A DNA stretch of 64,000 bases. Source: Spirochaetales bacterium (GTDB lineage: Bacteria; Spirochaetota; Spirochaetia; SZUA-6; JAFGRV01). How positions within the stretch are numbered: the first letter of the stretch is position 1; each line of letters starts with the position of its first letter. Positions 1 to 64,000 of the stretch are shown here, piece by piece. The notes under the pieces were generated by a model. It saw only the letters and a list, made by a program, of their open reading frames with translations, was not told where the DNA came from and made no database searches. The stretch lies in the NCBI GenBank assembly GCA_016935735.1, contig JAFGQK010000194.1, positions 1 to 64,000 on the forward strand, written 5' to 3'. Position numbers and translations under genes: made by a program.

Positions 1-96
1 AACCGGTTTTCCGGGGTAAATATATTTGAAGGGTGTTTCTAAATCATTGCCCCTATTAGAATTATAAACAGCGCTAAAAGCTCATAACAATTATAA

Positions 97-1200
97 TTAC
101 TGGTCATCTTCCTCCCCGACTTCTTCCACCATTACCCCGCTGTTTTCATCCTTTTCTATTATATACCGGTTTTCTTCGCTATCCAGGATATACACAATAA
201 TCTCGGTTCCTGATTTTACCCTGTAAGGAAACGAGATTTTTCCACCCTCATGTTTCATGGAAAGGAGTTCCGTTATTTCACCCTGGTACTGGCTTACGAT
301 AGTAACATCCACCGGGATCGGATACTTTTCCACTATATATTGAAAAATATCAAATATCTCATCTTCGGCAAGCTTCAAAACAGGTGTAATGGTAAGCCTT
401 ACCGGTACAAGAGGGGTAATCTCCTCGTCCGGTTCCGGGTTCTGGGCTATAACAATACCTTCCCGGACATTATCCTTTGCCTCACCTACCTCGAAGGTAA
501 AAGGGATATTTCCGAATGAAAGCATTTTTATTACATCCTGATACGATCTCCCGATATACTTTGCTGACCGCTTTTCCTGGCCTTTTGGCCCCTTGCTTAC
601 TACAAGATTGATATATGTCACCCTGTTTTCGTATATCGGCGTATCTGCTTTCGGGCTTTGATCCAGGATGGTGCCCTGCGGCGACTCATCAAACTGGTAA
701 ATGACTGGTTCCCTGATCTCTATAAGTGCTTTTTCATCCGATGCAAATTTACTCCGCAATTCATACCTGAGCCAGCCAAGGGTTTTGCCCCTGTAATCTT
801 CTATCTTATTTATAACAGGACCCTTGCTTACCACGAGTGTAATATATCTCCCTGCTTTTACCACTGCCCCGGGTCTTGGTTTCTGATCGATAACAATTCC
901 CCGCGCAAACTTTGATGAATGCTTTTCCTGTATTCGTACATCAAGATATTTTTCCTGGAGTTTAAGAATCGCATCAAGAATATCTATTTTCGTCACCTCT
1001 GTAGTGGTGACATTCGGGACTTTGATTTCTTCACTTCCCTTTATATTGGTAAAAAAAACAATAAAGACAACAAGAATCATCGTTCCAAAAAGACCGAGAA
1101 TCAAAAAGAGTGTAATCTTAAAATAACGGGTATCCGGATCATCTGTCCTGTTCGGAAAAAAATCCTTTATTTTATTTATTATCTTTATCATGTCAATCAT
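97..1200 (-). CDS. Membrane-anchored PASTA-domain protein
   Basis: The protein has a short basic cytoplasmic N-terminus, one membrane segment at about residues 27-48, and then a periplasmic part with three PASTA repeats (each with a conserved 'P.V...' strand, a central helix and a final 'V..SKGP'-like strand). A last, divergent domain and an acidic tail end the protein. PASTA domains bind peptidoglycan or muropeptides; no kinase domain is present, so an envelope-scaffold role is inferred. I chose the ATG at 1200 because GGAGAGA lies 5 nt upstream; it overlaps the fmt stop by 8 nt. An upstream in-frame ATG at 1212 lacks a ribosome site. It is the third gene of a def-fmt-PASTA operon. Confidence 0.85.
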   Translation of the reverse strand: MIDMIKIINKIKDFFPNRTDDPDTRYFKITLFLILGLFGTMILVVFIVFFTNIKGSEEIKVPNVTTTEVTKIDILDAILKLQEKYLDVRIQEKHSSKFARGIVIDQKPRPGAVVKAGRYITLVVSKGPVINKIEDYRGKTLGWLRYELRSKFASDEKALIEIREPVIYQFDESPQGTILDQSPKADTPIYENRVTYINLVVSKGPKGQEKRSAKYIGRSYQDVIKMLSFGNIPFTFEVGEAKDNVREGIVIAQNPEPDEEITPLVPVRLTITPVLKLAEDEIFDIFQYIVEKYPIPVDVTIVSQYQGEITELLSMKHEGGKISFPYRVKSGTEIIVYILDSEENRYIIEKDENSGVMVEEVGEEDDQ

Positions 1201-2140
1201 ATCTCTCTCCAAGCCGGCTATTAATGATATCTTTATGTCCGTTCAGGAAATCCTTAAAATCCATTTCCCGTTTTGTCTGTAATTTTAATCGTGATATACA
1301 GAGGATTCCGTCCCCGGTCCGGACAAGAATACCGTGGTTTTCATCTACTCCTGTCACCATACCGGGCTTAGCATCCGGTTTTTCAGGAATTGTGTCAATC
1401 ACCGAAGCCCTGGTAATAACAAGAAGTAATTCTCTGAATGTCGTATATGCCCGGGGCCAGGGGAAATAAGCCCTTACCTTGCGTTCATTGATAACAGCAC
1501 TCTCGTTCCAATCTATTTTTCCCTGCTCCTTTTTTATAAGCTTGCAATACGTAGCGGCATTTTCATCCTGGATGGTCTCCGCGATTGTATTATTCGAAAA
1601 AAAAGTTAGAACCTTCTGGACAGACACTGCACTCAATTCAGAAAGAATCCCTGTAAGGCCGAGGGTTGTCGCATCTGGCGGGACCGGGGTGCGAACCTGT
1701 AAAAGAATATTTCCCCTGTCCATTTGCAGCGCAAGTCTCTGTATTGTAACACCGGTTTCTGCATCCCCGGCAAGAAGAACAGCAGGAATAGGTGATGGTC
1801 CGCGGAACCGGGGCAGCAGGGAAGGATGAATATTGATGCCCCCCATTGGAAAAAGAGAGATAAAATTCTCCTTAAATATCTTTCCATATGCTGCGACCAC
1901 CAGGATATCAGGTTTGAGTTTTTTTATCTCATCAATCTCCTGATTATCCAGTTTCACCGGGTCGAATACCTTTAAATGAAGCGAAAGTGCTTTCTGTTTC
2001 ACCATGCATGGAATAATCTTTCTTCCCCTTCCAGATTCCTTATCCGGGGCAGTGAGTACCCCGCACACATCAAAGTGCCGGTGTATCAATTCAAGGGAAG
2101 GAACGGCAAATTGTGGTGAACCTGCAAATAGAATACGCAT
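1193..2140 (-). CDS. fmt: Methionyl-tRNA formyltransferase
   Basis: Transfers the formyl group of 10-formyl-THF to initiator Met-tRNA. The N-terminal Rossmann-like formyltransferase domain starts with MRILFAGSPQFAVPSL and carries the catalytic Asn-x-His in INIHPSLLPRFRGPSPI; the conserved Asp follows in TGVTIQ..MD. The C-terminal half is the tRNA-binding OB-like domain. The length of 315 aa is normal. The ATG at 2140 overlaps the def stop as TGATG, which implies translational coupling; a TTG one codon upstream is also in frame but is less likely. It is paired functionally with def, which removes the same formyl group. Confidence 0.97.
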   Translation of the reverse strand: MRILFAGSPQFAVPSLELIHRHFDVCGVLTAPDKESGRGRKIIPCMVKQKALSLHLKVFDPVKLDNQEIDEIKKLKPDILVVAAYGKIFKENFISLFPMGGINIHPSLLPRFRGPSPIPAVLLAGDAETGVTIQRLALQMDRGNILLQVRTPVPPDATTLGLTGILSELSAVSVQKVLTFFSNNTIAETIQDENAATYCKLIKKEQGKIDWNESAVINERKVRAYFPWPRAYTTFRELLLVITRASVIDTIPEKPDAKPGMVTGVDENHGILVRTGDGILCISRLKLQTKREMDFKDFLNGHKDIINSRLGERYD

Positions 2141-2628
2141 CAATGTTTGTTTTTCCTGTTGTAAAGATTGATAAGTTTTTGTTTTTTATCCGGATGCAGA
2201 CGGTCGATAAAGAGAATACCGTTTATATGGTCGAATTCATGCTGAATAACCCGGGCTAACAGACCCTCTGCCTGGATAATAAAATGTTTCCCTTTCACAT
2301 CCCATGCCTGAATCTTCACATGAGCTGGTCTTGTAATGTCAGCGTTAATCCCCGGAACGCTTAAACACCCTTCTTCGTAATCAACCAGATCGAGGGAAGT
2401 CTCGATTATTTCGGGATTTATGAATACCCGGGGTTTATCCTTTGGAATAGAAGTAATAAATAGTTGTCTTAAATCACCGATCTGAACAGAAGCAAGGCCA
2501 ATACCTTTTGAATATGCCATAATTTCAAACATGGAAGAAATATCTTCTTCCATTTTTTTACTAAAATCCGTGATAATACTCGATTTTTGCTGTAAAAGCT
2601 CGTTACCAAGCGTAATAATGTGACTCAT
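2140..2628 (-). CDS. def: Peptide deformylase
   Basis: Removes the N-formyl group from nascent proteins and is a metal enzyme. All three motifs are visible: GIGLASVQIG (motif 1), EGCLSVPG with the metal-binding Cys (motif 2), and QHEFDHINGILF with the HExxH metal ligands (motif 3). The length of 162 aa is typical. It is the first gene of the def-fmt-PASTA operon. There is no Shine-Dalgarno sequence before the ATG, and the predicted -10 box ends only 11 nt upstream, so the mRNA should start about 5 nt before the ATG (near-leaderless). Confidence 0.97.
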   Translation of the reverse strand: MSHIITLGNELLQQKSSIITDFSKKMEEDISSMFEIMAYSKGIGLASVQIGDLRQLFITSIPKDKPRVFINPEIIETSLDLVDYEEGCLSVPGINADITRPAHVKIQAWDVKGKHFIIQAEGLLARVIQHEFDHINGILFIDRLHPDKKQKLINLYNRKNKH

Positions 2629-2639
2629 ACTATGATAAA

Positions 2640-2668
2640 AGTGTACATAAAGTTGAAAAAGAAGTCAA
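2640..2668 (-). promoter_or_regulatory. Predicted sigma70 promoter of def-fmt-PASTA operon
   Basis: On the minus strand TTGACT (2668-2663), a 17-nt spacer and TACACT (2645-2640). The expected start site is near 2633, about 5 nt before the def ATG. Confidence 0.55.
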
Positions 2669-2789
2669 CTATACAGCGTAAAGCTATAAAAGATATTTTA
2701 TAAAGATTCTTCCTTAAATATGGCGTAAATTCTATTCTATCCTTCTTTTTTCCCAATAATATTATTGAGCTTTTTTAAAAAAAAACAGG

Positions 2790-2818
2790 TTGCATTCTCA
2801 ATTGAAAATTATTATAAT
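2790..2818 (+). promoter_or_regulatory. Predicted sigma70 promoter of the zinc-ribbon gene
   Basis: TTGCAT (2790-2795), a 17-nt spacer and TATAAT (2813-2818), in an A+T-rich gap. The leader to the ATG at 2872 is about 47 nt and has GGTAGGGAG just before the start. Confidence 0.55.
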
Positions 2819-2871
2819 TTTAGCAAAGTACGATGTATTTTAAAAAAGAGAGGGTCTAAAGGTAGGGAGCT

Positions 2872-3159
2872 ATGGAACCAACAACAGTTTCAATAAAACA
2901 ACTTCAAAAAATAGTTGATGATTTTAAACAGGGGCTCGAATCTGCGATCGGAATTTATCTCTATAAAGATCTGCGAATACAGATAAGCAAATACAAGGCA
3001 TCCGGGGCAGAAAGATTCGCCAGACTTTACAGAAACCGGCGGGAGAAAGGTCTTTGTGTTATTTGTGCACAAAAAGTAAGTGACAAAAATCCCCGTACAG
3101 GCAAGCTTTACCGGTTATGCAAAGAACATCGGGAAAAAATCGACCGGAAATCTTCCTGA
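2872..3159 (+). CDS. Small protein with C-terminal zinc-ribbon-like motif
   Basis: The 95-residue protein has a helical N-terminal half with many basic residues and a C-terminal CVIC(x)n-C-K-E-H pattern (CxxC at about 60-63, Cys-x3-His near 83-87), which would bind one zinc. No enzyme domain is recognisable. It stands alone between the def operon and the type II secretion operon, behind its own promoter, with GGGAG 3 nt before the ATG. The small basic zinc-ribbon design suggests nucleic-acid or ribosome binding, but that is inference only. Confidence 0.65.
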   Translation: MEPTTVSIKQLQKIVDDFKQGLESAIGIYLYKDLRIQISKYKASGAERFARLYRNRREKGLCVICAQKVSDKNPRTGKLYRLCKEHREKIDRKSS

Positions 3160-3253
3160 ATAAGAAGCTTTGATTAATCAATTTACCACTTTATTCCTGT
3201 AATGTACATATACTCTGTAATCTTTTTAAAATAGATAAATTATTATGAAAAAC

Positions 3254-3280
3254 TTGACTTTTCATGCTATTAGGTATAAC
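3254..3280 (+). promoter_or_regulatory. Possible promoter of the type II secretion operon
   Basis: TTGACT (3254-3259) and TATAAC (3275-3280), separated by 15 nt, which is shorter than ideal. It is the only good candidate in the 198-nt gap before the first gsp gene. Confidence 0.35.
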
Positions 3281-3357
3281 CTTAAATTAGAGAATAACAA
3301 AATTTCAGGAGTTTATTACTGGATCCGGGATTAAAAAAATGGATAAATTTTCTGGTT

Positions 3358-3789
3358 ATGACAGGATTTTTACTTCCCATTGTGATTCATGATATACGGA
3401 AAAAGAGAATTCCGGATATCTATACTTTTCCCGGTTGTGCATCTCTTTTCCTTTTACAGGTTCTTTTTTTTCATAACTACCTGATATTTATAGATGCAGC
3501 AGCCGGTTATGGATTCATATGGCTTGTCTGGTTTTTTACCGGCGGCAAGATTGGAAGAGGAGATGCGAAATTGTCTGCCCTCATAGCTACGGGCCTGGGG
3601 CTGGTGGGATGGGTAATAGCTCTTTTCTGGGCTTCTTTTACCGGGTTAATAACCGGGGTTATTCTCATAAAAATGAAAAAATTAAAAATAAAGGAGGAAA
3701 TCCCTTTTGCACCGTTTCTGGCAGCAGGAGGTGTGATTTCATTTATAACAAAAGACTTAGTGATGAGGTTATATTATGTTTTTCAATAA
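3358..3789 (+). CDS. Prepilin peptidase (A24 family, short form)
   Basis: An inner-membrane aspartyl protease that cleaves the leader of type II secretion pseudopilins. The first catalytic Asp is in IHDIRKKRIPD and the second in the GRGD motif (GKIGRGDAKLSAL), with several membrane segments. The N-terminal methyltransferase domain of full-length GspO/PilD, including its four-Cys motif, is absent, so N-methylation of pseudopilins needs another enzyme or does not occur. The start is doubtful: the ATG at 3358 leaves only 12 residues before the first helix's Asp and has no ribosome site. The same frame is open upstream, and AGGAG (3307-3311) sits 7 nt before an in-frame CTG at 3319, which would complete the first membrane segment. 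First gene of the gsp operon. Confidence 0.85.
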   Translation: MTGFLLPIVIHDIRKKRIPDIYTFPGCASLFLLQVLFFHNYLIFIDAAAGYGFIWLVWFFTGGKIGRGDAKLSALIATGLGLVGWVIALFWASFTGLITGVILIKMKKLKIKEEIPFAPFLAAGGVISFITKDLVMRLYYVFQ

Positions 3790-6007
3790 GACCAGTATAA
3801 AAAGAACAATAAAATTCCTCGCTTTCATTATTCTTCTTTTCATGACACAGGTACTTTATGCAAAGAAAATAGAGAAATTGGAATTTTACGAACAGCCCAT
3901 TTCAGACATTCTTCTTTCCCTGGCAGGGATAGGCGGGGTTTCCATTGTCCCGGATGAAACAGTTCATGGGAATGCATCCTTTGTATTTATCGATATTGAG
4001 TTTGAAGATGGACTAAGAATATTCTTAAATACATATAATTTATATCTTAAGGTAGAAAATGGGATCTACTATGTTTCAAAAATCCGGGCAGATTATAATG
4101 CAGCCCTGGATATTATAACAGCCTTTGATGCAGAGGATGTAAATCTGTATCTTTTAGTCGAAGCCCTGGCAAAAGCGATTAATAAAACCATTTTAAAGGA
4201 TCCCCTTCCCACATTAACCCTCTCTATTCACCAGAAAAACATTAAAGTAAAAGAGCTTCTTGAAATTTTTATTGCCCAGGCAACCCAGTATAAACTTGTT
4301 GTATACCCTTCTTATTACCATATTCAATTAATACCAACCCCAACCCCGCTAGCGGATACCGGAACCCCGGCGCCTGACCGGAAGGGGCAATTCTTTCAAA
4401 GGGAAGGATCTTTATATAGTATTCAACAGGAAAGAAAACGCTTTAAAGAACTTCTGGAAGAGCTTTTCAGATTGGAAGGGGCAGAATATCAACTTCTTCT
4501 TCAGAGAGACATTTTAATTGACTCATGGTTAAGGTTTTATAATAGGCCCTTTGAAGAAATGCTTAGACTTCTCTGTGAACAGGGGAATGCGGATTTTAAA
4601 AAAATAAATGATGTTTACTATATTTTCGAGATTGCCCAGCGGGATATTTTGAAAAAATTGAAAGATACAATTGTCATTCCTTTACGGTATATAACTGCCC
4701 AGGATCTTCAGCGCCTTCTTCCGCCGGATCTGGGATCAAGTAAATTTTACAGGATCGATATCAATAGTAACCTTATTATTTTAAACGGGAGTCTGGACGA
4801 GATTATGTCCATCGCAGACTTTATTGAAATGCTCGATAAACCTCTTGCCACCACCGTGTATTACCGGTATGATCTGAAGTTTTTAAAAGCAGCCAATTTC
4901 CAGGCATTACTCCCGGATGACTATAAATTCCTGAAAGTAGTACAGATTCCTGATTCAAATGCAGTGGTAATTCCCCTTACCCCTGAACGGAAGGGGTTCC
5001 TCGATGAATATGTTTCGATTCTGGATCAACCCCTCCCCTCTTCCGAAATACATCTAAAGTATATAAAAGCAGAAGACCTGGTAAAGAGTTTGCCTCCTTC
5101 CGTAAAAAAAGAAGATATTGTGGAAACTCAAGACCCGTCAATTATATTCTTAAAAGGTCCCCCGGAAAAACAGGAAGAGTTCAAACGGGAACTTTCCATT
5201 ATTGATCAACCATCACCACAGATTGTCTATCATATCCTTGCTATCTCTTATTCCGAATCAGAGACAATGAACTGGCAGCAGACAGATAATCCCTTTACGT
5301 TCAGCGATTCTGCCGCGGTAAACAGTGTCTTTTCCGGGAATATCAGCAACCTGCTTTCCATTAACTTTGATATACCGACTATACTCGGGTATCACCTTGC
5401 AGCAAACCTTAATCTGTCTTTGAATACAAACGATACGGAAATTCTCACTGATACCACCCTTTATGCCCTGTCCGGTGAAAAGGTGAGTTTTAATGATACA
5501 GAGGTATTCAGGTATTCCGTGGGGGTAACGGATACTACCACCTCCGGTGAATCGACAACAGTAGCCGGACCAACAGAATCAATTGATACAGGGTTTACCC
5601 TGTCGATCGAAGGTTGGGCTTCCGGGGACGGGATGATTACGATGGGGGTAGAAGTTATGATTTCAAGCCAGGGGACTTCAACAATTGATGTCTCGGGAGG
5701 AAATCTTGGGAATACCTATGAAAAAACGATTAATACGAAATCCAGGACTGAATCGGGAAAACCGATAAAGATCGGTGGTCTTATCCGGGAAAATACAAAA
5801 ACAAACATTGATAAAATTCCGTTATTGGGTGATATCCCATTCGTGGGTTTTCTTTTTCAGAAGAAAACAGAAAACAAAACAAGGAGTGAGATCGTCGTTT
5901 ATATTTTGCCCCATATCATGATGTCAGAAGAAGAAAAAGCCGATACCGACAGGCGTCTAAAACGGCTTTATTCCAAATACCTTAGTAAAACGAGGGAAGG
6001 AACATAA
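3776..6007 (+). CDS. gspD: Type II secretion system secretin
   Basis: Outer-membrane secretin that forms the exit channel. A signal peptide (residues 1-28, ending LYAKK) is followed by an N0/STN-like domain, several N-domains with the repeated pattern 'IPLRYITAQDL...LP', 'YDLKFLKAANFQALLP' and 'IHLKYIKAEDLVKSLP', and the C-terminal secretin domain. The secretin signature is visible as KPIKIGGLIRENTK...KIPLLGDIPFVGFLF followed by SEIVVYILPHI. A short Pro/Thr segment at about 190-200 may be a linker. The start overlaps the prepilin peptidase by 14 nt, and GAGG lies 7 nt upstream. The length of 743 aa is within the GspD range. Confidence 0.95.
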   Translation: MFFNKTSIKRTIKFLAFIILLFMTQVLYAKKIEKLEFYEQPISDILLSLAGIGGVSIVPDETVHGNASFVFIDIEFEDGLRIFLNTYNLYLKVENGIYYVSKIRADYNAALDIITAFDAEDVNLYLLVEALAKAINKTILKDPLPTLTLSIHQKNIKVKELLEIFIAQATQYKLVVYPSYYHIQLIPTPTPLADTGTPAPDRKGQFFQREGSLYSIQQERKRFKELLEELFRLEGAEYQLLLQRDILIDSWLRFYNRPFEEMLRLLCEQGNADFKKINDVYYIFEIAQRDILKKLKDTIVIPLRYITAQDLQRLLPPDLGSSKFYRIDINSNLIILNGSLDEIMSIADFIEMLDKPLATTVYYRYDLKFLKAANFQALLPDDYKFLKVVQIPDSNAVVIPLTPERKGFLDEYVSILDQPLPSSEIHLKYIKAEDLVKSLPPSVKKEDIVETQDPSIIFLKGPPEKQEEFKRELSIIDQPSPQIVYHILAISYSESETMNWQQTDNPFTFSDSAAVNSVFSGNISNLLSINFDIPTILGYHLAANLNLSLNTNDTEILTDTTLYALSGEKVSFNDTEVFRYSVGVTDTTTSGESTTVAGPTESIDTGFTLSIEGWASGDGMITMGVEVMISSQGTSTIDVSGGNLGNTYEKTINTKSRTESGKPIKIGGLIRENTKTNIDKIPLLGDIPFVGFLFQKKTENKTRSEIVVYILPHIMMSEEEKADTDRRLKRLYSKYLSKTREGT

Positions 6008-6009
6008 AA

Positions 6010-7521
6010 ATGGAAGTTATCGATGATTTTGTCCATGATCTTCCAATGGTCCAGGTTTCCCTCTCGGACTTTAAACCCCTTCCGGAGGGAGACCGGCAGT
6101 ATCCACTGGAATACATAGAAAACAATGGAGTTATCCGGCTAAAAGAGGATGACGATATGGTGTTCGTGGGTGTTGTGGATACGAAAAATTATACCCTGCT
6201 GGAAAATCTTAAGAATTTCCATAAAAAGCGGATTATTTTCTGTGCCCTGGATAAGAATGATTTCTCTGCTTACTTAAGCGAGAGGCTGGCTGCCTCGAGT
6301 ATGGACGAAGAAGGCGCTGAAAAACCGGAAAATGAAAAAATACTTTTAGACAAATTAGCCAATGATGCACCGATCGTTATGCTGGTCAACAGTATTATGA
6401 TAGAGGCAATCAGAAAAGGTGCATCGGATATTCATATAGAAGGATTTGATGATGAGGTGTATGTCCGGTACCGGATAGACGGACACCTCAAAACTGTTTC
6501 TAAAATAGATAAAGACAGGTTCGCAGCAGTAGCTTCCAGACTCAAGATTATGTCGAACCTCAATATCATGGAAAAACGCCTTCCGCAGGATGGGAGAATT
6601 TCCGTGCATCTTGGAGATGATGAGATCGATCTGCGTGTTTCAATTATACCTATTGCTAATGGAGAATCTTTAGTTTTAAGGCTTTTTAATAAAAAACGGA
6701 CACTCCTGAAACTCGGGGAAACAGGGCTGTCAGAAGAACAGCTTGCCGAATTCAGGCATAAATGCAATACACCAAATGGGCTTCTTCTTGTCACAGGACC
6801 CACCGGGAGTGGAAAAACCACGACACTCAGTGCAGTACTCCAGGAACTGAACTCGGAACATGTGAAGATTATTACTATTGAAGATCCTATTGAATATGTA
6901 ACAAAGGGAATCAACCAGATACAGACAAACGAACGTATCGGGCTTACCTTTGATTCCATACTCAGGCGCGTCCTGAGACAGGATCCGAATATCGTTATGG
7001 TCGGCGAGATACGTGATTCGGAAACAGCCGAACTTTCTATCAGGGCTGCACTTACCGGACACCTCGTTTTTTCCACTCTTCATACAAATGATTCCGTATC
7101 GGTTATCACCCGCTTAAGGAATATGGGGATCGAGCCGTATCTTCTGGCTGCTGTCTTAAGAGGTTCACTTGCCCAGAGGCTTGTAAGGCAAATATGTTCA
7201 CACTGCAGGGAACAGGTCAAACCGTCGCCTGCAGAAATAGGTCTCCTGAACAGGTTTAAAATTCCTGCGAAAACGCCGATTTTCGAAGGAAAAGGTTGTG
7301 AAGAATGTAACGGAACCGGCTATAAAGGCCGGCTTGGCGTATTTGAATATTTCTCCGTCAATCCCGAAGTGGAGGAAATGATTATAAAGGGAGTAAAGGA
7401 TTCCTTAATAAAAGAGTATCTTGTATCCCGGGGCATGAAGACCCTTCTTGCAGACGGGATTGATAAGATTATTAATGGAGTTACAACAATTTCTGAAGTA
7501 GAAAGGGCTGTTTCAGGATAA
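6010..7521 (+). CDS. gspE: Type II secretion ATPase
   Basis: Cytoplasmic hexameric ATPase that powers pseudopilus assembly. The order is an N-terminal GspL-binding region, then 'GASDIHIE...YVRYRIDG', Walker A GPTGSGKTT (263-271), an Asp box (ITIEDPIEY), Walker B with VGEIRDSETAE, and a His box HLVFSTLHTND. The C-terminal tetracysteine zinc site is CSHC ... GCEEC. The length is normal (503 aa). It starts 2 nt after gspD and its TAA overlaps the gspF ATG, so the genes are translationally coupled. Confidence 0.97.
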   Translation: MEVIDDFVHDLPMVQVSLSDFKPLPEGDRQYPLEYIENNGVIRLKEDDDMVFVGVVDTKNYTLLENLKNFHKKRIIFCALDKNDFSAYLSERLAASSMDEEGAEKPENEKILLDKLANDAPIVMLVNSIMIEAIRKGASDIHIEGFDDEVYVRYRIDGHLKTVSKIDKDRFAAVASRLKIMSNLNIMEKRLPQDGRISVHLGDDEIDLRVSIIPIANGESLVLRLFNKKRTLLKLGETGLSEEQLAEFRHKCNTPNGLLLVTGPTGSGKTTTLSAVLQELNSEHVKIITIEDPIEYVTKGINQIQTNERIGLTFDSILRRVLRQDPNIVMVGEIRDSETAELSIRAALTGHLVFSTLHTNDSVSVITRLRNMGIEPYLLAAVLRGSLAQRLVRQICSHCREQVKPSPAEIGLLNRFKIPAKTPIFEGKGCEECNGTGYKGRLGVFEYFSVNPEVEEMIIKGVKDSLIKEYLVSRGMKTLLADGIDKIINGVTTISEVERAVSG

Positions 7522-8729
7522 TGCCAATTTATATATGTAAAGTCGTTGACAACAGCGGAAAAACAAAGGAAATAACAAAAGAAGCACAAAGCCAGGATGC
7601 ACTCATCCTCGAACTTACCCAGTTGAAATATTCTCCAATAAAAATACATGAAGTAAAATCCCGGGAAGAATCGGTAAAAACAGGCAAGCGTTTTTCCCGT
7701 GCAGCTATTATTGAGTTTACAGAAACCCTCTCTCTTCTTCTTACATCCGGGCTCTCCTTGAAAGATGCCCTGGAAGTGGTCAGGACTATTTTTGCAAAAG
7801 GGCCGGTAAATAAACTTACCAACACACTTATCGAAAAGATAAAAAAGGGCGATTCATTTTACCAGGCACTGGAAAAATACAATACCAGCTTCCCTCCCCT
7901 TTACCGGGGGCTTGTTAAAATCGGGCAAAAGATCGGATCTTTGGAAAATATATTTGAAAGACTTTCAGGGTATTTAAGGCAGAGTAAACAGATACAGGAT
8001 AAACTCATGAGTGCCCTGTCAAACCCGCTTCTTACAATCGGTTTTGCAGTACTCTGTGTAGTGGGCATGGCTATTTTTATCTTTCCCCGCATTAAAAGCA
8101 TTTTCGAACAACTCCAGGCGGATGTAAGCAGTCAAATTCAATCTTCCATGGCCATGGTGAATGCCTTTTTTGTTTTCGGGAGTATTTTTTTAATTACTGT
8201 TATTTCCTTTGTTATTGCAGTGTACTTTATCCGAAGAAGTGAAGGCAGTCTGAGAAAACAGCTTGATAAATTTCTTTTAAAAATACCTATTATTGGGAAA
8301 GTTATCTATCTCCAGGAAAGTCTTAATTTTCTCTTTGCCATGGAGACCCTTACCGGAAGCGGGTTTGCTGTCGAGGATGCCCTGCCGGAAGCGGGAAAAG
8401 TTCTGGGCAACATGGCCCTTGCTTCAGGTGTTGATGCAATCCGGAAACGTGTTATAAAAGGGGAGCACCTTTCTAATGCATTCTTAAAAGACCCTTATTT
8501 TGAAGATCGGATAGGCCGGTGGATGTCTATTGGCGAACGCTCCGGTAAGGTGGAAAAGGTATTCGAGCAATTAAGACGCTATTACCAGGAAGAACTGGAT
8601 AAATGGTCAACACGGTTTATGGGAATAGTTGAACCTGCATTAACGATTTTTGTCGGGGTAATAGTGATGGTATTTATTCTTGTATTCTTCGTGCCGATTT
8701 TCTCAATATATCAAGCCATACAATATTAA
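7521..8729 (+). CDS. gspF: Type II secretion inner-membrane platform protein
   Basis: Polytopic inner-membrane protein of the GspF/PilC family that couples the ATPase to the pseudopilus. Two homologous cytoplasmic T2SF domains (about 70-190 and 275-395) are each followed by membrane helices, with three hydrophobic stretches near 170, 215 and 380. Family-like segments include FTETLSLLLTSGLSLKDAL and GERSGKVEKVFEQLRRYY. An overlap of one base with gspE (TAATG) indicates coupling. The length of 402 aa is standard. Confidence 0.95.
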   Translation: MPIYICKVVDNSGKTKEITKEAQSQDALILELTQLKYSPIKIHEVKSREESVKTGKRFSRAAIIEFTETLSLLLTSGLSLKDALEVVRTIFAKGPVNKLTNTLIEKIKKGDSFYQALEKYNTSFPPLYRGLVKIGQKIGSLENIFERLSGYLRQSKQIQDKLMSALSNPLLTIGFAVLCVVGMAIFIFPRIKSIFEQLQADVSSQIQSSMAMVNAFFVFGSIFLITVISFVIAVYFIRRSEGSLRKQLDKFLLKIPIIGKVIYLQESLNFLFAMETLTGSGFAVEDALPEAGKVLGNMALASGVDAIRKRVIKGEHLSNAFLKDPYFEDRIGRWMSIGERSGKVEKVFEQLRRYYQEELDKWSTRFMGIVEPALTIFVGVIVMVFILVFFVPIFSIYQAIQY

Positions 8730-8744
8730 TTTTGGAGGTAATGT

Positions 8745-9200
8745 ATGCAAAGAAAAAGATCAAAAAGACATCCCTCTTTACTGGTAACGGGATGCAGGCG
8801 GAAATGGTTGCAATGCAAAAAAACAAATGGTGAATCCGGGGCAACATTTATGGAAGTGCTTGTCACTATAGCAATTATTATGATTCTTATGACCACCATT
8901 GGTCTTGCCGTTGCGCCATTTATATTCAGGGGGCAGGATGTTGCTGCAAGAACAAATATCAAAACAATAGAAACAGCCTTAACTGCTTATTACGCCCAAA
9001 ACTTTGATTATCCCGAAGATTCTGACTGGAAAAGTGCCGTTCAACCATATATCCAGGGTGGGAAGATACCCCAGGACCCATGGAAAAACGATTATGTCTA
9101 TGTGAAACCAGGTCCCGATGGTTCGGAATATGGAATCAGTTCAGCCGGAAAGGACGGGATACCGGGTAATGAAGATGATATCAATTCCTGGGAAATGTAA
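8745..9200 (+). CDS. gspG: Major type II pseudopilin
   Basis: Major pseudopilin. A long, basic leader of 32 residues precedes the cleavage site ESG/ATFMEVLVTIAIIM, with Glu at +5 and a long hydrophobic helix. The C-terminus keeps the GspG calcium-binding type pattern (DPWKNDYVYVKPG ... DGIPGNEDDINSW). The leader is unusually long for the family (typically 6-10 residues). The ATG at 8745 is preceded by GGAGGT with 5 nt spacing; an out-of-frame ATG at 8741 is too close to it. Confidence 0.95.
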   Translation: MQRKRSKRHPSLLVTGCRRKWLQCKKTNGESGATFMEVLVTIAIIMILMTTIGLAVAPFIFRGQDVAARTNIKTIETALTAYYAQNFDYPEDSDWKSAVQPYIQGGKIPQDPWKNDYVYVKPGPDGSEYGISSAGKDGIPGNEDDINSWEM

Positions 9201-9387
9201 TAAAAAGGATAAAGGATACATCCTTCTCGATGTTCTGGTAACACTCCTTATTCTTTCTCTGGTCATGACATCAATATTAGGAGGTTTTTCTCTTATCGGA
9301 AATCTTGCAGGCGGCTCCTGGAGCAGGACAAAACAGATTATTCAGGATAGAAATGAATTTGATAAGATACCACGGATTCCTCAGTAA
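9169..9387 (+). CDS. Miniature pseudopilin (GspI/GspH position)
   Basis: A 72-residue ORF with a prepilin-type N-terminus: KKDKG/YILLDVLVTLLILSLVM, so Asp rather than Glu at +5, then a hydrophobic helix and only about 35 further residues. The mature protein would be about 54 aa, against roughly 110-130 for GspI. It overlaps the end of gspG and the start of gspJ, exactly where GspI or GspH would be encoded. The start could be the ATG at 9169 or 9175; neither has a convincing ribosome site, so coupling to gspG translation is likely. Either a real minimal pseudopilin that only supplies the helix, or a decayed gspI. Confidence 0.6.
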   Translation: MKMISIPGKCNKKDKGYILLDVLVTLLILSLVMTSILGGFSLIGNLAGGSWSRTKQIIQDRNEFDKIPRIPQ

Positions 9388-9943
9388 AAAAAAGCATGAC
9401 GGATTCACACTCATGGAAGTTCTCGTTGCAATGACCATCATGAGTATTTTAGGGTTTACCGTATGGATGGGATTTGCAGTGGCAGTAAATCTCATCCATG
9501 CGGTCCCGCAAACAATTGAATTAATGCAGGAGTTTATTGCCCTTGATTCGATTCTGCGGGAACATATTTCCAGGGTAAAACCTCCTTTCTGGCTTCCTGA
9601 ACTGGATTATTATATAGATTCCACAACCGTTACATTTCCGTATTATGAAGGAGAAGAAGAACAATATCTCCAGATCGAATTTATAGATAATTACCTGTAC
9701 CTGTCGACCAATGCAAAGGAGAAAAAAGAAGAAGGAGAGGAAGAAGAGACAGAAGAGACAGATTCCGAGGAACTCAGGGAGCTTTATCATGCAGGTCCTT
9801 TTACCTATGTCTATTTTAACGAGGTTTCTGAAAAAGAGCTTGGACTCATCGGTCTGGAAATCACGCTAAAACCCGAACACGAAAAAATCGAGGAGTTTGT
9901 CATATTTGCACGTATTGGAGGTCATGTTTTTGAAAAACCGTGA
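9353..9943 (+). CDS. gspJ: Minor pseudopilin, GspJ-like
   Basis: The leader MNLIRYHGFLSKKKHDG is cleaved before FTLMEVLVAMTIMSIL (Glu at +5), followed by a periplasmic domain of about 160 residues with a strongly acidic insert (about 118-140). Its position between the miniature pseudopilin and gspK, and its size of 196 aa, fit GspJ. The ATG at 9353 has AGGAT just upstream; an earlier in-frame TTG at 9305 would give a poor leader. Overlaps the preceding gene by 35 nt. Confidence 0.8.
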   Translation: MNLIRYHGFLSKKKHDGFTLMEVLVAMTIMSILGFTVWMGFAVAVNLIHAVPQTIELMQEFIALDSILREHISRVKPPFWLPELDYYIDSTTVTFPYYEGEEEQYLQIEFIDNYLYLSTNAKEKKEEGEEEETEETDSEELRELYHAGPFTYVYFNEVSEKELGLIGLEITLKPEHEKIEEFVIFARIGGHVFEKP

Positions 9944-11117
9944 CAGGGGTTCTTCTTCAATTGTCGTCCTCGCTGTTGTTATGTTTCTTTCCACTGTTTT
10001 TCTGGCCATGGTTTTTTTTATCCAGACAAGTCTTGTAGCAGAAATGAAACATAAAAAGGCCACTGAACTCAGGCAGGTTTTTATAGAGGAAGCGCAGGAA
10101 GTGATAAAACTGCTCCAGAAAGACCTGGATAAGCGGGAAAATGATAACCCTTTTGATGATGTATGGAGTTATGTAAATTCAAATGAAAACATTGAATTAA
10201 AAGATGTAGGAAGTTATCTGAATCCGAACTGGATAGACCCCCAGGTGTTTGAACATATAGATAAAACCCTTCTCCCACCCCCGAATCGCATTATGAAAAG
10301 TACGGTTCCCGGGGCAGGCTGGCAGGAACTGGTACAATACTGGTATGATGAGGGAATTCACCTGAATATTAAAGAAGCATACAAGGATTTTTTTGAAGAA
10401 GAAGTCATTGAAGAATTCATGACCCCGTATTCCTATTTTAATATCAACCTTTGCTTTCAGCATGTATTGAAAAAATTCTGTCTTATTCGTACGGGAAGTG
10501 AAAGAGATGCAGATGATTTTCAAAAAACAATTGATGCAAAGCTTCTTAAGGGGAAAGTAATTCTTGATCAATATGGGGTAAACGGTATTGAACGATGGTT
10601 TTTAAAAACATCCGGTGTGGATTTAATGTCATTCAAAAAGATGTATCCTGTACTTAATGCAGTGCCTGTACTTAATGTCCATTTTGTACCGGAAGAAATC
10701 TTAAGATCACTTCTTTCCTATAAACCCTTTGGTGTAAGAAACCCGGATATCGTAGCAGACAGTATCATTGCCAGAAGAGAGGACGAGAAGAATAAAAAAG
10801 GATTGACTACAAATGATCTAAAAACTATAATTGGTAGTGTTTCAAAATATCCAGGTCCCAGAATATTTCATTACCTGGGAGTATATACTAATTTCTGGGA
10901 AATTCGAGTTACCATAGAAGATATGGAATTAAGGTGGGTTATCGCTCGTGTTCCCCCGTTAAAAGAGACAGATGATATCTATTATAAATTGATTGAAGAA
11001 AATATCGGACGAATTAAGGAAGAAGAATCACTGGAACCGGAATTTGAGGAATCGGATGAACCGGAAATAATAGATGAGTCAGAAATAATAATAGATGAAT
11101 CAGGTGAAGATGATTGA
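9930..11117 (+). CDS. gspK: Minor pseudopilin GspK-like protein
   Basis: Large tip pseudopilin. With the TTG start at 9930 the leader is MKNRDRG, cleaved before SSSIVVLAVVMFLSTVFLAM; like other GspK proteins it lacks Glu at +5. TTG is preferred because GGAGGT (9917-9922) lies 7 nt upstream, whereas the ATG at 9924 is only 1 nt from it. The body contains the long helical domain typical of GspK (about 395 aa in total) and ends in a very acidic tail rich in Glu, Ser and Asp. Overlaps gspJ by 14 nt. Confidence 0.82.
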   Translation: MKNRDRGSSSIVVLAVVMFLSTVFLAMVFFIQTSLVAEMKHKKATELRQVFIEEAQEVIKLLQKDLDKRENDNPFDDVWSYVNSNENIELKDVGSYLNPNWIDPQVFEHIDKTLLPPPNRIMKSTVPGAGWQELVQYWYDEGIHLNIKEAYKDFFEEEVIEEFMTPYSYFNINLCFQHVLKKFCLIRTGSERDADDFQKTIDAKLLKGKVILDQYGVNGIERWFLKTSGVDLMSFKKMYPVLNAVPVLNVHFVPEEILRSLLSYKPFGVRNPDIVADSIIARREDEKNKKGLTTNDLKTIIGSVSKYPGPRIFHYLGVYTNFWEIRVTIEDMELRWVIARVPPLKETDDIYYKLIEENIGRIKEEESLEPEFEESDEPEIIDESEIIIDESGEDD

Positions 11118-11164
11118 AAAATGATGATAATAATGATGCAAATAATTGATAAAGGTACCCGGTT

Positions 11165-12379
11165 ATGAAGGATATAGCTTATGCACAGAAAAATGGCAAT
11201 GACTTTAAGCTTTTTTTGTTCAGCCGGCAGGAGGAAATAGCACCAACCGGATCTTATAAAGCTCTTATGATGTCCCGGCTGGATTTTTCCGTAATGGTTA
11301 CTGATATTCCCCCGGTACATCCAAGCGAAATGGGAAACCTTCTTACTTATAAACTCAGAAGCCTGTATCCCGGTGATCCGGATACAACGATATTTGATTA
11401 CAAAGTAATAGCGAAAAATAAGCAAAAATATGCTGTGTTGTTTATTACTTCCAGGGACACTATAGATAAATATAAAACCATAGCCGGGAATAAACCACTG
11501 CTTTTGCCCTTTCCGGCAGTGAATAAACTGGCAAAGCGGTATGAAAACGACAATTGTATCTTCTATTTCTGGAATAAGAACTGGGTTGATGTTTCCATAT
11601 ATGAAAAAGGCGTGTTTAAAACATCAGCTGCAATTAAAAGAGAAAAGGAGACATTTCTGGATTTTCTTAAAATGAAAAATATCCTCCCAAAAGAATATAA
11701 TGAGTACAGAAATATCTTTATCTGTTTCAGAGATGAATTATCTTTTCTCCAGGATCAGTCCAGGGATTTGTTTAAAAACACAAAGCATGTTCAATTTACC
11801 CCTGTGGAAGACACCGTCTCCCTTTTTTCACAAAAATCGGATTATCTATTCCGAAAAAAGAAACAAACATTCCTGTTTTACAAAAAACTCCGTATAGAGA
11901 TGCTTCTTCTTCCTCTTGTTCTTTTAATATGTCTTCTTTTTAATAAATATATAGATAACAGGGCTACCTATCTTATTACATTAAGAAAAACATTAAATGA
12001 GCGTATCCAGATTTACAGGAAAATTCAGGAATATAACGTAAAAAAAGCCAGGCTAAATGAACTGCTGGCACAAAAACCGGCTGATGTCTTTTTCCTTCTC
12101 TCCGAGATATCAAAAATATTTAAGAATGAAACGAAAATACGAAACTTTGAGTTTATAACAAAAGACAAAACCATCGGTGTGCAGGGCGGCGGAAAAAAGA
12201 AAATTATAAAGGAATATCACTTTATTATAAAGGGGGTCACAAGAGCAGAGACCTTGCAGTATATCGAAATTTTTAACAAAAATCCGTATTTTAAAAATGT
12301 CAATATTCCTAATGTTTCGGGTAATGAATTCCATATGGAGGGTATATTTATAAAAGGAGCTCTTGATGACCAGCAATGA
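11165..12379 (+). CDS. gspL: GspL-like inner-membrane assembly protein
   Basis: The N-terminal 225 residues form a cytoplasmic domain of the actin-like GspL/PilM type in position and size; it would bind GspE. A single membrane segment follows (MLLLPLVLLICLLF, about 240-255), then a periplasmic coiled-coil and a ferredoxin-like domain similar to PilN/GspL. Sequence conservation is weak, so the call leans on topology and on position between gspK and a GspM-like gene. AAAGG lies 9 nt before the ATG. Ends 14 nt inside the next gene. Confidence 0.72.
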   Translation: MKDIAYAQKNGNDFKLFLFSRQEEIAPTGSYKALMMSRLDFSVMVTDIPPVHPSEMGNLLTYKLRSLYPGDPDTTIFDYKVIAKNKQKYAVLFITSRDTIDKYKTIAGNKPLLLPFPAVNKLAKRYENDNCIFYFWNKNWVDVSIYEKGVFKTSAAIKREKETFLDFLKMKNILPKEYNEYRNIFICFRDELSFLQDQSRDLFKNTKHVQFTPVEDTVSLFSQKSDYLFRKKKQTFLFYKKLRIEMLLLPLVLLICLLFNKYIDNRATYLITLRKTLNERIQIYRKIQEYNVKKARLNELLAQKPADVFFLLSEISKIFKNETKIRNFEFITKDKTIGVQGGGKKKIIKEYHFIIKGVTRAETLQYIEIFNKNPYFKNVNIPNVSGNEFHMEGIFIKGALDDQQ

Positions 12380-12902
12380 AAGGAAGCTTTTATATATCCT
12401 TGTAGTGATACTTGTTATATGCGCAACAGCATTATTCTTCTATTTAAGAATTACAATGCAGGAAACGGGACTCAACGATCTGAATAAATCTATCAAAGAG
12501 ATTGAAAATTCGGTGAAGACCCTCCAGATATCCGGGGATAAGAATGAGGATCTTTTTGCTGAAATTGAAAATATCGAGCAGCAGATAGAGATTGAAAAGA
12601 GTAAATTCTATATTTCCGGTGAAACGGATATTGCCAGTTTCGGATTAAAAGTAAAAGACTTGATTATAAAGAACAGATTACGGATAACCAATCAACGGAC
12701 AATTACCCAGAAGGATGTTAATTTTATCGAGTTCAGTTTCGAAGGAAAAGCAAATGATCTTGCTCAATTTTTAAAAGGGATTTCCGATGCAGAAAAACAC
12801 TGGCGGGTCGACTCCTTATCCATTCAATCAAAAAAAATAGATGGAAATATCAATGCAAAGATGAGAATAACGTATGAAACAATCAATACAGACAATAATT
12901 AA
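12366..12902 (+). CDS. gspM: GspM/PilO-like inner-membrane protein
   Basis: Short cytoplasmic tail, one membrane helix (about 8-28), a coiled-coil region (30-80) and a C-terminal ferredoxin-like domain, the architecture of GspM and PilO. It would pair with the GspL-like protein. The ATG at 12366 follows GGAGC by 7 nt; the TTG three bases before is less likely. Length is 178 aa. The assignment rests on topology and gene order more than on sequence motifs. Confidence 0.7.
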   Translation: MTSNERKLLYILVVILVICATALFFYLRITMQETGLNDLNKSIKEIENSVKTLQISGDKNEDLFAEIENIEQQIEIEKSKFYISGETDIASFGLKVKDLIIKNRLRITNQRTITQKDVNFIEFSFEGKANDLAQFLKGISDAEKHWRVDSLSIQSKKIDGNINAKMRITYETINTDNN

Positions 12903-13356
12903 GATTATCCTCTTAGCCCTTATCGGATTAATCCTGTTCTTTTACTTTTTACCGGTAACAATTGAAATCCCGCAGGACATCCTTCATCCCAAAGTCACGA
13001 AAGACAAGGATAATGAGGAAGATGTGGAAACGAAAGAGATCATTCTCACGCATCCGAACAATGTTGCTGTTTTATTCGGATGGGTTATCCCTGTACCGAC
13101 TCCTACTCCAAGGGTGACACCGGTTCCGACCCTAACACCGGTCCCAACCCCTATTACACCGGTATGGTTGAAATTCACCGGTATTGCCATAGTGGAAAAT
13201 GTAAAATACTATTTATTCAAAGACGATCGATATAATACCCCGATTAAAGTCGCCAAAGGTGTCCCGGATAAGGGCTGGTATTTTGTAAATGAAACCTCAA
13301 ATGGTTTTCAATTAAAAAAAGACGGTGAAAATTTCTTTGTACCAAAAACCAGATAA
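12874..13356 (+). CDS. GspC-like linker protein with Pro/Thr spacer
   Basis: One N-terminal membrane helix (about 8-27), a periplasmic stretch, a Pro-Thr-Val spacer (about 70-96, repeated 'PVPTPTP' and 'TPVPT') and a small C-terminal beta-rich domain of about 60 residues. GspC proteins have the same plan (helix, linker, HR domain that touches the secretin), but it lies at the end of the operon rather than beside gspD. It overlaps the gspM-like gene by 29 nt. GspC or a PilP-like role is inference. Confidence 0.6.
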   Translation: MKQSIQTIIKIILLALIGLILFFYFLPVTIEIPQDILHPKVTKDKDNEEDVETKEIILTHPNNVAVLFGWVIPVPTPTPRVTPVPTLTPVPTPITPVWLKFTGIAIVENVKYYLFKDDRYNTPIKVAKGVPDKGWYFVNETSNGFQLKKDGENFFVPKTR

Positions 13357-13370
13357 AGGAGAACGATGAA

Positions 13371-14063
13371 ATGAAGAGAAAAGCTGTTTTAGCACTATTA
13401 TTTATTATTATACTGTGTTCATGCTCCAGTGGCCCTTTAAGCACGGGTAAATTTTTCTTTGCCTCCCTTAATGGCAAGATATTTGATTTTGACAATCTTC
13501 CATGCAGTGGGGTGCTTGTAACGGTAAATAATTCCATTAAAGTAAAATCAGATATTAATGGACGTTTTCTTATTCCTTCTCTTGCAAAAGGAACTCATAA
13601 ATTCGTTCTTGCAAAAGAGGGATATGAAATACTTGAGTTTTCCTTTGATTTTCTTAATGAAAACCAGGTTCTCTGGATAAAGATGTTGTCACTTGATCAA
13701 TTAATCAGGCAAATAGAAGCAAAATTCGACGGAAAGGAATGGGATGAGGCAGAAAAATTGATTAAAAGAGCCCAAAAAATCAAACCTGAAGACTCCGTGG
13801 TTATTTACCTTACTTCTATTCTTTATATTCATTATGAAAAATATGAAAATGCGCTGGAGATGCTTTTAGAGATCATAAAGTCCGGAGAAGAAGAGGCGAT
13901 TGTTTATCTGACAATAGCAGATATTTACCAGTATAATCTGGAGGATCCGGCTAAAGCCCTTGAATACCTTAAGAAATACGTTTCAATAAAATATGATGAA
14001 ACAGTAAATAAGAGATTAGAGAAACTCCGCAGCAGCCTTGAACCACAGGAAGAATCACAATAG
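13371..14063 (+). CDS. Lipoprotein with carboxypeptidase-regulatory-like and TPR domains
   Basis: A lipoprotein signal peptide with lipobox LCSC (Cys at about 17) is followed by a carboxypeptidase-regulatory-like beta-sandwich (about 32-100: 'GKIFDFDNLPCSGVLVTVN...DINGRFLIPSL..GTHKFVLAKEGYE') and TPR-type helices (110-215). Last gene of the secretion operon, 14 nt after the GspC-like gene, with AAAGGAG before the ATG. A role as secretin pilotin (GspS-like) or assembly factor fits the position but is not shown by sequence. Confidence 0.7.
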   Translation: MKRKAVLALLFIIILCSCSSGPLSTGKFFFASLNGKIFDFDNLPCSGVLVTVNNSIKVKSDINGRFLIPSLAKGTHKFVLAKEGYEILEFSFDFLNENQVLWIKMLSLDQLIRQIEAKFDGKEWDEAEKLIKRAQKIKPEDSVVIYLTSILYIHYEKYENALEMLLEIIKSGEEEAIVYLTIADIYQYNLEDPAKALEYLKKYVSIKYDETVNKRLEKLRSSLEPQEESQ

Positions 14064-14075
14064 AAAATATAGTAC

Positions 14076-14104
14076 TTGCATTCGGATAAAATCTGTGATA
14101 AAAT
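14076..14104 (+). promoter_or_regulatory. Predicted promoter of the mannanase gene
   Basis: TTGCAT (14076-14081), 17-nt spacer, TAAAAT (14099-14104). The start site should be near 14111, which gives a leader of about 120 nt holding a short ORF and a palindrome. Confidence 0.55.
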
Positions 14105-14147
14105 AAAACATAATTGTATAAAAATATAATGAAAGGAGATTTATATA

Positions 14148-14183
14148 GTGAATTATTTCTACCCTGTTACTAAACCGGTTTAG
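14148..14183 (+). CDS. Possible 11-codon leader ORF before the mannanase
   Basis: GTG start at 14148 with AAAGGAG (14132-14138) 9 nt upstream; encodes MNYFYPVTKPV and stops with the TAG that lies inside the palindrome at 14163-14190. Its ribosome site is as good as that of the mannanase itself. It may be a regulatory leader or chance. Confidence 0.3.
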   Translation: MNYFYPVTKPV

Positions 14184-14190
14184 CAACAGG
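14163..14190 (+). promoter_or_regulatory. 28-bp near-perfect palindrome, LacI-type operator candidate
   Basis: The arms CCTGTT and AACAGG flank the perfect core CTAAACCGGTTTAG (14170-14183); only the 14169/14184 pair mismatches. The core with central CG resembles operators of LacI/GalR-family repressors. It lies about 52 nt downstream of the predicted start site of the mannanase mRNA, so a roadblock or an RNA hairpin are both possible. Confidence 0.6.
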
Positions 14191-14231
14191 GATGGAACAA
14201 AAAAAATTCATTAAAGTTAAATGGAGGATTT

Positions 14232-15443
14232 ATGAAAAACAAATTAAAAACAATTTTCCTTATCTGCCTTATCCTGCTTCTGGCAGGAATTATTGAACTT
14301 TCTGCACAGGGGTTTTCAATCAGTGGGAAAAGGCTCATTGATGCTAATGGAAATGAGTTTATTATCCGGGGTATTTCCCATGCCCACTGCTGGTACACGG
14401 ATAAGACAAGTGCAATAGCAGATATTGCCTATGTCGGTGCAAATACCGTTCGCCTGGTCTGTAGTAATGGTGTCCGCTGGACACAGACTGATTCCAGCCA
14501 GTTATCAAACATCATCAATCTGTGTAAACAGAATAAACTCATCGCCATGCCGGAAGTCCATGATACAACGGGATATGGTGAAGAAGGGGCTGCCTGTACC
14601 CTGTCCCAGGCAGTGAATTACTGGAGAAACATGCAAAGTGTATTGAACGGGCAGGAGGCATACGTTCTTATTAACATCGGGAATGAACCTTATGGAAACA
14701 ACAACTATTCCAACTGGGTGAATGATACAAAAAGTGCCATTCAATCCATGCGAAGTGCAGGATTCAATCATACCCTGGTTGTTGATGCCCCGAACTGGGG
14801 TCAGGACTGGTCATTTACCATGCGGGACAATGCACAGTCTATTTTTGATGCAGATCCGGCCAGGAATACCCTCCTCTCTGTGCATATGTACGGTGTTTTT
14901 GATACTGCTTCCGAAGTCCAGAGTTACGTTTCCAACGTAACCGGTAAGGGGCTTCCTCTTATCATTGGTGAGTTCGGACATAATCATTCTGACGGGAATC
15001 CGGATGAGGATGCAATTATGTCCAACGCCCAATCCTATGGTATCGGTTATATGGGGTGGTCCTGGTGCGGAAACAGCAGTGATGTCAGTTACCTTGATAT
15101 GGTAAACAGCTGGAACCGTAATAGCTTAACATCCTGGGGAGATAGAATCATTAATGGTGCAAATGGGCTAAAGCAAACATCCCAGATATGTTCAGTGTAT
15201 TCCGGTGCAACTCCCACCCCGAGTAATCCCCCGACCAATCCGCCCGGGAATCTCGGTGATACGAATGGGGATAATGATATCAATATTGTGGATGCGCTTT
15301 TGATTGCCCAGTATTATGTGGGTCTGAATCCCTCGAATTTCATTATCGGAAACGCAGATACAAATTGTGATGGTACTGTTAATATTGTGGATGCGCTTCT
15401 CGTTGCACAATATTATGTTGGCCTGATAACAAGCTTCTGTTAA
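14232..15443 (+). CDS. Secreted GH5 endo-beta-1,4-mannanase with type I dockerin
   Basis: Cuts internal beta-1,4-mannosidic bonds of mannan. A signal peptide (1-26) is followed by a GH5 (subfamily-8-like) TIM barrel at 27-320 with acid/base Glu152 (NIGNEPYG) and nucleophile Glu247 (LIIGEFGH). A Pro/Thr linker (327-339) leads to a type I dockerin (341-403) with two calcium loops, DTNGDNDINIVD and DTNCDGTVNIVD, each followed by ALL(I/V)AQYYVGL. A Cys in the second loop pairs in position with the C-terminal Cys. The dockerin implies docking to a cohesin, none of which is encoded here. ATG preceded by GGAGG. Behind its own promoter, right after the type II secretion operon that probably exports it. 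Confidence 0.93.
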   Translation: MKNKLKTIFLICLILLLAGIIELSAQGFSISGKRLIDANGNEFIIRGISHAHCWYTDKTSAIADIAYVGANTVRLVCSNGVRWTQTDSSQLSNIINLCKQNKLIAMPEVHDTTGYGEEGAACTLSQAVNYWRNMQSVLNGQEAYVLINIGNEPYGNNNYSNWVNDTKSAIQSMRSAGFNHTLVVDAPNWGQDWSFTMRDNAQSIFDADPARNTLLSVHMYGVFDTASEVQSYVSNVTGKGLPLIIGEFGHNHSDGNPDEDAIMSNAQSYGIGYMGWSWCGNSSDVSYLDMVNSWNRNSLTSWGDRIINGANGLKQTSQICSVYSGATPTPSNPPTNPPGNLGDTNGDNDINIVDALLIAQYYVGLNPSNFIIGNADTNCDGTVNIVDALLVAQYYVGLITSFC

Positions 15444-15448
15444 TATGA

Positions 15449-15487
15449 GCCTGGACGAAGGAAGCGTCTATGATATTTTGTCCAGGC
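15449..15487 (+). other. Hairpin downstream of the mannanase gene
   Basis: GCCTGGAC (15449-15456) pairs perfectly with GTCCAGGC (15480-15487). There is no T-run after it, so it may stabilise the mRNA 3' end before the terminator that follows. Confidence 0.45.
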
Positions 15488-15533
15488 CATGTTTTACAAT
15501 GTTAATGCCGTAAAGCATAGACTATATGTATTT

Positions 15534-15567
15534 AAAAAGAGTAATCCAGGCGGATTACTCTTTTTTT
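15534..15567. terminator. Bidirectional rho-independent terminator
   Basis: A perfect 14-bp stem (AAAAAGAGTAATCC with GGATTACTCTTTTT), loop AGGC, T-run on the plus strand and A-run before it, so it can act on both strands. Ends the mannanase transcript. Confidence 0.9.
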
Positions 15568-15631
15568 ATCTTCCAGTAAAAGAATGAATAAAAAAAGAAA
15601 ATTTGTGGGTATTTTTTATAGACTATATTCC

Positions 15632-15659
15632 TTGACTTTTTCGTATTTATCTTTACAAT
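15632..15659 (+). promoter_or_regulatory. Predicted promoter, near-leaderless transcript
   Basis: TTGACT (15632-15637), 16-nt spacer, TACAAT (15654-15659). The -10 box ends only 9 nt before the ATG at 15669 and no ribosome site exists, so the mRNA should begin within about 3 nt of the start codon. Confidence 0.6.
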
Positions 15660-15668
15660 AGTCAACAA

Positions 15669-17462
15669 ATGAAAAGGGCAGGTCTTTTTGTTGTTTCCGT
15701 TATCTCTTTTCTTCTTGTTACTGCATGTGATTCAATCCCTGTGCCATCAAAAGAAGCCGGTTCCCTGCTTGTTGTTGCCAGGACTTCCGGCATTCAGCCG
15801 GAAGAAAATACAAACGAACATACAGTTCTGCTTCAAGGTGATTCTTTCCTTACCTTTTCGGGTCCTCTGGAATTCTCTCTTCCCCTTGCAAGTAAACAGT
15901 GGTCATGTGCCTTGAAAAAACTGCCGCCAGGTGAATACACCCTGCGGTTGAATGCCGGCACTCTTCCCGGTAGTATTGAACGTATTGTCATTCCACAGCA
16001 GAGTGTTTTTTTGTTTCCCTATTATTTTATATATACTCATGAAAATATCCTTTATATCCGTCCCGTGGGAGCGGAAGAACAGAAAAAGGCGATTAATTCC
16101 TTATCCGGCTATGTAGGATTGGAAAAATGGTTCGGTCATGAGTGGACAGGGTTTGGGGCTTTTCAGCCTGAATTAATTCTTTCAGGAAGGAAATATATTA
16201 TTACCATAGAATCCGAGCCGGGTGAGGCGGACATCTATATTGATGATGAATACAGGGGAAAAACCAACCAGACCCTGGAACTTTCCGAGGGTAAATACTT
16301 ACTCACACTCACAAAAACAGGATTCCGGCCATACAGAATCATGGTGACTGTCAATAAAGAAACAACAATCAAAGGAGAACTTATTAAGATAGCAGAAACT
16401 GAATCTTCCCTTGAAAACAAAGACAGGTTCAGTATTCTTGTCCTCCCATTTCATAATCTTGGGGATGAAGCAGATAATCTCTATTCAGATGTATTAAAAG
16501 ATGCTTTTGAACTGAATTTTTCGTTATCTGCCTCTCTTGAGGTTTTAACACCAGACACTGGTTCTTTAACTCCTTCCGATACAGAGAATATGGATTTTAC
16601 ACTGGCAAATCAATATGGTGCAGAACTCGTTCTTGCAGGCAAGTATTATGTAAAAGGAAAAAGACTTTTTACCCATATTTGCTTATATGATGTAAAATCC
16701 GAAAGAATAAAACTGGCAGAAATTTATGAAAGCTCTACAGGGCTTACTATTTTAACTGCCATCGACGAGATGTCCGTATCATTTCTGGATGCCGTGACAA
16801 AGGTTCTGCCGGATACCGGGGAATCGATCATAGAAGAAGTAAAAATCCCGGAGGATAAGATCCTTGAGTATGAAAAGGAATTATACCGGAAAAAATTGAT
16901 AAGCAGAAGGCTTGAAAACAGAAATATTATGACATTATCCGGAGGGATTGGCGGGACATGGGATACAATCACTATTAACGACCGGGAAAAAGCCAGGCTA
17001 TTTGATGGGGGTCCTCCATTATGTTTACGATTTAAATATGAATACCTTTTTACAACATATTTTTCACTTGGCGCAGCCTTTGTTCCTGTGTTCGGTAATA
17101 TCCGCCTGGAAGATAAATATATCAATGTTATGGATTTGAGTTTATTCCTGGGCCCGAATTTCCTGCTTAATTCAGTAATAACAGATATCTATATTTCTCC
17201 ATTACTGGGATTTACCTTCTCTCCCGGAATAAACCCGGATATGGAAATAACACCGGAAACAATCGGCCCCTTTTTTTTAATGGGATTAAATATAGAATCC
17301 GGTCTGCGTTTTTATCCAGCATGGAAAATAGAAGGAATACCTTTGTTTTTTACTACCTTTTTCAGCATGGATCTCTTCCAGTACCGTTTTGGCGGCGGAT
17401 ATGATCCTGAACCGGTAAATATACAATTCCTGATACATATTGGTGCAGGGATAGGTTTATGA
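15669..17462 (+). CDS. PEGA-domain lipoprotein with FlgO/CsgG-like and barrel-like regions
   Basis: Lipoprotein signal with lipobox VTAC (Cys20). A first beta-rich part (30-170) is followed by a PEGA domain (about 175-240: 'ITIESEPGEADIYIDDEYRGKTNQTLEL..GKYLLTLTKTGFRPY'). Next is a domain resembling FlgO/CsgG-type nucleotide-binding-like envelope proteins (255-380, 'FSILVLPFHNLGDEADNLYSDVLKDAFE'), and a C-terminal part with alternating hydrophobic residues like outer-membrane strands (420-597). PEGA domains occur in surface proteins that contact glycans or peptidoglycan. The ATGA overlap with the next gene shows the two are coupled. The exact function is unknown. Confidence 0.75.
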   Translation: MKRAGLFVVSVISFLLVTACDSIPVPSKEAGSLLVVARTSGIQPEENTNEHTVLLQGDSFLTFSGPLEFSLPLASKQWSCALKKLPPGEYTLRLNAGTLPGSIERIVIPQQSVFLFPYYFIYTHENILYIRPVGAEEQKKAINSLSGYVGLEKWFGHEWTGFGAFQPELILSGRKYIITIESEPGEADIYIDDEYRGKTNQTLELSEGKYLLTLTKTGFRPYRIMVTVNKETTIKGELIKIAETESSLENKDRFSILVLPFHNLGDEADNLYSDVLKDAFELNFSLSASLEVLTPDTGSLTPSDTENMDFTLANQYGAELVLAGKYYVKGKRLFTHICLYDVKSERIKLAEIYESSTGLTILTAIDEMSVSFLDAVTKVLPDTGESIIEEVKIPEDKILEYEKELYRKKLISRRLENRNIMTLSGGIGGTWDTITINDREKARLFDGGPPLCLRFKYEYLFTTYFSLGAAFVPVFGNIRLEDKYINVMDLSLFLGPNFLLNSVITDIYISPLLGFTFSPGINPDMEITPETIGPFFLMGLNIESGLRFYPAWKIEGIPLFFTTFFSMDLFQYRFGGGYDPEPVNIQFLIHIGAGIGL

Positions 17463-18568
17463 AGATATTTTTTCGATTCCTCATTATTCTGCTCTTTATA
17501 ATCCCTGCTTCTCCTGTTTGTTCCGATGATTCCACGGATCTCGTACCAAGAAGAATATATATTGAAAACAGGATAACATCCACAGAGAACTCACTCCTGT
17601 TACCGGTTCCCGGCATGCTTTTTTCACTGATAACAAGTATTGAACCGGTGATTCAGGTTAAAGAAAAAGACCGTGCCAATTCGATTATAACTGCGATGAT
17701 TCAGAAAAAAAGTGATAAAAAGATTGAATTGATAATACAGTTGTACGAGAATGGGAAAAGAATAAAATCTTCGGAATTTATCTATGAAAAGGAAAATTTA
17801 AAATTCAATAAACTCCACCTTTTTTTAAAATCCACTGCAGAGGATTTTGCTGGCTTCCTTGGTCCTGTTAAGCCGGAAACAGTGATGATTGATCTTATCC
17901 AGGATGAAACGACAAAAAGGGATTTCTCGGAGATTGAGTTTGAAAAATCCCTCTCTTACCCTTTTGAGCTTACTCTCTGGTCGTCCATAGTCTACAAATC
18001 GATGGATATTCAAGATAATGCGGATATAATGAGACTCTATTTTGTCGCTCCCCTTCCCCTATGGCTCGATTTTGCCTGGAAATTCGACAGGAATCAGGCA
18101 GTCTATGTTTCTCTTCGCATGGATTATAACACTTATCAATACTTTGATTATGAAAACATTCATGATATGGATGGATCAGAACGACGAGAAATAAAAAGGT
18201 CTGAAAACTTCTCTATTTATGGAGGGATCGGGTACATGTTCAAACCGCCCGGAAAATTTTCTGCCGGATTTTCCCTTTCCCTTTACCTGGGTGGTATCAA
18301 TATAAAAGCGGTTGATTCTATTTCATATGAATCGGATGGATTAAGCCTTGAGCCAGGGGAATCGGAATGGGTGATGGATTTATTCTTCTCACTGCAACTC
18401 ATTTCCAGTTATAATATAACAAAATACTTTTCCGTACATGCAAGAACAGGTATATTTCTGGGTCTTACCAATGTATTCAGTCTATTCGGGGCAGAGCAAT
18501 ATTATGAAGCAGGGAGTTCAGCCGGTGGCGTCGAGATTCTCTCGATCGGTGTATCATACAGATTATAA
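17459..18568 (+). CDS. Outer-membrane-type protein of unknown function
   Basis: A signal peptide (1-22, ending PVCSDD) is followed by a region that looks periplasmic (25-150) and a C-terminal half of alternating hydrophobic strands ending in SIGVSYRL, as in an outer-membrane barrel. The start codon overlaps the stop of the PEGA lipoprotein (ATGA), so the two proteins are made together and may form a complex. I do not recognise a named family. Confidence 0.7.
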   Translation: MKIFFRFLIILLFIIPASPVCSDDSTDLVPRRIYIENRITSTENSLLLPVPGMLFSLITSIEPVIQVKEKDRANSIITAMIQKKSDKKIELIIQLYENGKRIKSSEFIYEKENLKFNKLHLFLKSTAEDFAGFLGPVKPETVMIDLIQDETTKRDFSEIEFEKSLSYPFELTLWSSIVYKSMDIQDNADIMRLYFVAPLPLWLDFAWKFDRNQAVYVSLRMDYNTYQYFDYENIHDMDGSERREIKRSENFSIYGGIGYMFKPPGKFSAGFSLSLYLGGINIKAVDSISYESDGLSLEPGESEWVMDLFFSLQLISSYNITKYFSVHARTGIFLGLTNVFSLFGAEQYYEAGSSAGGVEILSIGVSYRL

Positions 18569-18599
18569 CCAGTTTTTAAAATGTCCCCGTGTCCTGGCA

Positions 18600-21500
18600 C
18601 TAGAACAAATGCCTGAACTTGTTCATGAGTTCTACCCGTGTCTGCACATTAAATTTCTTATAGATATTATAAACATGGGTGGTCACTGTTCTTTGTGAAA
18701 TTTTAAGATGATAACTTATTTCCTTATTTAATAATCCTTTTGCAAGAAGTATGAGTACATCCATTTCCCGGGCAGTAATATTATGCTCGGCACACATCCT
18801 GTTAAAATAAAAATATTCTTTTGTAGATTTTTTATTGACGGATATATTTTCTATTGTCTCCATTAAACGCTTCCCAAGTAATGATATATTCTTCTTTCTG
18901 TCTTTTATCCTGTATTGAATAATGGTCTTGATTTTGGCAATAACTTCATCCAGAAGAAAAGGTTTATAAATGTAATCGATAGCCCCTTCCGACAGACCGC
19001 GAATTTTTTCATCTATTGTATTCTTTGCAGTAAGAAAAATAAAAGGAATAGTATTATAATCTTCATTTTTCTTCAGGGTTAAAAGAAACTCATGACCATC
19101 GATTCCATCCATCATGACATCGGAAATAATAATATCCGGCAGGGGTATTATTTCCAGCTTTCTTAATGCTTCTTTTCCATTACAGGCAAGATATACATTA
19201 TACTCTTCTCTTAAGCTGGTTTTAAAGAAATAGAGTAATTCTACATTATCATCAACAATAAGAATATTATCTTTATCGGGACTTAATTCTTCTTCTTCAA
19301 GATCGTGTATAATATAATCCACAGGGACAGTGTATGGTATATTCCGTATCATTTCTTCATCTGCCGGGGTATGAGATTGAGTAATAATTGAAACAGAGGT
19401 CCCTTTGTTTTCTTCACTTTCAATCCGGATATCTGCACCTATTGATGTTGCAATCTGTTTAGCAATAAAAAGTCCCATTCCCATTCCCTGTGTTCCCGCC
19501 TTTTTATGGGAAAGTTGATAATATGGAAGAAAAATGTGATTCAATCTTTCCCTGCTTATCCCGGTCCCATTATCCTTTACACAAAAAATCACCGAGTCAT
19601 TTTCTTTTTTCAGTGAAACGAGAATTTCTCCTCTCCTGTGTGTATATTTTATTGCATTATCCATAATATTATTGATGATCCTGTCAAATGCATAAGGATC
19701 TGCTTTTATGAAAATACCCGGCATTATCGTTTCCAGTATGGTAATATTCCTTTTTCTGGCTGTTTCTTTAAAAAGGATTATCCTGTTTTGAATAAATTCT
19801 GAAAGATCAACAACCTGATTATGATTATAAATAATCTGCCCGCGCTTCAATTTTTCTACATCGAGATAATTGGTCATATTATTTATTAATAGTGTAATAT
19901 TGTGTTTTATAATATTCAGGTCCGTATCCATTCCTGCTTTTTTTATATAGTTGTCCAGGTAATTCTGTATAAGGGTTAATGGTGTTTTTGTATCATGAGC
20001 GAGATTAATAAAGAATTGTGTTTTCTGTTCATTTGCTTCTTCCAGTTTCTTCTTTGCATGTTCAAGTTCAATTGTCCGTTCCTGTATTTTTGCTTCCAGA
20101 TCAGATGAATATAACCGGATTTCTTCGATATACTCTGCTGCTTTGAGTGTACTGCTTAACTCACCTGCCAGGGTTTCCTGTTTGATTAAATCCAGGGATT
20201 CAGTATCGCAGAGAAAGAAACCGAGAGGTTCATTTTGAAGAAAAAGTGGGAAAACAGTAAGGGTAAATCGCTCCTTTGCTTTTTTTAATCCCCCCGGAAT
20301 CAACTGCCGGGATGGAAAATACGGGGCTTTTGAATCGACATCCAGGCTTTGATCTTTATTATATGAGACAAGGAGTCTTGCATAGTTCCGGTCTATGCTG
20401 TTTTTATCAAATAAACATATATATAATGTTTTTACCCCGAGTTCACTGAATTCATTAATTAAAAACTTTTTTAATTCCTCTATTCCTTTTGTGGAAATTA
20501 GCCATAAACTGGTTTTTTTGTAGGTAACATCCCTTTCCTCTGCTTTTTGTAATAAAAAAAGAAAAACACGTTCGGTAATCGGACCAAGAGAAAAAATTAT
20601 TTTATTAAAAAGATTATGCAGGCATGTTAAAAGACCGGAATCACAATAATTTCCGGCTATTGTAAACAGTGTAGAAACAATCGTATATATTTCAGGTATG
20701 GTGATGCCATGTTCCACTGCCTGGAGGAATACCCTTTCAAGTGCAATCATAAAAGCATCTTCGGATTGCTCATCGATCCAGGTGATAAATGCATCAATAA
20801 GATGTTCAATCCATTTTTTATTTGAAATTTTTCGTGTTATTGTATATTCCAGGTTGTTCAATATAATCTGTGTCATTTTCTTTGCCGTGAGTATGCCTTT
20901 TTCTCTTTTGCTATTGTCCGTACCAGCCAGTACTGGTATTGATGTATTAAATTCCCGGATATCATAAGGCCCGGTACAACCACAGGAATGTCTGACCACA
21001 AGTCTTGTTGGAAGATATATGGTTTCCGGGGCTTTATTGTTTGTGAGTATGGAAACCATTAAACCCATTGCTTGATAACCCATTTCAAACATCGGCTGTT
21101 CCACAGTAGTAAGAAAAGGCAAAACCCCGCAACTTATTTTTGTATTATCAAATCCGCCGATTTTAACATCCTCGGGCACACGGATACCGCGTATATGTAA
21201 TTCCTCCATTGCAGAGATAGCCATATAATCATTTGCACCTATAATAGTATCAAAATCAATGTTACGTTTATCAATAAGTGTGCTTACTGCTTCTTTCCCG
21301 GCAATCTTGCTGAAATTCCCCGGCATAATAAGCCCGGGATCATACGGAATATGATACTCTTCCAGAACCTTCCTGTATTCATCCAGCCTTTGTATTGCAT
21401 CCGGATTTTCTTTCGGACCACATATATATGCGATTCGTTTTGAGTTATGTTTTTCAATAAAATGTGCAAGAAGGTCCCTCATTCCCATGCTGTTATCCAC

Positions 21501-21863
21501 GATAATGTTATGCTTTCCCTTAAGAACAACACCGATACTCACCACCGGAAGAGAGGAAAAACGCTTAAAGAATTGATTTATTTCCTTAACCCCGATAAAA
21601 TGGCCAATGGAATTGCTTAAAGCGATAATTCCATCAATATTCTCTGCACTTACCAGATCATAAAGAGTATTTTTTTGTGCATAGAAATAAAGCGGAGATT
21701 TTACTGCACCCCCCTCAAAACAAAGAAGATTAACATTATAATCCTTTGCAGCTTCAACAATACCTTCACTAATCTGATAAATATAGGCTTCAAAAAAAAG
21801 GCTGCCGAGAAAACCGATAGTAAAACGCCGTGATTGATGTTTTTTCGTGCTTTTTTGTTTCAT
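18600..21863 (-). CDS. Cytoplasmic hybrid sensor: LacI-type sugar-binding domain, histidine kinase, receiver, LuxR HTH
   Basis: A 1087-residue single-chain signalling protein. Domains: LacI/GalR-like substrate-binding domain (about 13-300, 'IGFLGSLFFEAYIYQISEGIVEAAK', 'FDTIIGANDYMAISAMEELHIRGIRVPEDVKIGGFDN'); a helical and GAF-like region (320-560); coiled coil (575-612); HisKA with His623 (LAHDTKTPLT); HATPase (DNAIKYTHRRGE, VKDNGTGI, GMGMGLFIAKQ); receiver with Asp915 (IIISDVMMDG) and Lys near 967; LuxR-type HTH (1025-1087, 'ITAREMDVLILLAKGLLNKEISYHLKISQRTV'). No signal peptide or membrane helix, so sugar sensing would be intracellular. No LacI HTH. The ATG has no ribosome site, and a TATAAT lies 15 nt upstream. 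It is divergent from the GH12 gene, a likely target. Confidence 0.9.
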   Translation of the reverse strand: MKQKSTKKHQSRRFTIGFLGSLFFEAYIYQISEGIVEAAKDYNVNLLCFEGGAVKSPLYFYAQKNTLYDLVSAENIDGIIALSNSIGHFIGVKEINQFFKRFSSLPVVSIGVVLKGKHNIIVDNSMGMRDLLAHFIEKHNSKRIAYICGPKENPDAIQRLDEYRKVLEEYHIPYDPGLIMPGNFSKIAGKEAVSTLIDKRNIDFDTIIGANDYMAISAMEELHIRGIRVPEDVKIGGFDNTKISCGVLPFLTTVEQPMFEMGYQAMGLMVSILTNNKAPETIYLPTRLVVRHSCGCTGPYDIREFNTSIPVLAGTDNSKREKGILTAKKMTQIILNNLEYTITRKISNKKWIEHLIDAFITWIDEQSEDAFMIALERVFLQAVEHGITIPEIYTIVSTLFTIAGNYCDSGLLTCLHNLFNKIIFSLGPITERVFLFLLQKAEERDVTYKKTSLWLISTKGIEELKKFLINEFSELGVKTLYICLFDKNSIDRNYARLLVSYNKDQSLDVDSKAPYFPSRQLIPGGLKKAKERFTLTVFPLFLQNEPLGFFLCDTESLDLIKQETLAGELSSTLKAAEYIEEIRLYSSDLEAKIQERTIELEHAKKKLEEANEQKTQFFINLAHDTKTPLTLIQNYLDNYIKKAGMDTDLNIIKHNITLLINNMTNYLDVEKLKRGQIIYNHNQVVDLSEFIQNRIILFKETARKRNITILETIMPGIFIKADPYAFDRIINNIMDNAIKYTHRRGEILVSLKKENDSVIFCVKDNGTGISRERLNHIFLPYYQLSHKKAGTQGMGMGLFIAKQIATSIGADIRIESEENKGTSVSIITQSHTPADEEMIRNIPYTVPVDYIIHDLEEEELSPDKDNILIVDDNVELLYFFKTSLREEYNVYLACNGKEALRKLEIIPLPDIIISDVMMDGIDGHEFLLTLKKNEDYNTIPFIFLTAKNTIDEKIRGLSEGAIDYIYKPFLLDEVIAKIKTIIQYRIKDRKKNISLLGKRLMETIENISVNKKSTKEYFYFNRMCAEHNITAREMDVLILLAKGLLNKEISYHLKISQRTVTTHVYNIYKKFNVQTRVELMNKFRHLF

Positions 21864-21877
21864 TAACGTATACTCGT

Positions 21878-21883
21878 ATTATA
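21878..21883 (-). promoter_or_regulatory. -10 box of the hybrid sensor gene
   Basis: TATAAT on the minus strand, 14 nt before the ATG at 21863; the -35 region is poor. The predicted leader is about 8 nt without a ribosome site. Confidence 0.4.
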
Positions 21884-21918
21884 TACCTTGTTACTTATTG
21901 ACTATTAGAAACTCTTAT

Positions 21919-21994
21919 ACTTTTGTATAGCATAATATAAGGAGGTTCTTGCAAAAATACCATATTTACTGCAAGAACAAACCTATACAAAAGT
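21919..21994. repeat. Long imperfect hairpin A in the sensor/GH12 intergenic region
   Basis: ACTTTTGTATAG (21919-21930) pairs perfectly with 21983-21994, and inner GTTCTTGCA (21945-21953) pairs perfectly with 21970-21978. The 603-nt gap 21864-22466 holds this hairpin, two more directly after it, the GH12 promoter and its leader; no gene was found in it. Confidence 0.75.
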
Positions 21995-22034
21995 GGAGTA
22001 TTTTAATTCCTTTTAATATAATAAAAATACTCCA
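21994..22034. repeat. Hairpin B, directly after hairpin A
   Basis: TGGAGTATTTT (21994-22004) pairs perfectly over 11 bp with 22024-22034; the loop is 19 nt. It shares one base with hairpin A. Confidence 0.75.
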
Positions 22035-22035
22035 A

Positions 22036-22084
22036 AGCCAATTGCAAAAAATCTATAACTGTTACTGGATTTTTGCAATTGGCT
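22036..22084. repeat. Hairpin C, third in the row
   Basis: AGCCAATTGCAAAAA (22036-22050) pairs perfectly over 15 bp with 22070-22084; the loop of 19 nt contains CTGTTAC. No T-run follows, so it is not a simple terminator. Confidence 0.75.
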
Positions 22085-22261
22085 AAAAGAACACAAATTA
22101 TTTCACTATTATCACTATTTTATTATATCCTTAATTTTTTAAAATTATGTTTCATTTTCTTATCATATCTGACATCTTTTTTATAAAATATTATCTTTCT
22201 ACGAATAATTACGTAGAAAATCCCATATTAATTTATTACGACACATGTTGTTTTACTGTTG

Positions 22262-22267
22262 TATAAT
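22262..22267 (+). promoter_or_regulatory. -10 box of the GH12 endoglucanase gene
   Basis: TATAAT flanked symmetrically by CTGTT (22256-22260) and AACAG (22271-22275). No good -35 box exists, which suggests activator-dependent transcription. The leader would be about 190 nt. Confidence 0.4.
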
Positions 22268-22466
22268 AGTAACAGCAATTTAAAGAATGTCACTGTTACG
22301 TTTGTTTATGGGAAAAAGACACCAGGTGCAGGACCCGGGGCTGTAAATCAATAAGAAGGGGCAGGTATATTATTTATACTCAAAAAGAAAGGAGGAAAAA
22401 AGTTTACATTGGAATTGTAGTGATAAATCAAATTTTTTAATAATATACTATTAGAAAGGAAAAAAG

Positions 22467-23771
22467 ATGAAAAAAAAGGTAATTTTTAATGTAGTAATTA
22501 TTGCTTTACTGGCAGCTTTTGCTGTTCAAGCCCAGGAGACATGTGAAAAATACGGTATTATTGAGGTGAGTGGCGGGCAATATATGCTGGCAAACAATGT
22601 CTGGGGAGCAGATACAAGGCAGTGTATCCGTTCAACAGGATCGACCGGTTTTACTGTTTCCGTATCTGAACACAACCAGGGTTCTGTTGCTGCCTACCCT
22701 TCTATCTGGAAAGGTTGCCACTGGGGGGATTGTACAGTCAATAGCGGGATGCCGGTACGCGTAAGCAGTGCCGGGAGTGCAACCTTCAGCTACAGTGTAA
22801 GCAGTTCACGGCCTTCCGGGGACTACAATGTTGCCGCAGAATGCTGGTTAAGTGCAAGCTCTGATTCCAGCGATGGATATAATGGTGGTGCTGAAATTAT
22901 GGTGGTCCTCGATTATCGTAACATGTACCCGGCCGGTTCCCAGATCGGGACTTTTAATGGCCACGATGTGTATTATGCCAGTGTCGGGTGGAATTTTCTG
23001 ACCTATGTAAAAACCGGGCGAAGTTCGGCAAGTGGTAATATGATGGATTTTATCAATGATGCTGTATCCAGGGGATACGTGGATAGATCATGGTATCTCC
23101 ACGACATGGAAGCAGGATTTGAAATAATGAAAGGCGGACAGGGTCTTACCTGTAATTCATTCTCCTTCTCTGTCGGCGGCGGAGGACCCACAACGACGAC
23201 AACTTCAAGCGGAGGCTATACAACCACGACAACATCATCCGGCGGGGGGACAACGACATCGTCCGGCGGCGGGGGTATTGGCTGCGGTATCTGCAACTGG
23301 TACGGAACTAATTATCCAATATGCTGCACCACACAAAGCGGGTGGGGCTGGGAACAAAACCAGAGTTGTATTTCCCAGAGTACCTGTGATTCCCAGGGTG
23401 GTACAACAACCACATCCAGCGGCGGCGGTACAACAACAACGACATCCAGCGGTGGTTCCACCGCAACCCCGGCACCGACAGTAACACCGGCACCGACCCC
23501 GACTCCCGGTGGTGGAGGCGGCGACATTTGCAGCCCCAGTACCTCCATATCGATTCCCTTTACCCAGGATGGGTCAGGAAATTTTTGCTGGGAAACATCC
23601 AGTCTCGGCAGGTATATCAACTCCTGGAATGTTTCAACGCTGGAAGTAAATGGTGTTGATTTTACCAACAAGTATGTGAGTTCCAGCAACTACCCGGCCC
23701 AGGTAAATGGCAAGTATTACATCCGTTATGTGGCTAATCACGGGTGGAGCCACTTTGAAATAAGAAATTAA
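22467..23771 (+). CDS. Secreted GH12 endoglucanase with CBM10 and C-terminal binding domain
   Basis: Beta-1,4-glucan endohydrolase. Signal peptide 1-22 (AVQAQE); GH12 jelly-roll 23-236 with '[12 protein letters not shown]', '[11 protein letters not shown]', nucleophile Glu143 ([11 protein letters not shown]) and acid/base Glu219 (AGFEIMKGG). A Thr/Ser/Gly linker (237-272) is followed by a CBM10-type domain (273-309: [12 protein letters not shown] ... [12 protein letters not shown]). A second linker (311-352) leads to a C-terminal domain of about 80 aa (353-434) of unclear family, perhaps carbohydrate-binding. No dockerin, unlike the mannanase. AAAGGA precedes the ATG. Export through the type II system is inferred from the signal peptide. 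Confidence 0.92.
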
Positions 23772-23790
23772 TGAACCGGTAAAACCGGTA

Positions 23791-23827
23791 AAAAGGACTG
23801 CCTGTAAAAACAGGCAGTCCTTTTTTG
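23791..23827. terminator. Rho-independent terminator after the GH12 gene
   Basis: A perfect 14-bp stem, AAAAGGACTGCCTG (23791-23804) with 23811-23824, then a T-run. Just upstream is a direct repeat ACCGGTAAA-ACCGGTAAA (23775-23792). Confidence 0.93.
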
Positions 23828-23984
23828 TTATTTTTCATCTTAATCAAACACTGTTATACACCGGTAGAAACGGGAGATTTTTATAGTGATGCCCGGAATG
23901 CCGGGCAGAAGTAAGCACGATCCCAGACCTGCATACCGGGTGCTGTCTTTCTCCAGAATCAAAGAATGTTTTTCTTCACAGCTT

Positions 23985-24038
23985 TCAATAGTCTGAATTT
24001 TCCCAATATATTAATTTCTGGTCAATCAACCGTTTCAT
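23985..24038 (-). pseudogene. Possible N-terminal remnant of a DUF4143-type AAA ATPase
   Basis: On the minus strand an AAGGTGGTGATCATA ribosome region precedes an ATG that encodes MKRLIDQKLIYWENSDY and then stops. This closely resembles the N-terminus of AAA_14/DUF4143 ATPases, which continue with a P-loop; no P-loop follows here in any frame. The rest of the gap 23828-24337 shows a small GC hairpin (TGCCCGG/CCGGGCA at 23892-23909) and no gene. Confidence 0.3.
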
Positions 24039-24337
24039 TATGATCACCACCTTATCAAAATTATAATGAATGAGGATATTCCAGGTAAAAAAAGATTTAT
24101 TAATTATCTTTACCGGTGATATTTGGTTGTCTTATACTTTATAGTGCACAGCATTGGCTACGCCCACAACCAAAATCAAGAAAAGCAGGAAATGAAGTGG
24201 GATAAAACATACATATAAAACCATGTATGATCCGGCCAACGCCAGTACTACCAGGTCGAAAATCCTGGAATAATACCTGCTATTTTCGCCTGGAGCAAGT
24301 ACAGGATAGATTCCAGATATCCGTGTAAGGAGTTATT

Positions 24338-25180
24338 ATGCAAAGAAAGTATATGGTTTATTATCAAATACTGTTTTTTAGTTTTCTTTTTTTCCCCCTT
24401 TCACTTTATGTTTTTTCAGACCAGGTTCTTACAGAAAAAGGACTTCACATCTCTGTTAAGATGCAACCCCGGGACCAGGAGGAGTTCATAAGTTTTGAAG
24501 TGAAGGTAGAGAATCTCACCAACCAGCCCAAAAGTCTTTCCGGCACCATAGTCGTTTACAAAAAAGAATCAAAGCAAAAAATAGGTGAAGGGATCGTTTT
24601 TGTGGGTGTAAAGCCGAAGAAAACAGTAACGAAAATTTCCTACGCCTTTCTGGACCAGGTGGTGAGTGCAGGCAACTGGGAATTTATCGTAGATGTGGTA
24701 TATGATTTTATTCTTGAGGACGACACTTCATCAGATACTACATCAATGGAAGATACCTCTTCAGACGATATACCATATAACAATGATGAGGAGTATGAGG
24801 ATGATACGGCAGATGATATTAATACAACCAGTACAGTGGAACCGGAAGTAACAGAGGAGAATAATGATTCCGATTTACCCGGGGAGGATATTTCCGGCAT
24901 CCCTTCGTTCAGTGAAAAGGAACTGACAGATAATTATTTTTTTATTATGGCAAAGCACAGCGCCTACTGCATCGAAGTGGGCTGGGCCAGTATGGATGAC
25001 GGGGCACATGTCTTTCATCAGGCATATTACGAAGGTCCGAATGAAAGATGGACGTTTGTCCCCCCACAACCAGAGGTATCTGTGATGCCCGGACACAGGT
25101 GTATTGTTTCTGCATCTTCGAACATCGAAAATCACTTTCATTATCTGTTCCCTTTGAATGTACTGAAATATCTGCAATAA
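24338..25180 (+). CDS. Secreted protein with acidic linker and a ricin-type lectin-like segment
   Basis: A signal peptide (about 1-29) leads to a beta-sandwich-like domain (30-125, 'LHISVKMQPRDQEEFISFEVKVENLTNQPKS' and following), an extremely acidic Asp/Glu/Ser/Thr linker (about 128-187) and a C-terminal segment. Part of the latter ('FFIMAKHSAYCIEVGWASMDDGAHVFHQAYYEGPNERWTFVP') matches one repeat of a ricin B-type trefoil, including the final Q/R-W-like motif. Only one repeat is present; a trefoil needs three, so the domain is truncated or unusual, and no continuation was found in the other frames. AAGGAG precedes the ATG. Function unknown; glycan binding is inferred. Confidence 0.7.
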   Translation: MQRKYMVYYQILFFSFLFFPLSLYVFSDQVLTEKGLHISVKMQPRDQEEFISFEVKVENLTNQPKSLSGTIVVYKKESKQKIGEGIVFVGVKPKKTVTKISYAFLDQVVSAGNWEFIVDVVYDFILEDDTSSDTTSMEDTSSDDIPYNNDEEYEDDTADDINTTSTVEPEVTEENNDSDLPGEDISGIPSFSEKELTDNYFFIMAKHSAYCIEVGWASMDDGAHVFHQAYYEGPNERWTFVPPQPEVSVMPGHRCIVSASSNIENHFHYLFPLNVLKYLQ

Positions 25181-25343
25181 AGTATAATTCCAATAGAACT
25201 GGTTATCAATAGAAATTGTTCGAAACTCCTTAGAGAGGGAACCTCAATTACTGTTTTTACAAAGTGGTCTAAACTAAAAACAGCAAAATCTTCTCTGTAC
25301 GATTCCCAATAGATATAATAACTTTTCCAGTTATTCATAGGGC

Positions 25344-25372
25344 TTGACAAGAATTATAGCTTGTCCTATCAT
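25344..25372 (+). promoter_or_regulatory. Strong sigma70 promoter giving a leaderless ankyrin mRNA
   Basis: TTGACA (25344-25349), 17-nt spacer, TATCAT (25367-25372), then 6 nt and the ATG at 25379. The expected start site coincides with the A of the ATG. Confidence 0.7.
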
Positions 25373-25378
25373 TAAAAC

Positions 25379-26635
25379 ATGAGTAAAATTCATAAAGCAA
25401 TAGAAAAAGGCAATATAAAACTTGCTGCCAAGCTTTTTACACTTGATAAACATGGTTGTCTGAAGATTCCTGATCTAAATGAGGTTGATAAAGCAGGTAA
25501 TACTCCACTAATTCTGGCTATCCAGAAAGGAGTAAAGCAAATTGCAGAAAAATTAATTGAAAATAAAGCTGATCTTAACTTGCGAGACATTGAAGGAAGA
25601 ACACCGCTATTACTCGCAATTATAAATGATTATAATGACATTGCGGAGTTGCTTATTGAGAATAAAGCAGATTTAAATATTAAAGATAATGATGGAAACA
25701 CTCCCTTACTAAAGGCCATAGAAAAAAACAATAAAGCATTAACAAGCCTGCTTCTAAAAAATAAAGCGAAACTAAATGTAAAAAACAAGTCCGGATTAAC
25801 CCCATTATACCTGGCAGTAAAAAATAAAGACATTGAACTGGTGAAATTATGTATAGACAACGGTCTGAATGTTAATACAAAAACAGCTGGAAAAACCACG
25901 CCTTTAATGTCAGCAGTAAAAAATCGCCAGAGTGAAATTGCTAATATTCTAATTGAAAACGGAGCAGATGTAAATGCAAAAGGCAGAGATGGCAATAGTA
26001 TTCTGGCCAATGCTGTAGAAAAAAAAGATAGTGAACTTGTTAAACTGTTAATAAAAAACGGTTCAAATGTTAATGAAAAAAATAATTATGGTTTGACACC
26101 ATTACTACTGGCGGTCAGAGAGCATTGCACAGATATTGCTATTCAATTAATTAAAATTGGTGCAGATTTAAATGTAAAGTATGCTAAAGAATATACACCC
26201 CTGATTGTCGCTGCACGTAATGGAGACATCCGTATATTAAAAGAATTATTAAAAAGCGGAGCTGACCTTTACTGTGCAAATTTCAGAGGGGAAACAGCTT
26301 TTGACTTAGCAAAGAATAATGATGTCCTGAAACTTCTAAATAAAGCAAAAGAAACTAATATTTTAAAAATCAAACAACTGCACTTATTTATTGAAGGCAG
26401 CGGAAACGATAAACTTGTCAATGATATAATAAAAGAATTACACCCAGAATATTTAAAAATACCTGATTTGAAAATCTTCAGATATGACACAAAGGAATGG
26501 CCGGAAAATATTTTTAATCATGCATATATTATTATCCAAATAAATCATAATATTGGACTAACCGAACATAACTGCTTGATTCAAGACGGAAATGCATATG
26601 GAAAAAAAATATATTTAGTTATGATAAAAGAATAA
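25379..26635 (+). CDS. Ankyrin-repeat protein, no signal peptide
   Basis: About nine ankyrin repeats of 33 residues (roughly 1-330), with the pattern 'D.DGNTPLL.AI......A..LLI.NKADLN'. The C-terminal 85 residues ('LHLFIEGSGNDKLVNDIIKELHPEYLKIPDLKIF...') are not ankyrin and are unassigned. The segment LKIPDL occurs both near residue 29 and in the C-terminal domain. Cytoplasmic protein-protein interaction is expected. Base composition is lower than in neighbours (sampled lines about 25-38% G+C), and it lies among gene remnants, so acquisition by transfer is likely. No ribosome site; see the promoter entry. Confidence 0.85.
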   Translation: MSKIHKAIEKGNIKLAAKLFTLDKHGCLKIPDLNEVDKAGNTPLILAIQKGVKQIAEKLIENKADLNLRDIEGRTPLLLAIINDYNDIAELLIENKADLNIKDNDGNTPLLKAIEKNNKALTSLLLKNKAKLNVKNKSGLTPLYLAVKNKDIELVKLCIDNGLNVNTKTAGKTTPLMSAVKNRQSEIANILIENGADVNAKGRDGNSILANAVEKKDSELVKLLIKNGSNVNEKNNYGLTPLLLAVREHCTDIAIQLIKIGADLNVKYAKEYTPLIVAARNGDIRILKELLKSGADLYCANFRGETAFDLAKNNDVLKLLNKAKETNILKIKQLHLFIEGSGNDKLVNDIIKELHPEYLKIPDLKIFRYDTKEWPENIFNHAYIIIQINHNIGLTEHNCLIQDGNAYGKKIYLVMIKE

Positions 26636-26687
26636 TGGAAGATTAACCCAGTTATTACCCCGTCAAAATCCTGATTTTCTTTTTATT

Positions 26688-26958
26688 CTATTTCCAGATT
26701 CTTATATATTTGCCTTTTTTTACTTTTTTTGTATGTGCGATATTGAAGAAAATAATCAAGCCACTATCAATTAATATTTTATTTCCTTTTTTTACATCAG
26801 AAAGAGAAGAAACGTCATTTTGAATATATTCTACAGTTCCACAAGGATTCTATCTGTTTAATTTTCTGCTTTTTTGATTCATTTAACACAGACCTGGGTA
26901 ATCGAACAATAATATTCGGATCATACCATTCTGTTAACCGGGGTTCAGAACTCGTCAT
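26688..26958 (-). pseudogene. Frameshifted small gene, family unknown
   Basis: On the minus strand an ATG at 26958 opens a frame encoding 'MTSSEPRLTEWYDPNIIVRL' and a basic helix up to 'IKQIESLWN', where it runs into a stop. A second frame starting at the same place continues 'CGTVEYIQNDVSSLSDVKKG' to 'KVKKGKYIRIWK' and a TAG at 26688. Both halves have protein-like composition and join near 26835-26845, so one indel in an ORF of about 90 codons explains them. The family is not recognised. This accounts for most of the 382-nt gap after the ankyrin gene. Confidence 0.5.
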
Positions 26959-26974
26959 TATATGGATGGGCAAA

Positions 26975-27001
26975 CCTGCACAAAATAATATTTTGTGCAG
27001 G
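26975..27001 (-). terminator. Perfect 12-bp hairpin after the mannanase remnant
   Basis: CCTGCACAAAAT and ATTTTGTGCAGG with a 3-nt loop, just past the stop at 27018 of the minus-strand remnant. The inner A/T part could serve termination; there is no long T-run. Confidence 0.5.
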
Positions 27002-27017
27002 TAATTGTTGATGTATT

Positions 27018-27437
27018 CTAATTTGAGACACTTTCGACATTGGACGGCTCGGATTCACCTGTTCCGTTTACTGCAATAATTCTGTAATACCATGTCCCGC
27101 TGCCCGGGTTATCCGAATACAATGGGAGTTTCGCAACCAGCTGGCCGTCATAACTGGTATTCTGGATATCAGTGACATTTGATGCGATTGTCGACCAGCC
27201 GCCGCCGGATGAACTGCTTCGCTGGATATTGTAATGGGTTGCGCCTGCCGAACCCTGCCAGTTGATGTTTGATGGTAAAGAGACAGGCAGCAGAACAGGA
27301 GCCGGCGGTACCGGTTCTGCGGGAACGGATTGGCCCATGATCTGGTATGCCCCGTTTCTCATGATACTGAAGATATTTTTTTCATTTGAATCAAACCCCG
27401 GGTACTGGAGAGAATCTCGTGTTATAACATAGGACAT
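27018..27437 (-). pseudogene. C-terminal remnant of a beta-mannanase-type glycoside hydrolase
   Basis: The segment 'LQYPGFDSNEKNIFSIMRNGAYQIMGQSVPAEPVPPAPVLLPV' resembles the end of GH5-type mannan endo-mannosidases. It is followed by a fibronectin type III-like domain ('INWQGSAGATHYNIQRSSSSGGGWSTI' ... 'GTWYYRIIAVNGTGESEPSNV'). The catalytic barrel is missing: upstream the frame runs into the end of the GH130 gene. A weak start (ATG 27437) exists, so a short peptide may still be made. It looks like what is left after a deletion in a GH130-mannanase gene pair. Confidence 0.55.
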
Positions 27438-27483
27438 ATACCTTATTCCACACTCCTTTAGTACGAAAATCCTGCATTTTACC

Positions 27484-28485
27484 CTAAGTCCAGGGTTCGG
27501 AATTTGTCTTGATAAAATCAATCAGTTCATCTACATGGGTAAAAGCAAGGCATAAAACAGTATCTGCGGCTCCATAGTAGATGGTAATCCGTCCGGTTGA
27601 TGCGTCAAAAAGAGATGCACAGGGAAAAACTACATTCGGTACGTCACCAACACATTCATACTGCATCTGGGGTGATATCAGGTAAGGTGTTGTTCTGTAC
27701 AAAACCTTCCAGGGTTCATCAATATCAAGAAGTGCTGCACCCATACTATAGACAAATCCATTACATGAAGTCAGGACACCATGGTAGATAAGCAGCCACC
27801 CCGCTTTTGTTTCAATAGGGACAGGCCCGGCTCCTATTTTCGTAGACTGCCATCCGTTAGTGGTGGACATGACATGGCGATGGCATCCCCAGTGAATAAG
27901 ATCCGGGCTTTCGCTGTAAAAAATGTCACCAAACGGTGTATGCCCTGTATCGCTCGGTCTGTTAAGCATGGCATACTTGTTTCTTATTTTTTTCGGGAAA
28001 AGAACCCCGTTTCTGTTATAAGGGACAAATGCATTTTCCATTTGATAATATGTTTTAAAATCGGAGGTATATGCAACACCGATTGTATATCCGTGGTATA
28101 CATTACACCAGGTAACAATAAAACGGTCATCAATCCATACAACCCTGGGATCATATCCCTGTTCAAACCTGCCGATCTCCGGATCATCACATTGAAAAGA
28201 TATCGGATCATTTTCAATTACCCAATTAATACCGTCTTTGCTGAATCCTGTATGGAGTTGCATTCTACGGGATCTGCTGTCACAACGGAATACCCCGGCA
28301 AAACCCCCGTTAAAAGGGACTACCGCACTATTGAAAATACTGTTGGATGAAGGAATCGCATCTCTTAAAATAATGGGATTTTCTGAATACCTCCAGACCA
28401 CTTTATGACATCCGGCAGGTCTGTCCTGCCAGGGTATATTCGGGAGTGACTGACCGATAATTGTCTGATTCTTCTGTAAACTCAC
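27484..28485 (-). CDS. GH130 mannoside phosphorylase
   Basis: Cytoplasmic phosphorylase (no signal peptide) expected to phosphorolyse beta-mannosides or mannooligosaccharides to mannose 1-phosphate. The five-bladed propeller with GH130 motifs is visible: '[12 protein letters not shown]', '[20 protein letters not shown]' with the catalytic-type Asp, '[26 protein letters not shown]', and '[19 protein letters not shown]'. Length is 333 aa. The GTG start has AAGGAG 8 nt upstream. It complements the mannanase at 14.2 kb in mannan use; the substrate subtype is inferred. Confidence 0.9.
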
Positions 28486-28585
28486 TATAATTCTCCTTCA
28501 TTCACTTAATAAATTTATTTTATAATTCAAAAGCTGTATACCTATAAAAAATTCTTCTTATTCTTTTGAATAATGACAATAACAT

Positions 28586-28665
28586 GGTGAAATGAATTTC
28601 AATAAAAATACAGGTATTTTCCCATATTGTCAAGGGATGTTTATATACCATTATACCATTTCACC
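28586..28665. repeat. 9-bp inverted repeat GGTGAAATG/CATTTCACC around the GH130 promoter
   Basis: GGTGAAATG at 28586-28594 and CATTTCACC at 28657-28665. The two sites bracket the promoter, one just after the expected start site and one upstream of -35, so they could be paired operator sites. Confidence 0.4.
28605..28633 (-). promoter_or_regulatory. Predicted promoter of the GH130 gene
   Basis: On the minus strand TTGACA (28633-28628), 17-nt spacer, TATTTT (28610-28605). The leader to the GTG is about 113 nt. Confidence 0.55.
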
Positions 28666-28851
28666 TGTATTCCCCTTAAATGAAATACCTGCCTGATAAC
28701 TCTCGTTTTACCGGTTTTTTCCCATAACCTGAGTAATGTTAATGAATCTATGATAAACCATCGATGAAAAAAGCAGGATTATATAAGAATCTTAATTAGT
28801 TTCTATTGATTAATTCAAGATTACTTTCAGTGAAAAGAAATAATTTATACA

Positions 28852-28921
28852 GAAGCCGGGAATCCAGGAAAATATTATAAAAAATAACGTAAAACAATTA
28901 TCTTCCTGGATTCCTGGTTTC
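28852..28921. repeat. 19-bp hairpin in the 28.5-29.3 kb gap
   Basis: 28852-28870 pairs with 28903-28921; the inner 12 bp (GGAATCCAGGAA) are perfect and the outer part has two G-T pairs; the loop is 32 nt. The 792-nt gap 28486-29277 holds the GH130 promoter, this hairpin, a second hairpin and a small ORF. Confidence 0.55.
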
Positions 28922-29042
28922 CTTATCCAAAAATTCTTTAAATAATTGTTAATTAGTTCTTGTCGAGTTGCAATTGAAGCATGATGAGGAGAAATTGAAA
29001 CAACAATAAGTTCCGCTAAAAAATGCTTTAAAACCGGGAAAG

Positions 29043-29092
29043 CAGCTGCTGCGGGGATGCAGGTTCTTAATAGATAGGACCCCGCAGCCTGC
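29043..29092 (+). other. GC-rich hairpin upstream of a small hydrophobic ORF
   Basis: GCTGCGGGG (29048-29056) pairs perfectly with CCCCGCAGC (29080-29088), extended by GCAG/CTGC with one bulged T. It lies 44 nt before the ATG of the small ORF at 29137 and has no T-run after it. Confidence 0.5.
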
Positions 29093-29136
29093 CGCAAACA
29101 CTAAATCTTAAAGCCGATAAAAAGGAGAAAAAAAAC

Positions 29137-29208
29137 ATGATTTTTGCAATTACTGCAACGATATCCATTCTCATGTTTTTTATAAATTCCAGTATATCCA
29201 TATCCTGA
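29137..29208 (+). CDS. Possible 23-residue hydrophobic peptide
   Basis: ATG with AAAAGGAG 9 nt upstream, encoding MIFAITATISILMFFINSSI plus three residues. The peptide is one uncharged hydrophobic stretch, like membrane peptides of type I toxin-antitoxin systems or small regulatory membrane proteins. It is too short for statistics; support comes from the ribosome site and the hairpin upstream. Confidence 0.35.
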   Translation: MIFAITATISILMFFINSSISIS

Positions 29209-29277
29209 AGTAAATAAAACCCGGATAATTTCAGATGAATTCAGGGTGGAATTTCAGGTGGATTAGTAGGTTAAGGA

Positions 29278-29943
29278 TTATTCCTTCTTATTATTATTCT
29301 CATACATGGACCACTTCGCTGCCTGGTGTATTAAAGCGGTGTTATCCCTTATACCGAGTTTTTTCTTTATATTATAGCGGTAGGTCTCGATGGTTTTAAT
29401 ACCAAGATGGAGTTCATCTGCTATTTTCTTTGTCGAAAGGCCGCGCCCAAGAAGCTGAAAAACCTCGAGTTCACGGCTCGATAATAATTCAATCGAAGAT
29501 TTGCTCTGCTTACTCCCGGCAAGCAGTCTCTTTAAAAGCGGGAGTCTTATTTCTTCGCTGACAAAAATTTCCCCTCTTAGAATGCTTTTTAATGCATCTT
29601 CAATCTTTACTGTTTGCTCAGTTTTCATCATATAGCCGGAAGCACCTGCCCGGAGCACATGATCTGCATAAATCGTTTCATCCAGTTGGGAAAAAACGAA
29701 TATTTTAATACCCGGATGCCTGAATAATATATCCTTTATAAGCTCAATACCGCTGCCTTCATTAAGAGCAATATCAAGAATAATAATATCCGGTTTGACA
29801 CCCTTTATCTGCTCAAAAAAACCTGCTGTATTACCGGAAGCCCCGCATACATCGAATGTCTTCATCTCCTTAATCAGAACTTCCAGACCTTTCCGTACAA
29901 TAGGCTGATGATCAAAAATAAATACTCTGTTTCTGGCTTTCAC
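29278..29943 (-). CDS. NarL/FixJ-type response regulator
   Basis: Receiver domain (about 5-120; phospho-acceptor Asp in PDIIILDIALNEGSG, Lys in GYMMKTEQT) and a LuxR-type HTH (about 150-215: 'LSSRELEVFQLLGRGLSTKKIADELHLGIKTIETYRYNIKKKLG'). A DNA-binding transcription factor activated by phosphorylation. No kinase is adjacent on the same strand. GTG start without ribosome site; the predicted -10 (TACATT) ends 7 nt before the GTG, so the mRNA should be leaderless. Confidence 0.93.
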   Translation of the reverse strand: MKARNRVFIFDHQPIVRKGLEVLIKEMKTFDVCGASGNTAGFFEQIKGVKPDIIILDIALNEGSGIELIKDILFRHPGIKIFVFSQLDETIYADHVLRAGASGYMMKTEQTVKIEDALKSILRGEIFVSEEIRLPLLKRLLAGSKQSKSSIELLSSRELEVFQLLGRGLSTKKIADELHLGIKTIETYRYNIKKKLGIRDNTALIHQAAKWSMYENNNKKE

Positions 29944-29950
29944 TGTTTAT

Positions 29951-29979
29951 AATGTAATATATTCGGGATTCTTTTTCAA
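29951..29979 (-). promoter_or_regulatory. Promoter of the response regulator, leaderless
   Basis: On the minus strand TTGAAA (29979-29974), 17-nt spacer, TACATT (29956-29951), then 7 nt to the GTG start codon at 29943. Confidence 0.6.
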
Positions 29980-30071
29980 ATTTCCGTATGATTACCCGGA
30001 CAGGAAATGAGAAGCGAATTTAAAAAAAGTAAAAAGTGTATCTTCTCTGTGCCCTGGATACATGATATCTT

Positions 30072-30938
30072 ATGAAAATGGATATGCTTGTATCGGTGAT
30101 TATCCCGGTTTACAACCGCATGGAATTCTTAAAGAAGGCTATAACCTCTGTTGAATCCCAGACATACAGGAATTATGAGATCATTATCGCAGATGACGGT
30201 TCAAACGATGAAACAATAGAATATATAAAAACCATTCATCACAAATACATCTGCCTGAACCATACAGGGAAACCCGGTCGTGTAAGAAACAATGGTTTTT
30301 TAGCTTCCAGGGGAGATTATATTGCTTTCCTGGATTCTGATGATCAGTGGCAGCCCGGAAAACTGGAAGCACAGGTCAGATTCTTTATACAAAATCCCGG
30401 AATTCTCATTTGCCATACACGGGAAATCTGGATAAAAAACGGGAAAACCATATCACAGAAAAAACACAGGCATAAACGAAGCGGTTATATTTTTAATGAT
30501 GCTCTGGTGAAGTGTATTATAGGGCCTTCCACTGTTATGTTAAAAAGAAAGCTTTTTAAAGATTCAGGGATGTTTCACCCGGGGCTGGAGATTGCGGAAG
30601 ATTATGAACTCTGGCTGCGAATAACTGCTCATAATCCTGTGGGATATATTGATGAACCGCTTGTTATCAAATATGGGGGGCATGCAGATCAATTATCGGG
30701 AAAATACGGTCATATAGAATATTTCCGGATTCAGGCAATTAAGGGTATTCTCGAGCAGAATGTTCTTGCGCCGGAACAGCGTATGCCGGCTTTACGGGAA
30801 ATGATCCGTAAATGCCGGATTTATGCCCTGGGGTGTTTAAAAAGGGGAAAAGCACGGGAAGCGAAAGAATACGGAAGGTTATCAAAAAAATATAAAAAGG
30901 AGCTTGAAAATTATCCGGATTTGAGTAATGATTTATAG
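30072..30938 (+). CDS. GT2 family glycosyltransferase
   Basis: GT-A fold transferase of family 2: 'LVSVIIPVYNRMEFLKKAITSVESQTYRNYEIIIADDGSNDETIEYI' at the N-terminus, nucleotide-binding DDGS, metal-binding DSDD (about 91-94, 'YIAFLDSDDQWQPGKLE') and the acceptor-side 'AEDYELWLRI'. The C-terminal 70 residues are basic and helical, without membrane segments. Likely adds a sugar to a cell-surface polymer or lipid; donor and acceptor are unknown. No ribosome site before the first ATG; the ATGs two and four codons later are alternatives. Confidence 0.9.
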   Translation: MKMDMLVSVIIPVYNRMEFLKKAITSVESQTYRNYEIIIADDGSNDETIEYIKTIHHKYICLNHTGKPGRVRNNGFLASRGDYIAFLDSDDQWQPGKLEAQVRFFIQNPGILICHTREIWIKNGKTISQKKHRHKRSGYIFNDALVKCIIGPSTVMLKRKLFKDSGMFHPGLEIAEDYELWLRITAHNPVGYIDEPLVIKYGGHADQLSGKYGHIEYFRIQAIKGILEQNVLAPEQRMPALREMIRKCRIYALGCLKRGKAREAKEYGRLSKKYKKELENYPDLSNDL

Positions 30939-30963
30939 TGAATGGATCGGTAGAGGTATTCAG

Positions 30964-32439
30964 GTGGAATTCGATATATCCCAGATAAAGAAAGCGATTG
31001 AAAAGTCAGTTCCTTTGAAATTTTCATCATATACACTGTCACACGAAACATTGGAAAAACTCGATAAAATTCTCGAATTTTTTCTGGAGGAGCTCGGGGA
31101 GGAACGGATAAAGAATCAGTTATCATATTGTATGCGGGAACTTGCCGAAAACGGCAGGAAAGCGAATTTAAAGAGAATCTATTTTATCGAAAAAAACTTC
31201 AATATTAATAATTATAATGACTATCTTACTGGTATGAAGACATTTAAAACTGATGTTTATGGGAATCTCCCCGATTATATAGAAAAGCTTAAAGAAAAAA
31301 AGCTTTATACAAAAATTTCATTTCTCGCAAATTCCAGTTTTTTAACGCTTTCAGTAAGTAATAATGTGCCGATTATGGGATATGAATTAAAAAGAATCGA
31401 AGAAAGGATTTCCCATTCCCGGGCTTTTAAAACCATGGAGGAAGCATTCTCTTCAGTACTGGACCAGACTGAAGGTGCCGGCCTGGGAATTGTCATTCTT
31501 ATTCTTATGTTAAAAAAGATTGGTCTTTCCGAAGATGCCTTCCAGATCAAGAAAGATGGGGATGAGACCGAGGCAAAAATCATCATTCCACGGTCGGATG
31601 TTCTTCTCGAAAATCTTGATCCCCTTGTAAAGAAAATTATCGCAGATATAAAGGTACTTCCCCAGTTCCCGGAACATATCTCATCACTGCAAAAGCTTCT
31701 TGCAAACCCGGATACTGATTTTTCTCAAATAGCACAGGTGGTAAAAACAGATCCGGCACTTACCGGAGATCTTCTGAAACTTGTCAACTCTGCACAATAC
31801 ATGCTTAGAAATAAGATACAGGATATAGAAGAGGCATTAAAAATGGTTGGTTTCCGGGGGATGAGGAACCTCCTTTACTCATACGGATCACAGAAGCTTC
31901 TGAAAGATAAATACGGTGAAATGAAAAGGTTATGGGAGCATTCATACAGGACCGCATTTTACGGGTATCATATTGCAAAGAATTACAATTTTAAGAAAAT
32001 ACACGATGATGTCTATGTCAGCAGTCTGCTTCATGATCTTGGACAGGTTATCGTGGAGTTTCTCCATCCGGATCTTTTGGAAAACATCAAGACATTTACT
32101 GTGGACAGGGGCATAACTGCAGAAATGTTTGAAAAGTTTACCATCGGTCTTCACCATGCGGAAATTGGAGCGCGGATAGCTGAACACTGGCATTTCCCGG
32201 ATCAACTCATCGCAGCAATTCGTTTTCATCATGAACCGGAGAAGATAACCGGGGAAATGAAAGAACTTGTATATACGGTATACCTGGCCAATTCACTCTG
32301 CAATATTGAAGAGGGAAACCTTCTCTTTGAACAGATGAATCCCCTGGTGCTTTCCTTTTTTAATCTGAAAAAGAGAGAATCCCTGGAAACCCTTCATAAT
32401 GGGCTTAAACAGACGTTTGAATCTGAATTAGTGGAGTAA
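30964..32439 (+). CDS. HDOD signalling protein with N-terminal ATPase-like domain
   Basis: The C-terminal part (about 215-410) is an HDOD domain ('LPQFPEHISSLQKLLANPDTDFSQIAQVVKTDPALTGDLLKLVNSAQY', 'VGFRGMRNLL', 'SLLHDLGQVIVEFL'), a regulatory relative of HD phosphohydrolases. The N-terminal 200 residues carry an N-box-like 'CMRELAENGRKAN' and a G-box-like 'TEGAGLGIVI', suggesting a GHKL ATPase fold, though no phospho-acceptor His is evident. The GTG at 30964 is chosen because AGAGGT lies 6 nt upstream; the ATG at 30928, inside the preceding gene, has none. Confidence 0.82.
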   Translation: MEFDISQIKKAIEKSVPLKFSSYTLSHETLEKLDKILEFFLEELGEERIKNQLSYCMRELAENGRKANLKRIYFIEKNFNINNYNDYLTGMKTFKTDVYGNLPDYIEKLKEKKLYTKISFLANSSFLTLSVSNNVPIMGYELKRIEERISHSRAFKTMEEAFSSVLDQTEGAGLGIVILILMLKKIGLSEDAFQIKKDGDETEAKIIIPRSDVLLENLDPLVKKIIADIKVLPQFPEHISSLQKLLANPDTDFSQIAQVVKTDPALTGDLLKLVNSAQYMLRNKIQDIEEALKMVGFRGMRNLLYSYGSQKLLKDKYGEMKRLWEHSYRTAFYGYHIAKNYNFKKIHDDVYVSSLLHDLGQVIVEFLHPDLLENIKTFTVDRGITAEMFEKFTIGLHHAEIGARIAEHWHFPDQLIAAIRFHHEPEKITGEMKELVYTVYLANSLCNIEEGNLLFEQMNPLVLSFFNLKKRESLETLHNGLKQTFESELVE

Positions 32440-32442
32440 ATA

Positions 32443-35172
32443 CTATTCTTCGCACACTTTTTTTATGAGTTCCAGGAACGTTTCCATGGCAAAAGGTTTG
32501 GCAATCACTGCTTTTATACCATAATCCTTATAATTCGCCATTATCTGGGCATTGGAATAGCCGCTGGATACAATGATCCTGGCATCAGGATCGTATTCAA
32601 GGATAAAGTGCACTGCTTCCATTCCCTGCATCCCCCCCCGGACAGTAAGATCCATGATAACAAGATCAAACGGATTCCCGGATTTCCTGGCTTTTTTATA
32701 CTCTTTTATCGCCTGCCCGCCTTCCGCTGTGGATACTGCTTTATACCCTGTCTTTTCCAGAAGTCTTTCAAGAACCTTTCTTACATCTTCATCATCATCC
32801 ATGATAAGTATAGTACCGCACCCCGTAAAATCGGATTGGACAATGATCTCTTCTACTTTTGAAACAATTCCTGTAGCCGGAAGATAAAACTCGAATAGTG
32901 TACCCTTGCCCGGGAAAGAATTTACATTGATATATCCCCCATGCTTTTTTATAATCGAATATGCACTGGTAAGCCCCAGGCCTGTTCCCGTATCTTTTGT
33001 TGTAAAATATGGGTCAAATATCTTTTCCAGATTTTCTTCATTAATACCAGTCCCTTCATCCTGGATTGATACGATAATATATTTCCCTGGTTTTAAAAAA
33101 GTATTGTATTCTTTTTCTTCTTCTTCTGATGGCAGTTCAATATTCCTGGCAGTAAGGGTAATTTTTCCTCCATTCGGCATGGATTCTTTTGCATTAAATA
33201 AAATATTATTCAATACCTGGTAAACCTGACCCCTGTCAACTTCCACAGACCAAAGATCATCCGGTAAAAAGAATTCACAATGTACATTTGCACCACTTAA
33301 ACAGAAATTTACCGATTCAGTAATTAATTTTTTTATGGATGAATTCTCCTTGACCGGTGCACCGCCCCTGGAAAAAGTAAGAAGCTGATTTGTTAATCTG
33401 CTTGCACGAAGTGCTGCCCGTTCGGCATACCTGATAAGCTCCTTTACTTCATCCGATCCCTTTAATAAAGAATGTGCAAGGGAAATATTGGTAATAATAC
33501 CGGTGAGAATATTATTAAAATCGTGTGCCAATCCGCCTGCAAGTACACCAAGGGATTCCATATTCCTGGCCACAAATAATTCATCTTCCAATCTTTTCTG
33601 TTCCGAGATATCCCTGAAAACAAGGACAACACCAATAAGACTGGAATTCTTTGATCTAAGAGGAGCCCCGCTTCCTGCTATGGGTATCTTTTTCCCCCCG
33701 GGTGTAATGAATCTCATATCAGGGTAAAAAGCCGTTATCTTCCCTTCTTCAAAAAGGTTTAATAACCGCATTGTATCATAAAGCTTATTATTTCTATCGA
33801 CAAAACGAAATATTGTTTGAAAATCCTGGCCGGTGATTTCTTCGTGTTTCATGCTTATTAAATCTGCTGCGACTCTGTTGCAAAAGACGATCCGTTTATC
33901 CCTGCTGATCGTAACAACTGCATCACTTATGGATCGAAGGGTGACCTCGAAAAGTTCCTTTTCTTTTTCCAGTGCTTCCTCTGCTTCCTTTTTTTCTGTC
34001 AGATCCCTTATAACACACAAATAAGCAATAGGGTCTCCTTCTGAATCACATATAACAGAAGCATTCAGTTCGGCAGGGTAAGGAGTTCCATCATCCTTAA
34101 TAAAACAAAATTCAGTGATAACAAGACTCCCTGTTTTTATAAGAATCTCTACATTATCAAGAAGATTCTGGTGGTCTTCTATAGCTATATAGTTAAAAGC
34201 GTTTTTCCCGATTATTTCACCTTCATCATGCAGAGTGCATAATTCTAAAACCGCCCTGTTTATCATTTTGATTTTAAAATCAAGATCGATAATAATGACC
34301 GGATTAGGAGAGGTGAAAATAAGGGTTCTGTATAATTCCTCGCTCTCCCTCAAGGCTTTTTCTATTCTCCTTCGCTTTTTAATATCCTTTTTCATATTCT
34401 CATTCGCTTTTTGAAGCTCAAGTGTATGATCAGCAACCTTTTTATCAAGTCTTTCTGTAATCTGTATTAATGCTTCTTCTGCATTAATTTCTGCCGCTTT
34501 TATGGATATGATTTTCGAAATCTCTTTCAGAATCTCAATCTCAACCGGCTTCCATTTACAGCAGGCATTCTTCTCACTAAAATCAAAAAAACCGGATACC
34601 TTTCCCTTTTCCCTGTAAGGAACGGCAAGAAATGAATTCACCCCCGTTCTTTTAAATAATTGAAGAACATCTCTTTTTATTTTAAGCGGCAGGCTCCCAT
34701 TATAGAATACTAAATATTCCTGCTGGTGAAAATGTTTATGAATATGATAAGGAATAATGAGTCCAAGAGTGGATTTATTTCCCCTGTTTTTCCATTGTAT
34801 TTCGCAGACAGCATTATTATTGTCATTAAATCTGTAAAAGCTTGCATAGGATACATTGAAAAATGTTCCAACAAGATTTAATAATTGCTGGATAACACTT
34901 TTCTCCGACAGGTATTTTCTCGCTGCTATCTGCCAGATCTTAATTCTTAGTTCATTAATTTTGTTTTGCTCATTGAGTTTGTCTTTCAATATCTCCAGTT
35001 CATCAAGAATCGTGTTAAATCCCGCTATCAGTTCCCTGAAATCAGTCTTTTTCAGCTCTGGATTATTTATTTTCTCAGTATCTTGATCATGGGTAATCGT
35101 ACGAAGTAGTTTATTGATAATATGAAGGTTCTTTTCAACATCCCTTTTATAATCATCAAAATCAGCTTTCAT
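32443..35172 (-). CDS. Hybrid histidine kinase, GAF-PAS-PAS-kinase-receiver
   Basis: A 909-residue cytoplasmic kinase. Order: helical N-terminus, GAF (about 90-225), coiled coil, PAS 1 (280-395), PAS 2 (405-520), HisKA with His at about 550 (LAGGLAHDFNNILTG), HATPase ('NNILFNAKESMPNGG', 'DEGTGI', 'GTGLGLTSAYSI') and a C-terminal receiver ('ILIMDDDEDVRKVL', phospho-Asp in DLVIMDLTVRGG, Lys in AVIAKPF). No membrane segment, so it senses a cytoplasmic or diffusible signal. Convergent with the HDOD gene, 3 nt apart. No output domain; a partner regulator is elsewhere or is the NarL-type regulator nearby (inference). Confidence 0.92.
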   Translation of the reverse strand: MKADFDDYKRDVEKNLHIINKLLRTITHDQDTEKINNPELKKTDFRELIAGFNTILDELEILKDKLNEQNKINELRIKIWQIAARKYLSEKSVIQQLLNLVGTFFNVSYASFYRFNDNNNAVCEIQWKNRGNKSTLGLIIPYHIHKHFHQQEYLVFYNGSLPLKIKRDVLQLFKRTGVNSFLAVPYREKGKVSGFFDFSEKNACCKWKPVEIEILKEISKIISIKAAEINAEEALIQITERLDKKVADHTLELQKANENMKKDIKKRRRIEKALRESEELYRTLIFTSPNPVIIIDLDFKIKMINRAVLELCTLHDEGEIIGKNAFNYIAIEDHQNLLDNVEILIKTGSLVITEFCFIKDDGTPYPAELNASVICDSEGDPIAYLCVIRDLTEKKEAEEALEKEKELFEVTLRSISDAVVTISRDKRIVFCNRVAADLISMKHEEITGQDFQTIFRFVDRNNKLYDTMRLLNLFEEGKITAFYPDMRFITPGGKKIPIAGSGAPLRSKNSSLIGVVLVFRDISEQKRLEDELFVARNMESLGVLAGGLAHDFNNILTGIITNISLAHSLLKGSDEVKELIRYAERAALRASRLTNQLLTFSRGGAPVKENSSIKKLITESVNFCLSGANVHCEFFLPDDLWSVEVDRGQVYQVLNNILFNAKESMPNGGKITLTARNIELPSEEEEKEYNTFLKPGKYIIVSIQDEGTGINEENLEKIFDPYFTTKDTGTGLGLTSAYSIIKKHGGYINVNSFPGKGTLFEFYLPATGIVSKVEEIIVQSDFTGCGTILIMDDDEDVRKVLERLLEKTGYKAVSTAEGGQAIKEYKKARKSGNPFDLVIMDLTVRGGMQGMEAVHFILEYDPDARIIVSSGYSNAQIMANYKDYGIKAVIAKPFAMETFLELIKKVCEE

Positions 35173-35336
35173 ATGGATACTTACCTCACCTCTTTATGTC
35201 TTTTTACCCCACTGATATAAATATATACTATTTTCCTGCAACAGTGAAGTGTTTACTATAAATCCCCTTAATCGTTATTTTTATATGGTGTTGATTAAAA
35301 TAAAATAATGTTTTTTCATTTTTTCATTATTTCCCC

Positions 35337-35364
35337 TTGACAATTCTTTATTTTATGCTATTCT
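35337..35364 (+). promoter_or_regulatory. Strong sigma70 promoter without a downstream gene
   Basis: Consensus TTGACA (35337-35342), 16-nt spacer, TATTCT (35359-35364). The nearest real gene on this strand begins 700 nt further, with its own promoter. Confidence 0.6.
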
Positions 35365-35370
35365 AGCCGT

Positions 35371-35612
35371 ATACAAAATCATTATGCTGGAATTATTATT
35401 CCGGGATATAATAAAGTTTTTCTTTATATAAAAATGCTGTTTATCCCGGGTAAATGATGAGGGTGGATTTTATGTACCCATTTTATAGACAGCCCTTTTT
35501 AAATAGAGGCTGTCATGTATAAATGCTTTGTATCAAATAAAGAAAATCGCTTTATCTCTTATGGAAAGCGATATATGGATAAGAAAAAGAGGGGCAATTT
35601 CATGCCCCTTCC
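35371..35612 (+). ncRNA. Candidate structured non-coding RNA
   Basis: Downstream of the promoter at 35337 come four hairpins in a row: CCGGGATA/TATCCCGG (35401-35449, with a nested ATAAAG/CTTTAT stem), GACAGCC/GGCTGTC (35488-35514), ATCGCTTT/AAAGCGAT (35546-35572) and AGGGGCA/TGCCCCT (35590-35609). A 104-codon frame across 35515-35829 has atypical composition and no ribosome site. No match to tmRNA, RNase P, SRP or 6S motifs was seen. The 3' end is unknown. Confidence 0.4.
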
Positions 35613-35778
35613 CACCTTGAAAAACGTTCTCTATGTAAAAAACGTTAACTGGCAACGTGGCACACTCAACACTTCTTCCTGCGCACCACATTTTTCATTC
35701 GACTCTCTGTTGCGTAGCTTATATTATTCCCGATGCACCTCTTTTTTGCCCCCTGTGAACTGGAGTCGCAACCGCCAC

Positions 35779-35854
35779 AACCCACCCTGGGTACCCAGAA
35801 CACAGCTCACAAGAGTATTGGGAGTATAAGGAGTGTGCCTTTGCCGGGTGGGTT
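35779..35854. repeat. Inverted repeat AACCCACCC/GGGTGGGTT
   Basis: A perfect 9-bp pair 58 nt apart, with a nested palindrome CTGGGTACCCAG (35787-35798) and TTTTATAAAAC after the right arm. The stretch 35610-36029 otherwise holds a minus-strand open frame with partly protein-like composition but no start codon. Confidence 0.4.
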
Positions 35855-36029
35855 TTATAAAACTTAAATAATAACTGTTTTCCCTCTTCTTTCACTTCAT
35901 CCCAACCAGTCAAGGTGACAGTGAATAAAGAATTGACAGTTCCTGGAAAAATAAAATTGATGTTACAGGAAAATTTTTCTTTATCTTTGATTTTTAAACT
36001 TATTCCCCATATAAATTCTGATATTTTAT

Positions 36030-36059
36030 TTGATATTTTAATTCGTTTATTACTATAAT
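36030..36059 (+). promoter_or_regulatory. Promoter of the PAS histidine kinase gene
   Basis: TTGATA (36030-36035), 18-nt spacer, TATAAT (36054-36059); leader of about 15 nt to the ATG at 36081. Confidence 0.55.
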
Positions 36060-36080
36060 AGTTGATAAGAGTAGAAATTT

Positions 36081-37688
36081 ATGAGTGTAAAGAATGACAA
36101 CCAGCTGAAAGCAGAACTGGAAAGGTTAAGAAAACGGCTTTCTGAACTGGAAGAAGAGAAAAGGAAACTTAAAGATACCTTTTCCCTGGATAGTTATTTA
36201 TTAAATGTCCTTATGGATAATATACCGGATGCCATCTATTTTAAGAATGAAAAAAGTGAGTTTACCAGTGTATCCACGGCACTGGCCAAACGGTTTGGGC
36301 TTGTATCCAGCGAAGAAGTGATCGGAAAAACAGATTTTGATTTTTTTTCCATCGAACATGCGCAACAGGCCTATAATGATGAACAGCATTTAATGGAAAC
36401 AGGTACGGACCTGGTCAATATTGAAGAGGTGGAAACCTGGCCGGATAAACCGACAAACTGGGTTTCCACGACAAAGATGTGTATTAGAGATAAAAAAGGG
36501 AAAATAATAGGCACCTTCGGCATTTCCCGTGATATAACCTTACAAAAGAAAATCGAAAATGCCTTAAAAACTTCGGAAGCAAAATATAAAGACCTTTATG
36601 ATAATGCGCCGATCGGATATCATGAAATTGACCTGGAAGGAAAAATAGTCAGGGTAAATCAGACAGAAGCAAAACTCCTGGGTTACCGGGTTGATGAGAT
36701 GATCGGGAAATCCATTATGGATTTCCTGCCCCCGAAGTATAAAAAAAAGGCAAAAAAAGAGATTATATCGAAATTGCATTATACCGGTTCCCTTCGTTCA
36801 ACAGAATGGAAATATATTTGTAAGAATGGGAAGGAAATCGATGTTTCCCTTACTTACCGCCCCTGTTATGATCACGGTAATAAACCCATCGGTGCTTTTA
36901 TCACTGTACAGGATATCTCCGATAAAAAAAGAGCCCAGGAAAAGCTGCGAAGAACTGCCAGGGAATTAAAGAAAACAGCAATAAAATTAAAGCGTTCAAA
37001 TGCCGACCTGGAGCAATTTGCCTATATAGCTTCTCATGATTTACAGGAACCCCTGCGAATGGTGAGTTGTTACCTCCAGCTTATTGCAAAACGGTATAAG
37101 GATAAACTGGATTCCACTGCCGATGATTTTATCAACTTTGCCGTTGACGGCGCTGAAAGAATGCAGGGGTTGATTAATGACCTCCTTGTTTATTCAAGGG
37201 TCGATACAAAAGGCAAGGCATTTGAATTAACAGATTTTAACCAGGTGCTGGATATTGTAAAAACCAATCTGAAAGTAACGATTGAGGAAAGCAGTGCAGA
37301 AATCATATCGGGTAAAATGCCTGCTGTTATGGCAGACCGGGGACAGATGGAACAGGTATTTCAGAATTTAATCTGCAATGCCATCAAATTCAGGCAGGAT
37401 ACTCCCCCGGTGATAGACATATCGGCAAAGTTACATGAGGATAAATGGCTTTTTGCAGTCAAGGATAATGGGATTGGCATCGATCCGATATATGCAGACC
37501 GTATTTTTAAAATTTTTCAGCGATTGCATTTAAAAAATGAATACCCGGGTACGGGAATCGGACTTTCCGTATGTAAAAAAATAATTGAAAGACATGATGG
37601 CAAAATTTGGATGGAAGCACGGAAAGAAGGCGGAACGATCTTTTATTTTACCATCCCGAATAAAAATCCGGAAAAGAAAAGGTCTTAA
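36081..37688 (+). CDS. PAS-PAS sensor histidine kinase (phytochrome-kinase type)
   Basis: An N-terminal coiled coil (5-40) is followed by two PAS domains (about 45-160 and 165-290, each ending in a 'DIT'/'DIS' motif), a coiled coil, a HisKA of the phytochrome-associated type (IASHDLQEPLRMV, His near 317), and HATPase (QNLICNAIKF, VKDNGIGI, GTGIGLSVCKKI). No receiver or membrane segment. Cytoplasmic sensor with unknown signal; it must pass phosphate to a separate regulator. Only weak ribosome-site similarity upstream. Convergent with mutL, with 15 nt between the genes. Confidence 0.92.
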   Translation: MSVKNDNQLKAELERLRKRLSELEEEKRKLKDTFSLDSYLLNVLMDNIPDAIYFKNEKSEFTSVSTALAKRFGLVSSEEVIGKTDFDFFSIEHAQQAYNDEQHLMETGTDLVNIEEVETWPDKPTNWVSTTKMCIRDKKGKIIGTFGISRDITLQKKIENALKTSEAKYKDLYDNAPIGYHEIDLEGKIVRVNQTEAKLLGYRVDEMIGKSIMDFLPPKYKKKAKKEIISKLHYTGSLRSTEWKYICKNGKEIDVSLTYRPCYDHGNKPIGAFITVQDISDKKRAQEKLRRTARELKKTAIKLKRSNADLEQFAYIASHDLQEPLRMVSCYLQLIAKRYKDKLDSTADDFINFAVDGAERMQGLINDLLVYSRVDTKGKAFELTDFNQVLDIVKTNLKVTIEESSAEIISGKMPAVMADRGQMEQVFQNLICNAIKFRQDTPPVIDISAKLHEDKWLFAVKDNGIGIDPIYADRIFKIFQRLHLKNEYPGTGIGLSVCKKIIERHDGKIWMEARKEGGTIFYFTIPNKNPEKKRS

Positions 37689-37703
37689 TGAAGGAAATGC
37701 GTT

Positions 37704-39434
37704 TCATTTCCTTCCCATAAGTTTTAAAAGCTGTTCCTTTGTTATAACATGCCAGATTGGTCTCCCATGCGGGCAGCGTGCATTTTCCAGCAGAAATATC
37801 TTATTAACGAGTTTCTGTGCTGTGAGATGATCGACCGGGTCCCCGTCTTTTATTGCTTTCCTGCATGCAGCAAGACTGTTCAGGTGGTGTTCGAGTCCAC
37901 CGGTATGACCCTCCAGGTTTTTAAGAAACGATACTATTTCTTTTGTATCGATGTCATGAAAATGGGAAGGAAGAGCGGTTATTTCAAAACAACCTTCTCC
38001 TGCTTTTTCAAGTTTAATTCCCTTTTGCAGTAAAAAAGACAGCTGTTTTTGTAATAATTCTTCTTCTTCCTGTGTCACATCAAAGACCACAGGAAAAAGC
38101 AGATCCTGCGCCACGCTTTCCTGGTTTTTCAGTTCCTCATAGAGAAGCCTTTCATGTGCGGCATGCTGGTCAATAATATAAAGGCTGTCCCTGTAACTGG
38201 CTATAATAAAAAGACCGAATACCTGGCCTACTACCCGTGGTAAAGTTCCGGCAGCAGTATCTTTTTCAGTCAGGTCATTAAGATGAACATCCAGATTCCC
38301 GGACCCCGGAAAAGTGGAATAGGCAGGGGACTGTTCATTTACTGTGAAACCTTTTTTATAAAAATCCTCCAGTGTCTGGTCCGTGTGCTGGTTATAACTT
38401 GTTTGCGGCTTTTCTATTGTTATGGAAAACCCCTGCACAAATGATTTTATCGTGGATACAATACCCTGGTGTATACGGGGAAGTATTTTTATTTTACATT
38501 CCCTTTTTGCAGGATGGATATTAAAATCAACAAGTTTGGGATTGATATCAATGAATACACAAGCAACGGGATGATCTTTTCCCGGCATAAAGCCGGAATA
38601 TCCATATTCAATAGCCTGGATACAGGCATATTCAAAAACCCTGCGCCTGTTAATAAAGATAAGGATATATTTTCTGTCATTCCTGTGTACTTCCGGCCTG
38701 GCTGCAACCATTTTTATTGAAAAATCTTCCCCTGTCTCCTCCAGGTATTCAAAAACCCCGGCAGGGAACATATCACTGAACACGGATGTTACTCTTTTCA
38801 AAGTTGTCTCGGATGGAAAAAAGAGTTTCATATTCCCGTTAACAGAAAACCTAAAGGATACATCAGGAAAAGGAAGGGCTTTATCCAGAAATGTTGTCCT
38901 GCACAGGGAGCTTTCCCCTGCTTTTGATTTTAAAAAATTTTTCCTTCCCGGCATATTAAAGAAAAGTGATTTCACATCAACAATGGTCCCCTTCCTGCTT
39001 TTATGTTCTTCCAGGGAAACAAGTTTTCCCCCCTGGACAATGAGCCGGTGACCGTATTGCGCTATATCCTGTGCGCTGATAATCTCCAATAATGAGCAGG
39101 TTGCAATAGCAGAGAGTGCTTCTCCACGGAAACCCAGGGTGGTGATATTGTATATATCTTCTGCATTCAATATTTTGGATGTTGCATGGGGCAAAAAGCA
39201 ATGCTCCAGGTCTTCCCTGCTCATCCCGTGACCATTATCAACAACACGGATCCGGGAAATACCCCCGTCTTCAATAAAAAGAGAAAGTTCGCTTGCTCCT
39301 GCATCAAGCGAATTGTCAAGAAGTTCTCTTACAACAGAAAACGGCCGGTCAATTACCTCGCCGGCCGCTATTTTCCTTGCGACATCGTCCCGGAGGATGT
39401 GTATCCTCCGGGAGCTTTTATTCATATTATCCAT
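37704..39434 (-). CDS. mutL: DNA mismatch repair protein MutL
   Basis: GHKL ATPase that couples mismatch recognition by MutS to strand incision. The N-terminus has 'KIAAGEVIDRPFSVVRELLDNSLDAGA', 'DNGHGM' and 'TLGFRGEALSAI'. The C-terminus has the endonuclease motif DQHAAHERLLYE plus ACRKAIKDG and CPHGRPIW, so this MutL should be a nicking enzyme, as in bacteria without MutH. Length 576 aa. It starts 5 nt after the FecR-domain gene, so it appears to be the last gene of an operon with two outer-membrane proteins. Confidence 0.97.
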   Translation of the reverse strand: MDNMNKSSRRIHILRDDVARKIAAGEVIDRPFSVVRELLDNSLDAGASELSLFIEDGGISRIRVVDNGHGMSREDLEHCFLPHATSKILNAEDIYNITTLGFRGEALSAIATCSLLEIISAQDIAQYGHRLIVQGGKLVSLEEHKSRKGTIVDVKSLFFNMPGRKNFLKSKAGESSLCRTTFLDKALPFPDVSFRFSVNGNMKLFFPSETTLKRVTSVFSDMFPAGVFEYLEETGEDFSIKMVAARPEVHRNDRKYILIFINRRRVFEYACIQAIEYGYSGFMPGKDHPVACVFIDINPKLVDFNIHPAKRECKIKILPRIHQGIVSTIKSFVQGFSITIEKPQTSYNQHTDQTLEDFYKKGFTVNEQSPAYSTFPGSGNLDVHLNDLTEKDTAAGTLPRVVGQVFGLFIIASYRDSLYIIDQHAAHERLLYEELKNQESVAQDLLFPVVFDVTQEEEELLQKQLSFLLQKGIKLEKAGEGCFEITALPSHFHDIDTKEIVSFLKNLEGHTGGLEHHLNSLAACRKAIKDGDPVDHLTAQKLVNKIFLLENARCPHGRPIWHVITKEQLLKLMGRK

Positions 39435-39439
39435 TTATC

Positions 39440-41683
39440 TTAGTAGTGTATCCTTGTCTCAATCCCCATTGAATAGACGATTTTCATCGTGATGCCGTCA
39501 TCTTCGTATAATACATCACCGGTTTCCGGGTCCCTGGCAACAGCAGTGGAAAAGATACCGGCAAGGTCAAAATAATCGTTTATTGCATAGACGATTTCAC
39601 CGTTTAAGGATGTATATTCATCAAACCAGTCAAGCATCTTGTTTGTCGGGGATAATTTTCCGGCTAACATCCTGTAAAAATATGTCCTGCTATAACTGAT
39701 TGACCCCGAGATATCCACCACCGGGATCACCTCGCTGAATAAAGACAGCTTTGCATGGAATGTATCCTCCCCATCAAGAAACTCAAATCCGTCAAGATCG
39801 CTTATAGTCATGGGAAGCATATAACCCAGTTCGATCGAAAAAATCTTATCGAGTGTGTATCCGCCCTGCATATAAATACCCATGGTGGTGCTGTCCCACT
39901 TTTCATTTTCCGGGTCCATAATGTATTGAGCCGTTTCAAGTGCATAATTGGAACTCTTTGCATCATACCCTGTATCGAAGAATTGGGGCCTGAACGTACC
40001 GGTAAAGAATCTGAAATCGAGTTCATAATCGATAAACAGGATATTTCCGAACATACCTGCCATAGCCCCGTAGTTTCGTAAAAAGGAATCATCTTCTTCC
40101 GGGAAAATGGCTTCAAAGTGAGCCCCTGCAGTGATGTCTTCATATATACCACGGCCGTCGGAAGCGAAATACGGGAGCATGGCGGCAATATCCGCAAACA
40201 GGATCATACGTAATGCATCATTCTCGATTATTGGCTGGTCAAGATCGATCCCGAGGTTAAAGAACATCGGGTTTCCAATATCTTCTGCCGAGGGAAGATT
40301 ACTCTCTTCTGATTCCTCGTCCGGGAGATCGGCACCGGGATTAAGATCTGCTATCAGACTCACCCCGATTGCCATAGAGCCGAATGGTCTGAAAAATCCC
40401 CTTCCCCCGATTATCCGGGGTGATGCAACAATTTCCGAAAGATCGTTGGTAATGAACTCGAACCCGGCTTTCTCGAAATCCATACCAAGGTTAAGACCAA
40501 GCCGCCGTATTGCCGGGAACTCGGAATCATTTGCATAGTTTCTCATTATCAGACCATGGCCTATGGTAAAATCACTCATATTACCCAGCTTTATCCAGAA
40601 TTTGTCCCGCTGCTCCCCCCATTGCAGGTATTTTATCTTAAGGACCAGGTCGGAAACAAAATCTTTGGCAATATCAAAGACCTCTTCCTGATCTGTACCA
40701 AATGACCATTCATTATTCCCTTTTGGTTTATACCACATATCAGTATCAAATATATTCTCCTGATATATAATAGGAAGATAAAGTGCCGTTTTAAATGGTC
40801 CTAAGGCAATGGTGGGCTGGAGAATTGCTTTTGCATAGGTTTCATCCCCGATAACAACAGAGCCGATTTCCAATCCAATAAGATTCTTAAGCCAGTCCGG
40901 TATTTCAGCTCCTTGAGTCTCTTTCCCTGTCCCGGTTTCTTCTCCAGTATCAGTGGTACCGGTATCTGTCACCACATCCTTTCCCGTCTCTTTATCCTTA
41001 TCCAGGAGACCGCTTTCCTTGCTCTTGCTTTTTACTTTGCCGGGATCCAGCTTTCTGAATCCCAATCCCTTTTTAATGGTGTCCCGTATTTCCGGTGAAA
41101 TGACCTTTTGCTCGAATACGGAATCAAAGGTATTGGCCATATTGTCTTTTGTTAATTGTAATACCTTTCCGGTGGCAGTGTTTGTATAATCGACAGCGCC
41201 ATCAAGAACAAAACATGCGTCAACATTATTCAGCGAATCGACCACCATTCCAAGGTCAGTGCCCCGGACACCACATACAGAGGAATATCCGTTAAACCGG
41301 TAATTATCTTCTCCTGAAACTGATGCCACGACAGCCCTGAATTTTCCTGTTGCAAGGGTAAAAATATTTTTATCCCCTGCTGCCGCACTCATAATTTCAT
41401 CAATCTTGAAGGCCGTTTTTTCATCGATCTTGATAATCGTACTGTCATACAACTCCAATTCCGCATACCCGCCTTCCAGGGTCCGGATGGTAGAACCCAC
41501 CTGGACCGGATATCCTTCGTAGAGTTCATCCTCAAACACCTCTCCCCCGTCCGAGAGCCGGATATCGACATTGTAAAAATCTATGAGGAGAACCGGGGAT
41601 TCCTCTGCATATAATAAACCCATGGTAAAGCCTAAAGCACATATGAAAAGAAGCAATAACAAAAGCTTATTATGTGTTTCCAT
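39440..41683 (-). CDS. FecR-domain protein with outer-membrane barrel-like C-terminus
   Basis: Signal peptide (about 1-26) and a FecR domain (about 30-190: 'GYPVQVGSTIRTLEGGYAELELYDSTIIKIDEKTAFKI', 'GKFRAVVASVSGEDNYRFNGYSSVCGVRGTDLGM'). A Lys/Thr/Gly-rich linker with 'DTGTTDTGEETGTG' (about 235-265) leads to a C-terminal region of about 480 residues of amphipathic strands. FecR domains outside sigma regulation are common in spirochaete surface proteins. GGAGGT lies 5 nt before the ATG at 41683; a longer frame upstream has no ribosome site. It starts 17 nt after the preceding barrel protein; the same operon is likely. Confidence 0.85.
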   Translation of the reverse strand: METHNKLLLLLLFICALGFTMGLLYAEESPVLLIDFYNVDIRLSDGGEVFEDELYEGYPVQVGSTIRTLEGGYAELELYDSTIIKIDEKTAFKIDEIMSAAAGDKNIFTLATGKFRAVVASVSGEDNYRFNGYSSVCGVRGTDLGMVVDSLNNVDACFVLDGAVDYTNTATGKVLQLTKDNMANTFDSVFEQKVISPEIRDTIKKGLGFRKLDPGKVKSKSKESGLLDKDKETGKDVVTDTGTTDTGEETGTGKETQGAEIPDWLKNLIGLEIGSVVIGDETYAKAILQPTIALGPFKTALYLPIIYQENIFDTDMWYKPKGNNEWSFGTDQEEVFDIAKDFVSDLVLKIKYLQWGEQRDKFWIKLGNMSDFTIGHGLIMRNYANDSEFPAIRRLGLNLGMDFEKAGFEFITNDLSEIVASPRIIGGRGFFRPFGSMAIGVSLIADLNPGADLPDEESEESNLPSAEDIGNPMFFNLGIDLDQPIIENDALRMILFADIAAMLPYFASDGRGIYEDITAGAHFEAIFPEEDDSFLRNYGAMAGMFGNILFIDYELDFRFFTGTFRPQFFDTGYDAKSSNYALETAQYIMDPENEKWDSTTMGIYMQGGYTLDKIFSIELGYMLPMTISDLDGFEFLDGEDTFHAKLSLFSEVIPVVDISGSISYSRTYFYRMLAGKLSPTNKMLDWFDEYTSLNGEIVYAINDYFDLAGIFSTAVARDPETGDVLYEDDGITMKIVYSMGIETRIHY

Positions 41684-41700
41684 ATAATACCTCCATTCAA

Positions 41701-43083
41701 TTAAAACGATATTGTCGTCTCGAGACCCGAGGTAATTTCCCATTCGTCTTCCGCAGAATAGGTAAGTTGATAGAGGAAAGAAATTACCGCAGGTGCTATT
41801 TTATAGTTTACTTTTGCTTGAATAAAAGCAGCTTCCGGGTCGATCAAATCCCCGAAAGTACGTAACATAGATTTATCATACACTGCATCAACAGAAAGTC
41901 CCGGAATTCCGGGAATAACATTCTCTGCCAGGTTGAATGTACCCCTTAAGTGCGGATAATTGGCCGGATTGTCTTCATTTCCCGATTCGACCACGCCAAA
42001 AGGACCATCCAGGGTAAACTGGAGAGTGAAAAGCCCTTCAATACCGGTCCCAAGGGTAAAAAGATACCCCACATATCCCGGCGGGGGAGAAGCACCTTCC
42101 ATTCGTTCAATGTTGATGTAATAACCCAGTTTAAAAAGATCATACGTGCCGTTAAAGTAATTGGGTATGAATCCCTCACCGATAAACCGGGCCTGGGCTC
42201 CATAGGTGATAAACTTGATGAGTGTTCCGCCAAATCCAAGCATCCCGCCTGCGGATTCGAATTTATATGTTCCTGCATCGCCGAATACCGCAAGGGTAAG
42301 AATATCATTTGAAAGGATAGGCACCCGGACATCCAGGTCATAAAAAACGACCTGTGCATCTTCAAATTCATCAAGCACTTCATCCGGTAATGCATCTTCA
42401 TAGTATGCATCCGGGTTAATATCTGCAACAACTTCCCCACCAACTTCCATTACATTTAATATTGGTATGTCAAAGAAAACTAAAGGCCGGAAATAAAGGC
42501 GTGCTCCAAGGACGTTCCAGTTAACAATATTTCCGACAAATGTTTCCATCCCGATAAGTGGAAAATCAAAAAGGGCACCATCGACATCAAATCCCAGCCC
42601 GAAAATACGTTTTTCCGGGAGAAATAAGGTATTTGAGTAATAACCCATAATAAATCCATTACCGATTGTCCCATCATCGATTGAACCGAATTTCACATAA
42701 AGGGGGTCACCTTTATATCCATACCGTAAATATCTGAATTTAGAGAGATATAGTTCAAGGATATTCAGGAATGTGGGATCCTGGGGAACCCAGTCTTCTT
42801 CCCTTATGGTAAGGACACTATCGACAAACTGGTAGTGGAAAAGCAGCTCAAAACCGATGCCGAATTTCCCGAATCCGAAATCCGGGGCAAGGACGAGTTT
42901 CTGGTATGTTACCATTTCATCATCCATACCATCATCGTTTGTATCTTCATTAAAAGACTCAACGCCCAATCCCAGATCCAGGGAAAAACTGAAACCCGAA
43001 CCGGATTCTTCTGCAAAACAGTGGATAGAGAAGATAAATAAAAGCAGGATTATTGAACAAAAAAACTTGTGCTGTAAATACAT
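41701..43083 (-). CDS. Outer-membrane beta-barrel protein
   Basis: Signal peptide 1-24 (IHCFAEE) and then about 435 residues of alternating hydrophobic strands with aromatic ends, finishing in a strand with terminal Phe (SGLETTISF), a typical barrel-assembly signal. An acidic turn with 'DTNDDGMDD' may bind calcium. The ATG at 43083 follows AAAGGAGG by 6 nt. It resembles the C-terminal part of the downstream FecR-domain protein in style ('GNGFIMGYYSN' here, 'GHGLIMRNYAN' there), so the two may be paralogous barrels. Substrate unknown. Confidence 0.8.
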   Translation of the reverse strand: MYLQHKFFCSIILLLFIFSIHCFAEESGSGFSFSLDLGLGVESFNEDTNDDGMDDEMVTYQKLVLAPDFGFGKFGIGFELLFHYQFVDSVLTIREEDWVPQDPTFLNILELYLSKFRYLRYGYKGDPLYVKFGSIDDGTIGNGFIMGYYSNTLFLPEKRIFGLGFDVDGALFDFPLIGMETFVGNIVNWNVLGARLYFRPLVFFDIPILNVMEVGGEVVADINPDAYYEDALPDEVLDEFEDAQVVFYDLDVRVPILSNDILTLAVFGDAGTYKFESAGGMLGFGGTLIKFITYGAQARFIGEGFIPNYFNGTYDLFKLGYYINIERMEGASPPPGYVGYLFTLGTGIEGLFTLQFTLDGPFGVVESGNEDNPANYPHLRGTFNLAENVIPGIPGLSVDAVYDKSMLRTFGDLIDPEAAFIQAKVNYKIAPAVISFLYQLTYSAEDEWEITSGLETTISF

Positions 43084-43252
43084 AGTCACCTCCTTTGTTT
43101 TCACTTTTAAATATATAACATAAGGTGACTAAATTCCAATAAAACGGCAGGTTTACCTCTGTATAAACCTCAAAATCCCCGTATCGTTCGATGCCCCTGC
43201 ATTTTGCACACTTTTAAATGCAATTGTTTCAAGGCTAATTCTTTTCTCCATA

Positions 43253-43386
43253 CTCCGTCCCCTGGCTCCCTTGTTCCAGCCAGGGTGCTCCGTCACCCCT
43301 GCCTGGTCCTCTGGTTAATCGGTCAGGAGGGCCCTCCGTCCTATTCCCACTTGTTCCGGCCAGGGGAACTCTGTCCCCCCTCCTGG
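43253..43386. repeat. GC-rich direct repeat, two units about 80 bp apart
   Basis: Units at 43253-43306 and 43334-43386 share CTCCGTCC, then CTTGTTCC(A/G)GCCAGGG, then a C-rich run ending CTGG. Each unit also has internal inverted repeats (CCAGG/CCTGG, GGTG/CACC). It stands out as a G+C-rich island in an A+T-rich gap (43084-43625) that otherwise shows only degenerate TTGGAT-like repeats at 43430-43490 and no gene. Confidence 0.65.
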
Positions 43387-43625
43387 TTCTGATTCGTGGT
43401 GGGTGGAATAGTTGATACATTTATAGTTTAAATATCGGATAGTTTGATAGTCTTAATGTTGGATTGTTTTAATATTGGAATGCTGGTATAGTAGAAAATC
43501 GGAAAATATTAAAATCCATGAGGCAATAAAATATAAGAAATGCCTTATAAAAAAAAAGAAATGACACGATTTATTGTTTTTGATGCACAATAGAATGTGC
43601 AAAAAAAGTAAAAAAGGAGAATAAC

Positions 43626-45986
43626 ATGAATAAGCTGACATTATCTCGCTACAGTATACTTTTGTTTACATTAATTTTCACTATCTTAAGCAATACACTG
43701 CTTGTTGCGGCCCCGCATGAAGGTGAAATCTTTCATTTTCCCCAGCCGGACGGGACTTCTGTCACCGTGAAAATATGGGGGGATGAACACTACCAGATCG
43801 CAGAAGGACTTGACGGATACACCCTTGTCAAGGATCCGGCAAATGGCTGGATCTGTTATGCTGATGTATCTGACGATGAACGAGAATATGTTTCAACAGG
43901 TATCCATTATACACTCCACGATCTTGTCCCGGAAGAAGAAAGCGGGATTTCCCCTCGGGAAATAGATTCCTCTCGGGCAGCGGATTTAAAAAAACACTTG
44001 AGGATTTTGCCTGACTCGGTCCGGCAAAATGCTGATGCTGTGTATGCGGAATTAAATCAGGAACCTGTTGCCGGGAATTTTGTCTCTGAAGCTGCTGAAA
44101 TGGCAGCCCCGGCAGAACTGGATGTAACCGGGAATATCACCGGACTTACCATACTTGTCGATTTTCCCGATGTATCGTCCTCCATCTCCAGGGATGAAAT
44201 TATCAATCTTCTTAACCAGGAAGGGTATTCAAATTACAGCAACAACGGTTCTGTAAAGGATTATTTCCATGATGTATCTGCCGGAAAACTCACTTATGAA
44301 AACAGGGTCACTTCTTTTATCACCATGAATAATGCGAAAAACTATTATGATAATGGTGATGACTATACCGGTGCAAGGGTATTAATTTATGAAACCCTTG
44401 ATAAACTGCGGAATCTTGGCTTTGATTTTACGGAAATTTCAACAGGAAACGGTGAGTATACCGCGATTAACCTGATGTATGCCGGTGAACCGGAAGCCGG
44501 GTGGGGAAACGGACTCTGGCCGCATAAAGGAACTCTTGATGGTTCCTATACAATCAACGACATCCAGGTAAGGGGATACCAGATGTCGAATATCGGTACT
44601 GAATTATCCATCGGGACATTCTGTCATGAAAACGGCCACCTTCTCTGTAAATGGAAGGATCTGTATGCTTACGACAATCACGATTACGGGGTGGGCACGT
44701 ATTGTATTATGTCATATAATGATAAAAAGAATCCGCAGACACCAAACCCGTATTTCAGGTGGCTTGCAGGCTGGATCGATTATACCGAGATTGCAGGATC
44801 GGCACAGGGAACAGTATTCACTGCAACAGCGAACAGCAATGAAGTTTTCCGGTATTATACCGGGGGACAGGAGTTCTTCCTTATCGAAGCACGTACAAGA
44901 ACAGGGAGAAGTACCGTATTACCGGATGAAGGTCTTTTGATCTGGCACATCAATAGTGAGGGGAGTAATTTATACGAGAGTTACCCAAACATGGTTTCCG
45001 TTGAACAGGCAGATGGAAAAAACGAACTTGAAAATAGGATGAATAAAGGCGGTACCGGCGACCTCTTCCATGCAGGATATAATGACCGTTTTAATGATAC
45101 CACCCAGCCGGATGCACAGTACCTGTCAGGTTCAAATTCCGGTCTCGATATTGCTGCAATCAGCGATACCAGTGTAACAATGACCTTTACCTTTGGGGAA
45201 GGTACAGGATATACCCCGGATCCGACACCGGGCACAACGCCTGAACCAACTCCTACGGGGGGGAGTCAAACCGGTGATATAAAACTCCAGTACCGGTGTG
45301 CAGACATTAATGTATCCACCAATCAGATTAAACCTCACATCACCATTCTTAATACAGGAGATTCCGCTGTACCAATGAATCAGCTTACCGTAAGGTATTA
45401 TTATACCAGAGAAGGTTCGGGCGAGGAGGAATTTCATGTTGATTATTCCGGCATAGGAACCGGAAATATATCAGGAAGCTTTCAAAACGGCTTTCTGGAA
45501 GTGAGTTTTTCTTCCGGTGCAGGAACCCTTTCCCCGGGAGCACAGACAGGGGAAATACAACTCAGAATCAACAAAACCGATTGGTCTTCTTACGATCAAT
45601 CCGACGATTATTCGTTTGACGCATCGTACAGTGATTTCCTGGATTACACGAGGATTACCCTGTACCTGAACGGGATACTTACCTGGGGCACAGAACCCGG
45701 CGGGACGGAAATAACCCCCTCCCCGTACTCCACTTCTGCACCAACACCCGAACCGACAGGAATTTCCACACCTGAACCGACCCCGGGAGTTCTTCCGGGG
45801 GATGTGAACAGTGACGGTCTTATCGATATCCTGGATGCCCTGGTTGTTGCACAGTTTTATGTGGGGTTCGATCCTCCTGATTTTAATCCTGACGCGGCAG
45901 ATGTCAACTGCGATGATGTTATTGATATCCTGGATGCATTACTCATTGCCCGGTATTATGTTGGATTGATAGAAGGATTTTGCTAG
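43626..45986 (+). CDS. Secreted M6 metalloprotease with CBM3 and type I dockerin
   Basis: Signal peptide about 1-29. An InhA-type M6 propeptide and catalytic domain (30-525) with zinc motif His334-Glu335-x2-His338 (FCHENGHLLCKWKDLY) is followed by a Pro/Thr linker and a CBM3-type cellulose-binding domain (551-690: 'IKLQYRCADINVSTNQIKPHITILNTGD'). After a second linker comes a type I dockerin (724-786) with loops DVNSDGLIDILD and DVNCDDVIDILD and the final Cys. A protease carrying both a cellulose-binding module and a dockerin may process or protect enzyme complexes on plant fibre. AAGGAG before the ATG. Confidence 0.93.
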   Translation: MNKLTLSRYSILLFTLIFTILSNTLLVAAPHEGEIFHFPQPDGTSVTVKIWGDEHYQIAEGLDGYTLVKDPANGWICYADVSDDEREYVSTGIHYTLHDLVPEEESGISPREIDSSRAADLKKHLRILPDSVRQNADAVYAELNQEPVAGNFVSEAAEMAAPAELDVTGNITGLTILVDFPDVSSSISRDEIINLLNQEGYSNYSNNGSVKDYFHDVSAGKLTYENRVTSFITMNNAKNYYDNGDDYTGARVLIYETLDKLRNLGFDFTEISTGNGEYTAINLMYAGEPEAGWGNGLWPHKGTLDGSYTINDIQVRGYQMSNIGTELSIGTFCHENGHLLCKWKDLYAYDNHDYGVGTYCIMSYNDKKNPQTPNPYFRWLAGWIDYTEIAGSAQGTVFTATANSNEVFRYYTGGQEFFLIEARTRTGRSTVLPDEGLLIWHINSEGSNLYESYPNMVSVEQADGKNELENRMNKGGTGDLFHAGYNDRFNDTTQPDAQYLSGSNSGLDIAAISDTSVTMTFTFGEGTGYTPDPTPGTTPEPTPTGGSQTGDIKLQYRCADINVSTNQIKPHITILNTGDSAVPMNQLTVRYYYTREGSGEEEFHVDYSGIGTGNISGSFQNGFLEVSFSSGAGTLSPGAQTGEIQLRINKTDWSSYDQSDDYSFDASYSDFLDYTRITLYLNGILTWGTEPGGTEITPSPYSTSAPTPEPTGISTPEPTPGVLPGDVNSDGLIDILDALVVAQFYVGFDPPDFNPDAADVNCDDVIDILDALLIARYYVGLIEGFC

Positions 45987-46062
45987 TACTGAACTATTTA
46001 GTTCCTGTTGATTAATTCAAGTTTGTATTGGTAACTACTTGTGTAAATATAAACGGTCATTA

Positions 46063-46101
46063 CTCAATATAGTTGAAGCCTTATTGTAATTCTATAAGGT
46101 G
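46063..46101 (+). repeat. Dispersed repeat, copy 1
   Basis: Begins CTCAATATAGTTGAAGCC and ends ATAAGGTG. About 33 of 39 aligned bases match the copy at 54366-54405; a degenerate inverted copy lies at 48752-48784. Confidence 0.5.
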
Positions 46102-46105
46102 CCTG

Positions 46106-48658
46106 TCAATGCTGTTCAAGCACATGCGTTATTTTACCGGTTAACAGGAATTTCCCTTCAAAAATATACTTATCACCCTTCTTTGTAACCCTGGTAAAAC
46201 GTGTACTGGGCATATTCTCATTTGTATAAAAAACCAGTACTCCATTCTTCAATGCCCAATGATCTTCATTTACAGATTCATACCCATCAATTTTCCTGTT
46301 GGGAAGAAGTTTTAAATTCTCTGCAATGATTATTTTTGTGTTTTCTTCCATATAATAGAACTCCCATGTCGTATTCACCAATCCGGATTCTTCCGATCCT
46401 TCTGTAATGGGTGGCAGTGTTCCGAATCCCGTTCCCAATAACAGGAAAATCACTGCACATCCAACGACGGTCACGGTAAAAAGAATTACCTTTTTCATGA
46501 GAGCGGTTTTTGAAAACCGGCTTTCCCAGTAGCTTCGCTTGAATAGTGCCAGTTCCTTTCTTTTTATTATAACAACCCGTATATACACCACAATAATAAA
46601 CAACAAAATAAGTATGGAAAGCAGATTAAAAATCATTTCAGGAAATGTTCCTTCGTATTTTATTGTTACTGTTTGTACCCCCATTTTTTCAAGTGGAATG
46701 ATAAGGAGAAAATCATTGTTTTTCAGGGTTTTTATTTGTTTCCCATCAATGTATGCCTTCCATTTGGGAAAATATGTTAATGATACGGTCATTATTGCGC
46801 CAGGAATAGTATTATTGATTGTCCATGATAATTCCGGGACTGACTTTTCCAGATTTATAGAGTAGTCAAGTACGCGAAAACCGTTTTTTTCCGGTTCCGA
46901 AAGAAATATAGTATTTGATCCCTTAATCTTTAAAATCGAAAATATGGCATTGGTGTATACCTGTTCAAAACCTTCCTTATATCGCACAAGCTTATCCAGG
47001 AATCTCTGCCTCTTGTCAATAACAATATACTTCATATTGAATTTTGCAAGACTCTGGTGAATAATTTCAGCGTTACTCTGTTTGAAGAAATCCACATTAT
47101 CATACTTTCCCATGGTGAGGGAAATGTTCGAAGCTTCAAAATGCCCCCCGCCGAATATGGGAAGACCGGTATGATCCTGAAGGCTTACAAGATACCCTGC
47201 CCCGGACATTTCCGGGATAGGCTCGTTCTGGTATTGCTGGCCAATAAGATCGTATGCACCGGCATTATCTTTAAGCCAGTTAAAAACACCCATAATAAGA
47301 CGGGGTTTCAGCTTTTGCGGCGTATCGGATTCGGTGCATATATCATCCCTATAACTAAGCATATAGTTAAAAGAAACAGTAATAAGAGAGATACAGAGAA
47401 TGAAAAGAGCGATTCTTGATAACCAGGTGACTGCCGTATTCACTTTATCTATTAATCCTGTTTTTCCATATCTTACCCGGAGCCACGAGAAAAGAAAATA
47501 CCTGCCTTCCCGGATGCAAAGAATGATTTCTCCAAGGGCAAATCCTGCAATAAATGAAAGAAACAGACAAAAGGTGGCATAACTTCTTGTTGTAAAAAAA
47601 TTAAGCAGATATTGAATGAATTCACCGGCTGCACCCAGTTCAAAATAATCAGCCGCCACGATAAATATAACAAGGGAAGTGACGGGGAAGAAACTCAAGA
47701 ACCGGTTCTTTCTGGATTTAAGCGTGAGAAGAAAAAGACCAATGACAAACAGGATAACCATGGATCGTATGGTCAGATATTTACCGGCCAGGAACTCCAT
47801 AGTCCTGTTGAGTAATGTATCTGTCTCACAGGTCGACAACATGCCGAAAAAATTATAATACCTAAGCACAGGGAAATACCAGAAGCCTGCCAGTAAGCAG
47901 GTTATAATCAGAATAATCAGATTCTTTTTAAAATAGAGCAGTTTATTCTTAATTTGATGGAAGATATATATATTGTAGAACAAAAGGACAAGGATGAAAT
48001 GCAAAGTAGTTTGTAAATGAGTTATGGCGATTGCTGCAAAAAGAAGACTCACTCCCAAAAGGGTGCATAAAGGTAATGTGTTTCTCTTTATCAACCGGTG
48101 GTACAGGGCAAGAATGGCCGGGAGCAGGCTTATGACAAAAAAGCTTACATCCATTCCCCAGATAAGAAGGTTTTTAAACCCATACCCATAAATAGTACCG
48201 CTTGTAAGGCTGAACAGTGCAGCGAAGAAGGCATGAATTTTTCTAAAATTGAAGCTTCGCATGCAGAAATAAACGGAAACAGGAAGAAACAGGAAACTGG
48301 CAAGAATCAATACTTTATATGCAACGACAAGAGGAATCAAACCAAAGCTCAAGAGATGAATGAGGTTAATCAATATAAAAAAGCCGGGAAAGTAAAACAT
48401 AAAAGGCTGGAAACCAAGGTACTGCATATATGTCCATCTATCCAGAGACAAATGATGTATCAGATTTTCATTCATGAATCTGGCTCTCATAAGGTTGCTG
48501 ACAAAATCGGTACTGCATATATTTCCTTCATGAAAGACCGGGGACAGGATATAGATAATCAGGGCGAGAAAATAAATGAGCAGGATGATGTATTTATATC
48601 GTGACAGTAATCTTATTATGGATTTCATTCTTCCAAAAACCAATTCAACAGACAGCAT
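46106..48658 (-). CDS. Polytopic membrane protein, PF10131/GT-C-like, paralogue A
   Basis: 850 residues with about twelve membrane helices in the first 500 and one or two more near 700-770. A GT-C-like first loop has the acidic motif ICSTDFVSNLMRARF, and a periplasmic-type globular region follows (about 510-690). The last 85 residues after the final helix ('ESGLVNTTWEFYYMEENTKI' to 'GKITHVLEQH') are a small beta domain with the 'W.l.nGvLvFYT' pattern. This topology is that of lipid-linked-sugar glycosyltransferases or YfhO-like proteins; the reaction is not known. Paralogous along its whole length to the next gene. Confidence 0.8.
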   Translation of the reverse strand: MLSVELVFGRMKSIIRLLSRYKYIILLIYFLALIIYILSPVFHEGNICSTDFVSNLMRARFMNENLIHHLSLDRWTYMQYLGFQPFMFYFPGFFILINLIHLLSFGLIPLVVAYKVLILASFLFLPVSVYFCMRSFNFRKIHAFFAALFSLTSGTIYGYGFKNLLIWGMDVSFFVISLLPAILALYHRLIKRNTLPLCTLLGVSLLFAAIAITHLQTTLHFILVLLFYNIYIFHQIKNKLLYFKKNLIILIITCLLAGFWYFPVLRYYNFFGMLSTCETDTLLNRTMEFLAGKYLTIRSMVILFVIGLFLLTLKSRKNRFLSFFPVTSLVIFIVAADYFELGAAGEFIQYLLNFFTTRSYATFCLFLSFIAGFALGEIILCIREGRYFLFSWLRVRYGKTGLIDKVNTAVTWLSRIALFILCISLITVSFNYMLSYRDDICTESDTPQKLKPRLIMGVFNWLKDNAGAYDLIGQQYQNEPIPEMSGAGYLVSLQDHTGLPIFGGGHFEASNISLTMGKYDNVDFFKQSNAEIIHQSLAKFNMKYIVIDKRQRFLDKLVRYKEGFEQVYTNAIFSILKIKGSNTIFLSEPEKNGFRVLDYSINLEKSVPELSWTINNTIPGAIMTVSLTYFPKWKAYIDGKQIKTLKNNDFLLIIPLEKMGVQTVTIKYEGTFPEMIFNLLSILILLFIIVVYIRVVIIKRKELALFKRSYWESRFSKTALMKKVILFTVTVVGCAVIFLLLGTGFGTLPPITEGSEESGLVNTTWEFYYMEENTKIIIAENLKLLPNRKIDGYESVNEDHWALKNGVLVFYTNENMPSTRFTRVTKKGDKYIFEGKFLLTGKITHVLEQH

Positions 48659-48751
48659 CCCCTTTTTTCTCCTCTCTTACCTGTATTTCTACAGGAATAA
48701 GTATTACGTTGTTTTTTGTTGTCATTGAAAATATCCGGGCAGGTTATTCAT

Positions 48752-48784
48752 CCACCCTGCTATAAAACAATTGGGATTCAACTA
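48752..48784 (-). repeat. Dispersed repeat, degenerate copy 3 (inverted)
   Basis: On the minus strand it reads TAGTTGAATCCCAATTGT and then departs from the copy at 54366. It overlaps the stop codon of paralogue B. Confidence 0.4.
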
Positions 48785-51343
48785 CTGTTCAAGAATATGT
48801 ATTATATTCTCCGATAGCAAAAAATGTCCCTCGAGAATTCGCCTGCCATCCTTTATCATACTCCTGGTAAACCGCGTTGTTGGTACACCCTTATTACTAT
48901 AAAAAACTAAAATCCCGTTTTCTATTGCCCAGTGATCTTCATTTTCTGAAGAATACCCGTCTATTTTCCCGTCCGGGAGAAGGGTCAGATTATTACTAAG
49001 TGTGGATTTTTCATTTCCCATCATATAAGAAAACTGCCATACGGTATTGTTATATCCGGATTCATCCGGTGCATCAACTTTCACAGATGGTGTGCTGAAC
49101 ATTGCACTTAACGTAAGAAAAATCACTATGCTTCCCATAATAGCCACGGAAAAAAGGAATATTGTATGCATCAAAGCAGTTCTATTTAACAGGTTTCTCC
49201 AATAACTGCTTATCAATCTCATGATATCCTTTCTTTTTATCATTACATACCTGATACACATCCCGGTAATAAACAGCAGGGTAACCAGGGAAAGTATAGT
49301 AAAAAACATCTCAAAAAATGTTGTCTTATATTCTATTGTTATTGTCTGTTCTCCCCTTTTTTCCAATGGAATCGTCAACAGTAAATCATGATTTTTTTGA
49401 GCATTTATCTCTTTCCCGTCAATAGACACCTTCCATTTTGGAAAGTATGCAATAGAAAGTGTCATCTCATTACCGGAAATTTCGTTATCTATTTTCCATG
49501 ACAATCCGGGATTGTATTTTTCAAGATCTGATGTAAAATCAATTACCTTTATTCCGCTTTGTTCCGGATTGGAGACAAACATGGAATTCGTTCCCTTTAT
49601 TTTTAAAATTGTCAGTAACGAATTTGCAAATACCTGTTCAAAACCGTCTTTATATTGTACCAATTTATCCAGAAATTTCTGCCTGTTATCAATGACAATG
49701 TACTTCATATTGAATTTTACCAGGTTTTCATGAAGATAATCTGCGTTATGCGACTTGAAAAAATTCTCGTTATCATATTGGGTCATCATCATTGCTATTT
49801 GTGAGGATTCGAAATGCCCCCCGCCGAATACAGGCAAATCCGTATAATCCTGGAGGCTTACCAGATACCCCGCCCCGGACATATCCGGGATCGGTTCCAT
49901 CTGATATTGCTGCCCGATAAGATCATATTCACCGGTATTATTTTTAAGCCAGCTAAAAGCTTCCTTGAGAAGCCCGGGTTTGAAATTTTGTGCAGTTACG
50001 GATTCGGTTTTTATATCATCCTTAAAACCGAGCATATACGCTAAGGAAACAGTAATGAAAAAAACACAAAGTGCGATGATAATAATGCCGGATACACCGG
50101 TGAATGAGTAATTCACTATTTTCATCAATCCCTTTTTATCCGTTTTTTTTCTTAGCTTTGAAAAAAGTAGAAACTTCCCTTTTCGGATAAAAAGAATTAT
50201 TTCCCCGAGTGCGAATCCTGCGATAAATGAAATAAACAGACAGAACACGGCATAACTTCTTGTAGTAAATAAATTTAAGAGATAATGAAGAAATTCGCTT
50301 TTTACATTCCGGGCATAGTAATCTGCTGCCAGAATGAATAGAATCAGGGCGGTAATAGGGAAGAACCCCAGGAGCCTGTTTTTTCTTGATTTGCTTTTTA
50401 GAAGAAAAAGGCCAATGACAAACAGAAGAGCGACAGGCTGTATGGTAAGATACTTTCCGCTTAAAAAATTGATGATTCTGTTTATCAATGTGTCCACTTC
50501 ACAGGTTGTCAACACGCCAAAAAAATCATAGAACCGTAACACAGGGTAATACCAGAAACCTGCAAGCAGGCAGGACACAAGAAGGACAAGGAGATTCTTT
50601 CTTACATAGAGCAATTTATCCTTTACCTGGTAGAATATATATATATTGTAGATAAATAAAACAAGTGCGAAATGCAATGCCGTTTGTAAATGCGATATGG
50701 CGATCCCGGCAAAAAGCAAACTCAAGCAAAAAAGCGAAGAGAGATTCAATCTATCGCTTTTTATGAACTTATGATACAGGGCCAGAATGGCAGGGAGTAA
50801 ACTGATAACGAAAAAAGCAACATCCATTCCCCAGCAGAGAAGATTTGTAAACCCGTAACCGTATACCATCCCGCTTGCAAGACTGAAGAATGAAGAAAAA
50901 AAGGAATGGACTTTTTTAAAACCAAAGGTTCTCATGCAGAAATAAATGGAAACTGGCAGAAAGAGGAAACTGGCAAGAATTAATAATTTATAAGCAAGGG
51001 TGAGTGAAATCAGACCAAAACTCAACATATGAATAAGGTTGATTAATATAAAGAACCCGGGGAAATAAAACATGAAAGGCTGAAAGCCCAGGTACTGCAT
51101 ATGGGTCCATCTATCCAGGGATAGATAGTGGGTAAGATTTTCATTCATAAACCTGGCTCTCATGATATTACTGACAAAATCGGTACTGCAAATGTTCCCT
51201 TCGTGAAACATGGGGGATAGAATGTAGATGATGACTGCGAGAAAATAAATAAGCAGGATGATAAATTTATGCCGCATAAGTACTCTTATGAAAGGTTTTA
51301 TTTTGTTTATTCCCAATTTACCTGACCACATTGATATTCCCAT
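48782..51343 (-). CDS. Polytopic membrane protein, PF10131/GT-C-like, paralogue B
   Basis: 853 residues, colinear with paralogue A, with the same first-loop motif (ICSTDFVSNIMRARFMNENL), the same helices, the same 'GAGYLVSLQDYT' periplasmic segment and the same C-terminal beta domain ending HILEQ. Clearly a tandem duplicate (well over half of residues identical by eye) separated by 123 nt. AGGAAC precedes the ATG. Retention of both suggests two different acceptors or donors in surface glycan synthesis (inference). Confidence 0.8.
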   Translation of the reverse strand: MGISMWSGKLGINKIKPFIRVLMRHKFIILLIYFLAVIIYILSPMFHEGNICSTDFVSNIMRARFMNENLTHYLSLDRWTHMQYLGFQPFMFYFPGFFILINLIHMLSFGLISLTLAYKLLILASFLFLPVSIYFCMRTFGFKKVHSFFSSFFSLASGMVYGYGFTNLLCWGMDVAFFVISLLPAILALYHKFIKSDRLNLSSLFCLSLLFAGIAISHLQTALHFALVLFIYNIYIFYQVKDKLLYVRKNLLVLLVSCLLAGFWYYPVLRFYDFFGVLTTCEVDTLINRIINFLSGKYLTIQPVALLFVIGLFLLKSKSRKNRLLGFFPITALILFILAADYYARNVKSEFLHYLLNLFTTRSYAVFCLFISFIAGFALGEIILFIRKGKFLLFSKLRKKTDKKGLMKIVNYSFTGVSGIIIIALCVFFITVSLAYMLGFKDDIKTESVTAQNFKPGLLKEAFSWLKNNTGEYDLIGQQYQMEPIPDMSGAGYLVSLQDYTDLPVFGGGHFESSQIAMMMTQYDNENFFKSHNADYLHENLVKFNMKYIVIDNRQKFLDKLVQYKDGFEQVFANSLLTILKIKGTNSMFVSNPEQSGIKVIDFTSDLEKYNPGLSWKIDNEISGNEMTLSIAYFPKWKVSIDGKEINAQKNHDLLLTIPLEKRGEQTITIEYKTTFFEMFFTILSLVTLLFITGMCIRYVMIKRKDIMRLISSYWRNLLNRTALMHTIFLFSVAIMGSIVIFLTLSAMFSTPSVKVDAPDESGYNNTVWQFSYMMGNEKSTLSNNLTLLPDGKIDGYSSENEDHWAIENGILVFYSNKGVPTTRFTRSMIKDGRRILEGHFLLSENIIHILEQ

Positions 51344-51426
51344 TTTGTTCCTATACTATATAATCTATCATTTATCAAGTTTTTTATCGTCCACCTGGAT
51401 AGAAAAGGACGTTTTTAATGGATTCC

Positions 51427-51520
51427 TCCGGTGTCCTGTAGTAATACAATTAATCAATTCCGGCTGTCATTGATGCATCAAAAGGAATTATTCTGTTGTT
51501 AATTATTACAGGACACCGGA
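51427..51520. repeat. Long inverted repeat with 14-bp perfect arms
   Basis: TCCGGTGTCCTGTA (51427-51440) and TACAGGACACCGGA (51507-51520), with further pairing inside and a central palindrome TGATGCATCA. It lies between the dockerin gene and paralogue B, with no T-run. The size and perfect ends resemble a miniature element or a large RNA stem. Confidence 0.6.
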
Positions 51521-51560
51521 ATTCTTTCAGGGGTTATTTTTTATCCTTACTGACAGTATA

Positions 51561-52637
51561 TTATTGCAGCCCATTCCTTATCGCTGCATTAAACCGGGCT
51601 GCTGTTCCGCCTCCATAGTCCCTCATGTCCGAGTATTGCCACGCACCGGCAGATATGATACCGTAGGAATTCTTCCAGTCCCTTACTTTTGTCTCTGCGG
51701 TACTATACGTATCACCGGTACCATCTGCATGTAATGTCCAGAAAAGCGGGGTGACTTTGAGTCCGCCGAAATAGGTATTCCAGGTTCCCACGTTGTTATA
51801 CCTGCCGCCGTCATAGCATTGAAGGTTCACTGCATCCACAATATCCCCGAGCTGTGATTTCACACTTATCCAGACGGATGTGTTGTTATACGGGCAGAGA
51901 GTCACCTTGTACCCGATATTATCCAGCATTCTCCCGAGTTTTACCATTGCATCCACATCATAGGAATTTTCATCGTTAAAATCGACGGCATCTGCACCAG
52001 TCAGTTCCTTGAGTTTTGCAAAGTTCCTGTACCAGGCGGTCTCGGGACCCGTGCCGTATGTGTTCATATATGTCTTGTAGGTTCCATAGGGTCCGGCCAG
52101 ACAGAACGCAAGACGTTTTATGGAAGTTGACCCGGTTTTCAAGGATCTGATTTTATCCGGCCACCCGGCAGGACCCACGTAATTACCGTCAGTAAAAACC
52201 GGTGTCCCGAAAAAGGTAAAGTTGCCCTCGGAAGTCCCGTCTATGGAAAATATAATACAGGTATCGAATCCGGATCCCTTGAGATCGTTCAGGGTCGTAT
52301 CTGTCGAAGTTTCGGGTGAAAGATAATGCATAACATAAAGCACAGAAACCTCCGGACTCACCGATACTGGCATACACGGCATTTCGTTTATAAGCCCCAC
52401 ATAATATTGGGCAACAAGAAGTGCATCGACAATATCGATTGTATCGTTGCAGTCGACATCAGCAACATTACTGTTAAAATCACTTACCGGAAGCCCGACA
52501 TAATACCGGGCAATAAGAAGTGCATCGACAATGTCGATATTCCCGTCGTTATTCACATCCCCCGGGGACTGGGTGAAGGCAGAGGAAAATATCAGGGTAA
52601 GAACAACAGACAGTAAGAGCATTTTTTTTATGTTCAT
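51561..52637 (-). CDS. Secreted protein with N-terminal dockerin and GH18-like barrel
   Basis: Signal peptide 1-23; type I dockerin at 25-90 (DVNNDGNIDIVD and DVDCNDTIDIVD loops, both followed by ALL(I/V)A(R/Q)YYVGL, with a Cys shortly after). A TIM-barrel domain (about 97-358) follows with 'GADAVDFNDENSYD', which aligns with the GH18 motif DxxDxDxE but with Asn for the second-last Asp while Glu is kept. Strand motifs 'VNLQCYDGG' and 'FWTLHADG' also fit GH18-type barrels. It could be a weak hydrolase or a binding protein. The dockerin is N-terminal here, unlike the C-terminal ones in the mannanase and the protease. Confidence 0.78.
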   Translation of the reverse strand: MNIKKMLLLSVVLTLIFSSAFTQSPGDVNNDGNIDIVDALLIARYYVGLPVSDFNSNVADVDCNDTIDIVDALLVAQYYVGLINEMPCMPVSVSPEVSVLYVMHYLSPETSTDTTLNDLKGSGFDTCIIFSIDGTSEGNFTFFGTPVFTDGNYVGPAGWPDKIRSLKTGSTSIKRLAFCLAGPYGTYKTYMNTYGTGPETAWYRNFAKLKELTGADAVDFNDENSYDVDAMVKLGRMLDNIGYKVTLCPYNNTSVWISVKSQLGDIVDAVNLQCYDGGRYNNVGTWNTYFGGLKVTPLFWTLHADGTGDTYSTAETKVRDWKNSYGIISAGAWQYSDMRDYGGGTAARFNAAIRNGLQ

Positions 52638-52696
52638 GGCTTTCCCTTTTTATTGTAAAATAAATAACCCAATCAGGATATCATAGTTATCCCGTA

Positions 52697-52725
52697 TTGT
52701 CAATATGATAAATCTGATGTAAAAT
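52697..52725 (+). promoter_or_regulatory. Predicted promoter of the cupin gene
   Basis: TTGTCA (52697-52702), 17-nt spacer, TAAAAT (52720-52725); leader of about 24 nt with AAGGAGGAG before the ATG. Confidence 0.6.
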
Positions 52726-52755
52726 ATAGACACTTTATTTTCAAGGAGGAGATAT

Positions 52756-53259
52756 ATGCCGGAGATATTTAATTGCAAATCAATGACTTTTAAACTCAAG
52801 GAATCACCAATCGTTGATTTTGCATGGCATACCAGTCCGCGGCTGGCAGAAATCGTCCAATCAAAACATTTATACTTTGACATCCGGTCTCTTGATCCTG
52901 ACAGGTTTTCATATCCGTATCATTTCCACCGGAATGCAGAAGAATTATTCGTTATTTTATCCGGCATGGTGATGCTCCGGACACCTGACGGATTTCATCA
53001 ATTGAAAGAAGGCGATATTGTTTTTATGGAAACAGGCCCCACAGGTGCCCATCAACTCTACAATCATACGAATTCACCCTGTCAGTATCTCGATATCCGT
53101 ACAGCCACCAGTCTGGATGTGTGTGAATATCCGGATTCAGGGAAAATAAATATTCTCCCGTATCTGGAAATATATCAGAAAAAAAGCCGTGTCGATTATT
53201 TTCTGGCAGAAGATAAGGTAAGAGAGAAATGGCCGGCAGAAATCATTAAAAAGAAATAA
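52756..53259 (+). CDS. Cupin-domain protein
   Basis: Single cupin barrel with motif 1-like 'YPYHFHRNAEELFVILSGMVML' (His, His, Glu metal ligands, residues about 56-75) and motif 2-like 'FMETGPTGAHQLYNHT' (His near 101). Such proteins are isomerases, dioxygenases or sugar-binding regulators; nothing more specific can be said. Cytoplasmic, 167 aa, with a strong ribosome site (AAGGAGGAG). Single gene between two promoters. Confidence 0.85.
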   Translation: MPEIFNCKSMTFKLKESPIVDFAWHTSPRLAEIVQSKHLYFDIRSLDPDRFSYPYHFHRNAEELFVILSGMVMLRTPDGFHQLKEGDIVFMETGPTGAHQLYNHTNSPCQYLDIRTATSLDVCEYPDSGKINILPYLEIYQKKSRVDYFLAEDKVREKWPAEIIKKK

Positions 53260-53476
53260 CATATTCCATAAATTCAAACTCTTTATTGTTTATTATATCT
53301 CATTAAGATAAGAAATTTTAACGTAGTACTGCAATTATTGTTTATTTTTTTATTTTTTAGTAAATAAAAAGTTGATTTATTTATCCATGTGATATATTCT
53401 TAAAGAATATAGATGAATTTACCATTATACTACGGATGATGATTATTCATTATAATTTTATCCAGGGAGGATAATT

Positions 53477-54274
53477 ATGATTCAAAAACTTAAAAGCGGA
53501 AAATCGATTAACCTTGGATGCCGGTTTGACCGGTTTGACCAGCGGGATTATATATTTATGAAAGCAGGTCAGCCCAAAACTTTGCCGGCCAGGGTGGATA
53601 ATAGCGGAAAAGTCGCCCGTATTATGAACCAGAATCCTGAAGGGGGCTGTACCGGTCATGCTGTCTGTGCCATGGCAGAGTACCTCTATTGGCAAAAAAC
53701 AGGGACAAATATCGATCTAAGCCAGAGATGGGCATACCGGAAAGCCAGGGAAATCGATGAATGGCCTGGTGAAAATTATCATGGGTCGTCTGTCCGGGCT
53801 GCAATAAAAGCCTGGGCAGATTATGGTATATGCGAAGAGAGTTTCTGGGGATGGAAGCCATATGAGATACAGCCGGAAAATCCGGATTTCAATCTTGTGG
53901 AATGGGAAGGTGAACCCCGGGAAGGAGCGGCTGAAAATGCATTACAATATCCGGTATCGAGTTATTTTCGATGCATGAATCACTTTGATATTAAGCGTGC
54001 GATTCATGAGTATGATGTTGTTACGGTGGGTGCGATGGCGCACTCCGGCTGGGATATCTGGGGGAATGACAAAATCAAATATGATGATACGATTTATGAG
54101 CTGGGAGGACATGCATTTATTATTGTCGGGTATTCAGAGACGGAAAAGGAATACATTATAGCAAACTCGTGGGGTGAAGAATGGGGAAACAAAGGCATAG
54201 CAAAATACAGTTATGATGATGCCTATGAGAATATTCACGATGCATGGGTCGTCATGGTCCCTGATAAGGAATAA
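53477..54274 (+). CDS. Papain-like (C1) cysteine protease, no signal peptide
   Basis: The catalytic set of peptidase family C1 is present: oxyanion Gln52 and nucleophile Cys58 (NQNPEGGCTGHAVC), His near 211 (GGHAFIIVGYSE) and Asn (IIANSWGEEWG). The usual CGSCWA is replaced by CTGHAVCA. No propeptide or signal peptide is visible, so it should be made as an active cytoplasmic enzyme, or be exported by a signal-independent route. 265 aa; GGAGG 5 nt before the ATG. The 217-nt gap upstream is A+T rich with only weak promoter matches. Confidence 0.88.
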   Translation: MIQKLKSGKSINLGCRFDRFDQRDYIFMKAGQPKTLPARVDNSGKVARIMNQNPEGGCTGHAVCAMAEYLYWQKTGTNIDLSQRWAYRKAREIDEWPGENYHGSSVRAAIKAWADYGICEESFWGWKPYEIQPENPDFNLVEWEGEPREGAAENALQYPVSSYFRCMNHFDIKRAIHEYDVVTVGAMAHSGWDIWGNDKIKYDDTIYELGGHAFIIVGYSETEKEYIIANSWGEEWGNKGIAKYSYDDAYENIHDAWVVMVPDKE

Positions 54275-54365
54275 GGTATACCTTTCATTCCTTCATTCCT
54301 TGTACGATATTGACAATATATCCGATTCCCCGTATTGTAAAGTACCTTATAAATTACTATCGGGC

Positions 54366-54405
54366 CTCAACATAGTTGAATCCCAATTGTAGTTTTAATA
54401 AGGTG
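54366..54405 (+). repeat. Dispersed repeat, copy 2
   Basis: CTCAACATAGTTGAATCC ... AATAAGGTG; see copy 1 at 46063-46101. It lies 30 nt before the next gene. Confidence 0.5.
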
Positions 54406-54435
54406 GAGTGTTTATTTCTTTTATTGGAGTAGAAA

Positions 54436-54912
54436 ATGGATACGCTTTCGGGAATTTTTGAAAGTTGTTATAATGATATCATCGTACATAATCTGCCCAA
54501 AGCCATGGAGTCCTTTTGCAATGCATTAAAAGAACACCCGAAACACAGACCTTTTCTGCATGGTATTATTATTACGTATATATTACTCGGGGAATTAGCG
54601 GACCTGCAATCTTTTCTTGAGGCGGAAAAAGCTGTTTCCCCCCATCGTTCATTTATTGAATCGATTCTCATTTTTCTTATTGATAACAAACTCATAACCC
54701 GGGAACCCGGGAATGTGTTTTATAATGTTGCCTTATTTGTAAGAGAACACATTTCTGCTACAGAAGCAAGAATCTACTTTCGAACCGGCCAGGTGACAGA
54801 ACCATCGGATCAACGGTATCTGATTGCGATGGCGGAATATTATATGATTGAAGGACATTATGAAAAAGGACTCCGGCTTTATTCACAGGCAGCACGGCTG
54901 GCAGGAGAGTAA
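54436..54912 (+). CDS. Small TPR-like helical protein
   Basis: 158 residues, all-helical, with degenerate TPR units ('NLPKAMESFCNALKEHPKHRPFLHGI', 'RYLIAMAEYYMIEGHYEKGLRLYSQAARLAG'). No signal peptide or catalytic motif. GGAG lies 7 nt before the ATG. Protein-protein interaction is expected; the partner is unknown, though the papain-like protease gene is just upstream on the same strand. Confidence 0.65.
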   Translation: MDTLSGIFESCYNDIIVHNLPKAMESFCNALKEHPKHRPFLHGIIITYILLGELADLQSFLEAEKAVSPHRSFIESILIFLIDNKLITREPGNVFYNVALFVREHISATEARIYFRTGQVTEPSDQRYLIAMAEYYMIEGHYEKGLRLYSQAARLAGE

Positions 54913-54985
54913 AGGTGAAAAATTGGAAATCAGGTATCATCCAGCCAGAAATCATCTCCTCTCTGACTTTCCGGGGCAGCATGAT

Positions 54986-55162
54986 CTACTGGTGACTCTT
55001 GATAATTTCCTGGGGTGTAGCATCCATATGTGTATCTAAGATAAAAACATTATCATCATCTTGAACAAAAGTAATAGTGACATCACCAGGACCATTGTAA
55101 GTAAACTCTGTTATTTTATTGTCCAGGAATTTCGATTTTCCACAACAAAGAGATGAAACCAA
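54986..55162 (-). pseudogene. Small ORF or gene remnant
   Basis: A minus-strand frame encodes, from a TTG, 'GKSKFLDNKITEFTYNGPGD', then 'VTITFVQDDDNVFILDTHMD' and 'ATPQEIIKSHQ', with good protein-like composition. There is no ATG and no ribosome site, and an in-frame stop lies just upstream at 55181. It is either the tail of a decayed gene or an unusual small gene. It fills most of the 388-nt gap 54913-55300. Confidence 0.4.
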
Positions 55163-55257
55163 ATTTAGATTAAGGTCAAATTATTTCTTAATTTTGACTC
55201 TTCCCTTTATTTAACCATCTGTTCCTTAAAAGCATAACGACATAACGATAATACCGG

Positions 55258-55286
55258 TTGACATTTCTCCTCTTTTCATCAATACT
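55258..55286 (+). promoter_or_regulatory. Promoter of the DUF4321-maf genes
   Basis: TTGACA (55258-55263), 17-nt spacer, AATACT (55281-55286). The start site should be near 55293, about 8 nt before the ATG, and no ribosome site is present. Confidence 0.55.
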
Positions 55287-55300
55287 CTTTAAAATTATAT

Positions 55301-55549
55301 ATGAAACTGAATAAAAAGAATATTTCGCTCTTTATTATTTTTCTCTTTTTGGGTAGTATTATAGGGAGTTTATTCTGGGAAGTTTTCGAAAGAATCATTC
55401 ATCTTATTCCGGGATGTTCTGGATTTACACTCACTATGGATAATCCACTTATACTCCTGGATATGTATGTTCTATTAGTTGGATTAAGAGCTAATCCTGG
55501 TACACTCATTGGACTTTCGGGCGGGATTATTCTCTTTTTCAGGATATAA
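55301..55549 (+). CDS. DUF4321 small membrane protein
   Basis: 82 residues with two hydrophobic stretches (about 9-30 and 62-82) and the DUF4321-like pattern 'GSIIGSLFWEVF' and 'LGLxxN..ti.Gl..Gi'. Such proteins often precede maf, as here (2 nt apart). Function unknown. The very short predicted leader means translation would not use a ribosome-binding site. Confidence 0.75.
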   Translation: MKLNKKNISLFIIFLFLGSIIGSLFWEVFERIIHLIPGCSGFTLTMDNPLILLDMYVLLVGLRANPGTLIGLSGGIILFFRI

Positions 55550-55551
55550 TA

Positions 55552-56148
55552 ATGGAAGAAATCATCCTGGCATCAGCATCATCACGGCGTAAACAAATTT
55601 TTATGCAGATGCATCTTCCATTCAGGGTTGTTATTCCTGTCTGTAATGAACAGGAAATTCAAAAAAAAGATGTGGAAAACCGGGTGATGAATCTGGCTTA
55701 TATGAAGGGGATGAGTGTCTGCTCCCTGCTAAAGAATCCCGGGCAGGCATGGGTCTCGGGATTTGATACAATGATTGAGGTTGATGGGAAGGTTATCGGA
55801 AAGGCCGGAACAGAAAAGGAAGCAGTGGAGATGCTCTGTATGCTTTCCGGCAGGGTTCACAGGGTGTATACGGGAGTTGCCCTGGTTTCTGACTCAGGGA
55901 AATGGGATATACGGGTAGCAATGAGTGAAGTAAAATTAACCCATATGCTAAAAAAGGAGATCGATTTCTATATCTCTACAGGGGAATGGAAAGGGGTGGC
56001 AGGGAGTTACAGGATACAGGAATGTGGGGCTTTTTTTATTGAATGGATAAAAGGTTCTTATAGTAATATCGTGGGCTTGCCTATCTCTCTTTTTTATGGC
56101 ATGCTAAAAGATAATAATTATTCCTTCTCGTTGAGACAGGGTAATTAA
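55552..56148 (+). CDS. maf: Maf-family nucleotide pyrophosphatase
   Basis: Hydrolyses non-canonical or modified nucleoside triphosphates to monophosphates (house-cleaning) and is linked to septum formation in some bacteria. Maf motifs: N-terminal LASASSRRKQIF, SGFDTMIEVDGKVIGKA with catalytic Asp, and 'GEWKGVAGSYRIQECGAFFIEWIKGSYSNIVGLPI'. 198 aa, typical. Directly follows the DUF4321 gene. Confidence 0.93.
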   Translation: MEEIILASASSRRKQIFMQMHLPFRVVIPVCNEQEIQKKDVENRVMNLAYMKGMSVCSLLKNPGQAWVSGFDTMIEVDGKVIGKAGTEKEAVEMLCMLSGRVHRVYTGVALVSDSGKWDIRVAMSEVKLTHMLKKEIDFYISTGEWKGVAGSYRIQECGAFFIEWIKGSYSNIVGLPISLFYGMLKDNNYSFSLRQGN

Positions 56149-56151
56149 ATC

Positions 56152-56185
56152 TTCCCGGCATTATTTTTTACAAATTTTCCGGGAA
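56152..56185 (+). other. Hairpin between maf and rpsB
   Basis: TTCCCGG (56152-56158) pairs with CCGGGAA (56179-56185), loop 20 nt. It lies in the leader of rpsB and could be a maf terminator or part of an S2 autoregulatory leader. Confidence 0.4.
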
Positions 56186-56232
56186 ATACAAGGATTCGAA
56201 AGAATTCCTGAAATTATTCAAGGAGGACAACT

Positions 56233-57243
56233 TTGGCTGTTGTTACAATGAAAAATCTTTTAGAATCAGGGGTCCATTTTGGTCATCAGACAAAAAGATG
56301 GGACCCAAGAATGAAAAAGTATATCTTTGCCGAACGGAATGGTATACACATTATTGATCTCCAGAAAACAATCGCTGCGATCAAAGAAGCTTACGATGTA
56401 GTAAGGCAGAAGGTTGTTGCAGGAAAATCGGTGCTTTTTGTCGGTACAAAGAAACAGGCCCAGCAGGCAGTGGAACGGGAAGCAAAAAGATGTGGAATGT
56501 TCTTTGTGAACAACAGGTGGCTTGGAGGGATGCTTACTAATTATTCGACAATAAAAAAATCACTCTTAAGGCTTAAGAAGATCGAGAAAATGGAGATTGA
56601 TGGTACGTTTGATAATCTGACAAAAAAGGAAATTTCAAGACTCCAGAAGGAAAAACAGCGTCTTGAAAAAAATCTGTCAGGGATCAAGGAAATGAAGGAT
56701 ATTCCTGGTGTTGTTTTTATTATAGACACACGAAAGGAAGTGATTGCTATTGCAGAAGCAAGACGTCTGAATATCCCGATTATTGCAGTTGTGGATACAA
56801 ATTGTAATCCGGAAGGCATTGATTACCCGATCCCGGGAAATGATGATGCAATCCGGGCTATTACTCTTTTTACCCAGATTATAGCAAACGCTGTAATCGA
56901 GGCAGAGAATGAGGTTGGTCTTGAGGTTATTGAAACACTCCAGGAAGAAAAGGTTGATGAGGAAGAGTTTGCATCAATCATCGAAAAGGAAGAAATCCCG
57001 GATAAAGATGCAAATGAATCAGAGGAAATTGAAAAAATATCGATGGCTGAAAGACTTGGTGAGGTCCCGGGTGACGAAGATGCGGTAACTTTTACCGATA
57101 AAGATTATTCTGATTACACAGGGGAAGAAATTCTAAACAAAGAAAAACAACAGGAACCCATTGAGGATCAGGAAAATCAGGAGACCGGAATAAATAAAAT
57201 CGATAAAAATGAAATCGATGATGATAAATTATATGAAGAATAG
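56233..57243 (+). CDS. rpsB: 30S ribosomal protein S2 with acidic C-terminal extension
   Basis: Typical S2 body (1-235: '[35 protein letters not shown]', '[12 protein letters not shown]', '[15 protein letters not shown]', '[25 protein letters not shown]') plus about 95 extra residues that are very rich in Glu and Asp. S2 is usually about 230-260 aa, so this is a long form. TTG start with AAGGAGG 6 nt upstream. First gene of rpsB-tsf. Confidence 0.97.
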
Positions 57244-57254
57244 GAGTGGAAAGA

Positions 57255-58091
57255 GTGGAAATTAAAGCATCTATGGTAAAGGAACTCAGGGAAATAACCG
57301 GTGCAGGAATGATGGAATGTAAAAAGGCGCTGGTCCAGGCAGATGGGGATTTTGCAAAAGCAGAAAAAATCCTTAAAGAACTCGGACTTGCAGCAGCAAA
57401 GAAACGGGATGGCAGGGCGACAAATGAGGGCAGAATCTTTTCCAGACTTGACGGAAACAGGGGTATCCTTCTTGAACTCTCTTGCGAAACGGATTTCGTG
57501 GCAAAAAACAAGGATTTTATTGCACTTGGTGAAAAATGTCTTGATATAATTATTGAAAAAAATCTGACCGAAATAACAGAAGACCTTAATCTCTGTGTAA
57601 AAGATACCATTGCCAGAATAAAAGAGAACATCATCCTTAAACGGTTTAAAGTGATAGAGGCAAAGGATGATGAATTCCTTGTTGATTATATCCATGAAAG
57701 TAAAATCGGTGTTATCATAAAGTTTTCATCAGGGGGAAATCCGGCACTCAAGAACAATGAAAAGGTAAAAACAACTACCTTTGATCTTGCCCTGCATGCA
57801 GCGGCATTTGCACCGCTCTACCTGGACAGGGATAAGATTAATCCTGAGTATCTGAAGGAACAGGAAGAAATTTTTAAGAAGCAAGCGGGAAAACTCGATA
57901 AACCGGAAAAGGTTATTCAGGGAATAGTAAAAGGTAAATTAAACAATCATATTGCAGAAATTTGTTTTGTTGAACAGGGATTCGTGAGGGATGATAAACT
58001 GAAAGTCTCTACCGTGCTTAAAAATCTTGGCAAAGAAGCAGGCGGAACAATAAGCATTACGGATTTCCTCTACTTCAAACTTGGCACATAA
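57255..58091 (+). CDS. tsf: Elongation factor Ts
   Basis: Nucleotide-exchange factor for EF-Tu. UBA-like N-terminus with 'MVKELREITGAGMMECKKALVQADGDFAKAEKILKELG' and the core 'LELSCETDFVAKNKDF' (TDFV motif touching EF-Tu), then 'HAAAFAPLYLDRD'. About 278 aa. I prefer the GTG at 57255, 8 nt after the GGAG box (57243-57246); the GTG at 57246 overlaps that box. Starts 11 nt after rpsB. Confidence 0.97.
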   Translation: MEIKASMVKELREITGAGMMECKKALVQADGDFAKAEKILKELGLAAAKKRDGRATNEGRIFSRLDGNRGILLELSCETDFVAKNKDFIALGEKCLDIIIEKNLTEITEDLNLCVKDTIARIKENIILKRFKVIEAKDDEFLVDYIHESKIGVIIKFSSGGNPALKNNEKVKTTTFDLALHAAAFAPLYLDRDKINPEYLKEQEEIFKKQAGKLDKPEKVIQGIVKGKLNNHIAEICFVEQGFVRDDKLKVSTVLKNLGKEAGGTISITDFLYFKLGT

Positions 58092-58124
58092 TTATTATTG
58101 ATTTTTGTATGAGATATTAAAACA

Positions 58125-58154
58125 GGTCCCTTTCATCGATTGATCAAAGGGACC
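58125..58154 (+). terminator. Probable terminator of rpsB-tsf
   Basis: GGTCCCTTT (58125-58133) and AAAGGGACC (58146-58154), 9 bp perfect, loop 12 nt. The T-rich stretch follows about 15 nt later, so termination may be partial. The rest of the 302-nt gap before frr holds a promoter. Confidence 0.55.
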
Positions 58155-58331
58155 ATTGAATAACAAATCAATTTTTTATATGCTTTTGTTATTAAAGAGC
58201 ATAAAATGAGTATAGACGATTAATGTACTTAAAAAAGAATAATGAAATAGTATACAGCTATTGCCTCTTTTCTGGTAATGATTATCTACCATGTTGTGAA
58301 AAAAAACATGCATACAATTACCGTATATGTA

Positions 58332-58361
58332 GTGACAAATCAGAAGAAGTGTTACTATAAT
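58332..58361 (+). promoter_or_regulatory. Promoter of the frr-uppS-cdsA-dxr-rseP operon
   Basis: GTGACA (58332-58337), 18-nt spacer, TATAAT (58356-58361); leader of about 26 nt with GGAGG before the frr ATG. Confidence 0.6.
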
Positions 58362-58393
58362 ATATGATAACCTTAAATAAGGAGGATTATCGG

Positions 58394-58948
58394 ATGGAAC
58401 AAGTAAAGAAAGTTACAGAAGGGAAAATGAAAAAGACTGTCCAGGCCCTGGTAGAGGAATTCAATACAATAAGAACCGGCCGGGCTTCTGCCGCTCTTTT
58501 CGAGAAAATTCAGGTGGAATATTATGGTCAAAAAGTACCTATAAACCAGGTGGCGACCATTTCTGTACCGGAAGCCAGACTTGTTGTCATTCAACCATGG
58601 GACAGGTCTGTGCTGGCAGAAATCGAAAAAGCCATTTTTAAATCCGAACTCTCTGTAAATCCGAATAATGACGGCAAAGTAATACGAATCAATATACCGC
58701 CTCTTACAGAAGAACGTAGAAAAGAACTGGTAAAATTAACAAAAAACATGGCTGAACAATCAAGAATTGCTATACGAAATGTACGGCGGGAAGCAAATGA
58801 AGAGCTAAAAAAGATGCAGAAATCCTCCGGTCTGAGTGAGGACGCTTCAAAAAGAGGAATAGATGAAATCCAAAAACTTACAGATAAATATATAAATGAT
58901 GTAAACGACCTCCTGGAAAAAAAGGAAAAAGAAATCATGGAGGTATAA
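58394..58948 (+). CDS. frr: Ribosome recycling factor
   Basis: Splits post-termination ribosomes together with EF-G. Three-helix bundle with 'FNTIRTGRASAALFEKIQVEYYG', 'QPWDRSVLAEIEKAI', 'PPLTEERRKELVKLTKNMAEQSRIAIRNVRREANEELKK'. The ATG at 58394 has GGAGG 8 nt upstream; the ATG at 58364 lies before that box and is not used. 184 aa. The usual neighbour pyrH is absent, as I recall for other spirochaetes. Confidence 0.96.
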   Translation: MEQVKKVTEGKMKKTVQALVEEFNTIRTGRASAALFEKIQVEYYGQKVPINQVATISVPEARLVVIQPWDRSVLAEIEKAIFKSELSVNPNNDGKVIRINIPPLTEERRKELVKLTKNMAEQSRIAIRNVRREANEELKKMQKSSGLSEDASKRGIDEIQKLTDKYINDVNDLLEKKEKEIMEV

Positions 58949-58989
58949 ATGCCCTGTTCCTTTCACGTGCAAGAATGGAATAAAAGAGA

Positions 58990-59709
58990 ATGATCGATAA
59001 AAACAGGCTGCCTGCCCATATTGGAATCATTATGGACGGAAACGGGAGATGGGCACAGCAACAGAAGAAGCCCAGAACCTTTGGACATAATGAAGGAGTA
59101 AAAACCGCAAAACGAATAGTAAGGGCTGCATCTGAACTTGGCATAGAATATCTTACCCTTTATGTCTTTTCAACGGAAAATTGGAAAAGAACAAAACGGG
59201 AGGTATCCTTTCTTATGGGACTCATACAAAATCATCTCCGGAATGAGCTCGATTTTTACAGGAAATACAGGATACGGGTGATATACAGCGGCGATAATGC
59301 CGGGCTTCCTCCACATATTATCAAAGAACTCCATGGGGTACAGGAAGATACTGCTCATTTTACCGAACTGACAGTAAACCTTGCTATCAATTATGGCGGA
59401 AAAAATGAAATCGTAAGAGCGGTAAATAAATGGCTTTATAAGGTGAATAATGAAAAGAAAAAAACGGGAAATGGGCAAATTACGCAGGAAGATATTCAAA
59501 TGTGCCTTGATCATCCGGAAATACCCCCCATCGATCTGGTGATAAGAACTGCGGGAGAAAAACGGTTAAGTAATTTTTTTATCTGGGAATGTGCTTATGC
59601 AGAATTTTACTTTAGCCCCAAATTATGGCCGGATTGGGAAAAAGAAGACCTTTTCAATGCAATTATGGATTATCAAAAAAGAGAAAGACGTTTTGGAGCG
59701 GTACTATGA
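58990..59709 (+). CDS. uppS: Undecaprenyl diphosphate synthase
   Basis: cis-Prenyltransferase that makes the C55 lipid carrier for peptidoglycan and surface polymers. Motifs: IGIIMDGNGRWAQ with the catalytic Asp, 'GHNEGVKTAKRIVRAASELGIEYLTLYVFSTENWKR', and the C-terminal 'DLVIRTAGEKRLSNFFIWECAYAEFYF'. 239 aa. A weak ribosome site (AAAGAGA) precedes the ATG. Overlaps cdsA by 4 nt. Confidence 0.96.
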   Translation: MIDKNRLPAHIGIIMDGNGRWAQQQKKPRTFGHNEGVKTAKRIVRAASELGIEYLTLYVFSTENWKRTKREVSFLMGLIQNHLRNELDFYRKYRIRVIYSGDNAGLPPHIIKELHGVQEDTAHFTELTVNLAINYGGKNEIVRAVNKWLYKVNNEKKKTGNGQITQEDIQMCLDHPEIPPIDLVIRTAGEKRLSNFFIWECAYAEFYFSPKLWPDWEKEDLFNAIMDYQKRERRFGAVL

Positions 59710-60560
59710 AGAAATTCCTGGCACGAATTATCGTAGCAGTCATTATGTTTCCCCTTATCTATATAGTACTCTTTGTACTGCATCACTTTAATTTTCTTGC
59801 CCTTAATATTATTATTCTTTTATTCACGATTGCAGGGGCATTTGAAGTTCAGAACTTTTATATGAAAGCGTATATCCCGGTGCTCAAGTACAGTGCACCA
59901 ATCCTCTCTGCAAGTATGGCAGTTATCACCTATATTGAAATCACTTTCTTTAAGGAAATCACTTCCCTTACCTACAAATGGCTTATCCTTATCTTTCTCT
60001 TTATTGCTTTGCGGTCTATCCTGTCGGTAAAGAAAAAGGATTTTTCAAAAGTGCTGCCGATTATTTCATCTTCTTCATTTATCATCATTTATCCCGGATT
60101 ACTCATGACATATATTATTCGTATTCTTACCCTGTCGGAAGACAAACCAGGTCATGTGTTCCTGTTCTTTATTGCTTTAGTTTTCAGCAACGAAATCATG
60201 TCGTATCTTTCGGGCAAATTCCTTGGCCAGAAGACCAAACTTAAACTGGCAATAAGCCCGAATAAAACCCTTGTCGGGTTTATTGTCGGGTTCTTGAGTC
60301 CCATTGGTGTTGCAGTCGGTTTTTATTATTTCGTCCCGCAGTTGTTTTCAACAAATCTCTTCAGTGTCATGCTTTTCGGAAGTCTTATTTCACTGACAAG
60401 TATTTTCGGTGATCTTTTCGAATCCGCCATGAAACGCTCTGCAAATGTGAAGGATTCCGGTACCCTGATGATGGGGAGGGGGGGAATTCTCGATACCCTC
60501 GATTCCCTGCTGTTAAGTGCGCCGGTATTTTTCCTTGTCTTTCCGCTTATTTCATACTAG
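59706..60560 (+). CDS. cdsA: Phosphatidate cytidylyltransferase
   Basis: Integral membrane enzyme that makes CDP-diacylglycerol. About eight membrane helices. The family signature is recognisable but altered: 'SLTSIFGDLFESAMKRSANVKDSG' then LMMGRGGILDTLDS, with MGRGG for the usual PGHGG and DTLD for DRxD. The ATG at 59706 overlaps the uppS stop (ATGA), and GGAG lies 7 nt upstream. 284 aa. Confidence 0.92.
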   Translation: MKKFLARIIVAVIMFPLIYIVLFVLHHFNFLALNIIILLFTIAGAFEVQNFYMKAYIPVLKYSAPILSASMAVITYIEITFFKEITSLTYKWLILIFLFIALRSILSVKKKDFSKVLPIISSSSFIIIYPGLLMTYIIRILTLSEDKPGHVFLFFIALVFSNEIMSYLSGKFLGQKTKLKLAISPNKTLVGFIVGFLSPIGVAVGFYYFVPQLFSTNLFSVMLFGSLISLTSIFGDLFESAMKRSANVKDSGTLMMGRGGILDTLDSLLLSAPVFFLVFPLISY

Positions 60561-60569
60561 GGGACAGGT

Positions 60570-61733
60570 ATGAAAAAAATAATCATACTTGGAAGTACCG
60601 GATCTATCGGGGAAAATACCCTTGATGTGATAAGAAATCACAGGGATTCTTTTATTATTGTTGGCCTATCCTGTCATACAAGAGTTGCAGAGCTCCTGGC
60701 CCAGACAGAGGAATTTAAACCCCGGGCAATTGCCATCACCGGTCCAGGCACAGAATTGGAGTTCACAGGTTTTCCCGGAAAGATATACAAAGGTGAGGCA
60801 GGTCTTCTGGATATGATTGTAGATCTTGATGCAGATATTGTTGTTAATGGAATTTCAGGTGCAAAAGGATTACTCCCCTCCTTTCGTGCAATTGAATCAG
60901 GCAAGGATTGTGCCCTGGCAAATAAAGAGACAATTGTCATGGCAGGACCACTGTTCCTTCGCCAGGCCAGTCACCTGAAACGGTGTATTGTCCCTGTCGA
61001 TTCAGAGCACTCCGGTCTGTTTCAACTCTTACAGCAGCTGGATAAAAAAAGAGTTGCCGGGATCATTATCACTGCTTCCGGCGGGGCATTTCGCTGCATG
61101 CCGAAAGAAAAGCTTCATACCGTTACGGTGGAAGATGCACTCAAGCATCCTACCTGGAACATGGGGAAAAAAATAACCATTGATTCTGCAACACTGGGGA
61201 ATAAGGGGCTTGAAGTCATAGAAGCCCACTACCTTTTTTCCATGCCCCTTTCAAAAATCAAGGTAGTAATCCATCCGCAGAGTCTTGTCCATTCCCTGGC
61301 AAGGACCATAGACGGATGCCTTTTTGCCCAGGTGAGTGAACCGGATATGCGCATGCCTATTCATTATGCCCTTTTCTATCCGGATGCCACTCCATCAGAA
61401 TATGGTACCCTTGATCTTGCAGGAAAAGAGTTTTCATTTTATCCTGTTGATGAAGAAAAATATGGGATGCTTTCCCTTGCTTACAGGGCTGCCGGAGCAG
61501 GAGAAGCATATCCGGTTGTATACAATGCAGCAAATGAGATTGCAGTGGAGGCGTTTATTTCAGGTCAAATTCCTTTTACCGGTATTCCATATATTGTAGA
61601 GCGGGCACTTGAAAAGGAATGGGAAAAAATAGTAGGTTCTATAGTAGGTTCTATAGAGGACATTCTCGCTTTCGATAAAGCTGCAAGAAGGGTCACTCAT
61701 GAAATTTTATTAAAGATAGGCAGGAATAAATAA
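60570..61733 (+). CDS. dxr: 1-Deoxy-D-xylulose 5-phosphate reductoisomerase
   Basis: Second step of the MEP isoprenoid pathway, which supplies UppS. NADPH-binding GSTGSIGENTLDVI, 'LANKETIVMAG', metal-binding 'PVDSEHSGLFQLL' and 'SGGAFRCMP', 'HPTWNMGKKITIDSATLGNKGLEVIEAH'. 387 aa. A 12-bp tandem duplication (61628-61651) gives the repeat VGSIVGSI near the C-terminus. Starts 9 nt after cdsA, and its TAA overlaps the rseP ATG. Confidence 0.97.
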   Translation: MKKIIILGSTGSIGENTLDVIRNHRDSFIIVGLSCHTRVAELLAQTEEFKPRAIAITGPGTELEFTGFPGKIYKGEAGLLDMIVDLDADIVVNGISGAKGLLPSFRAIESGKDCALANKETIVMAGPLFLRQASHLKRCIVPVDSEHSGLFQLLQQLDKKRVAGIIITASGGAFRCMPKEKLHTVTVEDALKHPTWNMGKKITIDSATLGNKGLEVIEAHYLFSMPLSKIKVVIHPQSLVHSLARTIDGCLFAQVSEPDMRMPIHYALFYPDATPSEYGTLDLAGKEFSFYPVDEEKYGMLSLAYRAAGAGEAYPVVYNAANEIAVEAFISGQIPFTGIPYIVERALEKEWEKIVGSIVGSIEDILAFDKAARRVTHEILLKIGRNK

Positions 61734-63103
61734 TGGATATAATAATTATTGTCGTTTTTGGTATATTCGGTCTCAGTCTTATTGTTCTGGTTCATGAACT
61801 GGGACATTACTTTGCTGCACGAATTTGTAAGGTGCGGGTAGAAAAATTTTCCATAGGTTTCGGGAAAAAACTCGCCGGTTTTACCCATAAAGGAATTACC
61901 TACCAGATATCCTGGTTTCTTCTTGGGGGATACTGCAAACTCAAAGGAGAGATGTCTAAACCCGATTTTACAGAAGAGGATTTTCAGAAAGCAAAGAACG
62001 AAGAAGGGTCATTTCTTTCTGCATCACCTTTAAGAAAAATTATTATTGTTGCAGCAGGTCCGCTTGCAAATATTATTTTCGCTGCCCTTATCTTTTCTAT
62101 TATTGCATTAATCGGGTACACCATTGAAACATCCAGTACAAAAATAATTCTCCAGACCGAATACCCTACTGATATCCAACCGGTTACCGCGGCAAGGGAC
62201 GCAGGCCTTGAAACGGGCGACACTGTTGTTGCTATCAATGGAAAAGAAATCAACTATTTTGATGATATGCTAAAAGCGGTGTCAGAAAACCAGGGGAAAA
62301 GCCTCCTGTTTACGGTAAAAAGGGGCGACGATATTTTTGACATTTCCATAACACCTGAACAGGCCCCCGGGGAATATGTTCCGCGCATTGGTGTTTATGC
62401 GTGGACAGATCCGGTCATTTCAATGGTGGAAAAGGGAAAGCCAGCGGATAAAGCCGGTTTAATGGAAGGGGATATCATTCTCTCTGCAAATCAGGTGGAT
62501 GTTGAACATACTGTAGCGTTTTACCATGTTTTTAACACAAAACCGGGGGAGGTTTCCCTTAGTTTTGAAAGAAATGGCGAGAGAAAAAACACTCTGTTGC
62601 ATCTGGATTATAAGGACAATGTCATGCAGGATCCGGGTATTTATTTCAAACGGTTATTAATACCTTCCCCCCGGTATAACCCATTTACCGCACTTATAAG
62701 AGGAATCGAAAGAACCGGTGAAATACTCGGCCTTATTATCAAGAGTTTTGCCATTCTGTTCCGTGTCGGTGTAAAGAATGTATCCGATGTAGTTGCCGGG
62801 CCTATTAGAATAACCCAGATGGTCGGACAGCAGGCTTTAACCGGATTCAATGTCGGATTCGGGGAAGGCATGAGTAATTTCTTTAATTTCATCTGTCTTA
62901 TCAGTGTACTCCTCGGTTTCATGAATCTCCTTCCCATTCCAGTGCTCGATGGCGGTCATATTATCCTTGCACTGATTATGGGAGTACGAAAGAAGATGGG
63001 GCCCAGGTTTGTCATGCGTTACCAGCTTGTTGGTTTTTCGATTATTGTTATGCTTACAATCCTTGCTGTTTTCAGTGATATTTCTTACTTCTTTAAATTT
63101 TAA
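61733..63103 (+). CDS. rseP: RseP-type site-2 intramembrane metalloprotease
   Basis: M50 zinc protease that cleaves membrane-bound regulators within the bilayer. HELGHY with His21, Glu22 and His25, the second zinc motif NLLPIPVLDGGHI near the C-terminus, four membrane helices, and two PDZ-like domains (about 130-200 and 215-300; 'AARDAGLETGDTVVAINGKEI', 'PADKAGLMEGDIILSANQVDV'). 456 aa. Overlaps dxr by one base (TAATG). Which regulator it cleaves is not visible here. Confidence 0.95.
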   Translation: MDIIIIVVFGIFGLSLIVLVHELGHYFAARICKVRVEKFSIGFGKKLAGFTHKGITYQISWFLLGGYCKLKGEMSKPDFTEEDFQKAKNEEGSFLSASPLRKIIIVAAGPLANIIFAALIFSIIALIGYTIETSSTKIILQTEYPTDIQPVTAARDAGLETGDTVVAINGKEINYFDDMLKAVSENQGKSLLFTVKRGDDIFDISITPEQAPGEYVPRIGVYAWTDPVISMVEKGKPADKAGLMEGDIILSANQVDVEHTVAFYHVFNTKPGEVSLSFERNGERKNTLLHLDYKDNVMQDPGIYFKRLLIPSPRYNPFTALIRGIERTGEILGLIIKSFAILFRVGVKNVSDVVAGPIRITQMVGQQALTGFNVGFGEGMSNFFNFICLISVLLGFMNLLPIPVLDGGHIILALIMGVRKKMGPRFVMRYQLVGFSIIVMLTILAVFSDISYFFKF

Positions 63104-63104
63104 C

Positions 63105-63134
63105 TTGTACTGTCCCGTATTTTCAGTGTATACT
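63105..63134 (+). promoter_or_regulatory. Predicted promoter before the CpXC gene
   Basis: TTGTAC (63105-63110), 18-nt spacer, TATACT (63129-63134), directly after rseP. Confidence 0.5.
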
Positions 63135-63164
63135 CTACTGACAATTGTTAAGGAGTATAAAGAT

Positions 63165-63209
63165 ATGACAGACAATGGCTTTTATGTTATACTCCAAAAA
63201 AAGGAGTAG
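63165..63209 (+). CDS. 14-codon leader ORF coupled to the CpXC gene
   Basis: ATG with AAGGAG 9 nt upstream; encodes MTDNGFYVILQKKE. Its last codons and stop lie inside the ribosome-binding site (AAGGAG, 63201-63206) of the next gene, a layout expected for translational coupling or a regulatory leader peptide. Confidence 0.45.
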   Translation: MTDNGFYVILQKKE

Positions 63210-63213
63210 AAAA

Positions 63214-63834
63214 ATGAAAAAAATTACCTGTTATTGTGAAGAGATATTTGATGCAGATATACCGGATGAGGTGGATCTTGATAAAAACCCCGAAACGATC
63301 ACGGCTATAATTGATGGAAAATTTATGTCTATCACCTGCCCTCGCTGCGGTAAACTGCTTAAACCGGAATATCCTTTTAAACTGTTCAGTAATTCCTCGG
63401 GTATAAATCTTTTTTTTATTCCCGAACTCGACAGATCTCCTTATTTACTTGGGAAACTGGAATACAGTATCGGTACTCCTGACCGTGTGGTTATCGGTTA
63501 CAGGGAGCTTGTGGAGAAAATAAGCATATATAAAGAAAAGCTGGATGACAGGATCATTGAGACGATAAAATATTACCTTATGAAAAAAGCAGTGGAAACA
63601 TCGAACAATGAAGAAGCAGATATTGATGTTTATTTTCATGAAAAGAAATCGGGAACCTTTATTTTTCATATCGAAGGATTAAAACTGGGTGAAATAGCCG
63701 AAACAAAGATTAAAAAGGATATGTACGATAAAATCGCAAAAGATATTGACCAGAAAATAAAATCCGATCCTTTTAAGGCTTTTTTATCCCCACCGTATGT
63801 ATCGATAAAAAGGATTTATATAGAAAATGAGTAA
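63214..63834 (+). CDS. CpXC-domain protein
   Basis: N-terminal CpXC-type zinc domain: CYCEEIF (about 6-12) and CPRCGK (about 46-51), with the typical 'ITCP.CG' context, then a mainly helical C-terminal region (about 90-206). Cytoplasmic, 206 aa. Function of the family is unknown. The ATG at 63214 follows AAGGAG by 7 nt; a longer frame from 63175 lies inside the leader ORF and is not credible. Confidence 0.82.
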   Translation: MKKITCYCEEIFDADIPDEVDLDKNPETITAIIDGKFMSITCPRCGKLLKPEYPFKLFSNSSGINLFFIPELDRSPYLLGKLEYSIGTPDRVVIGYRELVEKISIYKEKLDDRIIETIKYYLMKKAVETSNNEEADIDVYFHEKKSGTFIFHIEGLKLGEIAETKIKKDMYDKIAKDIDQKIKSDPFKAFLSPPYVSIKRIYIENE

Positions 63835-64000
63835 AATGAGTAAACATATATATTTTTTACTTATTCTTTTTCTATTATTTACCGTACACAATATCTTTTG
63901 CCAGGGAAACGATATTATCATTCAGAGCGGACATATTGGCAGCGTCAATACATTGGTTCTTCATCCGGCGAAACCCCTACTCTTTTCTGCCGGGGAAGAT
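63827..64000 (+). CDS. Secreted WD40-repeat protein, 5' end only
   Basis: The ATG overlaps the end of the CpXC gene by 8 nt. Signal peptide (HIYFLLILFLLFTVHNIFC, with a possible cleavage after Cys-Gln), then 'IQSGHIGSVNTLVLHPAKPLLFSAGED', the start of a WD40 repeat. The window ends after 58 codons, so the rest of the gene is not visible. Confidence 0.7.
   Translation, partial: MSKMSKHIYFLLILFLLFTVHNIFCQGNDIIIQSGHIGSVNTLVLHPAKPLLFSAGED

Follow-up and report, generated by a model that had tools for sequence, protein, structure and literature searches.

A soluble fusion of a LacI-type ligand domain to a kinase-receiver-LuxR phosphorelay and the enrichment of its architecture beside dockerin genes in a spirochaete family

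We analysed a 1087-aa protein encoded in a 64,000-nt stretch of DNA (the window) from a Spirochaetales bacterium. It is a soluble variant of the hybrid two-component system, i.e., a LacI/GalR-type ligand domain lacking its own HTH is fused to a histidine kinase, a receiver and a LuxR HTH, with all catalytic residues intact. We consider it probable that this single protein reads an intracellular small molecule, that its architecture class comprises local regulators of CAZyme genes, and that the divergent GH12 gene is the most likely target of this copy. Respective features are listed in Table 1.

Table 1. Coordinates of the features discussed (window positions unless a locus is named).
Feature	Position	Strand	Basis
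Fusion-protein (regulator) gene, 1087 aa	18600..21863	-	ORF, Pfam domains, AF2 model
HTH-less ligand-binding domain of the LacI/GalR type (aa 14-298); conserved R159, N211, D212, D239	20970..21824	-	Pfam, phmmer, Foldseek, alignment
RxSCGC motif (RHSCGC, aa 291-296) at the end of the ligand domain	20976..20993	-	alignment
Helical linker module (aa ~300-460)	20484..20966	-	AF2 models
GAF-like domain (aa ~461-590)	20094..20483	-	AF2 model, Foldseek
HisKA-HATPase_c kinase core (aa 605-830); H623, N736, D764, G766, G793, G795	19374..20051	-	Pfam, alignment
Receiver domain (aa 863-985); acidic pair D871/D872, phospho-Asp D915, T945, K967	18909..19277	-	Pfam, alignment
LuxR/GerE HTH (aa 1015-1087)	18603..18821	-	Pfam
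Divergent intergenic region, regulator to GH12 gene, 603 bp	21864..22466	.	
Interspersed repeat, ~150 nt, three hairpins, inside the divergent region	21942..22086	+	
Divergent GH12-CBM10-CBM64 gene, candidate target	22467..23771	+	Pfam
GH5-dockerin gene, candidate target, 3.16 kb from the regulator gene	14232..15443	+	Pfam
Loci with CBM3-cohesin-dockerin proteins	L304:478-6174, L304:9742-12654, L305:4677-9719, L306:2137-7323, L307:3464-8824		

Pfam, PDB comparison and an AlphaFold2 model (mean pLDDT 83.5) agree on the ligand domain, kinase core, receiver and HTH listed in Table 1. The Pfam matches are Peripla_BP_3 (133-294; 1.2e-26), HATPase_c (722-826; 7.8e-25), Response_reg (867-978; 7e-22) and GerE (1028-1080; 1e-17). 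HisKA (613-672) is under the cut-off (3.4e-4), yet its H-box (HDTKTPL, at 623) is clearly recognisable, and solved kinases match the core. Translation starts at an ATG within an open frame of 1092 codons, i.e., only about five further codons are open upstream. Thus, neither an HTH nor a signal peptide is hidden there, and we rejected the possibility that a wrong start conceals an upstream HTH. An overlooked membrane helix or signal peptide was rejected as well, since no 19-residue Kyte-Doolittle window of the protein exceeds 1.28. The chain proposed in an earlier sequence-only reading is thereby borne out, including its lack of a signal peptide and a membrane helix. That reading overlooked the helical/GAF-like module (~300-590) and the RxSCGC motif.

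The N-terminal region, read before as LacI/GalR-like, indeed has the fold of a LacI-family ligand domain (residues 14-295; Foldseek 2e-19 to 3e-17, TM to target 0.7-0.88; phmmer 9e-28). Best PDB matches are an ancestral LacI with D-fucose, AscG, CcpA, PurR and CelR-cellobiose. The ligand domain starts at residue 14, i.e., the N-terminal HTH of LacI is absent. The pocket residues R159, N211 and D239, which we take to be the counterparts of the sugar-contacting residues in LacI, are retained. Within the sensor family, R159, D212, D239 and SCGC are kept in nearly all aligned members, and both cysteines of the RxSCGC motif are found in 34/34 aligned relatives that cover the region (from Spirochaetota, Chloroflexota and Myxococcota). 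When the helical and GAF-like region is folded alone (AF2 mean pLDDT 79), GAF domains dominate the Foldseek list with a best E of 2e-3. A long coiled helix joins the GAF-like domain to HisKA.

The residues of the H, N and G boxes are invariant in 19 aligned kinases. All receiver residues named in Table 1 are present as well, and the kinase and receiver residues are invariant or nearly so over the whole HK-receiver-LuxR set. Given this full set of phosphotransfer residues, autophosphorylation followed by transfer to the in-cis receiver is likely by established two-component biochemistry. In the proposed mechanism, the LacI-type domain would close on its ligand, most likely a sugar or oligosaccharide imported after extracellular fibre breakdown. 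This change would be relayed via the helical/GAF-like module and the coiled helix to the HisKA-HATPase core, which would autophosphorylate on H623 and pass the phosphate on to D915 of its own receiver. Receiver phosphorylation would alter how the LuxR HTH binds to promoters in the vicinity. The main role of this class would be the local regulation of genes for secreted CAZymes, many of them with dockerins, and the window copy would most likely control the divergent GH12 gene. We infer the ligand class and the target, and likewise the direction of signalling and activation rather than repression.

The ligand domain belongs to a large sensor family. Searching the window's own genome with the protein gave 161 matches, among which a Pfam scan identified this HTH-less sensor in 29 more proteins, i.e., in about 30 in this genome. 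Their kinase outputs comprise HisKA or other kinases alone, HisKA_3 with or without PAS, HisKA-receiver, kinase-receiver-kinase-receiver and kinase-receiver-LuxR; a NarL-type regulator gene adjoins three of the HisKA_3-type fusions. Other outputs are GGDEF, PAS-GGDEF-EAL (three in tandem), SpoIIE phosphatase (four), HD-GYP, PAS-LuxR and AraC. Beyond this genome, it occurs as a sensor in Spirochaetales, Brevinematales, Anaerolineae and Polyangia and, more distantly, in Lachnospiraceae and others. Since 10/149 sampled Spirochaetota genomes encode it at E<=1e-40, its distribution is patchy yet multi-copy.

The exact sensor-kinase-receiver-LuxR architecture recurs. Each of the five genomes in the window's family has it, with 19 copies in total, and one more copy is found elsewhere in Spirochaetales (a MAG; L082). 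The search over the phylum with the full protein scored two candidates per genome and is therefore no reliable measure of frequency. The copies per genome are three in G000 (the window, C101 and a cut one on C66), three in G001, one in G002, seven in G003 (one cut) and five in G004 (one split). Variant ends are AraC in L091 (Anaerolineales) and SpoIIE in L189 (a distant spirochaete). Uniqueness of the fusion protein is therefore rejected, given the same sensor in about 30 proteins and the same architecture in other genomes. The earlier idea of a repressor-type sensor rewired into a phosphorelay holds in that a LacI-type domain is joined to one; it is not a unique event, being one of about 30 fusions that this sensor family has formed with various outputs in the window's genome.

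Several further loci were observed along the way. Three tandem genes for LacI-sensor PAS-GGDEF-EAL proteins are conserved across two genera (L040:1877-12645, L190:2152-13146), and a 1394-aa chain places a LacI-type sensor ahead of two kinase-receiver cassettes (L060:2857-7041). At L031:3903-7112, a LacI-type sensor-AraC HTH gene stands beside a gene for a 506-aa soluble, sensorless kinase-receiver-LuxR protein, with a CBM64 gene near; the pair looks like a split or pre-fusion one. A protein of 1989 aa (L032:556-6525) combines a Ser/Thr protein kinase, AAA ATPase, GAF, histidine kinase, receiver and LuxR HTH, and its kinase is nested in the sensor-kinase clade, beside L195.

With regard to evolution, the sensor-domain tree (n=87) requires at least 7 label changes for the kinase-receiver-LuxR output over well-supported branches. 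Most kinase-receiver-LuxR copies are in two sensor clades, while the window sensor is in a third, together with GGDEF-EAL and HisKA_3 proteins. In the tree of the kinase-receiver module (n=60), 16 sensor-bearing copies form one group with good support. The window kinase is placed just outside that dockerin-associated clade, near sensorless or differently sensed kinases. Judged from these trees, the kinase-receiver-LuxR architecture was assembled several times. The simplest reading, although deep branches are weakly supported in both trees, is that the window copy is a separate fusion from shared parts. No orthologue of the window protein was seen in the same-genus genome G003, which is 87% complete.

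To place the class in its genomic context, we compared the neighbourhoods of its copies with those of controls. A dockerin gene is located within 1.5 kb of 13/19 class copies, which are not fully independent of each other, compared to 10/88 controls (Fisher P=9e-7). This holds for both control sets, i.e., for the same sensor with another output (6/58; P=2e-6) and for the same output with another sensor (4/30; P=1e-4). These statistics are based on individually fetched loci with mean flanks of 2.5 kb for the copies and 2.6 kb for the controls. A density-based estimate, which deliberately overstates the dockerin counts in two genomes, expects 2.7 copies with a dockerin neighbour, where 13/18 are observed (P=6e-8). 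The neighbours are mainly secreted proteins, with dockerins next to GH16, GH8, GH43, GH31, GH26, esterase, GDSL or CBM (including CBM60) modules. Since the enzyme families differ between neighbourhoods, the shared ancestry of one locus does not account for the enrichment. The class-level result thus speaks for a role of such proteins in the regulation of glycan genes.

For the window copy itself, the evidence for control of the GH12 gene is weaker than for the class and consists of position. The link to glycan genes claimed in the sequence-only reading is strong at the level of the class. The dockerin gene nearest to the window copy is 3.16 kb off. The GH12-CBM10-CBM64 gene has a clear ribosome site. 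On the regulator side (21864-21890), the end of a TATAAT-like box is about 14 nt from the ATG and no clear ribosome site is seen, hinting at a near-leaderless transcript. The hairpins of the divergent region were considered as an operator and rejected, because they are part of an interspersed repeat of about 150 nt that is present in tens of copies in the window genome (RNA fold z -8.3). The repeat is limited to the genus, with weaker copies in the same-genus genome and none in three other genomes of the family, and it has no Rfam match. Its third hairpin shows paired changes on both sides, behind which there may be two repeat subfamilies.

The dockerin genes are part of a larger setting. In four of the five family genomes, 128 to at least 150 dockerin matches per genome are found, while the fifth has one; cohesins occur in the same four. 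Scaffoldin-type proteins of 970-1898 aa combine CBM3, one to three cohesins and one dockerin (loci in Table 1). By their predicted proteins, these four genomes hold a cellulosome-like complement. In the window, a CBM3-dockerin protein is encoded at 43626-45986, and type II secretion genes (secretin, ATPase, T2SSF) are located at 3776-8729, upstream of the GH5-dockerin gene. As far as the accessible text of a camel-rumen study goes, its spirochaete bins are without dockerins or cohesins (PMC6071333). Among the open-access papers searched, none describes such a system in Spirochaetota.

The class-level enrichment also bears on what the protein senses. The same mechanism could respond to a non-sugar intracellular signal (a purine, nucleoside, phosphosugar or partner protein) and serve a non-local regulon, with the GH12 gene adjacent by chance. 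LacI-type domains also comprise purine and nucleoside binders, and CcpA binds a partner protein (HPr). The close relatives by structure or profile include PurR, CytR and CcpA, and the window copy is outside the dockerin-associated clades. We nevertheless rate this as unlikely, given the enrichment of the class beside CAZyme genes and the sugar-bound LacI relatives among the best structural matches.

Two further explanations concern the function of the parts. The presence of a GAF-like domain, together with SCGC cysteines that are more conserved than the remaining sensor, would fit a ligand domain that is mainly a dimerisation or degenerate module, with the true signal received by the GAF-like domain or by the cysteines (redox or metal). 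This appears improbable, since nearly all relatives retain R159, N211, D212 and D239, and a degenerate domain would not call for such conservation. That the protein is an ordinary orphan hybrid kinase, i.e., a recent chimera of little function, seems very improbable in view of a full-length open frame, intact catalytic residues throughout and an architecture kept at 19 loci of the family, even though the same-genus genome lacks a visible orthologue and closer relatives of each half are found in other contexts. We thus prefer the reading of a soluble sensor of an intracellular ligand, most likely a sugar, with local CAZyme-gene targets.

On a larger scale, we tentatively propose, at somewhat less than even confidence, that a spirochaete family equipped with a cellulosome-like system controls individual dockerin-enzyme genes via many soluble LacI-kinase-receiver-LuxR paralogues, each reading a different imported oligosaccharide inside the cell, and that these arose via repeated shuffling of sensors and outputs. 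If true, this would be an intracellular counterpart of the Bacteroides hybrid systems and the clostridial SigI/RsgI sets. The window protein itself carries the principle of the hybrid two-component system over from the periplasm into the cytoplasm, and its family shows one repressor-type sensor plugged into nearly every bacterial output type inside a single genome. The enrichment beside dockerin genes provides a ready set of candidate regulators and predicted targets for the cellulosome-like system in Spirochaetota. The family tied to this system is of greater interest than the lone protein.

Among known systems, LacI/GalR repressors (LacI, AscG, CcpA, CelR) share the fold of the ligand domain and its conserved pocket residues, while the window protein is without the LacI HTH and signals via a phosphorelay to a LuxR HTH. 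In C. thermocellum, the LacI/GalR regulators GlyR1-3 control cellulolytic enzymes (PMC8457756). The CuaD-CuaS-CuaR system of R. cellulolyticum feeds a cellobiose-binding protein into a two-component system (PMC5663094). It is alike in combining a sugar-binding input with a two-component system in a cellulosome producer, but it consists of three separate proteins and its binder is a solute-binding protein rather than a LacI-type domain. The best NCBIfam match of the kinase-receiver part is the Leptospira hybrid kinase LvrA (NF047465; 1.5e-50), far under the cut-off (172 vs 1200 bits) and without the LacI domain and the HTH. A literature search for LacI-domain kinases returned nothing relevant. 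E. coli XylR is a LacI-type ligand domain fused to an AraC HTH, i.e., here, too, a repressor-type sensor of the cytoplasm has borrowed its output. Fusions of this kind are also found in Lachnospiraceae, Anaerolineae, Sorangium and others, and Peripla_BP domains with GGDEF/EAL have been noted (PMC8846402). The window protein differs from these in its kinase-receiver-LuxR output. LacI-domain fusions in general were overlooked in the sequence-only reading, which compared the protein only with the Bacteroides hybrid systems. The latter likewise hold sensor, HisKA, HATPase, receiver and HTH in a single chain encoded beside glycan-degradation genes; they sense in the periplasm and span the membrane, and their usual output is an AraC HTH. 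The window protein, in contrast, is soluble, has neither a membrane segment nor a signal peptide, and connects a LacI-type sensor to a GerE/LuxR HTH.
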